Source: Gammaproteobacteria bacterium
GTDB lineage: Bacteria; Pseudomonadota; Gammaproteobacteria; Eutrophobiales; Eutrophobiaceae
Length of the DNA stretch: 52,667 bases
Reading direction: 5' to 3'
Assembly (NCBI GenBank): GCA_030835405.1
Contig: JAURPG010000110.1
Span: forward strand, 1-52,667
Positions 1 through 52,667 of the stretch are shown piece after piece. The notes beneath the pieces are model-generated. The model made no database searches. It was not told the origin of the DNA and saw nothing but the letters and a program-made list of their open reading frames with translations. The position numbers were made by a program, and so were the translations under genes. Positions within the stretch are counted from its first letter, which is position 1. Every line of letters starts with the position of its first letter.

Positions 1-1
1 G

Positions 2-226
2 CAGGAATATTTTCAGCGTTATGGGCTGACATTAAACAAGTTAAAGGTTGCTAAACCGGAGGTGATTGTTATGCACCCGGGCCCCATTAACAGAGGCATA
101 GAAATAGATTCAAATGTTGCTGACAGTAAAAAATCCGTCATTCTACAACAGGTGAGTCATGGTATTGCCGTGAGAATGGCTGTAATGGCCATGATCATGG
201 GCAGCAGGCCCAGGGACGAAAATTAA
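2..226 (+). CDS. pyrB: Aspartate carbamoyltransferase catalytic chain, C-terminal fragment
   Basis: The window opens inside this gene; only the last 74 residues and the TAA stop are present. The fragment contains the ATCase C-terminal signature MHPGPINRG followed by an S-Q-V-x-x-G-x-x-VRMA segment (here [12 protein letters not shown]), which contributes to the aspartate-binding domain and the final helices. The enzyme condenses carbamoyl phosphate with aspartate in the second step of pyrimidine synthesis. The stop codon directly abuts the ATG of the next gene (TAAATG), so it is surely co-translated with the dihydroorotase-like protein, as in the Pseudomonas pyrB-pyrC' pair. Family assignment is firm; the N-terminal carbamoyl-phosphate domain lies outside the window. 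Confidence 0.95.
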
Positions 227-1504
227 ATGGCTGGTATCAAAATAGAAAATGCAAGAATTATTGACCCGGCCACTGAACGGGACGAGACCGGCTGTCTTTG
301 TATTGAACAAGGAAAAATTGTCACTGAAGAATCAATGAAGGCCATTGATACCATAATTGACGCTCAAGAAAAGTGGGTCTGCCCCGGAATTATTGATATT
401 TGTGCCTACATGAGCAATCCAGGCCAGGACTTCAAGGCCTCTTTTACCAATGAATCGCTGACTGCTGTAGCATCCGGTATTACCAGTATTGCATGCCCTC
501 CTGATATCCATCCATTAATCGACAATCCTGCTGCAGTGGAAATGATATTGCGTAGCGCCTCTGACACAGGCAAGGTGAAGGTCTTTCCCATAGGCGCCTT
601 AACAGAAGGCCTAAAAGGCGAACGACTGTCAGAAATGCATACCTTGAAAGAGGCGGGGTGTATCGCTGTCGGCAATGCCACGAGACCACTATTAAACAAT
701 GAAATATTACGCCGTACCATGGAATATGCGGCCAGCACGGACCTCACAATCTTTTATTCACCGGAAGATCCTTATCTTAGAAATAATGGCACGATCAATG
801 AAGGGGAAATCAGTACCCGTTTGGGTCTGCCACCCGTTCCACATACTGCAGAAACAGTGGCCGTCAGCACTGCAATATTATTAATGGAACAGACAGGGGC
901 AAGACTGCACTTTAACAGCCTGTCTACATCACGATCTGTTGATATGGTACGTAAGGCAAAGGCAGACGGCCTGCCAATTACCGCAGCTGTAGATATCTGC
1001 CACCTGTATCTTACTGACATGGACGTAGACAACTACAATGCAAGTTGCCATCTTGTTCCACCGCTACGTGACATTGAGGACAAAAATGCCCTTTGGATGG
1101 GCGTTCTCGATGGCACAATTGATGCCGTTTGCTCAGCACATCAACCCATTAGTCTTGATGCCAAAGCTGTACCGTTTACTATGACAACCCCGGGCGCATC
1201 CACAATTGAAATGTTTCTGCCACTATTACTCGATTTTATGTCCAAGAATAAGCGTGATCCGATTAATGGGCTGCGTCTGGTGACTGAGAATACTGCAAAG
1301 ATTATAAAACAACCTCTGGGCTCGCTGAAACCCGGCAGTGCTGCTGATATAATTATATTTGACCCGGATACAAGCTGGACGGCAGACGTCAGCCAGCTTC
1401 TCAGCAAAGGTATGAGTACCCCCTTTGCTAACTGGCAGCTACAAGGCAAGGTGACCCATACCATCATTGATGGTGCAATCGTCTACCAAAATGACCAGGC
1501 ATGA
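227..1504 (+). CDS. pyrC': Dihydroorotase-like protein, catalytically dead (PyrC'/PyrX type)
   Basis: 425 residues with the amidohydrolase layout: N-terminal beta-sandwich part, PGIID metal-site strand near residues 53-57, and a C-terminal ADIIIFD strand. The residues needed for catalysis are gone. The Asp-x-His-x-His zinc motif of type I dihydroorotases reads D-I-C59-A-Y61 here, and the late TDHAPH motif reads CSAHQPI around 302-308, so the catalytic Asp is Ala304. It therefore cannot be an ordinary zinc dihydroorotase. In Pseudomonas the inactive homologue PyrC' forms a complex with PyrB and is needed for ATCase assembly; the TAAATG junction with pyrB supports the same structural role. An active dihydroorotase must be encoded elsewhere. 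Family is certain; the holoenzyme role is inference by homology. Confidence 0.92.
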   Translation: MAGIKIENARIIDPATERDETGCLCIEQGKIVTEESMKAIDTIIDAQEKWVCPGIIDICAYMSNPGQDFKASFTNESLTAVASGITSIACPPDIHPLIDNPAAVEMILRSASDTGKVKVFPIGALTEGLKGERLSEMHTLKEAGCIAVGNATRPLLNNEILRRTMEYAASTDLTIFYSPEDPYLRNNGTINEGEISTRLGLPPVPHTAETVAVSTAILLMEQTGARLHFNSLSTSRSVDMVRKAKADGLPITAAVDICHLYLTDMDVDNYNASCHLVPPLRDIEDKNALWMGVLDGTIDAVCSAHQPISLDAKAVPFTMTTPGASTIEMFLPLLLDFMSKNKRDPINGLRLVTENTAKIIKQPLGSLKPGSAADIIIFDPDTSWTADVSQLLSKGMSTPFANWQLQGKVTHTIIDGAIVYQNDQA

Positions 1505-1566
1505 CGTTTTTTTGTTATTCTCTCGCAGTTTAAAAATAAATTTGTACGACATAAAAAACTAATTAA

Positions 1567-2448
1567 ATGCCATTAATCAATACCAGAGACACTATCTATC
1601 TTGAGCAGTCTGAGGTCCTTTCACGGCATGAATATCCTGGGGACCAATATGTTATGCGTTTGAATGCGCCACAAACTGCACAACAAGCCGGGCCTGGAAA
1701 CTTTGTTCATATACAATGTGATTCAACTATCCCATTACGGCGCCCAATGTCTATCATGCGCGCTGACTCAAAAAACAACTGGATTGAAGTCCTGTTTAAG
1801 GTTCATGGGAAGGGCACTGAATTATTATCAAAGAAATGCCCTGGAGACAACTTAAGTTTATTAGGTCCCATAGGCGTACCGTTTAAGATGTCCGATTATC
1901 GACGCCTGCCTCTGCTGATTGGGGGGGGTGTCGGCATTCCTCCCATGATCTTTCTTGCTGAACACATTAAGAACCAGCAAGATGAGTACAAGCCATTTGT
2001 CATTGCTGGCTCTGAGATTCCGTTTCCGTTTACACCAACACCTTCAAAAATCATGGTTAGTGGTATATCAGAAGGCACGATTGCCAGCATGCCCCTATTG
2101 GAAGACTGGGGTATTCCCAGCCGCCTAACCAGTCGGCAAGGCTATGCCGGCTGCTATGATGGGTTTGTTACGGACCTGACAAGAGTATGGCTTGACTCTC
2201 TCAGTCCTGATACATTAAAAGATGTTGAAATTTTTAGTTGTGGCCCAACACCCATGTTGCAAGCTGTTGCCGATGTGGCCCATGAGTATCAGTTACCCTG
2301 TCAGGTCTCTCTGGAAGAATATATGGCTTGCGCCGTGGGGGGATGTGCAGGCTGCACAGTTCTAGTGACAACGGATGCCGGTGAGGCTATGAAACGGGTA
2401 TGCGTGGATGGCCCCGTGTTTGAGGCCGCTACGGTGTTTCCGCGATAA
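1567..2448 (+). CDS. PyrK-like dihydroorotate dehydrogenase electron-transfer flavoprotein
   Basis: 293-residue ferredoxin-NADP reductase-fold protein. Visible parts in order: FAD-binding RRPMS at 58-62, an NAD-binding glycine cluster GGGVGIPP at 119-126, the SCGPTPM motif near 224-230, and a C-terminal 2Fe-2S site with Cys255, Cys260, Cys263 and Cys279 in the PyrK spacing C-x4-C-x2-C-x15-C. PyrK normally pairs with a class 1B PyrD and passes electrons from dihydroorotate to NAD. No pyrD lies in the window, so this is an orphan subunit next to pyrB-pyrC'. The 62-bp gap from pyrC' suggests the same transcript. No clear ribosome site precedes the ATG. Another role, such as a reductase for a different flavoenzyme, cannot be excluded. 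Confidence 0.85.
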   Translation: MPLINTRDTIYLEQSEVLSRHEYPGDQYVMRLNAPQTAQQAGPGNFVHIQCDSTIPLRRPMSIMRADSKNNWIEVLFKVHGKGTELLSKKCPGDNLSLLGPIGVPFKMSDYRRLPLLIGGGVGIPPMIFLAEHIKNQQDEYKPFVIAGSEIPFPFTPTPSKIMVSGISEGTIASMPLLEDWGIPSRLTSRQGYAGCYDGFVTDLTRVWLDSLSPDTLKDVEIFSCGPTPMLQAVADVAHEYQLPCQVSLEEYMACAVGGCAGCTVLVTTDAGEAMKRVCVDGPVFEAATVFPR

Positions 2449-2463
2449 ACCTGTTAAAGCCTA

Positions 2464-4530
2464 TTAGAAAGCATATCTCGCAGAAACCCCGCCATGAAAG
2501 TTTCGTTGGGGTGCCGGCTCAAAAAATCGACCGAAACCACCGTTGAGACGTACATTTGAATTGTATTTCTCATTAAATATGTTATTTACACTCACATAGG
2601 GCGTAACCTGCCACTGATCAATTTCTTTCTTATAACCTAATTGAAAGTTTGAAACCGTATAGGAATCCGATTCCACAGTATTAGAGTCATTGGCATAAAA
2701 ACTATCGATATACAACAGGTCCAAAACACTAAATAAACCATAACTACTTTCATATCTTAATTCCGCATGGAGCTGCTGGTCCGGGATGCCGGGGATCTTG
2801 TTTCCGGTAAAGTTTTCAGTTGCAGTTCGGAACCGCTGATATTGCGCATCGATTGCACTATAAACCAGGCTAGCAGACAGTACCGGTAATATCCTTGCGG
2901 TGACACCTGCCTCAAGCCCTTCACGAAGGGATTTCCCTGCATTACGAAAGAAGGTACGACCAGTAAAGCCGTCCTCTTCAAACGGCACCAGTTCGTTATC
3001 CACCTCAATTCTGTAGACCGCAAACTCATAATCTAATGGAATTCTGCTTTGTATGGTGCCTTTTGCGCCTAACTCCACATTATTCGCCGTCTGATTTCTA
3101 AGGTTTCGATTAAAACCCCCGCCATTGGGGTTAGCAAACTCCGTTGTGGTTGGGGTCTCAAATGCTGTTGAAAAATTAAAATATAAATTAACCCAATCAT
3201 CTACATCCCATAATAGTCCGAACCTCGGGCTAAACTTGTTAAAGTCTTTATTGCCGGAGTCATCCCCAGAATTATTGGCGAGAAAATTATCCGATACTTC
3301 AAAATCAATATCATCAAATCTGGCACCCAGGGTAACCTGAAGGTTGGTTAATATGGCAAACTCGCTTTGCACATACATCCCTTTGCTTAATACTTCTTCC
3401 AATTGATCAAACGTCAAGTCTCCCCTGATTCCGCCTTCCTGATTAACAAAACGTTGTCGATCATCACGCTGGTAATCAACATCAAACCCGGCAATAAACC
3501 TGAAGCTGTAATCCATAATGTCCTGAGAGTAGGTATATTGCCCCCCACCTCCAATAAACGTACGATCAAATTGCACCTGACCCCCGTTGCTTTCTGCTAT
3601 TCCCCCTGCAAATGGCAACCTGTTAGCAAAGTCCAGAAAGGTATAATAATTTTTAAAAAGGATTTCATGGCCATCTGCCAGGCTGCGCCGATATGTCAGG
3701 CCTAACCTCTGCTGGCTTCGCTCTTCACCGCCATTAAACAAAATGTTTCTGTCCCTGCCCTGAGTCCTGTCTGCTTCAACTTCTGCGGCATTCAATGCCC
3801 CCGGGTCTCCCATGTCAGGAATATCCAGGATATTAAACGTCGCCGCCAGTTCACCTTTTTCATCAATCTGATATTTGATTTTTGAATTAAATGAATTGCG
3901 ATCCACGTAGGAATGTCCTCGAAATCCGTCCAGGTCAGTTATTGAACCACTCAACAGATAGTTGATTTTATTGTATTGTCCCCCGGTCTTAAGCTGATAT
4001 TTTTGTAGCCCAAATTCACCAACTGTAATTCTTCCTTCCGCATATGGGTCTTCGGAACCATCTTCAGTGATAATATTGATAACACCGCCTGATGCACTCC
4101 CATAAAGAGAAGATGATGGCCCCCTGGCCACCTCAATTCGCCTGGCTGAACCAAGATCAATCTCGTCAACATTTCCCTGACCATCGGGCATAGTGGCTGG
4201 CACGCCATCGACAATAACCTTGATCCCCCTGATTCCAAAGGCAGAGCGTGCACCAAAACCACGAATAGAAATGCGTTGGGCCTGGGAAAAGTTATGGCTA
4301 TTCTGGAGAAACACACCGGGGACTCTTTTCAAGGACTCTTCTAATGTTAATTGCTGCTGCCCCGTTTGAATAATCGAACCATCGACACTGCTGACAGCTG
4401 CCGGCACGTTACCGATTTCTATTTCACCCCGGGTTCCGGTGATGACCATCTCCTCCATCTGGTTTTGCGCGAAAATACTATTGGCATGGAAGATACCTGT
4501 TAGTAAAAATGCCGTTAAGAATAGCTTCAT
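2464..4530 (-). CDS. TonB-dependent outer-membrane receptor
   Basis: 688 residues. A signal peptide occupies about residues 1-21 (hydrophobic core, ending S-I-F-A before Gln). A TonB box-like segment EEMVITGTR follows at once, then a plug domain with the conserved RISIRGFG, VIVDGVP and RIEVARGPSSSLYGS motifs, and a long beta-barrel ending in Phe after aromatic-alternating strands (SARYAF). Such receptors import ferric siderophores, cobalamin or other scarce nutrients using TonB-ExbBD energy. The substrate cannot be told from sequence alone, and no transporter, exbBD or siderophore gene is nearby. AAGGA precedes the ATG at a usual distance. It follows the pilT/U genes on the same strand after 52 bp, probably with its own promoter. 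I saw no convincing Fur box there. Confidence 0.93.
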   Translation of the reverse strand: MKLFLTAFLLTGIFHANSIFAQNQMEEMVITGTRGEIEIGNVPAAVSSVDGSIIQTGQQQLTLEESLKRVPGVFLQNSHNFSQAQRISIRGFGARSAFGIRGIKVIVDGVPATMPDGQGNVDEIDLGSARRIEVARGPSSSLYGSASGGVINIITEDGSEDPYAEGRITVGEFGLQKYQLKTGGQYNKINYLLSGSITDLDGFRGHSYVDRNSFNSKIKYQIDEKGELAATFNILDIPDMGDPGALNAAEVEADRTQGRDRNILFNGGEERSQQRLGLTYRRSLADGHEILFKNYYTFLDFANRLPFAGGIAESNGGQVQFDRTFIGGGGQYTYSQDIMDYSFRFIAGFDVDYQRDDRQRFVNQEGGIRGDLTFDQLEEVLSKGMYVQSEFAILTNLQVTLGARFDDIDFEVSDNFLANNSGDDSGNKDFNKFSPRFGLLWDVDDWVNLYFNFSTAFETPTTTEFANPNGGGFNRNLRNQTANNVELGAKGTIQSRIPLDYEFAVYRIEVDNELVPFEEDGFTGRTFFRNAGKSLREGLEAGVTARILPVLSASLVYSAIDAQYQRFRTATENFTGNKIPGIPDQQLHAELRYESSYGLFSVLDLLYIDSFYANDSNTVESDSYTVSNFQLGYKKEIDQWQVTPYVSVNNIFNEKYNSNVRLNGGFGRFFEPAPQRNFHGGVSARYAF

Positions 4531-4582
4531 AGTCTAGTCCTTAAGTAAATTACTATTTGCATACATAGTCAAAAAATATCGA

Positions 4583-5641
4583 TCAGCCAAAATTAATCTT
4601 GGCCTCCAGGTTGGTCCGCGAATCAGCATTGCTTAATGCCTCTTCAAGTTCGATCCTGCCTTCCTTATAGAGATTGTGTAAAGCCATATCAAATGTCTGC
4701 ATGCCTCTCTGTCCGCTGCCTTCCATAGCTTCCTTAATCTGTTCAATTTCTCCTTTAAGTATCAACTCAGCAATGTGCGGCGTATTAATTAGAATTTCAA
4801 TTGCTGCGCAACGCTTACCATCGACAGCCATTACCAGCCTTTGTGAAATCACCGCCCTGAGGTTCAGCGAGAGGTCCATAAATAATTGTTTGTGCAGGTC
4901 CTGGGGAAACATATTGATCACTCGTTCCATCGCCTGGTTGGCATTATTGGCATGCAGGGTTGAAATAGCCAGGTGCCCGGTATTGGCCAGTTCCAGCGCC
5001 GCCTCCATCGTCAGCCTGTCACGAATCTCACCAATCAATATAACGTCCGGGGCCTCGCGTAACGATGCCTTCAGGGCATTGGCGTAGGATAATGTGTCTA
5101 CACCCACTTCTCGCTGGTTTAACAGGGATTTTTTATTGGGATGACTGAATTCAACCGGGTCTTCAATAGTTAATATGTGGCCCGACATGGTTTCATTTCT
5201 ATGGTTAATCATGGCCGCCAGTGTGGTTGATTTTCCTGAACCGGTAGCACCTACCATAAGTATCAAGCCACGCTTATGATTGATAAGTTCTTTCAATATA
5301 TCCGGGACACCGAGTTGTTCCGTAGTAGGGATTTCACTCGGGATTCGTCGCAGCACCATCCCCACTTCACCACGCTGTTTAAACACATTGACGCGAAACC
5401 GTGCTGACCCATCGGGCATGGGAATAGCAAAATCACACTCCATTGTTTCTTCAAATTGTGCGATCTGATGGTCGTTCATAATCCCATACGCGGCGGCCCT
5501 ACACATACTTCCATCCAGGACAGTCTTGCCCACCGGGGTCGCCTTCCCCTCCAGCTTGACTTTAACCGGAGCACCTACGGTAAAAAAAAGATCCGATGCG
5601 CTCTTTTCTACAACTAATTTAAGATAAGGGAGTATGTCCAT
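4583..5641 (-). CDS. PilT/PilU-family type IV pilus ATPase, third paralogue
   Basis: 352-residue secretion/retraction ATPase. It has the N-terminal PAS-like part (SASDLFFTVGAPV), Walker A GATGSGKST near residue 130, the Asp box TIEDPVEF, Walker B VILIGEIRD and the His box STLHANNA. Its C-terminus (TPHIAELILKGEIEQIKEAM, then GMQTFDMAL) resembles PilU more than PilT, because the PilT AIRNLIRE motif is replaced. It is last in a pilT-pilU-pilT-like row, 33 bp after pilU. It probably acts at the inner-membrane pilus base as an accessory retraction motor. Whether it supports PilT as PilU does or drives another filament is open. AGGAGA lies about 11 bases before the ATG. Confidence 0.9.
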   Translation of the reverse strand: MDILPYLKLVVEKSASDLFFTVGAPVKVKLEGKATPVGKTVLDGSMCRAAAYGIMNDHQIAQFEETMECDFAIPMPDGSARFRVNVFKQRGEVGMVLRRIPSEIPTTEQLGVPDILKELINHKRGLILMVGATGSGKSTTLAAMINHRNETMSGHILTIEDPVEFSHPNKKSLLNQREVGVDTLSYANALKASLREAPDVILIGEIRDRLTMEAALELANTGHLAISTLHANNANQAMERVINMFPQDLHKQLFMDLSLNLRAVISQRLVMAVDGKRCAAIEILINTPHIAELILKGEIEQIKEAMEGSGQRGMQTFDMALHNLYKEGRIELEEALSNADSRTNLEAKINFG

Positions 5642-5674
5642 TAAAAAAATATCTCCTGGTAATTCGATTTCATC

Positions 5675-6844
5675 TTATTTCATCATGCCTGAATTTTCTT
5701 CCTCGTCTTCTTCCAGGCTAAGGTGATCCAAGCCTGCCATCTTGTCACTTTCCTTGGAATCCTTACCTTCCAGCTTAATCTTTAGTCGCAACTCGTTCAC
5801 GGAATCTGCGTTTCTTAGTGCTTCTTCATAAGAGATTTTGTCAGCCTGCTGCAGGTCAAACAACGCCTGATCAAAGGTTTGCATTCCCTGCTCTCTGGAT
5901 TTAGACATAATTGACTTGATTTCGTGAACTTCGCCCTTGAGGATCAGATCCTGAATCAATGGTGAGTTTAGCAATATCTCTATAGCTGCATGACGACCTT
6001 TGCCGTCAGGTGTTTTTACCAGTCGTTGAGAAATAATCGCCTTGAGGTTTAATGACAGGTCCATTAACAACTGAGTACGTCTTTCTTCGGGAAAGAAGTT
6101 AATAATACGGTCAAGTGCCTGGTTAGAACTATTCGCGTGCAAAGTCGCCATGGCCAGGTGCCCCGTCTCGGCAAATGCTATACCAAATTCCATCGTGTCA
6201 CGGTCCCTGATTTCGCCCAGCAATATCACATCAGGGGCCTGGCGCAGTGTATTTTTCAGGGCGATCTCCCAGTCATCGGTATCAACACCCACTTCACGTT
6301 GCATAATAATGCAATTCTTGTGAGGGTGGACATATTCGATAGGATCTTCAATGGTAATGATATGACCGTAACTGTTCTGATTGCGATAATCAATCATGGC
6401 TGCCAGGGAAGTGGATTTCCCCGAGCCTGTACCACCCACCATGATAATCAAACCATTTTTTGCCATAACAACGTCTTTCAGTATCTCCGGCAACTTTAAT
6501 TTATCCATGTTCGGCACTTCAGTCTCAATAACACGCATTACCATTCCACAAAAACTCTGTTGAATAAATGCGTTGGCACGAAACCGTCCTATGCCTGCAG
6601 GGGCAACTGCAAAATTACACTCCTTGGTGGCCTCATACTCTTTCAATTGCCGATCATTCATGATGGCATAACATAGCGCCTTGGTGTTTTCGGCAGTCAA
6701 TGCTGTTTTGGACATTGGTTGCAATTTACCCTGAGCCTTCATCGCTGGCGGAAACCCGACGGTAATAAACAGATCAGAACCCTTTTTCTCAATCATCAGC
6801 TTGAGAAGGTCGCGCATAAACTTGATCGCCTGTTCTCTTTCCAT
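5675..6844 (-). CDS. pilU: Type IV pilus twitching ATPase PilU
   Basis: 389 residues, the usual PilU length. Motifs seen are Walker A GGTGSGKST, Asp box TIEDPIEY, Walker B VILLGEIRD and His box ATLHANSS. A C-terminal tail after residue 360 is rich in Glu, Asp and Lys (ending DEEENSGMMK), typical of PilU and absent from PilT. PilU is a PilT-dependent retraction ATPase that adds force to pilus retraction. The ATG is preceded by a strong GGGGAG site. It starts 36 bp after pilT, so the pair is likely co-transcribed, as in Pseudomonas. Confidence 0.93.
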   Translation of the reverse strand: MEREQAIKFMRDLLKLMIEKKGSDLFITVGFPPAMKAQGKLQPMSKTALTAENTKALCYAIMNDRQLKEYEATKECNFAVAPAGIGRFRANAFIQQSFCGMVMRVIETEVPNMDKLKLPEILKDVVMAKNGLIIMVGGTGSGKSTSLAAMIDYRNQNSYGHIITIEDPIEYVHPHKNCIIMQREVGVDTDDWEIALKNTLRQAPDVILLGEIRDRDTMEFGIAFAETGHLAMATLHANSSNQALDRIINFFPEERRTQLLMDLSLNLKAIISQRLVKTPDGKGRHAAIEILLNSPLIQDLILKGEVHEIKSIMSKSREQGMQTFDQALFDLQQADKISYEEALRNADSVNELRLKIKLEGKDSKESDKMAGLDHLSLEEDEEENSGMMK

Positions 6845-6880
6845 TACTCCCCTCGCATTACATTTGTTTTGGTAATCTTG

Positions 6881-7915
6881 TTAGAAACTATCTTTGTTTG
6901 AAGCTTTGGATTTGGCTTCGTTGACATCCACGAGGCCTTTTTGGATCAGTTGCTGCAGATTCTGGTCCAGGGTCTGCATCCCAAACTGTTGACCCGTCTG
7001 GATAGCAGAGTACATCTGGGCAATTTTATTTTCGCGGATCAGGTTTCGAATAGCAGGCGTTCCAATCATTATTTCATGGGCGGCAACACGCCCACCACCT
7101 TTTTTCTTTAACAAGGTTTGAGATATAACTGCTTTTAAGGATTCAGATAACATTGCCCTTACCATATCTTTTTCTTCCGCAGGAAAGACGTCAACGATAC
7201 GGTCAATGGTCTTGGCCGCCGAGCTAGTATGCAAAGTACCAAATACAAGGTGCCCTGTTTCAGCAGCAGACAAGGCCAGGCGGATAGTCTCCAGGTCTCG
7301 CATCTCACCCACCAGTATGACGTCAGGATCTTCTCGCAGTGCTGAACGTAAGGCTTCGTTAAAACCCAGCGTGTCTCGATGCACTTCGCGCTGATTTACC
7401 AGACACTTTTTGCTGGTGTGGACAAATTCAATTGGATCTTCAACGGTAAGAATATGTCCGTACTCAGTATCATTTTTGTGGTTTACCATCGCCGCCAGCG
7501 TTGTTGATTTGCCGGAACCCGTGGGACCCGTTACCAACACAACACCTCTCGGGGTATCCGATATTTCTTCAAAAATTTTTGGTGCGCCTAATTGTTCCAG
7601 GGAAAGTATTTCTGATGGAATTGTTCTAAATACCGCCCCTGAGCCTCTGTTATGGTTAAAGGCATTTACCCTGAACCTGGCCAGCCCCGGTATCTCAAAT
7701 GAAAAGTCACATTCAAGGAATTCTTCATAATCCTTTCTTTGCTTGTCATTCATGATGTCATAGACCATGTCATGCACTTCTTTATGGTCCATAGATGGCA
7801 CATTTATTCTTCTTACATCACCATCAACCCTAATCATTGGCGGCAGGCCTGCCGATAAGTGCAGATCCGAACAACCATTTTTTACGCCAAATGCAAGCAA
7901 TTCACCTATATCCAT
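6881..7915 (-). CDS. pilT: Type IV pilus retraction ATPase PilT
   Basis: 344 residues, standard PilT length. It shows the N-terminal SDLHLSAGLPP motif, Walker A GPTGSGKST at 130-138, Asp box TVEDPIEF, Walker B VILVGEMRD, His box GTLHTSSA and the diagnostic C-terminal AIRNLIRENK motif required for retraction. It hydrolyses ATP as a hexamer to depolymerise PilA filaments, giving twitching motility and DNA uptake. It heads the pilT-pilU-pilT-like row and is divergent from yggS, the arrangement known from Pseudomonas. GGAG lies 7 bases before the ATG. Confidence 0.96.
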   Translation of the reverse strand: MDIGELLAFGVKNGCSDLHLSAGLPPMIRVDGDVRRINVPSMDHKEVHDMVYDIMNDKQRKDYEEFLECDFSFEIPGLARFRVNAFNHNRGSGAVFRTIPSEILSLEQLGAPKIFEEISDTPRGVVLVTGPTGSGKSTTLAAMVNHKNDTEYGHILTVEDPIEFVHTSKKCLVNQREVHRDTLGFNEALRSALREDPDVILVGEMRDLETIRLALSAAETGHLVFGTLHTSSAAKTIDRIVDVFPAEEKDMVRAMLSESLKAVISQTLLKKKGGGRVAAHEIMIGTPAIRNLIRENKIAQMYSAIQTGQQFGMQTLDQNLQQLIQKGLVDVNEAKSKASNKDSF

Positions 7916-8024
7916 CGTGATCTCCAGAATTATTATTAAAGATTAATTCTCAAGGAATACATTTGATCCCTGTTAGTCATTGTAATTAATGAAACAGACG
8001 TATCTTGATCCACATTCCAACCGT

Positions 8025-8030
8025 TATAAT
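8025..8030 (+). promoter_or_regulatory. Possible -10 box of the yggS-proC-yggT promoter
   Basis: A perfect TATAAT stands 33 bases before the GTG start of yggS in the 147-bp divergent pilT/yggS spacer. The best upstream -35 match (TTGATC, 8005-8010) is only 14 bases away, shorter than the usual 16-18, so the full promoter is uncertain. The rest of the spacer is AT-rich and I saw no clear operator. Confidence 0.35.
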
Positions 8031-8062
8031 TATTTTAAAATGTAACTTTACGTAACGAATAT

Positions 8063-8785
8063 GTGATAATTATTATCAGCTTAGCTTACCAAAATAAAGT
8101 GGAAAATATCGAAAAAAATATCGAAAATCTGTTGGGGCAGATTTATGCTGCAGAGCAAAAATATGGGCGTAAAAATGGCTCTGTTCGCCTCCTTGCCGTT
8201 AGTAAAACCAAAAGCGCTACGGAGGTCGAAAAGGCGATATCAGCCGGACTGACAGATTTTGGTGAAAATTATCTGCAAGAGGCCCTCCCCAAGGTCGAAT
8301 CTCTCCGCCGTTTTCAACCAAGCTGGTATTTTATTGGGCCTTTACAATCAAACAAAACTCGACAGGTTGCAGAGAATTTTGACTGGGTCTTATCAGTAGA
8401 CCGGAAAAAAACAGCGAAGCGGTTGGGAAGTGCCAGGCCACGGCAGCTTGGGCCGCTAAATCTATGTATACAAGTCAATGTCAGCGGGGAGACCTCAAAG
8501 TCCGGCGTTAATATGAGTGAAGCGTTGCCTCTGGCCTTGCAGATTATGGGGCAGCCGGGGATCTGTCTAAGAGGTATTATGGGGATACCCGCACCAACGC
8601 ACGAAATTACAGAACAACGCAAGGCATTTAGGCAATTGAAGGACATTTTCGACACTATGAATGACCATGGCCTGGGACTTGATACCTTATCAATGGGAAT
8701 GAGCAACGACCTCGAGTCTGCCATTGCCGAGGGCTCAACAATGGTCAGAGTCGGCACTGCAATTTTCGGACAAAGAAATAAATAG
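8063..8785 (+). CDS. yggS: PLP homeostasis protein, YggS/PROSC family
   Basis: 240-residue alanine-racemase-fold (type III) protein that binds pyridoxal phosphate without known catalysis and buffers PLP and amino-acid pools. The PLP lysine lies in LLAVSKTK (Lys48), followed by the family motifs FGENYLQE, WYFIGPLQSNK, LSVDR and a C-terminal SMGMSNDLESAI. The start is uncertain. The GTG at 8063 adds an odd leader (MIIIISLAYQN); a second GTG at 8099 would begin just before ENIEKN and give a more ordinary N-terminus. It heads a yggS-proC-yggT group, conserved in many gammaproteobacteria next to pilT. Confidence 0.93.
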   Translation: MIIIISLAYQNKVENIEKNIENLLGQIYAAEQKYGRKNGSVRLLAVSKTKSATEVEKAISAGLTDFGENYLQEALPKVESLRRFQPSWYFIGPLQSNKTRQVAENFDWVLSVDRKKTAKRLGSARPRQLGPLNLCIQVNVSGETSKSGVNMSEALPLALQIMGQPGICLRGIMGIPAPTHEITEQRKAFRQLKDIFDTMNDHGLGLDTLSMGMSNDLESAIAEGSTMVRVGTAIFGQRNK

Positions 8786-8863
8786 TTATCCATGTTGAAA
8801 TAACGGGGATTGCCCAAATATTAAACCAATACACATAACACAAATGGTATTATCTAAATCTCA

Positions 8864-9694
8864 ATGAAAAAGACTAAAATCAGTTTTATCGGATGCGGCA
8901 ATATGGGGTGCAGCCTGATTGGCGGGTTAATCGCCGACGGTCACCATCCAGATGCTATTACCGGCAGCGAACCAGACAGCAAAAAAGCCGCAAACATTGC
9001 TGGAGAATACGGCATCCAAATCGCCAGCGATAACCTGCAGGCTTGCGAGGATGCCGAGCTAATCATTTTAGCCATCAAACCGCAAAACCTTCTCGGGGTC
9101 GTCAATGAAATACGGCCCTCAATTTTAAAAACAAAACCGCTTCTGGTTTCGATAGCCGCTGGTATTCAGGTGCAATCAATACAGAAGGTCATAGGTAACG
9201 ACTATCCCATTGTCAGAGTCATGCCCAATACACCGGCTTTAATTCAAACCGGTGCATCTGCCTTGTATGCCAACCCGGACGTAAACGCAGATCAACGCAC
9301 ACTTGCAGAAGAGGTCATGCGCGCGGTGGGGCTGACAATTTGGCTCGAGGATGAAAGCCCAATAGACACAGTTACTGCACTCTCTGGGAGCGGGCCTGCA
9401 TATTTTTTCCTGGTCATGGAATGCATGCAAAAAGCCGCTATCGAATTGGGCCTTTCCCATCAGCATGCCAGATTACTCACCCTGGAAACAGCTTTCGGCG
9501 CGGCAAAAATGGCACTGGAAAGCAAATCTGACGTTGCCACGTTGAGACAACAGGTCACATCACCGGGCGGCACCACAGAGGCTGCATTGGATGTATTAAT
9601 CGATCAGGGCCAACTAGAATCCTTGTTTTTTGATGCCATGAAAAAAGCAAAAAGCCGTTCCGAGGAACTGGCACGGGAGTTTGGGAAGTTTTAA
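8864..9694 (+). CDS. proC: Pyrroline-5-carboxylate reductase
   Basis: 276 residues. The N-terminal dinucleotide-binding motif FIGCGNMG is followed by IKPQNL and the MPNTPALIQTGASAL stretch, then the proline-synthesis signature ALSGSGPAYFF and, in the C-terminal domain, TSPGGTTEAAL. It reduces pyrroline-5-carboxylate to proline with NAD(P)H, the last step of proline synthesis, in the cytosol. Its TAA overlaps the ATG of yggT by one base (TAATG), showing translational coupling. Length and motifs are complete. Confidence 0.97.
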   Translation: MKKTKISFIGCGNMGCSLIGGLIADGHHPDAITGSEPDSKKAANIAGEYGIQIASDNLQACEDAELIILAIKPQNLLGVVNEIRPSILKTKPLLVSIAAGIQVQSIQKVIGNDYPIVRVMPNTPALIQTGASALYANPDVNADQRTLAEEVMRAVGLTIWLEDESPIDTVTALSGSGPAYFFLVMECMQKAAIELGLSHQHARLLTLETAFGAAKMALESKSDVATLRQQVTSPGGTTEAALDVLIDQGQLESLFFDAMKKAKSRSEELAREFGKF

Positions 9695-10275
9695 TGTCTG
9701 ATAACTACCTGATCCAGGCCGTTATATTTTTAATTACCACGGTTTTCGATATTTACCTGCTTGCGGTTGTCTTGCGGTTTTTGCTGCAACTTTTCCGGGC
9801 AGATTTTTATAATCCCATATCCCAATTCCTGGTGAAGATCACCAATCCGCCTCTGCGTTACATACGAAGAGTGGTCCCCGGGTATAAAGGTCAGGACTGG
9901 TCGTCCCTGGTATTAATGCTGGTTATCAAGTCATTTGAAATAACCATAGTTTATCTGCTTTCCACAGGCAGCCTTCTTGCCATAAGCAGCCTGATTATTC
10001 TCAGTATTGCTGGCATCCTGGAGATCATCGTGCATGTTTTTATGATAGCGATCTTTATCCAGATTATCTTAAGCTGGGTAAACCCTGGCGCTTATAATCC
10101 CGCCACAGTCATTCTTTATCGACTCACAGAACCAGTGCTGGCCCCGGCACGCAAGGTTTTACCACCAATCAGCGGGCTGGACCTGTCTCCAATTCTGGTC
10201 ATCATTGCCTTACAGCTATCGATCATACTAATCGTAACCCCTCTCACCCACTTTGGTGTAGCACTTTCAAACTAG
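9694..10275 (+). CDS. yggT: YggT-family inner-membrane protein
   Basis: 193 residues forming two tandem YGGT repeats. Each has a hydrophobic segment followed by an NP motif: NPISQFLVKITNPPLRYIRR near 47-66 and NPATVILYRLTEPVLAPARK near 135-154. Four or more membrane spans are visible. Function is not firmly known; homologues have been linked to osmotic tolerance and envelope processes. It is coupled to proC by a one-base overlap and ends tail-to-tail with exonuclease III, sharing CTAG. Confidence 0.92.
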   Translation: MSDNYLIQAVIFLITTVFDIYLLAVVLRFLLQLFRADFYNPISQFLVKITNPPLRYIRRVVPGYKGQDWSSLVLMLVIKSFEITIVYLLSTGSLLAISSLIILSIAGILEIIVHVFMIAIFIQIILSWVNPGAYNPATVILYRLTEPVLAPARKVLPPISGLDLSPILVIIALQLSIILIVTPLTHFGVALSN

Positions 10276-11045
10276 AACGCGATATCGTAATCAATAATTA
10301 ATGGTGCATGATCGGAAAAACGCCTGTCCTTATATATCCTGGCCTTTTTAATTCTGTTTTTAATACTTGATGAAACGACGTGATAATCTATCCGCCAGCC
10401 TACATTTTTATCCCATGCCCGCCCCCTGTTTGACCACCAGGTATATTGATCTGACGAGGTATTGATTTCACGGAAGGCATCTATCATCCCTGTCTCATTA
10501 AACACCGTATCCAACCATTGTCTTTCTTCCGGCAAGAATCCCGAGTTTTTCTGATTACTACGCCAGTTCTTAAGGTCAATTTGTTTGTGCGCTATGTTCC
10601 AGTCTCCGCAGAGGATGTATTGTCTTTTGCTTTTTCCCATGGCACGTAATCTAGGCAGGAATTTTTCCATAAATTCGAATTTTATCTGCTGGCGTTCGTC
10701 CCCTGATGTTCCTGAAGGAAGATACAGAGAAATAATACTTAATGGACCAAAGTCTGCCTGTATAAATCGACCTTCATAGTCTGCATGGTGCCAACCCAAA
10801 GTTGTGGTAATTTTATCCGGCTGCTTACGTGAGTATATAGCCACACCACTATAACCTTTCTTCTGGGCATCATTAAAAAATGAAACAAACCCCCTGGGCC
10901 TTAATATTTGATCGTTGAGTTGATGGATCTGTGCCTTGGTTTCCTGAACGCATAATACATCGGCACGTGAACGTTTTAGCCAATCAAACATGCCTTTTCT
11001 ATGTGCGGAACGAATGCCATTTGCATTTAAACTGATAATTTTCAT
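10272..11045 (-). CDS. xthA: Exodeoxyribonuclease III / AP endonuclease
   Basis: 257 residues of the EEP nuclease fold. Seen are the metal and substrate residues in SLNANGIR, the QETKAQ glutamate motif, YSGVAIYSRK, CGDWNIAH and the terminal SDHAPLIID catalytic Asp-His pair. It cleaves DNA 5' to abasic sites and trims 3' ends, acting in base-excision repair. It matches the ExoA/Xth class by length. It is convergent with yggT (four-base overlap) and divergent from pyrE with a 111-bp spacer. The symbol could equally be exoA. Confidence 0.95.
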   Translation of the reverse strand: MKIISLNANGIRSAHRKGMFDWLKRSRADVLCVQETKAQIHQLNDQILRPRGFVSFFNDAQKKGYSGVAIYSRKQPDKITTTLGWHHADYEGRFIQADFGPLSIISLYLPSGTSGDERQQIKFEFMEKFLPRLRAMGKSKRQYILCGDWNIAHKQIDLKNWRSNQKNSGFLPEERQWLDTVFNETGMIDAFREINTSSDQYTWWSNRGRAWDKNVGWRIDYHVVSSSIKNRIKKARIYKDRRFSDHAPLIIDYDIAF

Positions 11046-11156
11046 GGGGCTTAACTTTTTTGTTAAAAAATATTACCTGGGTATAGCGCTGTGATATGTA
11101 TACAATTCTGATATCCTGATTAAGGTTTTCATTTATATTTTAACGGTACACACGGG

Positions 11157-11801
11157 ATGAATCAGTATCAACAGGATTTTATTGAATTCTCAATAAAAAA
11201 AGAGGCCCTGAGGTTTGGTGAATTCACCTTAAAGTCAGGCAGGGTCAGCCCATACTTTTTTAACACCGGCCTGTTCAATGATGGCGAAAGTCTCCAACGT
11301 CTGGGTGAATGCTATGCGGCTACGGTAACAGACGCTGGAGTCGCTTTTGACATGATATACGGTCCGGCCTATAAAGGCATACCATTGGCCTCGACCATGG
11401 CCATTGCATTGAACATTCAGCATGGCCGCTCCGTGCCTTTTTGTTTTAATCGCAAGGAGCCCAAAGACCATGGTGAAGGAGGCCTGTTACTGGGTGCGCC
11501 GCTAAAAGGCAAAGTACTGATAATTGATGATGTCATCACCGCCGGCACCTCTGTCAATGAATCCATGGAGATTATCAATAATGCTGGTGCGACGCCGGCC
11601 GGAGTTATCATTGCAGTGGACCGCCAGGAGCGTGGTTCAGGGCGATATTCAGCCATTCAGGAAGTGGAACAACGTCATAATATTCCTGTAATCAGCATTA
11701 TTTCACTGGATTTGTTAATAGAATATATTGAAAAATCAGAGGGTTTTTCAAATTATCTCAATGACATACTGAATTATCGTAAAAACTATGGAATCAATTA
11801 A
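11157..11801 (+). CDS. pyrE: Orotate phosphoribosyltransferase
   Basis: 214 residues. The PRPP-binding loop [13 protein letters not shown] lies near 120-132, preceded by the [10 protein letters not shown] pocket and the flexible [13 protein letters not shown] catalytic loop with its lysines and histidine. It makes OMP from orotate and PRPP, the fifth step of pyrimidine synthesis. Length and N-terminus ([18 protein letters not shown]) are normal. It sits at the end of the coaBC-dut-algC-argB-slmA block, in opposite orientation, a conserved arrangement. An 85-bp gap separates it from the next small gene. Confidence 0.97.
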
Positions 11802-11886
11802 AAAATACTGAATCTATACTGTTAATAAAATCCCCATGCGGTACTATGATATTTTGTAATTAGACCAAAAATTAAGGGAAAAACAC

Positions 11887-12510
11887 ATGAACACCAAAAT
11901 ACTTCCCAAATTTCTAACATTCGTTGGCCTATTTATCATGCTCATTAGTCTGCAGGCAAATGCAGCTATCAAATGCTGGACCAACAATGAAGGTATCAGG
12001 GAATGCGGCAATCGCGTCCCCCCTGAATTTGCCCAGCAAGGACACCAGGAAATCAGTGAGTCCGGCATGGTAATCGAAGAGCAGTCCCGCGCCAAGACCA
12101 AGGCGGAACTGGCGGAGGACGCCAAGCAAAAGGCCTTGCTCGCAGAAAAAAAGCGTAAACAAGCGGAGCAAAAACGGACTGATAATATATTGCTTGCCAC
12201 ATTTAGTAATGTTTCTGAGATTGAACGCGCCAGGGACGAACGAATCAAGGCTATTGATGCCAGTATTACCCTGGCAAACAAGCAGGCAGAATTAATTCAG
12301 CAGGACCTGGACAAGCGTATTCAGGCTGCCGTAGAGGCTGAGCGCAGTGGCAACACGCCTAACGAGAAATTATTAAAAGATATTGCTGATCTGGAAAGAC
12401 AGGTCGAAACCAAAAAGGAATATATAGCAGAACGCGAAAAGGAAAAAGAAGACACCAACGCTGAGTATTCAGCAAACATAGAACGCTTCAAAACCCTCAA
12501 AGGATTATAA
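11887..12510 (+). CDS. Exported coiled-coil protein with DUF4124-like N-terminus, function unknown
   Basis: 207 residues. A signal peptide (about 1-26, ending LQANA) is followed by a short segment of DUF4124 type, IKCWTNNEGIRECGNRVPP, which has a paired Cys instead of the usual aromatic and Ser. From about residue 60 to the end it is charged and heptad-like (KQKALLAEKKRKQAEQKR and later LERQVETKKEYI), predicting long coiled coils. It probably sits in the periplasm as a structural or adaptor protein. AAGGGAAAAACAC precedes the ATG. Similar small proteins beside pyrE occur in related bacteria, but no function is known to me. Confidence 0.8.
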   Translation: MNTKILPKFLTFVGLFIMLISLQANAAIKCWTNNEGIRECGNRVPPEFAQQGHQEISESGMVIEEQSRAKTKAELAEDAKQKALLAEKKRKQAEQKRTDNILLATFSNVSEIERARDERIKAIDASITLANKQAELIQQDLDKRIQAAVEAERSGNTPNEKLLKDIADLERQVETKKEYIAEREKEKEDTNAEYSANIERFKTLKGL

Positions 12511-12526
12511 TTTCACGTTATATTGT

Positions 12527-13117
12527 TTATTTAAATAAAGATAGTTTCAATAAGGCCCATTGCTCATTCACATGAGTAGTGGGTTTTTTTTCGAATTCTG
12601 ACCTGACAAACTCACTCATATGCCCCTCAATCAAGACCATCATAAGGTTAGCGGTTGCCTCAATAGTTTGACTTGCACGTGTGCCACCGGAAAGGTTGGC
12701 CTCTCTTAGTAATTGCTTAAATTGAGTTTGAATTCTTTCAAAGAACTTCGCCACCCTTATCCGCAATCTTTCATTCTCTCCCACCAGGGCATCCCCCAAT
12801 AGCACACGGGTTATACCGGGATTGCGCTCGGCAAAACCCAGCACCAGTAAGATAATACGTTTGCACCTGGCTTCCAGTGACTTTTCCTGCTCTAGAATTT
12901 TATTAATCAAACCGAAGACACTATCTTCGGCAAAGTCAATCAACGCCTCATACATCTTGGCCTTGCTGGCAAAATGCCGGTATAAAGCTGCCTCTGATAC
13001 GCCCACTGCCCTGGCTAATGCCGCCGTGGTGATTCGAGACCCTGGGTTGGTTTCTAGCTCCTGGGCCAACACCTCAAGGATCTGCTGTTTTCTATCAGGT
13101 TTTTTTGTTGGTACCAT
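12527..13117 (-). CDS. slmA: Nucleoid occlusion factor SlmA (TetR family)
   Basis: 196 residues. The N-terminal TetR helix-turn-helix (ITTAALARAVGVSEAALYRHFASKAKMYEAL) covers about 27-58. The C-terminal part keeps SlmA features such as RNPGITRVLLGDALVGEN and the closing NEQWALLKLSLF. SlmA bound to its DNA sites blocks FtsZ assembly over the nucleoid. It is last in the coaBC-dut-algC-argB-slmA run, 14 bp after argB. The position beside pyrE is the classical gammaproteobacterial one, which makes SlmA much more likely than another TetR regulator. Confidence 0.93.
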   Translation of the reverse strand: MVPTKKPDRKQQILEVLAQELETNPGSRITTAALARAVGVSEAALYRHFASKAKMYEALIDFAEDSVFGLINKILEQEKSLEARCKRIILLVLGFAERNPGITRVLLGDALVGENERLRIRVAKFFERIQTQFKQLLREANLSGGTRASQTIEATANLMMVLIEGHMSEFVRSEFEKKPTTHVNEQWALLKLSLFK

Positions 13118-13131
13118 AAGTTTGCCTTGTT

Positions 13132-14043
<912 letters not shown>

Positions 14044-14072
14044 TCACATCAAGACATGTGATCTTCGATCCT

Positions 14073-16661
14073 CTAAAATGGCATGGACAGGTCTGAATTG
14101 ACGGACAAAATTAATTCCTTGAACTTGCCCTGTATCGCTACCAGATCTTGGGCAGAATCAGCTTCAAATCTGGCGACTAAACACGGGGTTGTATTTGACG
14201 GCCTGATTAAACCCCATCCATGGGCAAACTCTACTCTGAATCCATCAACCGTAATAATTTCAGCATCATCAAACGAAATTTTCTCCTCGAGATCAGACAT
14301 AAACTTTTCGTGCTCTGTCTCTGGCAAATCGATACGCAACTCCGGCGTTGATTCTCCTTGCGGTAGCTCAGCAAAAAAATCAGCCGGTTTTACCTTGGCA
14401 TTGGTAAGCACTTCAAGCATTCGTGCGCCGGAATATATGGCATCATCAAACCCATACCAGCGTTCGCCGAAAAAGATATGGCCACTCATTTCTCCAGCTA
14501 ATGGGGCATTAATCTCTTTCATTTTACTTTTTATCAAAGAGTGACCGGTTTTCCACATCAGCGGTTTTCCGCCACTGGACTCAATAATGGTTTTCAAGTA
14601 TCTGCTACACTTCACATCAAATATGATCTCTGCCCCCGGATTGCGGGACAGAACATCTTTGGCAAATACCATCATCTGCCGGTCTGGCCATAAAATATTA
14701 CCATTGGCATCCACAACACCCAGCCTGTCACCATCCCCATCGAAGGCAAAGCCAAGATCTGCTCCTGTTTCTTTAATCTTACTAATAATGTCTTCAAGGT
14801 TCTCCGGCTGACTTGGGTCTGGATGGTGGTTAGGAAAATCACCATCCAGTTCACAATACAGATCGATCACATCATGCCCCATGGCTTTATACAGCTGTGA
14901 TGCAACAACACTGGCGGCTCCATTTCCGCAGTCAACAACCAGCTTAAAAGAGTTTCCAAATGCCACCGGGATATCTTCGGCGATTCTGCGTACATATTCC
15001 GGGAGTATTTCCTCAGTGCGAACACTTCCACTCCCTGAGCTGAACTCCTTTTTGATAATTCTGTCCTGAATTTCGAGAATCTTCTCCTCTGACAGTGTAT
15101 TGCCCCCAAGGACAATTTTTAACCCATTATATTCAGGTCCATTATGGCTGCCAGTAACCATAATCCCGTTGCTGGTTTCAAAATGATGTGTAGCAAAGTA
15201 TAAAACGGGTGTTGGTACTATGCCGATATCGATCACGTCCCGACCTGTAGAGGTCAATCCTTCTATTAAACTCTTTGCCAATTCCGGACTTGAGTGCCTG
15301 CCGTCGCGCCCAACAACAATGCTATTTGTGCCCAACCCCTCAGCCTGGGTCCCAGCCGCCAGACCTATCTGCCTGACAACATCGGCCGGTAACTCGTTTT
15401 CAACTTTTCCCCGGATATCATATTTTCTAAAGATGACCGAAGGTAATATGGGCTCAGCATCTGCACCGCGTGAGTCATTTTTAGCTGGCGTCTTGGCCTC
15501 GGTTGCAGTTGATGTGTCTGTCGCCTCCGGGGTCTGTTCCGCCTGTGTGATGTCAAAGACATCTGCTGACTCGGCCTGTTGTTTGACGGACTCCAGTCCC
15601 GCAATACTAGTTATATCCTCTCCCTCTTCTAATGCATCCGATGGGCGCGCCTCCACATTTGAACCATGTTTTACACCAGGAAAATGTTTAATCAATTTCT
15701 CCATTCCCGGGTGTGCCCCATCCATAATAGCCAGTATTGCGCCTTGATAATCAACCAGGCCGTCTGAATTTTCTGCATTGACGCCGGCTTCCTTTCGTTT
15801 TACCAAGAACGCCATTGTAATGGCAATCAATACTAACACTACAACGCCTATCAACACCGTGGGTGATGCCCCAATGGCAACCGAAGGCATCTCAACATTG
15901 ACTATCGATGATGGGCCCCAATATGAGACTGTCCACCTTGATCCGGCGATTGAGGCTGAACCGGCAGGGCCAGACTTAAGTGCACTGTTGCCTACACGCC
16001 CTAATGCCAGTGGTGAACCTGCGGCCGATTGCTGGATCTCTAGGCAGCCTTCTGCCAACCCCAATGAGTTGAGGGCCTGTTCAAACAATGAAACTGAAAG
16101 GCTTAAATGCACTATACCAATTAACTGGTCGCTCTGATTTTTTACCCTTTCAACATATACGATGTGCTGATTATCAGTTCCGAACAATAATACCTCCGCA
16201 GCAACCGGCCCGGCGGATCGCTCAATTTTATTTAACATGGCAATGGAACCAAAACTTAAGGGAGGGCTACTTGTATTATCTGTCTGATATTGGCCTGGTT
16301 TCAGCAAGCGCACTTTTAATGCCGAGGCAAACTGTGATTTTGCGCGATCTGCCTCGTTAACCAGTTCTTGGTCGGTTCCGGATTCAAATAAACTTTTTAT
16401 CGACTGACTATTTGCATACTGATTCAACTGGCTACCAATATTGTTAAAATACCCGGCAATGGCATCAGCGTAAGGCCTGGCCATTTGATTTAACTCCTGG
16501 GCATCGGTCGCTGCTGCATCACCCTCTAAACTTCCACCTGACATCATGCTGGTAAAAACCAACCCAGTTACTGTAATCAAGACAACAGCAACAACTCCAT
16601 ACATTAAATTACGTTTGATTCGTCTGCTGACTTTTCTTTTTGTTATCGGCCCATCTACCAT
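14073..16661 (-). CDS. algC: Phosphomannomutase/phosphoglucomutase with membrane-anchored N-terminal extension
   Basis: 862 residues, almost twice the catalytic domain. Residues 1-400 hold a basic start, a membrane span near 19-40, a roughly 210-residue periplasmic-looking domain, a second span near 265-287 and an acidic, Ala/Thr-rich linker. The C-terminal 460 residues are the alpha-D-phosphohexomutase: phosphoserine loop MVTGSHNGPEYNG, metal loop FDGDGDRLG, sugar loop GEMSGHIFF and phosphate loop RPSNTTPCL. The loop has Gly where AlgC usually has Pro (SHNPP). It interconverts the 6- and 1-phosphates of mannose and glucose for exopolysaccharide and LPS. Long AlgC forms with such an extension occur in some pseudomonads; the sensor-like part has no assigned role. 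It starts one base after the dut stop. Confidence 0.93.
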   Translation of the reverse strand: MVDGPITKRKVSRRIKRNLMYGVVAVVLITVTGLVFTSMMSGGSLEGDAAATDAQELNQMARPYADAIAGYFNNIGSQLNQYANSQSIKSLFESGTDQELVNEADRAKSQFASALKVRLLKPGQYQTDNTSSPPLSFGSIAMLNKIERSAGPVAAEVLLFGTDNQHIVYVERVKNQSDQLIGIVHLSLSVSLFEQALNSLGLAEGCLEIQQSAAGSPLALGRVGNSALKSGPAGSASIAGSRWTVSYWGPSSIVNVEMPSVAIGASPTVLIGVVVLVLIAITMAFLVKRKEAGVNAENSDGLVDYQGAILAIMDGAHPGMEKLIKHFPGVKHGSNVEARPSDALEEGEDITSIAGLESVKQQAESADVFDITQAEQTPEATDTSTATEAKTPAKNDSRGADAEPILPSVIFRKYDIRGKVENELPADVVRQIGLAAGTQAEGLGTNSIVVGRDGRHSSPELAKSLIEGLTSTGRDVIDIGIVPTPVLYFATHHFETSNGIMVTGSHNGPEYNGLKIVLGGNTLSEEKILEIQDRIIKKEFSSGSGSVRTEEILPEYVRRIAEDIPVAFGNSFKLVVDCGNGAASVVASQLYKAMGHDVIDLYCELDGDFPNHHPDPSQPENLEDIISKIKETGADLGFAFDGDGDRLGVVDANGNILWPDRQMMVFAKDVLSRNPGAEIIFDVKCSRYLKTIIESSGGKPLMWKTGHSLIKSKMKEINAPLAGEMSGHIFFGERWYGFDDAIYSGARMLEVLTNAKVKPADFFAELPQGESTPELRIDLPETEHEKFMSDLEEKISFDDAEIITVDGFRVEFAHGWGLIRPSNTTPCLVARFEADSAQDLVAIQGKFKELILSVNSDLSMPF

Positions 16662-16662
16662 T

Positions 16663-17133
16663 TCACTGTTCCTTAATATGCGTTACACCAGTGTGACCAA
16701 ATCCACCTGCACCCCTGGTTGACTCATCAAATCCCTCTACCACTTCCAACTCGGCCTGGATGACCGGCACAAAGACCAGCTGGGCGATACGGTCACCTGG
16801 CGTAACCTCGACTGGATCATTACCCCTGTTCCATACGGAAATAAATACCTGCCCCTGGTAATCGGAGTCTATTAGTCCTACCAGGTTACCCAGAACTATC
16901 CCTTTTTTGTGTCCCAGCCCGGACCTTGGTAATAAAATCGCGGCAACAGCGGGATCCTCAATGTGCATAGCAAATCCTGCGGGAACCAAAAGGCATTCTC
17001 CCGGATTAATGATCACCCCGTCATCGATACAGGCGCATAAATCCATTCCGGCAGACCCCTGTGTAGCATGGTGTGGCAAGGGAAATTCTTTCCCCAGCCT
17101 GTCATCGAGTATTTTAACCTGTATTTTTTTCAT
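16663..17133 (-). CDS. dut: Deoxyuridine 5'-triphosphate nucleotidohydrolase (dUTPase)
   Basis: 156 residues from the ATG at 17133; the frame could open 15 bases earlier (17148), but the family begins at [10 protein letters not shown]. All five trimeric dUTPase motifs are present: [39 protein letters not shown] and the C-terminal [10 protein letters not shown]. It hydrolyses dUTP to dUMP, keeping uracil out of DNA. The start lies inside the 3' end of coaBC (20-base overlap), an overlap common for coaBC-dut and indicating coupled translation. Confidence 0.96.
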
Positions 17134-18319
17134 GGTACCGGTTTGCAATGAGTTTTATCAGGTTCCTGGCCAACTTGTGTTTAGTCGCTGTACCGAGGTC
17201 AATATGGCCATCCTCCCAATAAATGTCGAGGGTATTCAGGTCCGATTCAAACCCGATACCCGGCCCCACAGGGTTTGCAGCAATCATATCCATAGCCTTG
17301 GATCTTAATTTGATCTTTGCGTTTTCTGATACATCATTTGTTTCTGCGGCAAACCCTACTGTAAAAGGCTTATGTACACTGGCTGTTACGCTGGCGATGA
17401 TATCAGGATTTTTTTCCAACTGTAACTCAATGTTTTCATTAGACTTTTTTATTTTTTGGTCGGAAACATCGATACACCGATAATCAGCAACTGCCGCTGC
17501 TGAAATAAATATATCAGTTGTTTCAATTAATTTTGACACCTCTATCTGCATTTCAGCCGCGGTAGCTACCGGCACGTAATGCGCCCGATCCGGTGGTTTG
17601 ATTGAAACTGGCCCCGATATTAATGTTACTTTAGCATCGGCCTCAATGGCAGCCTGGGCCACAGCATACCCCATGCGCCCGGAGCTATGATTACTAATAT
17701 AACGTACTGGATCTATGGGTTCTCGAGTAGGACCTGCCGTTATCAACACATGACGCCCGGTTAATATGGAGCTGCTGAAATGGTCATTTATAAGTTGGCG
17801 TATCTCCGCTGGCTCTACCATTCTACCCGCACCAGTTTCGCCACAGGCCTGCTCTCCCACATCCGGCCCGATAAAGACCATGCCGAAGCCCTTTAGCCGA
17901 TCAACGTTTTCCTGGGTCGCGGGATTTTCCCACATTTGTCGATTCATCGCTGGAACAACCATAACGGTGCTATCCGATGCCAGGCATAGTGTAGTCAGCA
18001 AGTCGTCTGCCATCCCATGGGCCAGCTTCGCAATCATATGGGCAGTTGCAGGTGCAATAACAATTAAATCTGCCCATCTAGCCAGAGAAATATGCCCCAT
18101 ACCCGATTCTGCATCATGGTCCAATAACCGGGAATGCACCGGGCGTCCGGACAGGGCCTGAAATGTCAGAGGGGTTACGAATTTTGTACTTCCCCGGGAC
18201 ATAACCACCTCAACCTCTGCCCCCTGCTCAATCAGATCTCTAACCAGGTAACAGGACTTATAAGCAGCAATTCCACCACTGATCCCGAGCAATATTCGTT
18301 TATTTATCAATGTGTTCAT
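17114..18319 (-). CDS. coaBC: Bifunctional phosphopantothenoylcysteine decarboxylase / phosphopantothenate-cysteine ligase
   Basis: 401 residues. The N-terminal flavoprotein half (CoaC) has [11 protein letters not shown] at 13-23, the HISLARWAD histidine, the [10 protein letters not shown] motif and the flexible [13 protein letters not shown] cysteine loop. The C-terminal half (CoaB) starts near 188 with [19 protein letters not shown] and keeps SSGRMGYA and [17 protein letters not shown]. It carries out two steps of coenzyme A synthesis. It heads the coaBC-dut-algC-argB-slmA run and is divergent from radC, with promoters expected in the 93-bp spacer. Confidence 0.97.
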
Positions 18320-18412
18320 GTGACAAGTTTACCCTAAAAAACAACATGACCATTATAAAACCAGGAAAAAAGTTGTATAGTTTTACCATTATTTATGAAC
18401 AGGGAGGTTCAT

Positions 18413-19087
18413 ATGTCTATTCAAGGCTGGCCCAGGCAAGAGCGGCCCAGAGAAAAGCTCATCAATAAGGGCGTCAAATCACTTACAAACGCCGAACTTC
18501 TGGCCATATTCATCCAGTGCGGAACCAAGGACAAAACGGCCATGGATATTGGTCAAGAACTACTGGTTCGCTTCAAGTCCCTAAAGGGTATTGTGGAATC
18601 TGACATTATCAGCCTGTGTGAGATCATGGGTATCGGCCCGGTGACATACGCGCAAATTTCCGCAGGCCTGGAATTAGGAAGACGTTATCTGGAGGAAAAG
18701 GTTGGAAATACCCCGCCACTAACATCACCGGATATCACTCGTCAGTTTTTAAAATTCAGCTTATTGCCCTATCAACACAAGGTCTTCTCTTGCTTATTCA
18801 TGGATAATCGACACCGCATGATCACCTTCAAAGAGCTGTTTTCCGGGACGATAGATGGTGCCAGCGTATATGCCAGAGAGGTGGTGAAAATGTCTCTAAA
18901 GTATAATGCCGCCGCCGTCATTTTTGCCCATAACCATCCCTCGGGGGTCGCAGAACCCAGCCAGAGTGATATTCAGATCACCCGGCGCCTAAAAGATGCT
19001 TTATTACTGGTAGATGTCAGGGTTTTAGACCACCTCATTGTCGGGAACCAGGAGATTGTCTCGCTGGCTGAGCGGGGTTTGATATAA
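18413..19087 (+). CDS. radC: RadC/MPN-domain DNA-repair-associated protein
   Basis: 224 residues from the ATG at 18413, chosen because GGGAGG lies 6 bases before it; an upstream in-frame ATG at 18395 lacks such a site. The N-terminal half carries helix-hairpin-helix-like [19 protein letters not shown]. The C-terminal JAMM metal site is visible as the HNHPSG motif followed by Ser and Asp (SQSD) near 185-198. Despite the name, a repair role is unproven, and the biochemical activity is unknown. The radC-rpmB-rpmG order is a conserved block. Confidence 0.94.
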
Positions 19088-19182
19088 AATTTCAAGAAAA
19101 TGACAGATTTGCCAGTATAAACTTGGCGTATATCAGGTTTTTATGTAGAATTCGCGGTCTTCTAGAATGTGAGAACGAGAAA

Positions 19183-19419
19183 ATGTCGCAAATATGTCAG
19201 GTAACGGGAAAACGGCCATTAGCTGGTAACAACGTATCCCACGCCAATAACAAGACCAGACGTAGATTTTTACCAAACCTGCATACCCGGAAGTTCTGGG
19301 TCGAAAGCGAAAACCGCTGGGTGAAATTAAAGGTGAGCAGTAAGGGTGTGCGTATTATTGATAAGAAGGGCATTGATACAGTCTTGTCTGAAATCCGTGC
19401 CCGCGGCGAAAAGGTGTAA
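19183..19419 (+). CDS. rpmB: 50S ribosomal protein L28
   Basis: 78 residues, starting at [12 protein letters not shown]. It shows the L28 signatures [22 protein letters not shown] and the C-terminal [10 protein letters not shown]. It is a structural part of the large ribosomal subunit. The frame is open 60 bases upstream, but family length and the purine-rich GAGAACGAGAAA before 19183 fix the start. It is followed three bases later by rpmG, and the two are co-translated. Confidence 0.97.
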
Positions 19420-19422
19420 CAC

Positions 19423-19590
19423 ATGGCAAAGTCAGCGAGAGAAAAGATTAGACTGGTTTCATCCGAAGGGACGGGACATTTCTATACCACCACCAAGAAC
19501 AAACGTAACATGCCTGATAAAATGGAAATAAGAAAATACGATCCGGTCGCAAGAAAGCATGTTATCTACAAAGAGGCAAAGATAAAGTAA
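19423..19590 (+). CDS. rpmG: 50S ribosomal protein L33
   Basis: 55-residue gene. Translation gives [18 protein letters not shown] at the start, then [23 protein letters not shown] and the end YKEAKIK. This is the cysteine-free, zinc-independent L33 type, so it needs no zinc. It is the last gene of the radC-rpmB-rpmG group. The 42 bases between it and the convergent desaturase contain no clear intrinsic terminator. Confidence 0.97.
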
Positions 19591-19632
19591 GCTTTCGGCT
19601 TTGCTCTGCCGGCAGCACTCTCCACCTTTTGG

Positions 19633-20802
19633 CTAATAGACCTCCCGTAGCCTGTACGCCCTAACCGTCAAAGCGAAATCCTGCAGTGCCTGTATACCGG
19701 TCTGTTCGGCACTGCTGCACCATTCGCATAATGAATCCATCAAACTTTCCTGGCTGGCATGTTTATTTTGCCAAATTGACTGCAACCTCAAACCGAATTC
19801 ATAAACTGTTTTCAACTTGTCATTTTCTTCTAGAATGGTGTTCAACCTGGCCCGGGCCGCCTCATCCAGTAAATTGCTATGCCTGATCAGCAGTTTTTTA
19901 TGTGTGCGCGTCAATGTTAGCCGGGCATTTCTATAGCTTGCCTTTTCTTCCCGGTAAACCTTTTTAACCACGGACGTTGCATACTGTGACATCAGGTAAA
20001 AACGGGTGGAGATTACTGCCTTAATGGTATCCAGATCAATGACGGTATTTTGGTAATCTATTATTGGTATTGGCGCCAATTTTTTTACCTTGGCAATGCC
20101 GAAAGTCTTCAACATCCTGATATACCACCAGCCCACATCCACTTCAAACCATTTGCTCGAGAATCTGGCTGAGCTTGCAAAAGCATGATGGTTGTTATGC
20201 AGCTCCTCTCCACCGATAAAAATACCCAATGGAATGATGTTGGTTGAAGCGTCTTCTGGCTCAAAGTTTCGGTAGCCCCACCAATGGCCTACACCGTTTA
20301 TCACCCCTGCGGCAAAAACCGGAATCCATATCATTTGTACCGCCCAGATTGTCAGTCCAATTGGCCCAAAGAGCATGCAGTTAATAAATAACAACAGGGT
20401 CAGACCAAGGTACGAATGCCTGGTATAAAGATTGTTTTCCAGCCAATCGTCAGGGGAGTCATGGCCATACTTGCCTAAGGTTTCCTGGTTGGCTGCCTCA
20501 TATTGATATAATTCTGCCCCCTTGCACAAAACCGCCTTAATGCCAAATTGCTGTGGACTATGCGGGTCTTGTTCTGATTCCACTTTTGCATGGTGTTTCC
20601 TGTGCACTGCAACCCACTCTTTAGTAATAATTCCAGTTGTCAGCCATAGCCATAATCTGAAGAAATGGCTGACAACTGGATTTAATTCAACAGCACGATG
20701 CGCCTGGGAGCGATGTAGATAGATTGTTACCGAAGCGATGGTAATGTGTGTGAGAAGCAGTGTAATTCCCAAATAGGTCCAGGCCGACAAATCAGTAAAC
20801 AT
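19633..20802 (-). CDS. Membrane fatty-acid (acyl-CoA delta-9 type) desaturase
   Basis: 389 residues. The histidine boxes of the stearoyl-CoA desaturase class are all present: HRSQAH at 30-35, HRKHH at 67-71, a single His in VGHWWGY near 173, and HNNHH at 202-206. Hydrophobic spans surround them (about 8-28, 47-62, 132-150 and 152-172). It is expected to insert a cis double bond into acyl chains, using oxygen, di-iron and an electron donor, to adjust membrane fluidity. About 150 residues after the last box are charged and helical, longer than in minimal desaturases. It stands alone, convergent with rpmG and divergent from the ABC exporter genes. Confidence 0.92.
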   Translation of the reverse strand: MFTDLSAWTYLGITLLLTHITIASVTIYLHRSQAHRAVELNPVVSHFFRLWLWLTTGIITKEWVAVHRKHHAKVESEQDPHSPQQFGIKAVLCKGAELYQYEAANQETLGKYGHDSPDDWLENNLYTRHSYLGLTLLLFINCMLFGPIGLTIWAVQMIWIPVFAAGVINGVGHWWGYRNFEPEDASTNIIPLGIFIGGEELHNNHHAFASSARFSSKWFEVDVGWWYIRMLKTFGIAKVKKLAPIPIIDYQNTVIDLDTIKAVISTRFYLMSQYATSVVKKVYREEKASYRNARLTLTRTHKKLLIRHSNLLDEAARARLNTILEENDKLKTVYEFGLRLQSIWQNKHASQESLMDSLCEWCSSAEQTGIQALQDFALTVRAYRLREVY

Positions 20803-20976
20803 TTTTTAACTCCACACAGTCAGGTTTTATATACTACCGTTATCATAACCTTTCGCATAATTCTCATACAATCGCCATGTAAAATAAATTATTAGTTACC
20901 CGGACACACACTTATCATGGTACCTCAAGCGTGTATCAGCTTGAAACTAACGAAAGATCCTGAATAATAGACTTCA

Positions 20977-21723
20977 ATGTCAGACCCAATCATGATGCAA
21001 GCACAAGAAGTTTGTCGTTACTATGGCAAACAAACCGTACTCAAAAATATCTCCTTCACGGCATACAAAGGTGAGGTAATGGGTTTTTTAGGCCCGAACG
21101 GGGCCGGCAAAAGCACATTAATGCAAATCATCTCAGGCACACTTGCCGCCTCAAGCGGGATTGTCTCAATAGCTGAACACAATATTCAGACCGACCCTGT
21201 CCAGGCCAGGAGCTATCTTGGTTATTTGCCCGACAGACCGCCTTTATATACGGATTGTGAAGTTGATACCTACCTTGAGTATTGCGCAAAGATTCATGGT
21301 GTCCCGGCAATCTACCAGACAGATGCAATTGAAACAGCAAAGCAAAAATGTGGCCTGCAGGAGGTTGGGGGGCGTGTTATCCATGGCCTGTCCAAAGGCT
21401 ATCAACAAAGAATCGGGCTCGCACAGGCGATCATACATTCACCAGAGATCATTATACTGGATGAGCCAAGCTCAGGGCTGGACCCCAACCAAATGATAGA
21501 AATGCGTGAATTGATAACGGAGTTAAAGCCAGACCACAGCGTTATCTTCTCAACCCATCTGCTCTCTGAGGCCTACCATCTATGCGATCGGATAGTGATG
21601 ATTTTTAATGGGGAAATCGCCCTGGACAGGCCTATCAACACTTTCGCCAATGAAGCAGACCTTGAAGACACTTATGTCTCAAGCGCCGGAAAGTTACAAC
21701 CGGCTACGGTCGCCACATCATGA
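20977..21723 (+). CDS. ABC exporter ATP-binding protein (GldA/NosF-like)
   Basis: 248 residues with Walker A GPNGAGKST near 39-47, Q-loop YLPDRPPLY, signature variant LSKGYQQR near 138-145, Walker B IIILDEPSSGLDP and switch FSTHLL. It energises an ABC-2 type exporter and is nearest to the GldA / CcmA class. Its TGA overlaps the ATG of the permease (ATGA), giving a three-gene unit with permease and auxiliary protein. The substrate is unknown. GldA in Bacteroidetes is linked to gliding, but gammaproteobacterial homologues are uncharacterised, so no gliding role is claimed. Confidence 0.92.
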   Translation: MSDPIMMQAQEVCRYYGKQTVLKNISFTAYKGEVMGFLGPNGAGKSTLMQIISGTLAASSGIVSIAEHNIQTDPVQARSYLGYLPDRPPLYTDCEVDTYLEYCAKIHGVPAIYQTDAIETAKQKCGLQEVGGRVIHGLSKGYQQRIGLAQAIIHSPEIIILDEPSSGLDPNQMIEMRELITELKPDHSVIFSTHLLSEAYHLCDRIVMIFNGEIALDRPINTFANEADLEDTYVSSAGKLQPATVATS

Positions 21724-22466
21724 TACTTGATATTGCCAAATTTGAAATTTCCAGGGTCTTTAGATCCCCCGGCAACTGGTTAATAGTGGCTATATTTCAA
21801 TTCCTGTTGGCATTAATTTTTTATAATCTACTCTCGAAATACCTGTCTGAACCGGCTTTATTTGAGGGTCGAGGCATCACTGATGCGGTTATTGCCGGTT
21901 ACTACCGAAGTACCGGCCTGTTTTTTTTATTGATGGTGCCATTACTCACCATGAGGATGATCGCTGAGGATATAAAAACCGGAGCATTCAAACTGCTATT
22001 ATCCGCACCGCTCAACAGCTTTCAAATCTTGATGGGCAAGTACTTTGCCGCACTGGGGTTTTTGGTTTTTCTGCTATCAATCGTTTCCCTGGTTCCGTTC
22101 AGCTTTGCTATTGGCACAGGACTGGATTATGGCCATATTATGGCATGCATTGTTGGGAATATAGTGCTACTGATCTGCCTGGTGGCAATCGGTTTATTTT
22201 TTTCATCGATATTTACCCAGCAATACCTCGCAGTCATTACATCATTTATGATTATCATGCTTCTATGGACGGCGCATTCAGCGGCAGGATCTGAATCAAC
22301 AAGCATAGACCGTATATTTTATTCGCTATCAATGTCCAACCACTTTACCCGTTTTACAGAAGGAATCCTGTCATCAATATCTATTATATATTTCTTATTG
22401 GCGACTTTTTTCTTTCTGGCCATGGGCGTATGGAAGATCCATTCTATGCGTAGTATTGACTGGTAA
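21720..22466 (+). CDS. ABC-2 type membrane permease (GldF-like)
   Basis: 248 residues with six hydrophobic spans, near 17-37, 62-80, 108-130, 138-160, 165-190 and 222-242. A motif KTGAFKLLLSAPLNSFQILMGK sits in the cytoplasmic loop after span 2; this pattern is typical of ABC-2 permeases of the GldF class. It forms the transmembrane channel for the preceding ATPase, with which it overlaps by four bases. The auxiliary protein follows after five bases. Substrate unknown. Confidence 0.9.
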   Translation: MILDIAKFEISRVFRSPGNWLIVAIFQFLLALIFYNLLSKYLSEPALFEGRGITDAVIAGYYRSTGLFFLLMVPLLTMRMIAEDIKTGAFKLLLSAPLNSFQILMGKYFAALGFLVFLLSIVSLVPFSFAIGTGLDYGHIMACIVGNIVLLICLVAIGLFFSSIFTQQYLAVITSFMIIMLLWTAHSAAGSESTSIDRIFYSLSMSNHFTRFTEGILSSISIIYFLLATFFFLAMGVWKIHSMRSIDW

Positions 22467-22471
22467 TCGAT

Positions 22472-23851
22472 ATGTACGGCGCAGCAAAAACCCGACAAGA
22501 AAAAATCAGGTTGAGCTGGGCGCTGTTACTGGCAATTGTTTCTGTAATATCAGCGCTGTTTTGGCTTTCATCAAAATATGTCTTCATCTATGACATGACT
22601 CACAACAATATGCGTTCTCTGTCTGCTGCCAGCATCAACCTGCTAAATCAAGTTGACGGCCCCTTATCTATAACCGCTTATGCACGAGAGGATAATCAAT
22701 TACGAGACGCCATCAGGCAGTTCATCGGCGGGTATCAGGAAATTAAGCCGGATCTACAGCTTGATTTTGTTAACACCGACACCGCTCCAGATGAAGTTAG
22801 AGCACTGGGCATCCGGGTCAATGGCGAATTGGTGCTCGAGTACCAAAACAGAACGGAACATGTCCGTTATGCAGACGAAAAAACACTGATTAATGCAATC
22901 GCCCGGGTATCACAGGACAGCCAGAACTGGATTGCTTATATTACCGGTCATGGCGAAAGAGATATGCTGGGCAGGGCAAACCACGACCTGGGGTCATTTG
23001 GCGCCAGGCTAAAGGACAGGGGTTATAATATTCAGCCCATCAACCTATCTGAGGTGCCAGATATACCCATCAATACCACTGTGTTGGTGATAAGTGGCCC
23101 ACGAATACCACTGCTAGAACAGGAAACCAGCTCTCTGTTGGCATACCTTCAAAGAGGCGGCAATCTACTGTGGCTTGTTGATCCAGGAGACATGAATTTT
23201 ATCACGGCTGAACTACCGGAATTGCTTGAGATTGATATTGCGGAGGGTACTGTAATTGATACTGCCAGTGAACTGCTTGGAACAGATGATCCAACCATCG
23301 CTGTCATAACCGACAGCCTGTATACACCACACCCATTATTGGCGAACTTCAGCTATACCACCATTTACCCTCATGCTGCTGCCCTCTTGCCCGGTGACAG
23401 TGCTGTATGGACATCCAGCCCACTACTCATGACGGGGAACCAGACCTGGGTTGAGAGTTCCGGGCTTGAAAATGAAGTCAGCTTTGATCCATCATCAGAT
23501 CTGCAGGGACCGTTAACCTTGGGCATGGCGTTAAGTCGAGATTCCATTAGTAATAACTTATCAGGCGCTTCTGAAAAACGACAACGGGTTGTTGTGATTG
23601 GCGATGGTGATTTTCTCTCCAATACCTATCTGGAAAATTCAGGCAACCTTGAATTGGGCATGAGAATCATTTCCTGGTTAAGTCACCGCGACAACCTTAT
23701 TGAGGTCCCGATACGTACTGTTTCTGATTCAAGCTTGACAGTCCCCCGCTATTACATTGGGGCTGCGGGTATATTTTTTCTTATTGTTATGCCGCTGCTC
23801 AGCATATCCATTGCAGCCAGCCTTTGGCGTCACAGACGCCGGGCCCGGTAA
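22472..23851 (+). CDS. ABC exporter auxiliary protein (GldG family)
   Basis: 459 residues anchored at both ends: a span near 14-34 and one near 431-452, with a large periplasmic part between. The periplasmic part includes the GldG features YITGHGERDMLG, LVISGPRIPLLEQE, LLWLVDPGD and RVVVIGDGDFLSN. The family (ABC-transporter auxiliary, DUF-type) accompanies GldA/GldF pairs. Related operons usually end with a DUF4340 protein; here mutM follows directly instead, so that partner is missing. Role unknown beyond being part of this exporter. Confidence 0.88.
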   Translation: MYGAAKTRQEKIRLSWALLLAIVSVISALFWLSSKYVFIYDMTHNNMRSLSAASINLLNQVDGPLSITAYAREDNQLRDAIRQFIGGYQEIKPDLQLDFVNTDTAPDEVRALGIRVNGELVLEYQNRTEHVRYADEKTLINAIARVSQDSQNWIAYITGHGERDMLGRANHDLGSFGARLKDRGYNIQPINLSEVPDIPINTTVLVISGPRIPLLEQETSSLLAYLQRGGNLLWLVDPGDMNFITAELPELLEIDIAEGTVIDTASELLGTDDPTIAVITDSLYTPHPLLANFSYTTIYPHAAALLPGDSAVWTSSPLLMTGNQTWVESSGLENEVSFDPSSDLQGPLTLGMALSRDSISNNLSGASEKRQRVVVIGDGDFLSNTYLENSGNLELGMRIISWLSHRDNLIEVPIRTVSDSSLTVPRYYIGAAGIFFLIVMPLLSISIAASLWRHRRRAR

Positions 23852-23868
23852 CATATTACTTTCCAGCT

Positions 23869-24684
23869 ATGCCTGAACTGCCTGAAGTAGAAACAACCCG
23901 CAGGGGAATTGCCCCTCACCTGCAAGGCAACAAAATTGTTGCTGCTATTTTTCGTGAACGGAGGTTAAGGTGGCCAATCCAGAATAATCTCTCTGAGATT
24001 TTAGCCAAGCAAAAAATTCACAGCGTCACAAGACGGGGCAAATATATTATACTCAAGACAGATAACGGCAGCTTGCTTATACACCTGGGCATGTCAGGGA
24101 GCCTTCGATTATTATCTACACCGGGCTCACCGGAAAAGCATGATCATTATGATCTTATCCTTAATACCGGCAAGCTGTTGCGATACAGAGACCCCCGTCG
24201 ATTTGGCTCATTACATTGGACCAGTTCTGACCCACTATCCCACCGTCTATTAAAAAACCTTGGGCCGGAGCCATTATCAGAACAGTTTACCGGTGAATAT
24301 TTGTTTACAAAGAGCCGGAATAAAAAACTAAAAATAAAATCCTTTATCATGGACAGTCATGTGGTACCTGGCGTGGGAAACATATATGCAAATGAAGCTT
24401 TGTTTTTAAGCCAGATCCGCCCCGGGCTTGCCTCGGGAAACGTATCTGCAAAACGCTATGAACGACTGGCTGACAGCATCAAAGAAGTGTTGTCTGTTGC
24501 CATCCTTAAAGGTGGTACGACATTAAGAGACTTTGTCGACAGTGGTGGACAACCGGGTTATTTTAAACAAAGCCTGTTTGTATATGACAGGGCGGGAAAG
24601 ATCTGCAAAACATGTGGCGTCATGATCAAAGCCAGGATGCAAAATCAGCGGGCGACATATTATTGCCCGAATTGTCAGCACTGA
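23869..24684 (+). CDS. mutM: Formamidopyrimidine-DNA glycosylase
   Basis: 271 residues from the ATG at 23869, giving the essential N-terminal Pro-Glu of MPELPEVETTRRG. The frame opens earlier within the previous gene, but the catalytic proline must be residue 2. Also seen are the lysine loop RRGKYIIL, HLGMSGSLR, the VPGVGNIYANEALF helix-turn-helix and a four-Cys zinc finger at the C-terminus (CKTCG and CPNC). It excises oxidised purines such as 8-oxoguanine. It starts 17 bases after the exporter gene. Confidence 0.97.
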   Translation: MPELPEVETTRRGIAPHLQGNKIVAAIFRERRLRWPIQNNLSEILAKQKIHSVTRRGKYIILKTDNGSLLIHLGMSGSLRLLSTPGSPEKHDHYDLILNTGKLLRYRDPRRFGSLHWTSSDPLSHRLLKNLGPEPLSEQFTGEYLFTKSRNKKLKIKSFIMDSHVVPGVGNIYANEALFLSQIRPGLASGNVSAKRYERLADSIKEVLSVAILKGGTTLRDFVDSGGQPGYFKQSLFVYDRAGKICKTCGVMIKARMQNQRATYYCPNCQH

Positions 24685-24698
24685 AACCAGTTATAAAC

Positions 24699-26396
24699 TT
24701 ACCTGGTCTCTGCCTTGCCTTCACCGCGTTTGTCAGATGCCGCATATATGTAATTGGTGCGCTTGTCCCACATGATTGCATGCATATTTCCATATAATCG
24801 TCTCGACTCGCGTAACTGGTGGCCCCTGGATATCAATGCCTGTTGTTCGTCTGTTGTAAATGCATTGCGTTCAAAATAGACCGTGTCTGGTTTATACTGA
24901 TGATGAAACCTGGGCAAATCCACCCATGATTCCGGAAGCTTTCCCGAAGAAAAATCCAATACGCCAAGCAATACCATGGTGATAATCCTGCTGCCTCCCG
25001 GGGTACCAAGGATCCCCACACGCTCCTCGCTTTCAACAAACGTAGGTGTCATGCTCGATAAAGGCCGCTTGCGGGGTTCTATGGCATTTGCTTCATACCC
25101 AATCAAGCCATAAGAATTCGGATTCTCCGGTTTGATTGCAAAATCATCCATTTCATTATTGACCAGCACGCCAGTTCCGGGGATAACAAACTTTGATCCA
25201 AAGCCTCGGTTAATACTTAATGTCCCCGCCACACGATTGCCCTCTTTATCCAGGACTGAAAAGTGGGTGGTGGAATTCCCTTTATTCCTGATTTCAGGCA
25301 ACTCACCGAGTTTATCACTGGGGGTAGCATTTAATGGGTCAATCGTCAGTGCCAGGCCCTCAATATAGTCATCATCCAATAAGCGTTGCTCAGGTATTTC
25401 AACAAAATCTGGGTCGCCGAGAAACACGGCCCGGTCACGATAAGCCCTTCTGGCCGCCTCTATGACATAATGTGCTCTGGAGACATAATCCATATTTTCA
25501 AGGTCAAAATGTTCAAGGATTTTCAGGATCTGTCCCATTACTATTCCACCAGATGAAGGTGGTGACGCGGAGACAATCTTGATGTCTTTGTAGTTTGTTT
25601 CAAATGGGCGGCGTTCTAACACAACATAGTTTTGCAGGTCCTCTGCCGTCCAGATTCCACCATTTGCGGTCATACCCTGGACTATTTTGCTTGCCATCTC
25701 ACCTTGATAGAACCCGGCAAAACCCTGGTTTGCAATAGACTTCAGGGTTGCTGCCAGGTCTGCCTGGATCAGCTGATAACCTGCATCAGGAACGTTGCCT
25801 TCAGGTAGGAATATTTTTGATGACGACGGGTAGCTTTGAAAATCTTCCCTTGCCCGCTCAATTGACTGGCTTAATCCGGAAGAGATGGGGAAGCCTTGTT
25901 GCGCATATTTTATTGCCGGCGCCATTGAAATTGATAATGGCAATCTCCCATAATTCATTGCCAGATAAACCAGACCTGCAGGGATGCCAGGGATCCCGCC
26001 GGCCAGCGGCCCATCCAGAGAGGCACGTTCACGAACATTATCATTTTCGTCCAGGTACATCCGCCTATGAGCAAACCCAGGCGCCATCTCTCTCCCATCT
26101 ATCATGACCTTTTTTTGGTCAGACTCGCGATGCAACAACCAGAATCCGCCCCCACCCAGGCCGGAACCTGTGGGCTCAACTACCGCAAGCGCTGCCGTGA
26201 TCGCAACCGCGGCATCAAATGCATTACCGCCTTGTTCAAGCACCTCCAGCCCGGCCTGTGTTGCCAATGGATGTGCACTGGCTACAGCATTTGCAGAGGG
26301 GCTTTGTGCATAAACGGGAGAAATTGCCAGCCACAAGCACAGATAGAACGAAATTCTGATGTGCTGGAATGAAAAAATATTTATATTTCCTCTCAT
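24699..26396 (-). CDS. ggt: Gamma-glutamyltransferase
   Basis: 565 residues from the ATG at 26396. This start gives a short signal peptide (ISFYLCLWLAISPVYAQ); an earlier in-frame start would extend it far into the ferredoxin gene. Family motifs: ASAHPLATQAGLEVLEQGGNA at the front, DGREMAP with the substrate Arg, the autocleavage site GNSTTHFSV with the nucleophilic Thr, NNEMDDF and RPLSSMTP. It is made as a proenzyme, self-cleaves in the periplasm and transfers or hydrolyses the gamma-glutamyl group of glutathione. Its ATG overlaps the ferredoxin TGA (ATGA). The coaD-ferredoxin-ggt order matches that in Pseudomonas. Confidence 0.94.
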   Translation of the reverse strand: MRGNINIFSFQHIRISFYLCLWLAISPVYAQSPSANAVASAHPLATQAGLEVLEQGGNAFDAAVAITAALAVVEPTGSGLGGGGFWLLHRESDQKKVMIDGREMAPGFAHRRMYLDENDNVRERASLDGPLAGGIPGIPAGLVYLAMNYGRLPLSISMAPAIKYAQQGFPISSGLSQSIERAREDFQSYPSSSKIFLPEGNVPDAGYQLIQADLAATLKSIANQGFAGFYQGEMASKIVQGMTANGGIWTAEDLQNYVVLERRPFETNYKDIKIVSASPPSSGGIVMGQILKILEHFDLENMDYVSRAHYVIEAARRAYRDRAVFLGDPDFVEIPEQRLLDDDYIEGLALTIDPLNATPSDKLGELPEIRNKGNSTTHFSVLDKEGNRVAGTLSINRGFGSKFVIPGTGVLVNNEMDDFAIKPENPNSYGLIGYEANAIEPRKRPLSSMTPTFVESEERVGILGTPGGSRIITMVLLGVLDFSSGKLPESWVDLPRFHHQYKPDTVYFERNAFTTDEQQALISRGHQLRESRRLYGNMHAIMWDKRTNYIYAASDKRGEGKAETR

Positions 26397-26650
26397 ATCG
26401 GGCCTGGTTCGTTTAGCTTCAAATATTTCTGATACAGTTCTTGTTTGGATTCTACCCTGTCTGGATCTTTGGGTATGCAATCCACCGGACACAGGACGAC
26501 GCATTGGGGTTCACCATGATGCCCTATGCACTCGGTACACAGATCCGGATTTATTTGATAATACTCCTCACCAAAAAAAATAGCATGATTTGGGCATGCC
26601 GGCTCACAAACATCACAATTGATACATTCATGAGTGATTTTTAATGCCAC
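26393..26650 (-). CDS. 2[4Fe-4S] ferredoxin, YfhL type
   Basis: 85 residues. Two four-iron clusters are shown by Cys9, 12, 15 and 19 (C-x2-C-x2-C-x3-C-P) and Cys38, 41, 50 and 54 (C-x2-C-x8-C-x3-C), with an extra Cys58. The enlarged loop between the second and third ligands of cluster 2 and the C-terminal helix are those of the YfhL/Allochromatium ferredoxins. It is a low-potential electron carrier in the cytosol; partners are not known. It is 23 bases after coaD and coupled to ggt. Confidence 0.94.
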   Translation of the reverse strand: MALKITHECINCDVCEPACPNHAIFFGEEYYQINPDLCTECIGHHGEPQCVVLCPVDCIPKDPDRVESKQELYQKYLKLNEPGPI

Positions 26651-26673
26651 GGACTACCTTTTAGCCTGCCTGT

Positions 26674-27156
26674 CTATACTGTTAACCGCTCTTTTAAAGC
26701 TTTGACAACGTCTTTATGCACAAAGCGACTAACATCACCTCCCAACGACGCGACTTCCCTGACCAGGCTGGAAGAAATATAACCGAACTGCTCCGCCGGG
26801 GTTAAAAATACGGTTTCTGTTTTATCATTAAGCTGGCGATTCATGCTTGCCATCTGAAACTCATATTCAAAGTCAGAGACAGCCCTTAAACCACGGATAA
26901 TAACGCTGGCATCCCGGGATCTTGCGTATGCTGTCACCAGCCCCTCAAAACTACACACCTCCACATTATCAATATCCTTTAATGCTATATTGGCCATTTT
27001 CACTCGTTCTTCAAGTGAAAAAGCTGTTTGTTTTGGCGTGCTGGCAGCAATGGCAACAATAACATTGTCAAACAGGCGCGTCGCACGCATGACGATGTCA
27101 GTGTGTCCATTCGTTACAGGGTCAAATGTTCCGGGATATATTGCTGTTACTTTCAT
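26674..27156 (-). CDS. coaD: Phosphopantetheine adenylyltransferase
   Basis: 160 residues from the ATG at 27156, the standard length. The frame can also open at a GTG three codons earlier (27165), overlapping the rsmD stop. Seen are the nucleotidyltransferase motif YPGTFDPVTNGH, TPKQTAFSLEERV, RGLRAVSDFEYE and the SSSLVREVASLGGDV signature. It makes dephospho-CoA from 4'-phosphopantetheine and ATP. Position between rsmD and the YfhL ferredoxin is conserved. Confidence 0.97.
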   Translation of the reverse strand: MKVTAIYPGTFDPVTNGHTDIVMRATRLFDNVIVAIAASTPKQTAFSLEERVKMANIALKDIDNVEVCSFEGLVTAYARSRDASVIIRGLRAVSDFEYEFQMASMNRQLNDKTETVFLTPAEQFGYISSSLVREVASLGGDVSRFVHKDVVKALKERLTV

Positions 27157-27161
27157 TCCAT

Positions 27162-27707
27162 TCACTTAAAGCTTAATAACTGAAACATCACTTTACCGAC
27201 GTTTCCCGATTTAATCATCTCCAGATGTTCATTTTCGATATCAATCTCTTTGTCTGACTCAACATATATTAGTGCCATATCTTTCAGACAACCGCCTGCA
27301 ACCAGCTTCTCGAGACTACGATGAAGCAAACGGTCTTGATACGGCGGATCGATAAAAACAATATCAAAGGTTTTTCTACACCCTCCCAGCCAGTTTATGG
27401 AATCGCTGCAGAAAATCTCTAGCCCGACTGCCCCAAGTTTATCAGCCTGCAGCTTAAGATTATTCACCGCCTGTTTGTTACGCTCCACCATAACCACGGA
27501 TGCCGCCCCCCTGGACATGGCCTCAAAGCCAAGTGCTCCTGTACCTGCAAACAGGTCCAGACAATCAGCACCTTCGATATAAGGCGATAACCAGTTAAAC
27601 AAGGTTTCCCGGGCCCGATCCGGCGTGGGCCTGAGGCCACTTATACTCATTACGTCAAGCTTTCTGCTCCGCCATTTGCCGGCAATTAATCTTACTTTAC
27701 CTTGCAC
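27162..27707 (-). CDS. rsmD: 16S rRNA (guanine-966-N2)-methyltransferase
   Basis: 181 residues. It begins with the family RLIAGKWRSRKL and RPTPDRARETLFNWL motifs, then the SAM-binding LDLFAGTGALGFEA and the N6/N2 amino-methylation motif FIDPPYQ. It methylates G966 of 16S rRNA in the 30S subunit. It lies 18 bases after the second M16 peptidase and one to four bases before coaD, inside a six-gene minus-strand run. Confidence 0.96.
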   Translation of the reverse strand: MQGKVRLIAGKWRSRKLDVMSISGLRPTPDRARETLFNWLSPYIEGADCLDLFAGTGALGFEAMSRGAASVVMVERNKQAVNNLKLQADKLGAVGLEIFCSDSINWLGGCRKTFDIVFIDPPYQDRLLHRSLEKLVAGGCLKDMALIYVESDKEIDIENEHLEMIKSGNVGKVMFQLLSFK

Positions 27708-27725
27708 GCTTGAAGGTCATCAGGC

Positions 27726-29069
27726 TTAATCCTCTTCTGCAACCGGACCTACGAGAACAGTTACAAAGCTGTCTACATCAAGACGCCGTTGAAATGCGTC
27801 TTTTATATCTTCAATGGTTACCGCCTCAACTTTTTCATTAAATGTTTCTAGATAGTCCAACGGCAAATTATAAAACCCTATTACAGACAAATATCCAGAG
27901 ATATTGCTGTTACTGTCTATGCGTAATGGGAAACCCCCTGTTATATTTTTTTTCGATGAGGTTAGCTCAGCATCGGTAGGGCCATTTTCAACAAACTCAC
28001 GAATGGTTTCGGTCAACACTTCCAGTGCCTCTTGTGTCTGGTCTTCTCGGGTGGAAATAGACGCCTGAAAACTGCCCAGGCCACGGCGAGGAGCAAAATA
28101 GCTACTGGCACCATAGGACAATCCACGCTTTTCCCTTACCTCTTCAAACAACCTGGACACCAGGCCGCCGCCGCCCAGAATATGGTTTCCTACATACAAT
28201 GGAAAATAATCAGGATCACCATACTTCATGCCTGGCTGACCTACCCGGATGTGCACCTGGGATGACGGATGGGACACCTTTATCAGTTTTCCTTTAGAAT
28301 CCTGCTCAACCTCGGGAAAATACAACGGCGCATTCCCCGATACCAGATCTGCGGATACTGACTCAGCGATTGATTTTGCCTGATCCATGGAGATGTCACC
28401 AACCAGAGTAATCATGGCATTACTGGCGACATAATAATCTGCATGGAACCTCACCAGGTCGTTACGGGTAATATTCGCCAAACTTTCCGGAGTCCCCTCA
28501 TTTGGGTAAGCATAAGGATGACTACCAAAAATCTCCGCCTCAAACCGCTCGGCCGCGATTGCTTGCGGAGACTGATATTTTCTCTGAATCGCCACCAGAA
28601 TTCGGTTACGCTCGCGCTCAATTACCTCATCAGGAAAGTCCGGACGGGTTAAGACTGTCTTCAGCATATCCAGCGCAGGGTTCATAAGGTGTTCATCAGA
28701 CAGGGTCCGCAGCGAAACAGACGCCGTATCATATGCCCCCCTCGCACTGTATTCTGCTCCCAGGCGCTCAAATTCAAAGCTGATGTCATCGGCATCCATG
28801 CCTCCTGCCGCCTCATTTAACAGACTGCTGGCAAGTTGCGCCAAGCCTAATTTACCTTCGGGGTCTCTTACACTTCCTGCATCAAAGACCACCTGCAAAT
28901 CCAACATCGGCAGTTCATGGGATTCAACAAAATATACCCTGACACCTTTTGATGTTTCCCAATGCCTGATGTCCGGACCGGCGTTCACGGACAATGAGCA
29001 AGTCAGTAAGCCAAGGCCAACCAAGGTCGTCCTTAGCAAATAGTGGGTGTTTTGAAAAAGATTACTCAT
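27726..29069 (-). CDS. M16-family peptidase subunit, non-catalytic, exported
   Basis: 447 residues with a signal peptide (about 1-30). The fold is M16B, but the zinc motif HxxEH is replaced: the matching segment GLAQLASSLLNEA has Gln78, Ser81 and Ser82. It keeps the substrate-side motif REKRGLSYGASSYF of the C-terminal half. Such inactive chains pair with a catalytic one to form the closed peptidase chamber. Its ATG overlaps the stop of the catalytic partner by one base (TAATG), matching equal production of both. Homologous pairs flank ftsY in Pseudomonas. Confidence 0.92.
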   Translation of the reverse strand: MSNLFQNTHYLLRTTLVGLGLLTCSLSVNAGPDIRHWETSKGVRVYFVESHELPMLDLQVVFDAGSVRDPEGKLGLAQLASSLLNEAAGGMDADDISFEFERLGAEYSARGAYDTASVSLRTLSDEHLMNPALDMLKTVLTRPDFPDEVIERERNRILVAIQRKYQSPQAIAAERFEAEIFGSHPYAYPNEGTPESLANITRNDLVRFHADYYVASNAMITLVGDISMDQAKSIAESVSADLVSGNAPLYFPEVEQDSKGKLIKVSHPSSQVHIRVGQPGMKYGDPDYFPLYVGNHILGGGGLVSRLFEEVREKRGLSYGASSYFAPRRGLGSFQASISTREDQTQEALEVLTETIREFVENGPTDAELTSSKKNITGGFPLRIDSNSNISGYLSVIGFYNLPLDYLETFNEKVEAVTIEDIKDAFQRRLDVDSFVTVLVGPVAEED

Positions 29070-30418
29070 TAGTTCTGCTCCTTGGTCGCAACTGGCTCAA
29101 GTATCGCAAGAGTAGATACATCTTCATGCAGATATTTAGCAACCACTGCTCTTACCTGTTCAGCGGTAATTTCATTTATTTTTTCAACATACTCATCAGC
29201 CAGTTTCCAGCCCAGACCCACGGTTTCGTAGATTCCAAGAACCATCGCCTGATAAAAGACTGAGTCTTTTTCATAAACATTACTGGAAACCACCTGTGCT
29301 TTTACCCTGTCCAGTTCACGATCATCTGCGAGGGTTGTTTTTATGGTTTCCAGTTGAGCGTATATGGCCTGCTCAAGTTCCTGAATGGTCCTGTCCTGTG
29401 CAGGTGTGCCGGTTAGAGTAAATAAACCGTCCAGCCTTCCGGACATTTGATAACTGGCGCCAACACCACTGGCTACCTGTTGCCCACGAACCAGTTGTGA
29501 TGCAAACCTTGCACTACTACCCCCGCTCAGTATGCCTGACAGGACCTCAAGGGCATACGGTTCCCAGCGTTGTGTTGGCGACCCCTCTGCCAATGAAGAC
29601 TTAAGGCCGGGGACCTTAAAGGCCAGCATCAGTCTTGAGATCTCCGCAGGGCGTTTTACTATTACGGTCTTTTTTCCCTGCTGCAGAACTTCCGGTCGAT
29701 GTGGGGGCGAAGTAACATTTTCAGCCTTAAGTTTACCAAAGTACTTGATGGCCAGTTGATGCACGGCATCCGGCTCAACATCACCGACCACGACAACAGT
29801 GGCATTATTTGGCGCGTAATATTTTTGATACCATTCACGAAGATCCTCAACTTTCATGGCGTCTAGATCAGCCATCCAGCCAATAATGGGCTGCCGGTAT
29901 GGACTGGTTTGAAATGCCGTTGCCTGTGCGACTTCGCGCAAATAAGCATTTGGATTGTCCTCTGTCCTCAACCGCCTTTCTTCTTTGACCACCTCGACCT
30001 CCTTGTTAAACGCCTCAGGCGGGAGGGTGATATTTCTCATGCGGTCTGCTTCGAGCTCAAAACTAATGGCCAGCCTGGATTTTTCCAGGGTCTGGAAATA
30101 GGCGGTGTAATCATCGCCGGTAAAAGCATTTTCTCTACCGCCATTTTCGGAAATTATTCGGGAAAACTCCCCTTCACCATGCTTTTCGGTGCCCTTGAAC
30201 ATCATGTGCTCCAGGACATGTGAAACTCCGGTTATGCCATCAGTTTCATAACTGGCACCAACCTTGTACCATACCTGGGTAACCACTACCGGGGCGCGAT
30301 GGTCTTCTTTGACCAACAATTTCAAGCCATTCTCAAGAACATATTCATTTACCTGGGCTGTCGCCTGTGAAACAACGCTTGCCAGTAAAATTAGCTGAAC
30401 AATTTTATTCAATTTCAT
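29069..30418 (-). CDS. M16-family zinc peptidase, catalytic subunit, exported
   Basis: 449 residues with a signal peptide of about 21 residues ending ATA. The inverted zinc motif is intact: His67, Glu70 and His71 in HVLEHMMFKGT, with the third ligand Glu at about 147 (VVKEERRLR). The C-terminal half lacks the motif, as normal for M16B. It should degrade peptides in the periplasm as a heterodimer with the next gene. It heads the run M16-M16-rsmD-coaD-ferredoxin-ggt and diverges from ftsY across 113 bp, which must hold both promoters. Confidence 0.94.
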   Translation of the reverse strand: MKLNKIVQLILLASVVSQATAQVNEYVLENGLKLLVKEDHRAPVVVTQVWYKVGASYETDGITGVSHVLEHMMFKGTEKHGEGEFSRIISENGGRENAFTGDDYTAYFQTLEKSRLAISFELEADRMRNITLPPEAFNKEVEVVKEERRLRTEDNPNAYLREVAQATAFQTSPYRQPIIGWMADLDAMKVEDLREWYQKYYAPNNATVVVVGDVEPDAVHQLAIKYFGKLKAENVTSPPHRPEVLQQGKKTVIVKRPAEISRLMLAFKVPGLKSSLAEGSPTQRWEPYALEVLSGILSGGSSARFASQLVRGQQVASGVGASYQMSGRLDGLFTLTGTPAQDRTIQELEQAIYAQLETIKTTLADDRELDRVKAQVVSSNVYEKDSVFYQAMVLGIYETVGLGWKLADEYVEKINEITAEQVRAVVAKYLHEDVSTLAILEPVATKEQN

Positions 30419-30531
30419 CTCCAGTTTAGAGGTTTCTCACTTACATTAAATTTATACATTTTTCTCATTTTAGAGTAAGTTTTTGGTTAATGATACGATA
30501 CTAAGTTCCACGATGTTACAAAATTACCGAA

Positions 30532-31494
30532 ATGCTATTTAAAAAAAATCAAAATAAAGAACAACAGGCTTTCAGTGTCTGGAAATCTTTAAAATCCGGT
30601 CTGAATAAAACCAGAGATATCCTGTTAAGTGACATTGGCGATTTATTAAGCCTCAACAACCTGGGTACAGATGAATTGCTGGAGGAGCTAGAAACCAGGC
30701 TCTTGCTCGCAGACGTTGGCATTGACGCCACTGAAAAGATAATCAATGGCTTAAAAACAGATATTAAGAAGCAAAGGCCGGATTCTGCCGAGGAAGCATT
30801 AATACTGCTCAAGCAACAGATGATAAACGTTCTTAAGGCGATCGAATCCCCGATAAATTTATCTGTTAGTGCACATAAGCCCTTAACCATATTAGTTATA
30901 GGTGTAAATGGGGCCGGGAAGACCACCACCATTGGCAAACTGACTAATCTTTACAAAAACAGTTTTAAAACCATGATTGCCGCAGGCGACACCTTCCGGG
31001 CTGCAGCAATTGAACAATTAATTGCCTGGGGCGATCGAAATTCTGTGCCTGTGGTGTCAAGAGCACAAGGAGCAGATTCTGCTGCTGTGATTTATGACGC
31101 CTTACAGACGGCGCGGCAACAAAACATTGACCTGTTGATTGCTGATACGGCGGGCAGGCTACAAAACAAGAATAATCTTATTGATGAACTAAAAAAAATA
31201 CGCCGCACAATAACCAAGTTTGATCCTGAGCTTAACGTTATAACCTTACTGATCATTGATGCTGCCACAGGGCAAAATGCGCTGAATCAAGCGGTGCAAT
31301 TTAATTCGGATATAGGAATTGACGGCCTGGTTTTAACAAAACTGGACGGCACCGCAAAAGGTGGAATTATCTTTGCAATCGCTGAAAGTCTTGGCATACC
31401 ATTACATTATATAGGGACCGGCGAATCGATTAATGATATTTCACCTTTTAATGCACAGGATTTTGTCTCCGCTCTTTTATCAATAAAAACATGA
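30532..31494 (+). CDS. ftsY: Signal recognition particle receptor FtsY
   Basis: 320 residues. The long acidic A domain found in E. coli FtsY is absent; after about 40 residues the N domain begins. The G domain shows GVNGAGKTTTIGKL at 124-137, AAGDTFRAAA, ADTAGRLQNK and the TKLDGTAKGG motif. FtsY docks ribosome-SRP complexes at the membrane in a GTP-controlled cycle. The hydrophobic/basic N-terminal stretch (FSVWKSLKSGLNKTRD) may be the membrane-targeting helix. It is first in ftsY-ftsE-ftsX and overlaps ftsE by four bases. Confidence 0.97.
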   Translation: MLFKKNQNKEQQAFSVWKSLKSGLNKTRDILLSDIGDLLSLNNLGTDELLEELETRLLLADVGIDATEKIINGLKTDIKKQRPDSAEEALILLKQQMINVLKAIESPINLSVSAHKPLTILVIGVNGAGKTTTIGKLTNLYKNSFKTMIAAGDTFRAAAIEQLIAWGDRNSVPVVSRAQGADSAAVIYDALQTARQQNIDLLIADTAGRLQNKNNLIDELKKIRRTITKFDPELNVITLLIIDAATGQNALNQAVQFNSDIGIDGLVLTKLDGTAKGGIIFAIAESLGIPLHYIGTGESINDISPFNAQDFVSALLSIKT

Positions 31495-32171
31495 TTCAGT
31501 TTACAGACGTTTCCAAGCGCTACACCTCCGGCAAGGATGCATTAAAAAAGCTGAATTTATTTATTGAACAAGGGGCGATGGTGTTTGTCACCGGACGCTC
31601 CGGGGCAGGAAAAACCACCCTGCTCAGACTAATCGCATTGATAGAGCGACAGTCCCGTGGTCAAATCATTGTCAACAGTCAAAACCTCGAAAGGGTGAGG
31701 GGCAACCGAATTCCCTTGTTCCGAAGAAATATAGGTTTTATGTTCCAGGACCATCGGCTACTAAATGATCGCACTGTCTTCGACAATGTTGCACTGCCTA
31801 TGGTGGTGGCCGGCTATTCATACCAGGACACAAGGAAACGTGTCCACGCAGCATTAGACAAGGTTGGTCTGCTGAAGCTTGAAAAGTCCTATCCACAGGC
31901 ACTTTCCGGCGGAGAACAACAGCGTGTTGGCATTGCCCGGGCAGTTGTACATCGGCCAGCGCTGCTACTGGCAGACGAACCGACCGGGAACCTTGATCCA
32001 GCTCTATCATGGGAAAGCATGAAGTTATTCGAGCAGTTTAATCAGGTTGGTGTAACTGTGCTCATCGCCAGCCATGACCTGGAAATGATAAGACGGTTAA
32101 AAAAACCTATCATAACCTTGAAGGCCGGGCAGCTGCTGACCAAAAACCCGAGGAATGAAACCCGGACGTGA
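31491..32171 (+). CDS. ftsE: Cell division ATP-binding protein FtsE
   Basis: 226 residues. ABC motifs: Walker [10 protein letters not shown] near 36-44, Q-loop FMFQDHRLL, signature LSGGEQQRV, Walker [14 protein letters not shown] and switch IASHD. With FtsX it couples ATP use to activation of septal peptidoglycan amidases. Both junctions are four-base overlaps (ATGA with ftsY, GTGA with ftsX). Confidence 0.97.
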
Positions 32172-33136
32172 ACGTTAAACGAAAACCTGGCTCCGGGCCG
32201 AATAATTCACCAGGCAAAGTCCTCCAGGTCTGGCTGTCCCAACACGCGCGCGCCTTGATGGTGAGCATCGGCCAGTTAAGCAAAAATCCTCTTGGCAACC
32301 TCTTTTCCGTGATGGTAATCGGTATTACGCTAGCGCTACCTGTGGGACTGCATCTGATTATCAGCAATGCTTCCCGGGTCCTGCAAAGCTGGGAAGGTAA
32401 TATTCAAATCGCAGTTTATCTGAAACCGGGAGTCACTGAAGAACGGGCCCAGCAACTTAGCATGGAGCTCGACAACGAAGAGACAATTGAAAGTATCGCA
32501 TTAATTACGAAAGAGATGGCGCTGAATGAATACAAGACGCTGTCCGGGTTTGCCGAGGCACTAGAAGCCCTGGAAGAAAACCCCCTCCCCAATATGTTAA
32601 TTATTAGACCGGACCTGAACTCCCTTTCATCAACGGCCGGAGACGAACTTATTTCACGGCTTGGGTTACTGGATGAGGTTGAATCGGCACAGCTTGACCA
32701 TCAATGGGTAAACCGACTACTGGCTATATTGGGCATCATGAAAACGGGCGTGATCGTTCTTGTTTCATTGTTCTCGATGGCCGTTTTGTTAATTGTGGGG
32801 AATACCATTCGACTTTCCATTTTTAACAAACGCACTGAAATTGAAATAGATAAACTGTTTGGTGCTACCAATGCTTTCATCCAGCGGCCATTTTTGTATT
32901 CTGGGCTTATCTATGGGACAGGGGGCAGCCTGATTGCCTGGTGCCTGGTGTTGTCCTTAACCGAGATCATGCAAGACCCGGTTGGACAGTTGGCATTGTT
33001 ATATGGCAGCGACTTCACCTTGTCAGGGTTAAGATTAAAAGAAGTATTAACCCTTTTTGCATCAGGTGGAGGGCTGGGCCTGCTGGGTTCATGGATTGCC
33101 GTGGGGCGCCACCTCAAAAACACAGAGCCGACATAA
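32168..33136 (+). CDS. ftsX: Cell division membrane protein FtsX
   Basis: 322 residues from a GTG start overlapping the ftsE stop. There is a basic cytoplasmic N-terminus, a first span near 50-68, a periplasmic loop of about 100 residues with the FtsX pattern (IQIAVYLKPGV and LPNMLIIRP), then three further spans near 193-218, 243-266 and 293-312. It transmits FtsE ATPase cycles to periplasmic EnvC-type activators of amidases. The following 100 bp lead to rpoH. Confidence 0.95.
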   Translation: MNVKRKPGSGPNNSPGKVLQVWLSQHARALMVSIGQLSKNPLGNLFSVMVIGITLALPVGLHLIISNASRVLQSWEGNIQIAVYLKPGVTEERAQQLSMELDNEETIESIALITKEMALNEYKTLSGFAEALEALEENPLPNMLIIRPDLNSLSSTAGDELISRLGLLDEVESAQLDHQWVNRLLAILGIMKTGVIVLVSLFSMAVLLIVGNTIRLSIFNKRTEIEIDKLFGATNAFIQRPFLYSGLIYGTGGSLIAWCLVLSLTEIMQDPVGQLALLYGSDFTLSGLRLKEVLTLFASGGGLGLLGSWIAVGRHLKNTEPT

Positions 33137-33190
33137 CCTGCTGATTTAAAACATAAAATCTTCTGCTCCATGCCTGAACTTCCCTCCGAC

Positions 33191-33217
33191 TTGGCACTCT
33201 AACTATCAGAGTGCTAA
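33191..33217. promoter_or_regulatory. CIRCE operator (HrcA binding site) upstream of rpoH
   Basis: The inverted repeat TTGGCACTC - nine bases - GAGTGCTAA differs from the CIRCE consensus (TTAGCACTC-N9-GAGTGCTAA) at one position only. CIRCE is bound by the heat-shock repressor HrcA and is usually placed before groESL or dnaK operons. Here it lies 31 bases before the chosen rpoH start. The match is direct; that HrcA exists in this organism and binds here is inference. Confidence 0.88.
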
Positions 33218-33220
33218 TAT
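33191..33220 (+). promoter_or_regulatory. Probable sigma70-type promoter of rpoH, overlapped by CIRCE
   Basis: TTGGCA (33191-33196, five of six matches to -35) and TAATAT (33215-33220, four of six to -10) are 18 bases apart. Both overlap the CIRCE arms, so bound HrcA would block RNA polymerase. Transcription would begin near 33227, leaving a leader of about 22 bases. Start-site mapping has not been done. Confidence 0.6.
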
Positions 33221-33248
33221 TGGCGTATTCAGAATCATGAGGAACAAC

Positions 33249-34091
33249 ATGAACTTACAATTATCCGTACCTAATCATTCCATTGAGGCCTATATCCAAG
33301 GCGTCAATAGTATACCGGTTTTGAGTGCAGAGCATGAGCAAGCACTATTTGACCGATTTAAAAACCAGGACGATCTAGAGGCTGCAAGGGAGCTTGTGCT
33401 GTCCCATTTGCGCTTTGTGGTAAAAGTCGCCCGTGGGTACAGTGGTTATGGACTGCCCCAGGCCGATTTAATTCAAGAAGGCAATATTGGTTTGATGAAG
33501 GCCGTGAAAAGGTTTGATCCTTCCGTGGGGGTGAGGCTGGTCTCATTTGCGGTGCATTGGATCAGGGCTGAAATTCACGAATATATATTGCGCAACTGGC
33601 GCATTGTGAAGGTTGCCACAACAAAGGCCCAGCGAAAATTATTTTTCAACTTGCGTTCAACAAAGAAACGCCTTGGTTGGTTATCACACGAAGAAGTTCA
33701 GTCTGTTGCTAATGACCTTGGGGTAAAACCCAAAGATGTACTCGAAATGGAAAAGCGAATGAGCGCCTATGACGCATCTTTTGACGGCAAGGAGAATGAT
33801 GATGACAATGATGTTTATGCGCCGGCATTTTTTCTCGAGACTGAGAATGATGGTCCGGAGCAAGCAACTGAGTCAGAGCAAAATGAAGCCCTTATGACAG
33901 AACAATTAGAACAGGCTCTAGAGTCGCTGGACGACAGGAGCAGAAAGATTATTTCCCAAAGATGGCTCAGCTCCAAAAAGCAGACGCTGCATGAACTGGC
34001 TTCAGAGCACGGGGTATCAGCAGAACGCATAAGACAGCTTGAACAAAATGCCATGAAGAAATTACGAAACTCCATGGAGTCGCTACAGTAA
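33249..34091 (+). CDS. rpoH: Heat-shock sigma factor RpoH (sigma-32)
   Basis: 280 residues from the ATG at 33249, preceded by AGGA at a suitable distance; an ATG at 33237 would add four residues and has no such site. Region 2 is seen as [11 protein letters not shown] through [18 protein letters not shown]; the RpoH-specific box QRKLFFNLR lies at 128-136. Region 4 closes the protein with [23 protein letters not shown]. It directs RNA polymerase to heat-shock promoters. The acidic insert between regions 3 and 4 (near 176-205) is longer and more Asp/Glu-rich than I expect. It follows ftsX, as is conserved, but with its own CIRCE-marked promoter. Confidence 0.96.
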
Positions 34092-34172
34092 TATTCGCCT
34101 ATGCCGGATAAACTACGCCGGACAAATTGTTGTATTTTATTTGCGGCGACCTGTTTACGACGCCGGGGCGTA

Positions 34173-35159
34173 TTATCCAAACTGGCCGGCAAAAATTCTC
34201 AGGTAGTGGTCCGCCAATAAAAACGCAAACAATGCCATCAAATAGATAATCGAATACGCAAATGTCTTCATTGCAAGCGCATCGCTATGGTCACGTTGCA
34301 TGACAATAGCATAATAAAGAAATATTCCGCCCAGCATCACCGCGCCAAACAGATACATCCCGCCACTCATCATGAAGACAAACGGCAACAGGCTGGCTAG
34401 AAACAAAATAATTGTGTAGTAAAGAATCTGTAGACGGGTAAATTCCACCCCATGGGTAACGGGCAGCATTGGTATTGCTGCCTTTTCATATTCGTCTCGG
34501 CGACATATCGCTAGCGCCCAAAAATGTGGTGGTGTCCAGGCAAAGATAATTATAAACAACAACAGCGAATGGGGATCCAGCGTTCCGGTTACTGCAGTCC
34601 AGCCCAGTACCGGTGGCGCAGCACCAGAGGCCCCGCCGATAACAATATTCTGTGGCGTAGCGCGCTTTAGATACATGGAATAAACAAACCCATATCCCAC
34701 CAAAGAAACCAGCGTCAATACTGCGGTGAGCATATTGATATAAACCACTAATATCCACATTGACAAAACACATAATAACAAAGAAAAAACCAGGGCGCGG
34801 TCAATGCTGACATTACCTTTTGGTAGCGGTCGGTTTTGCGTCCTGGCCATGATGGCGTCTACACGCTGATCAACCATCTGATTGACTGCAGCTGCAGATG
34901 CTGCCGCCAGGCCAATACCGAGGTTGCCAAGGACAAATACATCAAGCGGCACTGCACCAGGCACGGCAAGCAACATGCCAACAGCGGAAGTAAATATAAT
35001 TAAGGCAACAATAGTTGGCTTGCACAATGCTAGGTAGTCCCGCCAGGGGACGATTGCAGTGTCATTTAATATAGATTCTTTCAATTTATTTAACCGGATC
35101 TGCGTTTTGACAAAAGACGCCGGCAGGTAAATCGTTTTTTTGGTTTTAGTTGATTGCAT
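34173..35159 (-). CDS. cyoE: Protoheme IX farnesyltransferase (heme O synthase)
   Basis: 328 residues of the UbiA prenyltransferase fold with about eight or nine hydrophobic spans. Motifs: LCKPTIVAL at the first helix, the prenyl-diphosphate Asp motif NQMVDQRVDAIMARTQNRPLPKG, the second motif region YTxxLKR-like YSMYLKRATPQNIVIGG and FAWTPPHFWALA. It converts heme B to heme O for terminal oxidases. It is third in a SURF1 - Sco-like - cyoE run divergent from the oxidase genes. No heme A synthase (ctaA) is present in the window. Confidence 0.95.
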   Translation of the reverse strand: MQSTKTKKTIYLPASFVKTQIRLNKLKESILNDTAIVPWRDYLALCKPTIVALIIFTSAVGMLLAVPGAVPLDVFVLGNLGIGLAAASAAAVNQMVDQRVDAIMARTQNRPLPKGNVSIDRALVFSLLLCVLSMWILVVYINMLTAVLTLVSLVGYGFVYSMYLKRATPQNIVIGGASGAAPPVLGWTAVTGTLDPHSLLLFIIIFAWTPPHFWALAICRRDEYEKAAIPMLPVTHGVEFTRLQILYYTIILFLASLLPFVFMMSGGMYLFGAVMLGGIFLYYAIVMQRDHSDALAMKTFAYSIIYLMALFAFLLADHYLRIFAGQFG

Positions 35160-35768
35160 TTAACCGATCCTGGAATATCGCAAAAGTCTTTTGATATCCT
35201 GGAGAATTCCCGCGCCTTCACTATCTCTATTGTATCTCATCATCAGGTTTCCTGCCGGGTCTACTAACAAATATTCACGTTCAAAAATATCAGGCAACTG
35301 TGTTTTGTCAGCAGTGACTATGAAATCGTCCTTTATTGACATAGCCAGCACCTCACCCCAATCAACCTGTGTAGCTAAACCAGACTCCCCTACGGCACCT
35401 AAATCGCTATTGTTTGCCACGACCAACTGGAGCCTATGGGAATTTTGGGCGAGTGATAATTTTAATTTTTGCAACATTTGTATATCTTGCCGACATGTTG
35501 CCTCACACGCATCCGGTAAAATATATATCAGACTCCATTTACCCAGCAGATTACCCGCCTCGCTCCCGCCAGCAGGGGAATGTAATGATACATCCTGCAG
35601 GCGCATCGGCGGGTCAAGCAAGTTCCCATGGTTAATGGAATCACCCCTGCCAATATCAGTATAAATATAAATAATCCACGCACCCAGGATGGGCGATATA
35701 AATACCAGCACTAAAACTAATAGCTCTATTCTGCCAACTTTTTTTGACGATTTCTGTTCTTCACTCAT
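35160..35768 (-). CDS. Sco/thioredoxin-like membrane-anchored oxidase assembly protein
   Basis: 202 residues. One membrane span near 13-35 is followed by a periplasmic thioredoxin-like domain with Cys-x3-Cys (DACEATCRQD, near 92-101), the same spacing as the copper site of Sco proteins, and a YLLVDPAGNLMMRY strand. The distal histidine of true Sco copper chaperones is not evident, so it may be a thiol-redox partner instead. Its stop touches the start of cyoE, and SURF1 ends two bases upstream, placing it in oxidase assembly. Function is inferred from position. Confidence 0.75.
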   Translation of the reverse strand: MSEEQKSSKKVGRIELLVLVLVFISPILGAWIIYIYTDIGRGDSINHGNLLDPPMRLQDVSLHSPAGGSEAGNLLGKWSLIYILPDACEATCRQDIQMLQKLKLSLAQNSHRLQLVVANNSDLGAVGESGLATQVDWGEVLAMSIKDDFIVTADKTQLPDIFEREYLLVDPAGNLMMRYNRDSEGAGILQDIKRLLRYSRIG

Positions 35769-35770
35769 TA

Positions 35771-36514
35771 TTAGGATTTTTTCATAATCAAGCCCACGAA
35801 TATAACCAAAACAACTAACGCCATTCTAAACCATTGCATGACGTAGGCCTGATGACGCGCCGGCCCTGAATCAATGGGTTGCCAGTCCCGATGAAGCCCG
35901 AATTCAATCTCGGGACCCAGGAGTATAATGAAAGGGTGATATTTAGTCCCTGTAGTCACACCGACTTCGTCAATATTTATTTCCTGGACCCGGATTATAT
36001 TATTTTTCATGCCCTCGAAAACTATTTCATCAATAAATAGATTGTCTTCCACCATCTTAAGCGGCCCGGTCAAGTCAAGATGTCCTCTGGGAACTTGAAT
36101 TGGTGCGATAAAACCATAGTTATCTTCAGCGCCTATCCATCCGAGGTTTAATAACACGCGCTTATCTGACCCGTTGACCATGAAGTCCGCTATCATGTTG
36201 TATCCCGCCACTCCATTTAGTATTTGATTGTCTAACAAAATAATAGGGCCTGAATCAAATTCACCTGTTAGCGACACCTGTCGCCATTGTAGATCAGCGG
36301 CAGGTATATTTTGTTTTATAACTGACGATAGACTTATTATCGTCTGTTCCGTGGCCAGCAAAAAATCCTGATAGTTTTGTTTCTTATGCTGCGCGCGCTC
36401 CAACTGCCAAAACCCAAGCGAGATAAACACTGTGAGCGCCAAAATAGTTAACACTGTTTTAACTGGATCAGGACGAAATTGTCGGCGACTTCCTGTTTGT
36501 AGAATACCCTTCAG
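35771..36514 (-). CDS. SURF1-family oxidase assembly protein, probable CTG start
   Basis: 247 residues if read from CTG at 36514. The recognised core starts near a GTG at 36454 (LTILALTVFISLGFWQLERA), but the family motif FRPDP is encoded in frame just upstream (36478-36464) and the frame is open to a TAG at 36544-36542. No ATG, GTG or TTG lies in this upstream part; a CTG at 36514 is preceded by GGAG seven bases away. SURF1 has two membrane spans (here about 29-47 and near the C-terminus, MALVVLVIFVGLIM) and a periplasmic part (LLNLGWIG). It aids heme A insertion or assembly of cytochrome oxidase subunit I. It heads SURF1 - Sco-like - cyoE. Confidence 0.85.
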   Translation of the reverse strand: MKGILQTGSRRQFRPDPVKTVLTILALTVFISLGFWQLERAQHKKQNYQDFLLATEQTIISLSSVIKQNIPAADLQWRQVSLTGEFDSGPIILLDNQILNGVAGYNMIADFMVNGSDKRVLLNLGWIGAEDNYGFIAPIQVPRGHLDLTGPLKMVEDNLFIDEIVFEGMKNNIIRVQEINIDEVGVTTGTKYHPFIILLGPEIEFGLHRDWQPIDSGPARHQAYVMQWFRMALVVLVIFVGLIMKKS

Positions 36515-36971
36515 TTTTATGCTCCAGCATTTATGATCCCGCTATGAATATATTAACCCTCCTGGCAAGACAACAACTTCAATGGGTTGTGATTATTCCA
36601 CCTATGTATGACACTGATTGCGCGTATTTTATGGTTGCTTTCGCCCCTGATTACTACTGAATAGTATAGTTATGGATACATAATTAATTTGACCCTGCCA
36701 ATTTAACCTGCGACGGGTCATACGCTCGAAAAAGAAAATGAGAATCAATCATAATTCACCCTCTGCATACCTACCAGCTTTCTTCTTTAAAACACAACAA
36801 AACTATGACTAAAATCATTGACTTAAATGTAACGGAAGGTACACTTTCAAGCTTTGTGTATAGACTGTTATTGCAAGGTTCTATTTGTGTTCAAAAGCTC
36901 TGGTTCTGAGCTGTAATGTTTTTGGACCTTCCTTCAATAAATAATGTTAACCATAGAGGAAATATTTAGTT
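36515..36971. promoter_or_regulatory. Divergent regulatory spacer between SURF1 and the oxidase operon
   Basis: No gene was found in these 457 bp. A candidate sigma70 promoter for coxB is TTGACT (36818-36823) with TACACT (36840-36845), 16 bases apart. An AT-rich stretch at 36734-36752 (GAAAAT GAGAAT C AATCAT) matches the first two hexamers of a Fur-type array but not the third; I do not call it. AGAGGAAA precedes coxB. The length of the spacer suggests control of both operons. Confidence 0.4.
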
Positions 36972-38330
36972 ATGGCACTCGCAGTAGTAATTACCCTGCT
37001 TATTATAGGCTCATTGATCTTTCATTTCGTAAGCCCCTGGTGGTTTACGCCCATTGCATCCAACTGGACGTCTATCGATGACACCATAAACCTTACCTTC
37101 ATCGTTACCGGCATTGTGTTTGTGCTGATTAACAGCTTTTTGGTGTACTGCGTTGTCAAGTTTCGCTATAAGGAAGGAGAGCGCGCCCACTATGAACCAG
37201 AAAATAAAAAGCTTGAAGTGGGGTTGACCGCGATTACGTCTATAGGCGTAATCGCCATGCTGGCCCCGGGGCTGTTTGTCTGGGCAAATTTCGTTGATGT
37301 GCCGGATGATGCGATTGAGGTTGAGGTGGTAGGGCAGCAATGGCGCTGGTCTTATCGATATCCAGGTGATGATGAGGTCTTTGGTAGCACCGACGTCAGT
37401 CACATGACGGACGAAAACCCGTTCGGGATCAACCCTGAAGACCCTAATGGCCAAGATGATGTGGTGGTATACGACGACGGCCTGAGGCTGCTAAAAGGCA
37501 GGCCAGTAAAATTATTACTGCGCGCCAAAGACGTGCTTCACAATTTTACCGTTGCCCAGTTCAGGGTAAAGATGGACATGGTCCCCGGCATGGTTACATA
37601 TTTGTGGCTAGAACCTACTGTGACCGGTGAATATGACATCCTTTGTGAAGAGCTCTGCGGGATTGGCCATTACGCCATGCGTGGCAGGGTAATTGTGGAA
37701 GAAGAGCCGGCCTACAGCAACTGGCTGGCAGAACAAACAACTTTCGCGCAGACCGTTAGAGAAAATACAGCCGACATTAATACTGGCAGGGCACTTTATG
37801 CCGTCTGTGCCTCATGTCATGGCCAGGAAGGCGAAGGCAACGAGGCATTAAATGCACCGCGTCTTGCAGGGATGTCATCATGGTATATGGAAAGCCAGAT
37901 TAACAAGTACAAAAACGGCATGCGCGGGGCCCATGAGGAAGATGTCTATGGCAGACAAATGGTCCCCATGGCGGCCACTCTTGCCAATGAGGCAGCCGTT
38001 AAAAATGTCGCGGCATATATTGCATCCATGGCTGACACGACGGTAACCGAAACAATTGCAGGAAATATAGAAAACGGCAGGCGTCTATATACCACCTGCG
38101 GCGCCTGTCACGGCAAACAGGGCCAGGGCATATGGAGCACAGACGCGCCAAGACTAGCGGGGCAAAATGACTGGTACCTGGCAAGACAGCTTTCCAATTT
38201 TAAAAATGAAATTAGAGGCTACCATTCCAGCGACGCTACCGGCAAACAGATGCTGTTATTGTCGAAGATGTTGAAGCAAGAGTCTGCGATCAATGATGTG
38301 GTCGCCTACATCAACACATTACAACCGTAG
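36972..38330 (+). CDS. coxB: Cytochrome c oxidase subunit II with two fused cytochrome c domains (caa3-like)
   Basis: 452 residues in four parts. There are three N-terminal hydrophobic spans (about 3-20, 40-62 and 84-106), one more than usual. A cupredoxin domain follows with CuA ligands His190, Cys225, Cys229, His233 and Met236 (CEELCGIGHYAM). Two class I cytochrome c domains follow, with CASCH at 279-283 and CGACH at 376-380 and candidate Met ligands in RQMVPM and KQMLLL. It accepts electrons into CuA, probably through its own hemes as in caa3 oxidases; two c domains rather than one is the less common form. It is the first gene of a five-gene operon. Confidence 0.94.
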   Translation: MALAVVITLLIIGSLIFHFVSPWWFTPIASNWTSIDDTINLTFIVTGIVFVLINSFLVYCVVKFRYKEGERAHYEPENKKLEVGLTAITSIGVIAMLAPGLFVWANFVDVPDDAIEVEVVGQQWRWSYRYPGDDEVFGSTDVSHMTDENPFGINPEDPNGQDDVVVYDDGLRLLKGRPVKLLLRAKDVLHNFTVAQFRVKMDMVPGMVTYLWLEPTVTGEYDILCEELCGIGHYAMRGRVIVEEEPAYSNWLAEQTTFAQTVRENTADINTGRALYAVCASCHGQEGEGNEALNAPRLAGMSSWYMESQINKYKNGMRGAHEEDVYGRQMVPMAATLANEAAVKNVAAYIASMADTTVTETIAGNIENGRRLYTTCGACHGKQGQGIWSTDAPRLAGQNDWYLARQLSNFKNEIRGYHSSDATGKQMLLLSKMLKQESAINDVVAYINTLQP

Positions 38331-38390
38331 TTTCGCGCTTTAATCTACTAGTATGAATTTATACGTAATAAAATTTTGGAGGAAGTTCTA

Positions 38391-40172
38391 ATGGCATTTG
38401 TTGCTTTAGCTGATCGGGACAATGATGCTCATCTTCATGACCCTGAAACGTTCATAACTAAATACGTCTGGAGCCAGGACCATAAAGTCATCGCCATACA
38501 ATATGGGGTTGTTTCTATCTTCGTAGGCCTGATAGCACTTGCGCTTTCAGTAATGATGAGGCTACAACTGGCGTTTCCAGAAAGCTTCAGCTTCATCACC
38601 CCCAATGATTATTATCAGTTTGTGACCATGCATGGGATGATCATGGTGGTTTACCTCTTAACAGCATTGTTTCTCGGTGGGTTTGGTAATTACCTGATCC
38701 CGCTGATGTGCGGCGCCCGTGACATGGTATTCCCCTATTTGAACATGCTCAGTTTCTGGACATACTTTTTGTCCGTGATTATTCTGCTGGCCAGCTTCTT
38801 TGTACCAGGCGGGCCAACCGGGGCAGGCTGGACCCTGTATCCACCTCAAACCATTCTCCCCGGAACGCCCGGGAATGAGCTGGGGATCCTGCTCATGTTG
38901 TTATCACTCGCGGTATTTATCGTAGCCTTTACCATGGGCGGCCTGAATTATGTAACCACGATACTACAGGCGCGTTGCCGGGGGATGACCCTGATGCGCA
39001 TGCCACTGTCTATCTGGGGCATCTTCACCGCGACGGTTCTGGGCTTACTGGCCTTTCCCGCGCTACTGGTAAGTGCCATCATGATGCTGTTTGATTTGTT
39101 ACTGGGCACCAGCTTCTTCATGCCGGCCATTTTATCCATGGGGGAAATGCCTGACTATCAGGGGGGAACACCCATCCTGTTCCAACACCTGTTCTGGTTC
39201 TTTGGCCACCCTGAGGTCTATATTGTCGCCTTGCCGGCGTTTGGCATCGTATCCGATATTCTGAGTGTCCATGCCAGAAAAAACATCTTTGGTTACAGAA
39301 TGATGGTGTGGGCCATTGTGGGAATTGGCGCCTTAAGTTTTGTGGTCTGGGCCCACCACATGTATGTCAGCGGCATGAATCCTTATTTTGGATTCTTCTT
39401 TGCCACCACCACCTTGATTATCGCCATACCCACCGCCATCAAGGTCTATAACTGGGTGCTCACCCTGTGGAAAGGCAACATCAGGCTGAAGGTCCCCATG
39501 CTGTTTTCCATCGGTTTCATTTTTACCTTTACTCATGGCGGCCTCACGGGGTTATTCCTGGGTAACGTAACCGTCGACCTGCCGCTCTCAGACACCTACT
39601 TTGTGATCGGCCACTTTCATATGGTGATGGGTGTTTCGCCAGTTCTCGTGCTGTTTGCCGCCATTTACCACTGGTATCCTAAGATGACTGGCAAAATGTA
39701 CAACGTACCCATGGCCAAGGCACACTTCTGGCTGACATTTGTCAGTGCATATTCACTATATCTGCCGATGCATTATCTGGGCATCTTGGGCGTGCCAAGA
39801 CGATATTTTGCCTATGGCGGCGCCGAATTTATCCCCGCTTCTGCACAATCACTAAACGTAGGCATCACCATGGCCTCCATCGTCCTGGCGACAGTACAAC
39901 TTTTGTTCATCATCAATCTCATATGGGCATTGAAGAACGGCAAACCTTCCGGCGACAACCCCTGGGAGGCAACCACGCTGGAGTGGCAAACACCTGAAAC
40001 GCCTCCAAAGCACGGCAACTGGGGGCCCGAGCTTCCGGAGGTGTATCGTTGGGCTTATGACTACAGCGTGCCCGGGGCAAAGCTGGACTATATCCCCCAG
40101 AATGAACCACATCATGGACAGGGCTCCGTTGAATCAGATTCTGATGATGCCGTAGACGAGACCAAGGTCTAG
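38391..40172 (+). CDS. coxA: Cytochrome c oxidase subunit I (A-type heme-copper oxidase)
   Basis: 593 residues from the ATG at 38391, with GGAGGA seven bases before it. All catalytic residues are found: heme a ligands His81 and His410, heme a3 ligand His408, CuB ligands His273, His322 and His323 (GHPEVY and WAHHM), cross-linked Tyr277, D-channel Asp111 and Glu275, and K-channel Lys351. These mark an A1-type proton-pumping oxygen reductase. It follows coxB by 60 bp and is six bases before the first subunit III gene. The charged C-terminal tail (after about 530) is cytoplasmic. Confidence 0.97.
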   Translation: MAFVALADRDNDAHLHDPETFITKYVWSQDHKVIAIQYGVVSIFVGLIALALSVMMRLQLAFPESFSFITPNDYYQFVTMHGMIMVVYLLTALFLGGFGNYLIPLMCGARDMVFPYLNMLSFWTYFLSVIILLASFFVPGGPTGAGWTLYPPQTILPGTPGNELGILLMLLSLAVFIVAFTMGGLNYVTTILQARCRGMTLMRMPLSIWGIFTATVLGLLAFPALLVSAIMMLFDLLLGTSFFMPAILSMGEMPDYQGGTPILFQHLFWFFGHPEVYIVALPAFGIVSDILSVHARKNIFGYRMMVWAIVGIGALSFVVWAHHMYVSGMNPYFGFFFATTTLIIAIPTAIKVYNWVLTLWKGNIRLKVPMLFSIGFIFTFTHGGLTGLFLGNVTVDLPLSDTYFVIGHFHMVMGVSPVLVLFAAIYHWYPKMTGKMYNVPMAKAHFWLTFVSAYSLYLPMHYLGILGVPRRYFAYGGAEFIPASAQSLNVGITMASIVLATVQLLFIINLIWALKNGKPSGDNPWEATTLEWQTPETPPKHGNWGPELPEVYRWAYDYSVPGAKLDYIPQNEPHHGQGSVESDSDDAVDETKV

Positions 40173-40178
40173 CCATAG

Positions 40179-40853
40179 ATGAGTATGTGGACCTTATCGG
40201 TAGCCTTAGTATGTGCCCTGATTGTGTGGGCCGTACTGGTGCGCTACCTGATGGCACAACCGTGGCTGCCGGCAGGAGACCCCGGCAATCTGGATGACAT
40301 AACTGCGGTCGATCAACCGGCTAAAAAGGTAGGCCTATATTCCTTCCTCGGCGCCATATCCAGCATGTTCATCCTTTTTATTACCGCCTACCTGATGCGC
40401 ATGGATCCAAAACATGGCGCGGACTGGTTTAGCATCCCTAAACCCGGAATATTGTGGATCAACACATTATTGCTGGTGTATAGCAGCATATCCATGCAAC
40501 ATGCCAAATCGGTAGCCGCCCAGCCTGGGCAGGTAAACCTGAAGCGTGGTCTGCTCATCGGCGGCCTGTTTGCTTTCCTGTTTATTGCAGGGCAGTTATG
40601 GGCCTGGGAAACACTGCACGGATCGGTACATTTTCACCTGTCTAACCCAGCGCTAGCATTTTTTTACCTGTTAACAGGGGTACATGCCATCCATCTTTTG
40701 GGTGGACTGTACGTGTGGGGACGGGTTACAAGCCGGGTATTCAACAATGCCCGCCCTGAATCGGTCGCGCTCAGCATTGAACTCTGCACCACTTACTGGC
40801 ATTACCTGCTATTAGTATGGCTAGTACTTTTTGGAATTTTGCTTTTAACTTAA
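40179..40853 (+). CDS. Cytochrome c oxidase subunit III paralogue, first copy
   Basis: 224 residues with about six hydrophobic spans. The pattern FFYLLTGVHAIHLLGGLYVWG (near 166-186) followed by a C-terminal CTTYWHYLLLVWLVLF is that of subunit III, which binds lipid and supports proton uptake into subunit I. It starts six bases after coxA without a strong ribosome site, suggesting coupling. It is followed 14 bases later by a second, clearly different subunit III gene. Whether both proteins enter one complex or form alternative complexes cannot be seen. Confidence 0.85.
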   Translation: MSMWTLSVALVCALIVWAVLVRYLMAQPWLPAGDPGNLDDITAVDQPAKKVGLYSFLGAISSMFILFITAYLMRMDPKHGADWFSIPKPGILWINTLLLVYSSISMQHAKSVAAQPGQVNLKRGLLIGGLFAFLFIAGQLWAWETLHGSVHFHLSNPALAFFYLLTGVHAIHLLGGLYVWGRVTSRVFNNARPESVALSIELCTTYWHYLLLVWLVLFGILLLT

Positions 40854-40867
40854 CGAGGAAATAATTC

Positions 40868-41551
40868 ATGCAACAATCAGCATTAATCGATTCTGCATAT
40901 GACAAGCCGGGTCATCCCGGCATCATAGACGATTGGTCCGCCGATAAGCAGACCTTCCCGGTGCCCTGGGGCAAGGCGATGATGTGGATATTCCTGCTTA
41001 GTGATATCTTTATCTTCAGCATATTCTTGACTGGCTATATGACTGTAAGAATGTCTAACCCGGTCGATTGGCCCATAGCCAGCGAGGTCTTCGCCCTGAC
41101 CATCTTTGGCTACAACATGCCGCTGATACTTATCGCCATAATGACGTTTATCCTCATCACCAGCAGCGGCACCATGGCCCTGGCGGTGAATTATGGTTAT
41201 CGAGGCGATAAGAAAAAGACAACCATCCTGATGGTAGTGACGGCAATCTTAGGGGCGTCCTTTGTAGGCATGCAGGCATTTGAATGGACGCATCTTATTG
41301 TAGACCTCGGTGTCCGACCGTGGAGCAATCCTTTGGGTGCCCCGCAATTTGGCTCCACCTTTTTTATGATCACCGGATTTCACGGCCTGCACGTTACCAT
41401 AGGCGTGATTTATCTTGGCATAGTCGCCTTTAAGGTCTGGCGGGGCGATTACGAGGAACGCGGCTATGAGATCGTTGAGATCGCCGGGCTATACTGGCAC
41501 TTTGTGGACCTGGTCTGGGTCTTCATCTTTGCATTTTTCTATCTGTGGTAG
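40868..41551 (+). CDS. coxC: Cytochrome c oxidase subunit III, second copy
   Basis: 227 residues with an N-terminal cytoplasmic stretch (1-35) and six hydrophobic spans. Family motifs are WIFLLSDIFIFSIF near 39-52, GMQAFEWTHL, FFMITGFHGLHVTIG and the closing GLYWHFVDLVWVFIF. This copy has the more canonical C-terminus. GAGGAA lies before the ATG. It is four-fifths of the way along the operon coxB-coxA-III-III-IV. Confidence 0.92.
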   Translation: MQQSALIDSAYDKPGHPGIIDDWSADKQTFPVPWGKAMMWIFLLSDIFIFSIFLTGYMTVRMSNPVDWPIASEVFALTIFGYNMPLILIAIMTFILITSSGTMALAVNYGYRGDKKKTTILMVVTAILGASFVGMQAFEWTHLIVDLGVRPWSNPLGAPQFGSTFFMITGFHGLHVTIGVIYLGIVAFKVWRGDYEERGYEIVEIAGLYWHFVDLVWVFIFAFFYLW

Positions 41552-41559
41552 GAGGAGAC

Positions 41560-41910
41560 ATGGCAGAACACGCAGAAGGACAACAACACCCATTAAACGT
41601 ATATTTCTGGATCTGGGGCCTATTATTTCTCCTCAGCGGCCTCTCTTACGCCACAGATTTCCTGCCCCATGGATATCTCAGGTGGGGGCTGATCCTGCTT
41701 TTCATGTTTTTAAAGGCGGGTTTTATCATCGCAATCTTTATGCATATGGCATGGGAGAGACTGGCGCTGATTTATGCGATTTTTGCCCCCCCAACAGCGA
41801 TCATTGTGCTTATCGCCGCCATGGCACTGGAAGGGGACTATACACTCCTTACACGAGGCACATTCTTTGATGAACCCCCGGCACCAACAGGACAACTAGA
41901 CGGACATTAA
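41560..41910 (+). CDS. Cytochrome c oxidase subunit IV, bacterial type
   Basis: 116 residues from the ATG at 41560, directly after GGAGGAG; an in-frame GTG at 41545 overlaps coxC and lacks a site. Three hydrophobic spans (about 13-30, 39-60 and 69-91) contain the signature FLKAGFIIAIFMHMAWER, found in prokaryotic subunit IV/CtaF-CyoD proteins. It stabilises the oxidase complex. It ends the operon and is followed by a strong terminator. Confidence 0.9.
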   Translation: MAEHAEGQQHPLNVYFWIWGLLFLLSGLSYATDFLPHGYLRWGLILLFMFLKAGFIIAIFMHMAWERLALIYAIFAPPTAIIVLIAAMALEGDYTLLTRGTFFDEPPAPTGQLDGH

Positions 41911-41941
41911 GCTTACAGAGAAATCCAGGCTTTAAATTCAG

Positions 41942-41967
41942 AGCAGGCCAAAAGGCCTGCTTTTTTT
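41942..41967 (+). terminator. Rho-independent terminator of the coxB operon
   Basis: A perfect eight-base stem AGCAGGCC / GGCCTGCT with an AAAA loop runs into a T7 tract. It ends the plus-strand oxidase operon 32 bases after its last stop codon. The opposite strand lacks a U tract, so it serves the plus strand mainly. Confidence 0.93.
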
Positions 41968-42013
41968 ATGCGGGGCACAGAGGTAACCAGCTTTTGTTTT
42001 TCCGCATGATTCT

Positions 42014-43600
42014 CTAGGGCTTTTGAGAAACTATGCCGGTTTTAAAACCCTCATATGACGTAGGTGAAGACAGCGCCCATTCCAGGCCTTTTGCACCATC
42101 CCAGACTTGATCCGACACCCTTTGTCCCTTGCCTCGAATACATTTAATCACCACCCAGATCAAGATAAGCTGGCTTAGCCCGAATACAAACCCACCGACA
42201 CTGGAAACGGCATTCCACTCTGAAAACTGGGTGGAATAGTCCGGCACCCTTCTTGGCATACCGGCAAGCCCAAGAAAGTGTTGCGGAAAAAACAGCAGGT
42301 TCACAGAGACGGCCGACAACCAAAAATGCAGCTTGCCCAGCCTTTCATCGTACATATAGCCAGTCCACCTGGGCAGCCAGTAATATGCCCCGGCCATCAT
42401 CGCAAAGATAGCGCCGGAGACAAGCACATAGTGAAAGTGTGCGACAACAAAATACGTATGGTGGTACTGAAAATCTGCGGGGACCATTCCAAGCATCAGC
42501 CCTGAACAGCCTCCAATAGTGAATAGCATTAAAAATGCCATTGCGAATAACATGGGCGTTTCAAATGTCATCTCGCCTTGCCACAAGGTGGCCAGCCAGT
42601 TAAAAACCTTTATGCCAATAGGCACCGCTATAAACATTGTGGCATACATAACGAAAATATTGCCTGTTTGTGGGCTGCCCAGTGAGAACATATGCACAAG
42701 CCAGACCAGATAGGCAAGGATGGCGATAGCACAGGCAGCAACCACCATAGAAACATACCCGAATAACGGCTTTCTTGCGAAGGTGGGAATAACCTGTGAA
42801 ATGATGCCGAATGTTGGGAGGATCAAGATATAGACCTCAGGGTGGCCAAAGAACCAGAAAACATTCTGGAACTGTGTCGGCATGTTACCGTTCGCACTTA
42901 AAAAATCGGTGCCAAACAACGTATCCGTTAACAACAGGGTCACTGCCCCCACCAATACCGGTATAGAGCCAACGAGTAAAAATGCCGTTATAAACCAGGT
43001 CCAGACGAACATAGGCATATCCAGCAACTTCATCCCTGGCGCCCGCTTATTAATTATTGTTGTGATTACATTAATCGCGGTCATAAAATAAGACATACCC
43101 ATCATGTAAACCGCGATAAATAAATAAGGATATATATATTGAGATTGCAATATGACCGGGGGATATAAAAGCCTTTCGCCTGTCGCCTGCCCGTCGGGCA
43201 AAAGAGTCGCCATAAAAAGCAGCAAAAAGGATGCGGGCAGGATCCAGAAGCTTAGGGCGTTGATTCTTGGCAGCGCCATGTTCGGGGCACCGATCATCAT
43301 TGGCAAAAGCCAGTTAGCAAATCCCACTGTCCCGGGCATCACCACACCAAACACCATGATCAATGCATGCAGGGTGCTAAGGGAATTAAATATTTGCGGC
43401 TCTATATATTGAACCCCCGGTGAAAATAGTTCAGCCCGAATAACCATTGCCATGGCGCCGCCAACAAAAAACATAAGTAATGCAAAACATAAATAAAAAG
43501 CGCCAATATCTTTGTGATTAATGTTCATCAACCGGCGCTTTAATCCATATTCACGAATCGGACGATGATGGGCGGCGGTTTTTATTGTGATATCACTCAT
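42014..43600 (-). CDS. Divergent heme-copper oxidase subunit I lacking one CuB histidine
   Basis: 528 residues from the ATG at 43600, which has GAGG upstream and overlaps the subunit II stop by eight bases. The fold and most ligands are standard: His78 and His390 for heme a, His388 for heme a3, His253 with Tyr257 (GHPEVY), Glu255 and Lys331. But the CuB pair in WAHHM reads WLVHM, so the first His is Val302 while His303 remains. The D-channel Asp is Asn107 (GAPNMALP), and the Asp of HDTYY is His. Two base changes at least separate GTG from a His codon, so a single read error does not explain it. It may bind copper abnormally, catalyse another reaction or act as a sensor. No subunit III or IV is beside it. 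Confidence 0.9.
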   Translation of the reverse strand: MSDITIKTAAHHRPIREYGLKRRLMNINHKDIGAFYLCFALLMFFVGGAMAMVIRAELFSPGVQYIEPQIFNSLSTLHALIMVFGVVMPGTVGFANWLLPMMIGAPNMALPRINALSFWILPASFLLLFMATLLPDGQATGERLLYPPVILQSQYIYPYLFIAVYMMGMSYFMTAINVITTIINKRAPGMKLLDMPMFVWTWFITAFLLVGSIPVLVGAVTLLLTDTLFGTDFLSANGNMPTQFQNVFWFFGHPEVYILILPTFGIISQVIPTFARKPLFGYVSMVVAACAIAILAYLVWLVHMFSLGSPQTGNIFVMYATMFIAVPIGIKVFNWLATLWQGEMTFETPMLFAMAFLMLFTIGGCSGLMLGMVPADFQYHHTYFVVAHFHYVLVSGAIFAMMAGAYYWLPRWTGYMYDERLGKLHFWLSAVSVNLLFFPQHFLGLAGMPRRVPDYSTQFSEWNAVSSVGGFVFGLSQLILIWVVIKCIRGKGQRVSDQVWDGAKGLEWALSSPTSYEGFKTGIVSQKP

Positions 43601-44462
43601 GGTTATTTTCCTCAACCACATTGCTTTCGATTCCTGTATATTTTTCTGGCTTTGAACCCTGTTCAGCCTTCACCTGCTTCATATTTTCTAACCACTGGTG
43701 ATATTCCTGTTTTGATACGGCCTTCAAAACTACCGGCATAAAAGCATGATCTCTGCCACATAACTCCGCACATTGTCCCCGGTATATTCCTGGTTCCACT
43801 AACTCCAACCAGCTTGAATTTACAAACCCAGGTACCGCATCATGCTTCAGGCCAAGATCCGGTACCCACCATGCGTGTATTACATCATTGGATGTATATA
43901 AAAAACGTATTCTGGTTTTAACCGGAACCACCAGGGGGTTGTCCACTTCCAACAGGTAGTTTTCAATCGTTGAGACATCTATGTCTGCACCCCTCTGTCG
44001 CGCCTCGTTATGCTCAGGCGCCAGAGAACTGAAAAAGCCAAAACCCTCATCCTCATACTGGTAATGCCAACGCCATTGATACCCGGTTACGCTGATGGTC
44101 ATTTCAGCCTCTTGATGGCCGACTTCCTTAACGATCAAGTCTCTTGTGGCCGGGGCCACAAATGACAAGAGGATAATGATGGGGATAATGGTCCAAACCG
44201 CCTCCCACTTGCCGCTATGGTGAAACTGGGATGCACTCACCCCCCTGGATTTGCGATGATAAACGATGGACCAGATCATCAAGCCGAACACGATTAAACC
44301 GATGCAACTGACCAGGACAAAGGCCAATAGATGTAAATCATAAATATCACTGTTTACAGCGATCACGCCCCGCGCCAAATTCAGGCCATTCTCTGCCATC
44401 ACTGACAATGGAGCCAAGCCAGCACAACAACTAATTGCTTTAATTGGTAGATTTTTCAACAA
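43593..44462 (-). CDS. Heme-copper oxidase subunit II with CuA site, partner of the divergent subunit I
   Basis: 289 residues from a TTG start; the frame is open further upstream to 44526 with no ATG or GTG. A signal-like segment (about 1-23) precedes two spans (about 42-68 and 87-104) and a cupredoxin domain. The CuA ligands are complete: His196, Cys231, Glu233, Cys235, His239 and Met242 (GQCAELCGRDHAFMP). It has no cytochrome c domain, unlike the other subunit II. An intact electron-entry site next to an altered subunit I suggests the pair is still used. It lies 63 bp after bioD on the same strand. Confidence 0.92.
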   Translation of the reverse strand: MLKNLPIKAISCCAGLAPLSVMAENGLNLARGVIAVNSDIYDLHLLAFVLVSCIGLIVFGLMIWSIVYHRKSRGVSASQFHHSGKWEAVWTIIPIIILLSFVAPATRDLIVKEVGHQEAEMTISVTGYQWRWHYQYEDEGFGFFSSLAPEHNEARQRGADIDVSTIENYLLEVDNPLVVPVKTRIRFLYTSNDVIHAWWVPDLGLKHDAVPGFVNSSWLELVEPGIYRGQCAELCGRDHAFMPVVLKAVSKQEYHQWLENMKQVKAEQGSKPEKYTGIESNVVEENNHE

Positions 44463-44525
44463 AACTGTCTTGCGCCTTTGTTTTTTCTCTGTCGGTATCT
44501 TTACCGCTGCCGTGGACCATTTGCC

Positions 44526-45203
44526 CTATAAGCCAGGCAAGGAAATGTACTGATACAGCCCCTGATAGTCCAGCTGGTCCTGATATGGCACCGTGCCCAT
44601 GTGTGGGGCCTTGATCTGGTCCATTAGATGATTGATGGTTTGTTGAGGATATTGAAAATCCGGATCCACAATATTAGCGATCCAACCAGCCAGGGTCACA
44701 TTGTCGCGTAATATTGATTCAACAGAAAGCACCGCATGATTTAAACAGCCAATTTTTATACCCACCACCAGAATCACCGGGATATTCATGGCTTTAACCA
44801 TATCAGCCATGCCTAAATCACTAAAAACGGGACAACGCCAGCCGCCAATTCCCTCTATAATTAAAACTTCACATTGCCCAGATACCCAATTAAAAGCTTT
44901 TAGGACGGGCGCAATTTCAAGCCCCTGTAGCTCTAATTCTGCAGCAATATTCGGTGCACAAGGATTTTTAAGAGGCAAAGGATTAACCAGATTATAAGGC
45001 AAGTCTATGGACGCATGTTTCTTGATAAGCAAAGCGTCCTCTGACACCATTTCATCAGCAAGATCGTAGCATCCTGACGCCACTGGTTTCATTCCACACA
45101 CCAGCTTTCCAGCATGCTTTATAGATTCCAGCAAGGCAATCGAAATGACGGTCTTGCCGATTCCGGTATCTGTTCCGGTGATAAAATAGGATTTACTCAT
45201 CAT
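44526..45203 (-). CDS. bioD: Dethiobiotin synthetase
   Basis: 225 residues. The P-loop FITGTDTGIGKT is at 7-18; KPVASG and the EGIGGWRCPV motif (canonical EGAGGxxxP, with Ile and Trp here) follow. It closes the ureido ring of dethiobiotin using ATP and CO2. Its ATG overlaps the bioC stop (ATGA), and a second ATG follows at 45200. It is the last gene of bioB-F-C-D. Confidence 0.95.
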   Translation of the reverse strand: MMSKSYFITGTDTGIGKTVISIALLESIKHAGKLVCGMKPVASGCYDLADEMVSEDALLIKKHASIDLPYNLVNPLPLKNPCAPNIAAELELQGLEIAPVLKAFNWVSGQCEVLIIEGIGGWRCPVFSDLGMADMVKAMNIPVILVVGIKIGCLNHAVLSVESILRDNVTLAGWIANIVDPDFQYPQQTINHLMDQIKAPHMGTVPYQDQLDYQGLYQYISLPGL

Positions 45204-46096
45204 TTTCTCGAAAACCGAGCAAGGCTTTGTTTCAGGGCATCTAGAGAGAAAGTGTGCTCCTGTTTGGCGGGCGTTGGTTCGTGCAGTCCGGTCTTCCAGG
45301 CATGGCCATAGACCACCTCATAACTGCAAGGCAGACCATTATGCTCTCGCCAAGTCTCATAGGCCTCTATTAAGGCAACCATTCTGCCTTTGCCTGTGAG
45401 AGTATGACGACGATTTCGATTGATATTGTGAACACCGAGGTTTTTAAGGTGCTTCATAATCTCGCGCGCAGATTCAAATTTCATAATCACACTGTCAGTT
45501 TCCATTACCGGATCTGACAGGCCAGCGGCGATCAAGGCATCACCCAGGATATGCATGTCCACAAAATCATTAACGTGTTTTAAGTTATCTACACTTGCCC
45601 AGGCGTCGCGAAGCTCCATCAGAGTTGACGGCCCTAATGTGGTAAAGACAAACACGCCCCCAGGTTTTAACACGGCAAAGACATCAATAAAAATCTTTTG
45701 CAAATCTTCCGCCCATTGCAGCATTAAGTTTGATACAACCATATCAAAAGAGTTTTTTGCAAAGGGCAGACACTCTGCATCAGCGCACAAATAAGACCAT
45801 GTTTGATTTTTATTTTTCTGGAGGTCGCGCGCCTTCTTTAACATACAAGGCGATATATCAACCTGAACAATTTTTGTCTTGGCAAATTTTTCTGACAGTT
45901 GCCTTGAAACCCTCCCCGTACCAGACCCCAGGTCCAAAACGGTCTTGGGTTGAATGTTCATTATATCAACACGATCGATCAACTCTTCAGCAGTATGTTT
46001 TTGTAATACCGCATACTGATCATATTCGGGTGCGGCCAGATTGAAATTATGTACCAACTGGTTTTTATAAAATTTTTCTTCATCAGGGTTAATCAT
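45200..46096 (-). CDS. bioC: Malonyl-ACP O-methyltransferase
   Basis: 298 residues. A class I SAM methyltransferase: LDLGSGTGRVSRQL near 55-68, VDISPCML, LCADAECLPF and SNLMLQWAEDL. The first residues (KNQLVHNFNLAAPEYDQYAVLQ) are typical of BioC. It methylates malonyl-ACP so that fatty-acid synthesis can build the pimeloyl chain. The product needs an esterase (BioH or analogue), which is missing from this operon. Four-base overlaps join it to bioF and bioD. Confidence 0.94.
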   Translation of the reverse strand: MINPDEEKFYKNQLVHNFNLAAPEYDQYAVLQKHTAEELIDRVDIMNIQPKTVLDLGSGTGRVSRQLSEKFAKTKIVQVDISPCMLKKARDLQKNKNQTWSYLCADAECLPFAKNSFDMVVSNLMLQWAEDLQKIFIDVFAVLKPGGVFVFTTLGPSTLMELRDAWASVDNLKHVNDFVDMHILGDALIAAGLSDPVMETDSVIMKFESAREIMKHLKNLGVHNINRNRRHTLTGKGRMVALIEAYETWREHNGLPCSYEVVYGHAWKTGLHEPTPAKQEHTFSLDALKQSLARFSRK

Positions 46097-47286
46097 GATG
46101 GCTTTCCTTTGAGAACGACTGCTAATGACTCAACCAACATGTCCAACTCATTGAACTGATGGTTTGAGTTAATTGAGATCCTGATCCTTGCTGTACCCTC
46201 GGGAACGGTTGGTGGCCGTATCCCCACCACAAAAACACCTTTGTCTCTCAATTGTTCACACGCCCTCATTACGGCACCTGACTCCCCCAGTAGAACCGGC
46301 TGAATGGGACTATTAGTAAACTCGCACGGTATACCCTTGTCTGTGCATTGCTGTTGAAAATACTCTATGCGCTCAAAAAGTAATTTGGCGCGCTGCGGCT
46401 CTTTTTCGATAATATTTAATGACTCAATTACGCCCGCAGCAAGGGGAATAGACATGGCGGTTGAATATATATAAGGCCTCGCGAGCTGTACCAGTAACTC
46501 AATTAATTTATCTTCACCAGCAACAAATGCCCCCTGCAAACCCAGTGCCTTGCCAAATGTACCCACCATCAAGGGCGCCACATCCTGGCCTAGATTAAAA
46601 TGTGTGAGCGTTCCCGAACCATTTTTACCCATAATGCCAAACCCATGGGCATCGTCCACAATCAATTTTGCAGCATGTTCCAACGCCGCTTCTGCAACAC
46701 GAGGCAGGGGGCAAACATCACCATCCATGCTAAATATAGACTCAGTAAGTACTAACTTCACACTGTCGGGATAACGTCCAAGTTGTGCCTGCATATCTAT
46801 CATATCGACATGGTTATAGCGCGTAAATTTTGCCCTGGACAATTTAATCCCATCAATGATTGACGCGTGACACAATCGATCAAGCACAAACACCATATCC
46901 GGCAGTTTTGACAATGCGGTGATCATGCCCAAATTTGCCTGATACCCGCTTGGAAATACAAGCGCCCGGTCGCGCCCTGTTTTATTTGCCAATTCTTGCT
47001 CCAGCCTGCCGTGTAGTTCTGTCTTGCCGCAAACTAGAGGAGAGGCAGAACTGCCAAACCCATACTTCTTTGCACTTCGGCTTATCGTCTCTATTATTTT
47101 TGGATGAGAAGACAGCCCCAGGTAATCATTGCTGGAAAAGTTAATTAAACGGCGACCGTTTATAATGATTTTGTTTTGATCGCGGGCCTGTAATTCAACC
47201 GCCTGCCTGTAAAGCTGTTTTTTATCTACCTGGCAAAGATAGTTTTTTACATTGCCTAATAACTTATTATCGACATTGTTTGACAC
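46093..47286 (-). CDS. bioF: 8-amino-7-oxononanoate synthase
   Basis: 397 residues from a GTG start. It is a PLP enzyme of the alpha-oxoamine synthase family. Seen are NFSSNDYLGLSSHP, SSASPLVCGKTELH, VFPSGYQANLG, VDDAHGFGIMG and the PLP lysine in MVGTFGKALG. It joins pimeloyl-ACP/CoA and alanine. The chain begins with a roughly 20-residue leader before the family start. It is 12 bp after bioB and overlaps bioC. Confidence 0.96.
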   Translation of the reverse strand: MSNNVDNKLLGNVKNYLCQVDKKQLYRQAVELQARDQNKIIINGRRLINFSSNDYLGLSSHPKIIETISRSAKKYGFGSSASPLVCGKTELHGRLEQELANKTGRDRALVFPSGYQANLGMITALSKLPDMVFVLDRLCHASIIDGIKLSRAKFTRYNHVDMIDMQAQLGRYPDSVKLVLTESIFSMDGDVCPLPRVAEAALEHAAKLIVDDAHGFGIMGKNGSGTLTHFNLGQDVAPLMVGTFGKALGLQGAFVAGEDKLIELLVQLARPYIYSTAMSIPLAAGVIESLNIIEKEPQRAKLLFERIEYFQQQCTDKGIPCEFTNSPIQPVLLGESGAVMRACEQLRDKGVFVVGIRPPTVPEGTARIRISINSNHQFNELDMLVESLAVVLKGKPS

Positions 47287-47298
47287 AGAAACGTCTGG

Positions 47299-48288
47299 TT
47301 ACCGTTGAGGAGAAATGCCCAGTCGATCTAAAAGCTGAAGATCTTCCTGCGCCCGTGGATTATCAGTGGTTAATAATTTGTCCCCGTAAAAAATGGAATT
47401 TGCGCCAACAAAATAGCACAGCGACTGCAGCTCCTCATTCATCTCTTTCCGTCCTGCTGACAATCTTACATAAGATGAAGGCATTAATATTCTGGCGGTT
47501 GCAACTGTCCTGACTAATTCAATCCAGTCCATACGCTCAAGATTTTCCAAAGGGGTCCCCTCTGCCCTTACTAACATATTGATCGGAACACTCTCTGGTG
47601 GTGGAGACATGTTTGCAAGTTCCAATAAAAACTTAACCCTGTCCTCGCTGGACTCTCCCATGCCAACTATACCGCCACAACACACATTGATACCAGCGTC
47701 TCTAACATGTCTTAATGTATCGAGACGATCTTCAAACTTTCTGGTTTTAATAATTTCTTTATAATATTCAGGAGAGGTGTCTAAATTGTGATTGTAATAA
47801 TCCAGGCCGGATTCTTTTAATGCCTCGGCGTGTTCGGCCGTTAACATCCCAAGCGTTGCACAGGTTTCCAAACCCTCCTTCTTAACCGATCTAATTATTG
47901 ACTGTAATTTTTTAACATCCCTGTCCTTGGGGCTACGCCATGCAGCGCCCATACAAAACCGTTGAGCTCCTTGACGCTTTGCGTCCCTTGCAGCGATGAC
48001 AATATCTTTTATCTCCATTAAAGGAGTAATCTCTGCGTGTGCTTCGTGATGGGCGCTTTGAGGGCAATAAGCACAATCCTCTGGACAGCCGCCAGATTTT
48101 ATATTCAACAATGTACTTAACTGAACTTCGTTGTGATTAAAATTGTTTCGAAACACTGAATGCGCAGAATAAACAAGATCATTAAACGGTTGCGAATAAA
48201 TTATTTTTACCTGCTCATAAGTCCACAATCGTTCTGCGGCCTGTCGCTCTTTTGAATGGTTTTTTAACTCTTCTTCTATGATTGACAT
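47299..48288 (-). CDS. bioB: Biotin synthase
   Basis: 329 residues from the ATG at 48288. An earlier in-frame ATG at 48336 would fall inside the putative promoter. The radical-SAM cluster Cys are in [23 protein letters not shown], the 2Fe-2S Cys in [10 protein letters not shown] and the Arg in RLSAGRKEM follow. It inserts sulfur into dethiobiotin. First gene of the operon bioB-bioF-bioC-bioD. Confidence 0.97.
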
Positions 48289-48321
48289 GAGATGTCGTCT
48301 CGTAGTTTTATTTAATGGGAC

Positions 48322-48349
48322 ATAATAGAGAGGCATGGATTGCTGTCAA
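48322..48349 (-). promoter_or_regulatory. Sigma70-type promoter of the biotin operon
   Basis: On the minus strand TTGACA (48349-48344, perfect) and TATTAT (48327-48322, five of six) are 16 bases apart. The start site would lie near 48315, leaving a leader of about 27 bases before bioB. I see no BirA-type palindrome (TTGTAAACC with its mirror) here, so biotin control is not evident. Confidence 0.7.
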
Positions 48350-48357
48350 CCTTGACG

Positions 48358-51484
<3,127 letters not shown>

Positions 51485-52543
51485 TTAACTTAAAACACCC
51501 TTTTCCACGTGGAACAAAGTAACATCATTCTCTCGCTCTTCCCACTCTGTTGTTGTTATAAACACCTGATTTTCTTGTTTTTTTATTACTTCTAGTAAGT
51601 GCTTACTATTTTCCCGATCTAACTCCGCCGTGTAATCGTCTATTAATACTATGGGGGTTATTTTTCTAATTTCTTGTATTACTCTTGCTTGCGTTATAAG
51701 CAACTGATTTACAAATATCTTTATTTGACCCCTTGAAAACACCTTATTTATGTCCGCTGTTTCTGTTTGAAATGTGATATCTGCCTGATGGGGCCCATTT
51801 CTTGTAAAACCTTTCTTTTGGTCTTGCTCTCTTTGAGAACAAAGATATACATCTAAATCGTTTTCTTCTGGCCAGCCTTGTTTAAATATTACCTCTACTG
51901 GGTTGATGGTTTTTTTCTCAACCCCTTGCTTTAGTTCAGTCGCTAACTGTTTTAAAAAGCTCCTTCTTTGGTCAGTTATATTCTTTGCTAATTTTATCAT
52001 CTCCTCTTCCCATGGACGATATATTTCTACTTTTCTTTCGCCATGTTTTAGAAGAATATTCCGGTGTCTTAGTGCTTTGAAATATTGCTTCCAGGAGAGC
52101 AGGTATTTTGGTTCCACGTGAAACATTGCCCAATCCAACCAGTGTCTACGTTGTTTTGGTGATCCTGTAATGATTTGCTGCGAGTCTTGTGTGATGGTGA
52201 TAATAGGAAGGATTTTTGCGAGCTCTGATACACTTTTTATGTTTTCGTTATTTAGTGTTAGTGAGTTTGTTTTTCCACCTTTTTTTATTTTTAATTTTAG
52301 TGGTTTATAGAATTCATGTTTAATATCTGCTGTGATCGTCAAGATATCTTCAGAGTGATTTATTACATCTCGTATTCTGTGTGTCCTGAAGGATTTAGAC
52401 CTGGCAAGGATATGTAGCGCTTCTAAAAAAGAGGTTTTTCCACTCGCGTTTCTACCGGTAAATATATTGGTTTTCTGGTTTGGGTGTATAACGGCTTGCT
52501 CAAGATTCCTTACCCCCTGAATCTGTACGCTTTCGATATACAT
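51485..52543 (-). CDS. recF: DNA replication and repair protein RecF
   Basis: 352 residues. The SMC-like ATPase has Walker A GRNASGKTS near 29-37 (Ala where most have Gly), the RecF DWAMFHVEP motif, a signature FSRGQIK, and Walker B IVLIDDYTAELD. It loads RecA at gaps with RecO and RecR. By eye the gene is richer in A+T than its neighbours. Seven bases separate it from dnaN. Confidence 0.95.
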   Translation of the reverse strand: MYIESVQIQGVRNLEQAVIHPNQKTNIFTGRNASGKTSFLEALHILARSKSFRTHRIRDVINHSEDILTITADIKHEFYKPLKLKIKKGGKTNSLTLNNENIKSVSELAKILPIITITQDSQQIITGSPKQRRHWLDWAMFHVEPKYLLSWKQYFKALRHRNILLKHGERKVEIYRPWEEEMIKLAKNITDQRRSFLKQLATELKQGVEKKTINPVEVIFKQGWPEENDLDVYLCSQREQDQKKGFTRNGPHQADITFQTETADINKVFSRGQIKIFVNQLLITQARVIQEIRKITPIVLIDDYTAELDRENSKHLLEVIKKQENQVFITTTEWEERENDVTLFHVEKGVLS

Positions 52544-52550
52544 ATTTATC

Positions 52551-52667
52551 CTATAGTCGCATAGGCATGACTACGTATTTACAGTTGTCCTCATCTTCTG
52601 GTAGTAATAAACAGCTGCTATTTGGGTCTTTTATCGCAATCCTGACCTTTTCTGTCTTAACGATACC
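52551..52667 (-). CDS. dnaN: DNA polymerase III beta clamp, C-terminal fragment
   Basis: The last 38 residues, cut by the window edge, read from a TAG at 52553-52551. They end NCKYVVMPMRL, the well-known C-terminus of the sliding clamp, after a VRIAIKDPNSSCLLLP strand. The clamp tethers polymerase III to DNA. The dnaN-recF-gyrB order indicates that dnaA and oriC are probably just beyond the right edge. Confidence 0.95.
   Translation of the reverse strand, partial: GIVKTEKVRIAIKDPNSSCLLLPEDEDNCKYVVMPMRL

Follow-up and report, generated by a model that had tools for sequence, protein, structure and literature searches.

A predicted HrcA operator overlies sigma-E-like and sigma-70-like promoter elements upstream of the heat-shock sigma factor gene rpoH in Gammaproteobacteria

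The heat-shock sigma factor gene rpoH was analyzed within a contig stretch of 52,667 nt (from here: the window) from a gammaproteobacterium of the family Eutrophobiaceae (assembly GCA_030835405.1, contig JAURPG010000110.1). The product of the gene passes the RpoH equivalog model TIGR02392 with 409 bits at a cut-off of 323. The ATG at 33249 is the best start codon, with support from homologues, and a GAGG sequence is located 6 bp upstream of it. The genes ftsY, ftsE and ftsX precede rpoH, and the gene order ftsX-rpoH is common to the host genome and Escherichia coli. The ftsX reading frame stops at 33136, leaving an intergenic region of 112 bp up to rpoH that contains the promoter and an inverted repeat of the CIRCE type, the predicted operator of the repressor HrcA. 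The features are compiled in Table 1.

Table 1. Genes and predicted regulatory elements at the rpoH locus, with positions in the window
Feature	Positions	Strand	Basis or remark
ftsY, ftsE, ftsX, upstream of rpoH	30532..33136	+	
GAACTT, predicted sigma-E -35	33176..33181	+	Exact match and position-specific conservation
CIRCE, predicted HrcA operator	33191..33217	+	Left arm 33191-33199, loop 33200-33208, right arm 33209-33217; kept at rpoH in family and class
TTGGCA, sigma-70 -35-like box, same bases as CIRCE left arm	33191..33196	+	TTG in 5/5 genus genomes
TCTAA, predicted sigma-E -10, inside CIRCE	33198..33202	+	Last two left-arm bases and first three loop bases
TGC-TAATAT, sigma-70 extended -10-like, overlaps CIRCE right arm	33212..33220	+	TANNNT in 65/73 rpoH sites vs 2/28 groESL sites
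rpoH (sigma-32), 280 aa	33249..34091	+	TIGR02392 above cut-off; ATG at 33249

The inverted repeat reads TTGGCACTC TAACTATCA GAGTGCTAA and agrees with the consensus TTAGCACTC-N9-GAGTGCTAA at 17 of 18 positions, the single mismatch being an A to G change at position 3. It is separated from the rpoH start codon by 31 bp. When up to three mismatches were allowed, it was the sole match in the window, for which dinucleotide shuffles gave a chance expectation of 0.01. At the same threshold, the whole 2.8 Mb genome (136 contigs) yielded two CIRCE sites only, the one at rpoH and a perfect one before groES(L). An earlier reading of this DNA from its letters (from here: the sequence-only reading) had called a CIRCE element with one mismatch at this position, which was borne out. 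The span of 33191-33220 that it gave holds for the operator as far as 33217, while the end at 33220 takes in the -10 box.

A single hrcA gene was identified in the host genome (G000:C93). Its product matches PF01628 with an E value of 7.7e-68 and possesses both Pfam domains, the C-terminal PF01628 and the DNA-binding PF03444, the latter above its cut-off. The genes grpE and dnaK, named from their translations, follow downstream. The perfect CIRCE element before groESL represents the classical HrcA target. No CIRCE element was found upstream of the host hrcA gene (L063, 8879-9000), unlike in other genera of the family, in which the HrcA regulon comprises groESL, rpoH and hrcA itself. Throughout the host genus there are two CIRCE sites per genome, at rpoH and groESL, and the site at hrcA has been lost. 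Hence, hrcA autoregulation seems to have been lost in the host, with the groESL and rpoH sites retained.

Within the host family, CIRCE was present at rpoH in all 31 testable genomes. These comprise 30 genomes with enough upstream sequence plus G034, in which rpoH is partial and the site lies ~75 bp upstream by coordinates. Across the 30 genomes, the 18 arm positions are invariant except for the third and the last, while the loop varies freely. The sequence-only reading had proposed looking for hrcA in the genome, for CIRCE at the classical targets and for the repeat in close relatives; the gene is present, the groESL site is perfect and the repeat is kept in every relative in which it could be assessed.

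The operator shares bases with two boxes resembling a sigma-70 promoter. A spacer of 18 bp separates TTGGCA from TAATAT (33215-33220), the latter is preceded by TG, and the pair reaches 9 of 12 matches; since 0.4 such matches are expected in 201 bp, this is weak evidence when taken alone. The boxes overlapping the arms were already pointed out in the sequence-only reading, and they are there, although their score lies near chance. The right arm at rpoH sites itself forms TGC-TAAAAT or TAATAT (TANNNT in 65/73). In contrast, groESL sites have a TTGACA / CTATA(T) promoter immediately upstream of CIRCE, and TANNNT follows the right arm in 2 of 28 of them. This difference is also seen in the host, where the groESL promoter is located just upstream of CIRCE whereas at rpoH the operator itself holds promoter elements. 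The CIRCE element at hrcA is flanked by TTTGCACTC...GAGTGCTAAATT. Because the architecture differs at each target, the operator appears fitted to different promoters at rpoH, groESL and hrcA, which argues for a function at each of them. The operator is the same as in the groESL/dnaK HrcA-CIRCE systems of the Bacillus subtilis type, of which the host also has the classical groESL instance. The TTA-to-TTG change in the left arm is not claimed here as an rpoH-specific improvement of the -35 box, as the same G occurs in 5 of 28 groESL sites.

Upstream of the operator and reaching into it, the sequence GAACTT-N16-TCTNA is matched exactly at 33176-33202. When the rpoH upstream regions of the family were aligned on CIRCE, a conserved GGAACTT was found to end 9-10 bp before the element, and TAA opens the loop. 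Among 73 rpoH sites from the whole class, GAACTT (at least 5/6 matching) was located 25 times at offset -15 and 8 times at offset -16 (33/73), compared with 0-2 times at each other offset. An exact GAAC at the fixed offset was present at 42 of the 73 rpoH sites but at none of 28 groESL sites, and the joint match of GAACTT (at least 5/6) and TCnnA at 30 of 73. The host genome encodes both RpoE (TIGR02939, 296 bits, cut-off 236) and RseA (PF03872, 61 bits, cut-off 24), and the sequence GAACTA-N16-TCTGA, with the same N16 spacing as at rpoH, is located before its rpoE gene. A scan of the host genome for GAACTTN{15,16}TCTNA gave 9 matches versus 16 for the reversed control, so that the motif by itself is not significant genome-wide and the sigma-E assignment rests on its position-specific conservation instead. 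On that basis, GAACTT-N16-TCTAA at rpoH looks like the form of a sigma-E promoter. The promoter proposed in the sequence-only reading consequently stands with regard to its sigma-70-like boxes but not as a sigma-70 promoter alone, given a conserved, predicted sigma-E -35 box 15-16 bp before CIRCE and its predicted -10 box within it. As predicted from these elements, three regulators rather than two converge at the rpoH site.

In E. coli, the rpoH promoter P3 is dependent on sigma-E. It reads GAACTTGTGGATAAAATCACGGTCTGA, corresponding to GAACTT-N16-TCTGA, and resembles the host sequence in its 16 bp spacer and in its position downstream of ftsX. The -35 box of P3 begins 120 bp from the ATG, compared with 73 bp in the host, and unlike in the host there is no CIRCE element at P3. 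E. coli served as the control of the hrcA search, and no HrcA match was obtained.

To assess the distribution, 133 genomes were sampled, about one per family of the GTDB class Gammaproteobacteria (former Betaproteobacteria included), 121 of which had rpoH. CIRCE was found at rpoH in 68 of 88 genomes with hrcA versus 5 of 33 without it (Fisher p = 5e-10), counts that do not represent independent events and are inflated by kinship, as the genomes within each sample are related, and some of the genomes are incomplete. Twenty families possessing hrcA had no CIRCE at rpoH. As judged from these predicted sites, CIRCE at rpoH is the common state where hrcA exists and recurs in most gammaproteobacterial families that have kept hrcA. 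The suggestion of the sequence-only reading that a link between HrcA and rpoH is unusual among gammaproteobacteria thus does not hold. Among the named genomes, cultured carriers of the site include Alcanivorax jadensis T9 (L273) and Alcanivorax sp. S6407 (L253), and it was also found in a Ketobacter MAG (L268). In the records of Aeromonas, Idiomarina, Salinicola and Halomonas, rpoH mostly has a sigma-E-like box but lacks CIRCE.

Several individual loci stand out. In five genomes with a CIRCE-like rpoH site (G052, G107, G132, G155 and G162; L094, L147, L181, L177 and L214), hrcA was not detected with TIGR00331 and PF01628; one of these genomes is 85% complete and the others are 97-99% complete. 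Possible readings of the five sites are that they are relics, that the gene was missed or that there is another reader of the site. Upstream of rpoH in G109 (L185), where hrcA was not detected either, GAACTT-N16-TCTTA still has TTGGCACTC inside it, which looks like a decayed CIRCE half-site remaining on a sigma-E promoter. G068 has two rpoH genes (L171, L178), one with CIRCE before it and one without. At L087 (G046) and L183 (G087), extra half-sites GAGTGCTAA adjoin the CIRCE element at rpoH, which suggests that the operator is arranged in tandem or has been duplicated.

A CIRCE element before rpoH was predicted in 2004 for Geobacter sulfurreducens, with the sequence TTAGCACTC-N9-GAGTGCTAA at -51; groESL and hrcA-grpE-dnaKJ were assigned CIRCE sites as well (PMC545781). 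G. sulfurreducens is a deltaproteobacterium and the case is a prediction only; an overlay with sigma-E was not described there, and the remaining delta genomes that the study covered have no such rpoH site in its listing (PMC545781). Our literature search found no report of CIRCE at rpoH in Gammaproteobacteria or of an overlap with sigma-E elements; a paper outside that search, Permina and Gelfand 2003 (J Mol Microbiol Biotechnol 6:174), may list some cases. That work reportedly deals with these very regulons in beta-, gamma- and epsilonproteobacteria.

The interpretation that we favor, with a probability of about 0.78, is that a genuine HrcA operator is laid over a composite rpoH promoter with sigma-E and sigma-70 elements, that HrcA would occlude both and that sigma-32 synthesis would need relief from HrcA. 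Control of rpoH by HrcA, as advanced in the sequence-only reading, remains the best reading, with hrcA present and the repeat kept in all testable relatives. A simpler, two-tier arrangement would have HrcA repress a single sigma-70 promoter of rpoH, with GAACTT being incidental in the host genome. It is in agreement with the presence of the sigma-70 boxes, whose -10 element is the best conserved part of the promoter (65/73), and with the finding that GAACTT is absent before rpoH in three of the five genus members (L021, L028, L083), which nevertheless kept CIRCE, TTGGCA and the -10 box, TTG being present in 5/5. We nonetheless consider this arrangement unlikely, because in the host GAACTT is intact at the exact N16 distance to TCTAA and the box is position-specific across many families. 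With the TTGGCA left arm found in all five genus members, a shift from sigma-E to sigma-70 control is possible for the three that lost GAACTT.

That the site is a relic or a chance palindrome devoid of regulatory effect would be compatible with the mismatch in its left arm and with the lost autoregulatory site of the host hrcA gene, but it is very improbable in view of the near-invariant arms flanking a free loop in 30 family genomes and of the class-wide association with hrcA. Still less credible, and rejected here, is the idea that the repeat acts at the RNA level by forming a hairpin, a thermometer or a terminator within the leader of rpoH: although the repeat is a nearly perfect palindrome near the start codon, the transcription starts predicted from the -10 boxes (~33208-33210 and ~33226-33228) fall inside or after it, so that transcripts would not carry both arms, there is no T-run terminator, the arms are conserved in sequence beyond mere pairing and the site tracks hrcA.

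If the composite promoter is indeed controlled by HrcA, the switch could operate as follows. At low temperature, HrcA on its predicted operator would overlap the sigma-E -10 box and both sigma-70 boxes, so that occlusion of both holoenzymes would be the simplest outcome. Heat, a load of unfolded protein or a shortage of chaperones would then abolish HrcA activity; in other bacteria, HrcA loses activity as GroEL is titrated away. This loss would open rpoH to transcription by sigma-70, and in addition by sigma-E under envelope stress. Sigma-32 would subsequently drive its own regulon, placing HrcA-CIRCE above sigma-32 in series, with sigma-E joining at the same spot. Observed directly were the conserved sequence elements, the genes hrcA, rpoE and rseA in the host genome, and the tendency of the rpoH site to occur together with hrcA. 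From these we infer binding and repression by HrcA, transcription from both promoters and the direction in which the system would respond. As the operator lies over both predicted promoters and recurs in most families that keep HrcA, two stress signals probably meet at one spot before rpoH.

A more far-reaching proposal extends this arrangement to the class. Most HrcA-bearing Gammaproteobacteria might share bases between the rpoH sigma-E promoter and the HrcA operator, forming a three-input switch in which sigma-E would raise sigma-32 only once HrcA is released, an AND gate for envelope and cytoplasmic protein stress; the P3 promoter of the E. coli type would then be a remnant left after the loss of hrcA and CIRCE. 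We regard this extension as tentative, with chances somewhat short of even.

Most of what is understood about the control of sigma-32 synthesis comes from E. coli, a species that lacks HrcA. If most HrcA-bearing Gammaproteobacteria place rpoH under HrcA and sigma-E at a single, overlapping site, the repressor and sigma-factor circuits would be stacked rather than parallel, and the heat-shock circuit of E. coli may be a derived form. This claim can be tested directly in cultured carriers of the site, such as A. jadensis.
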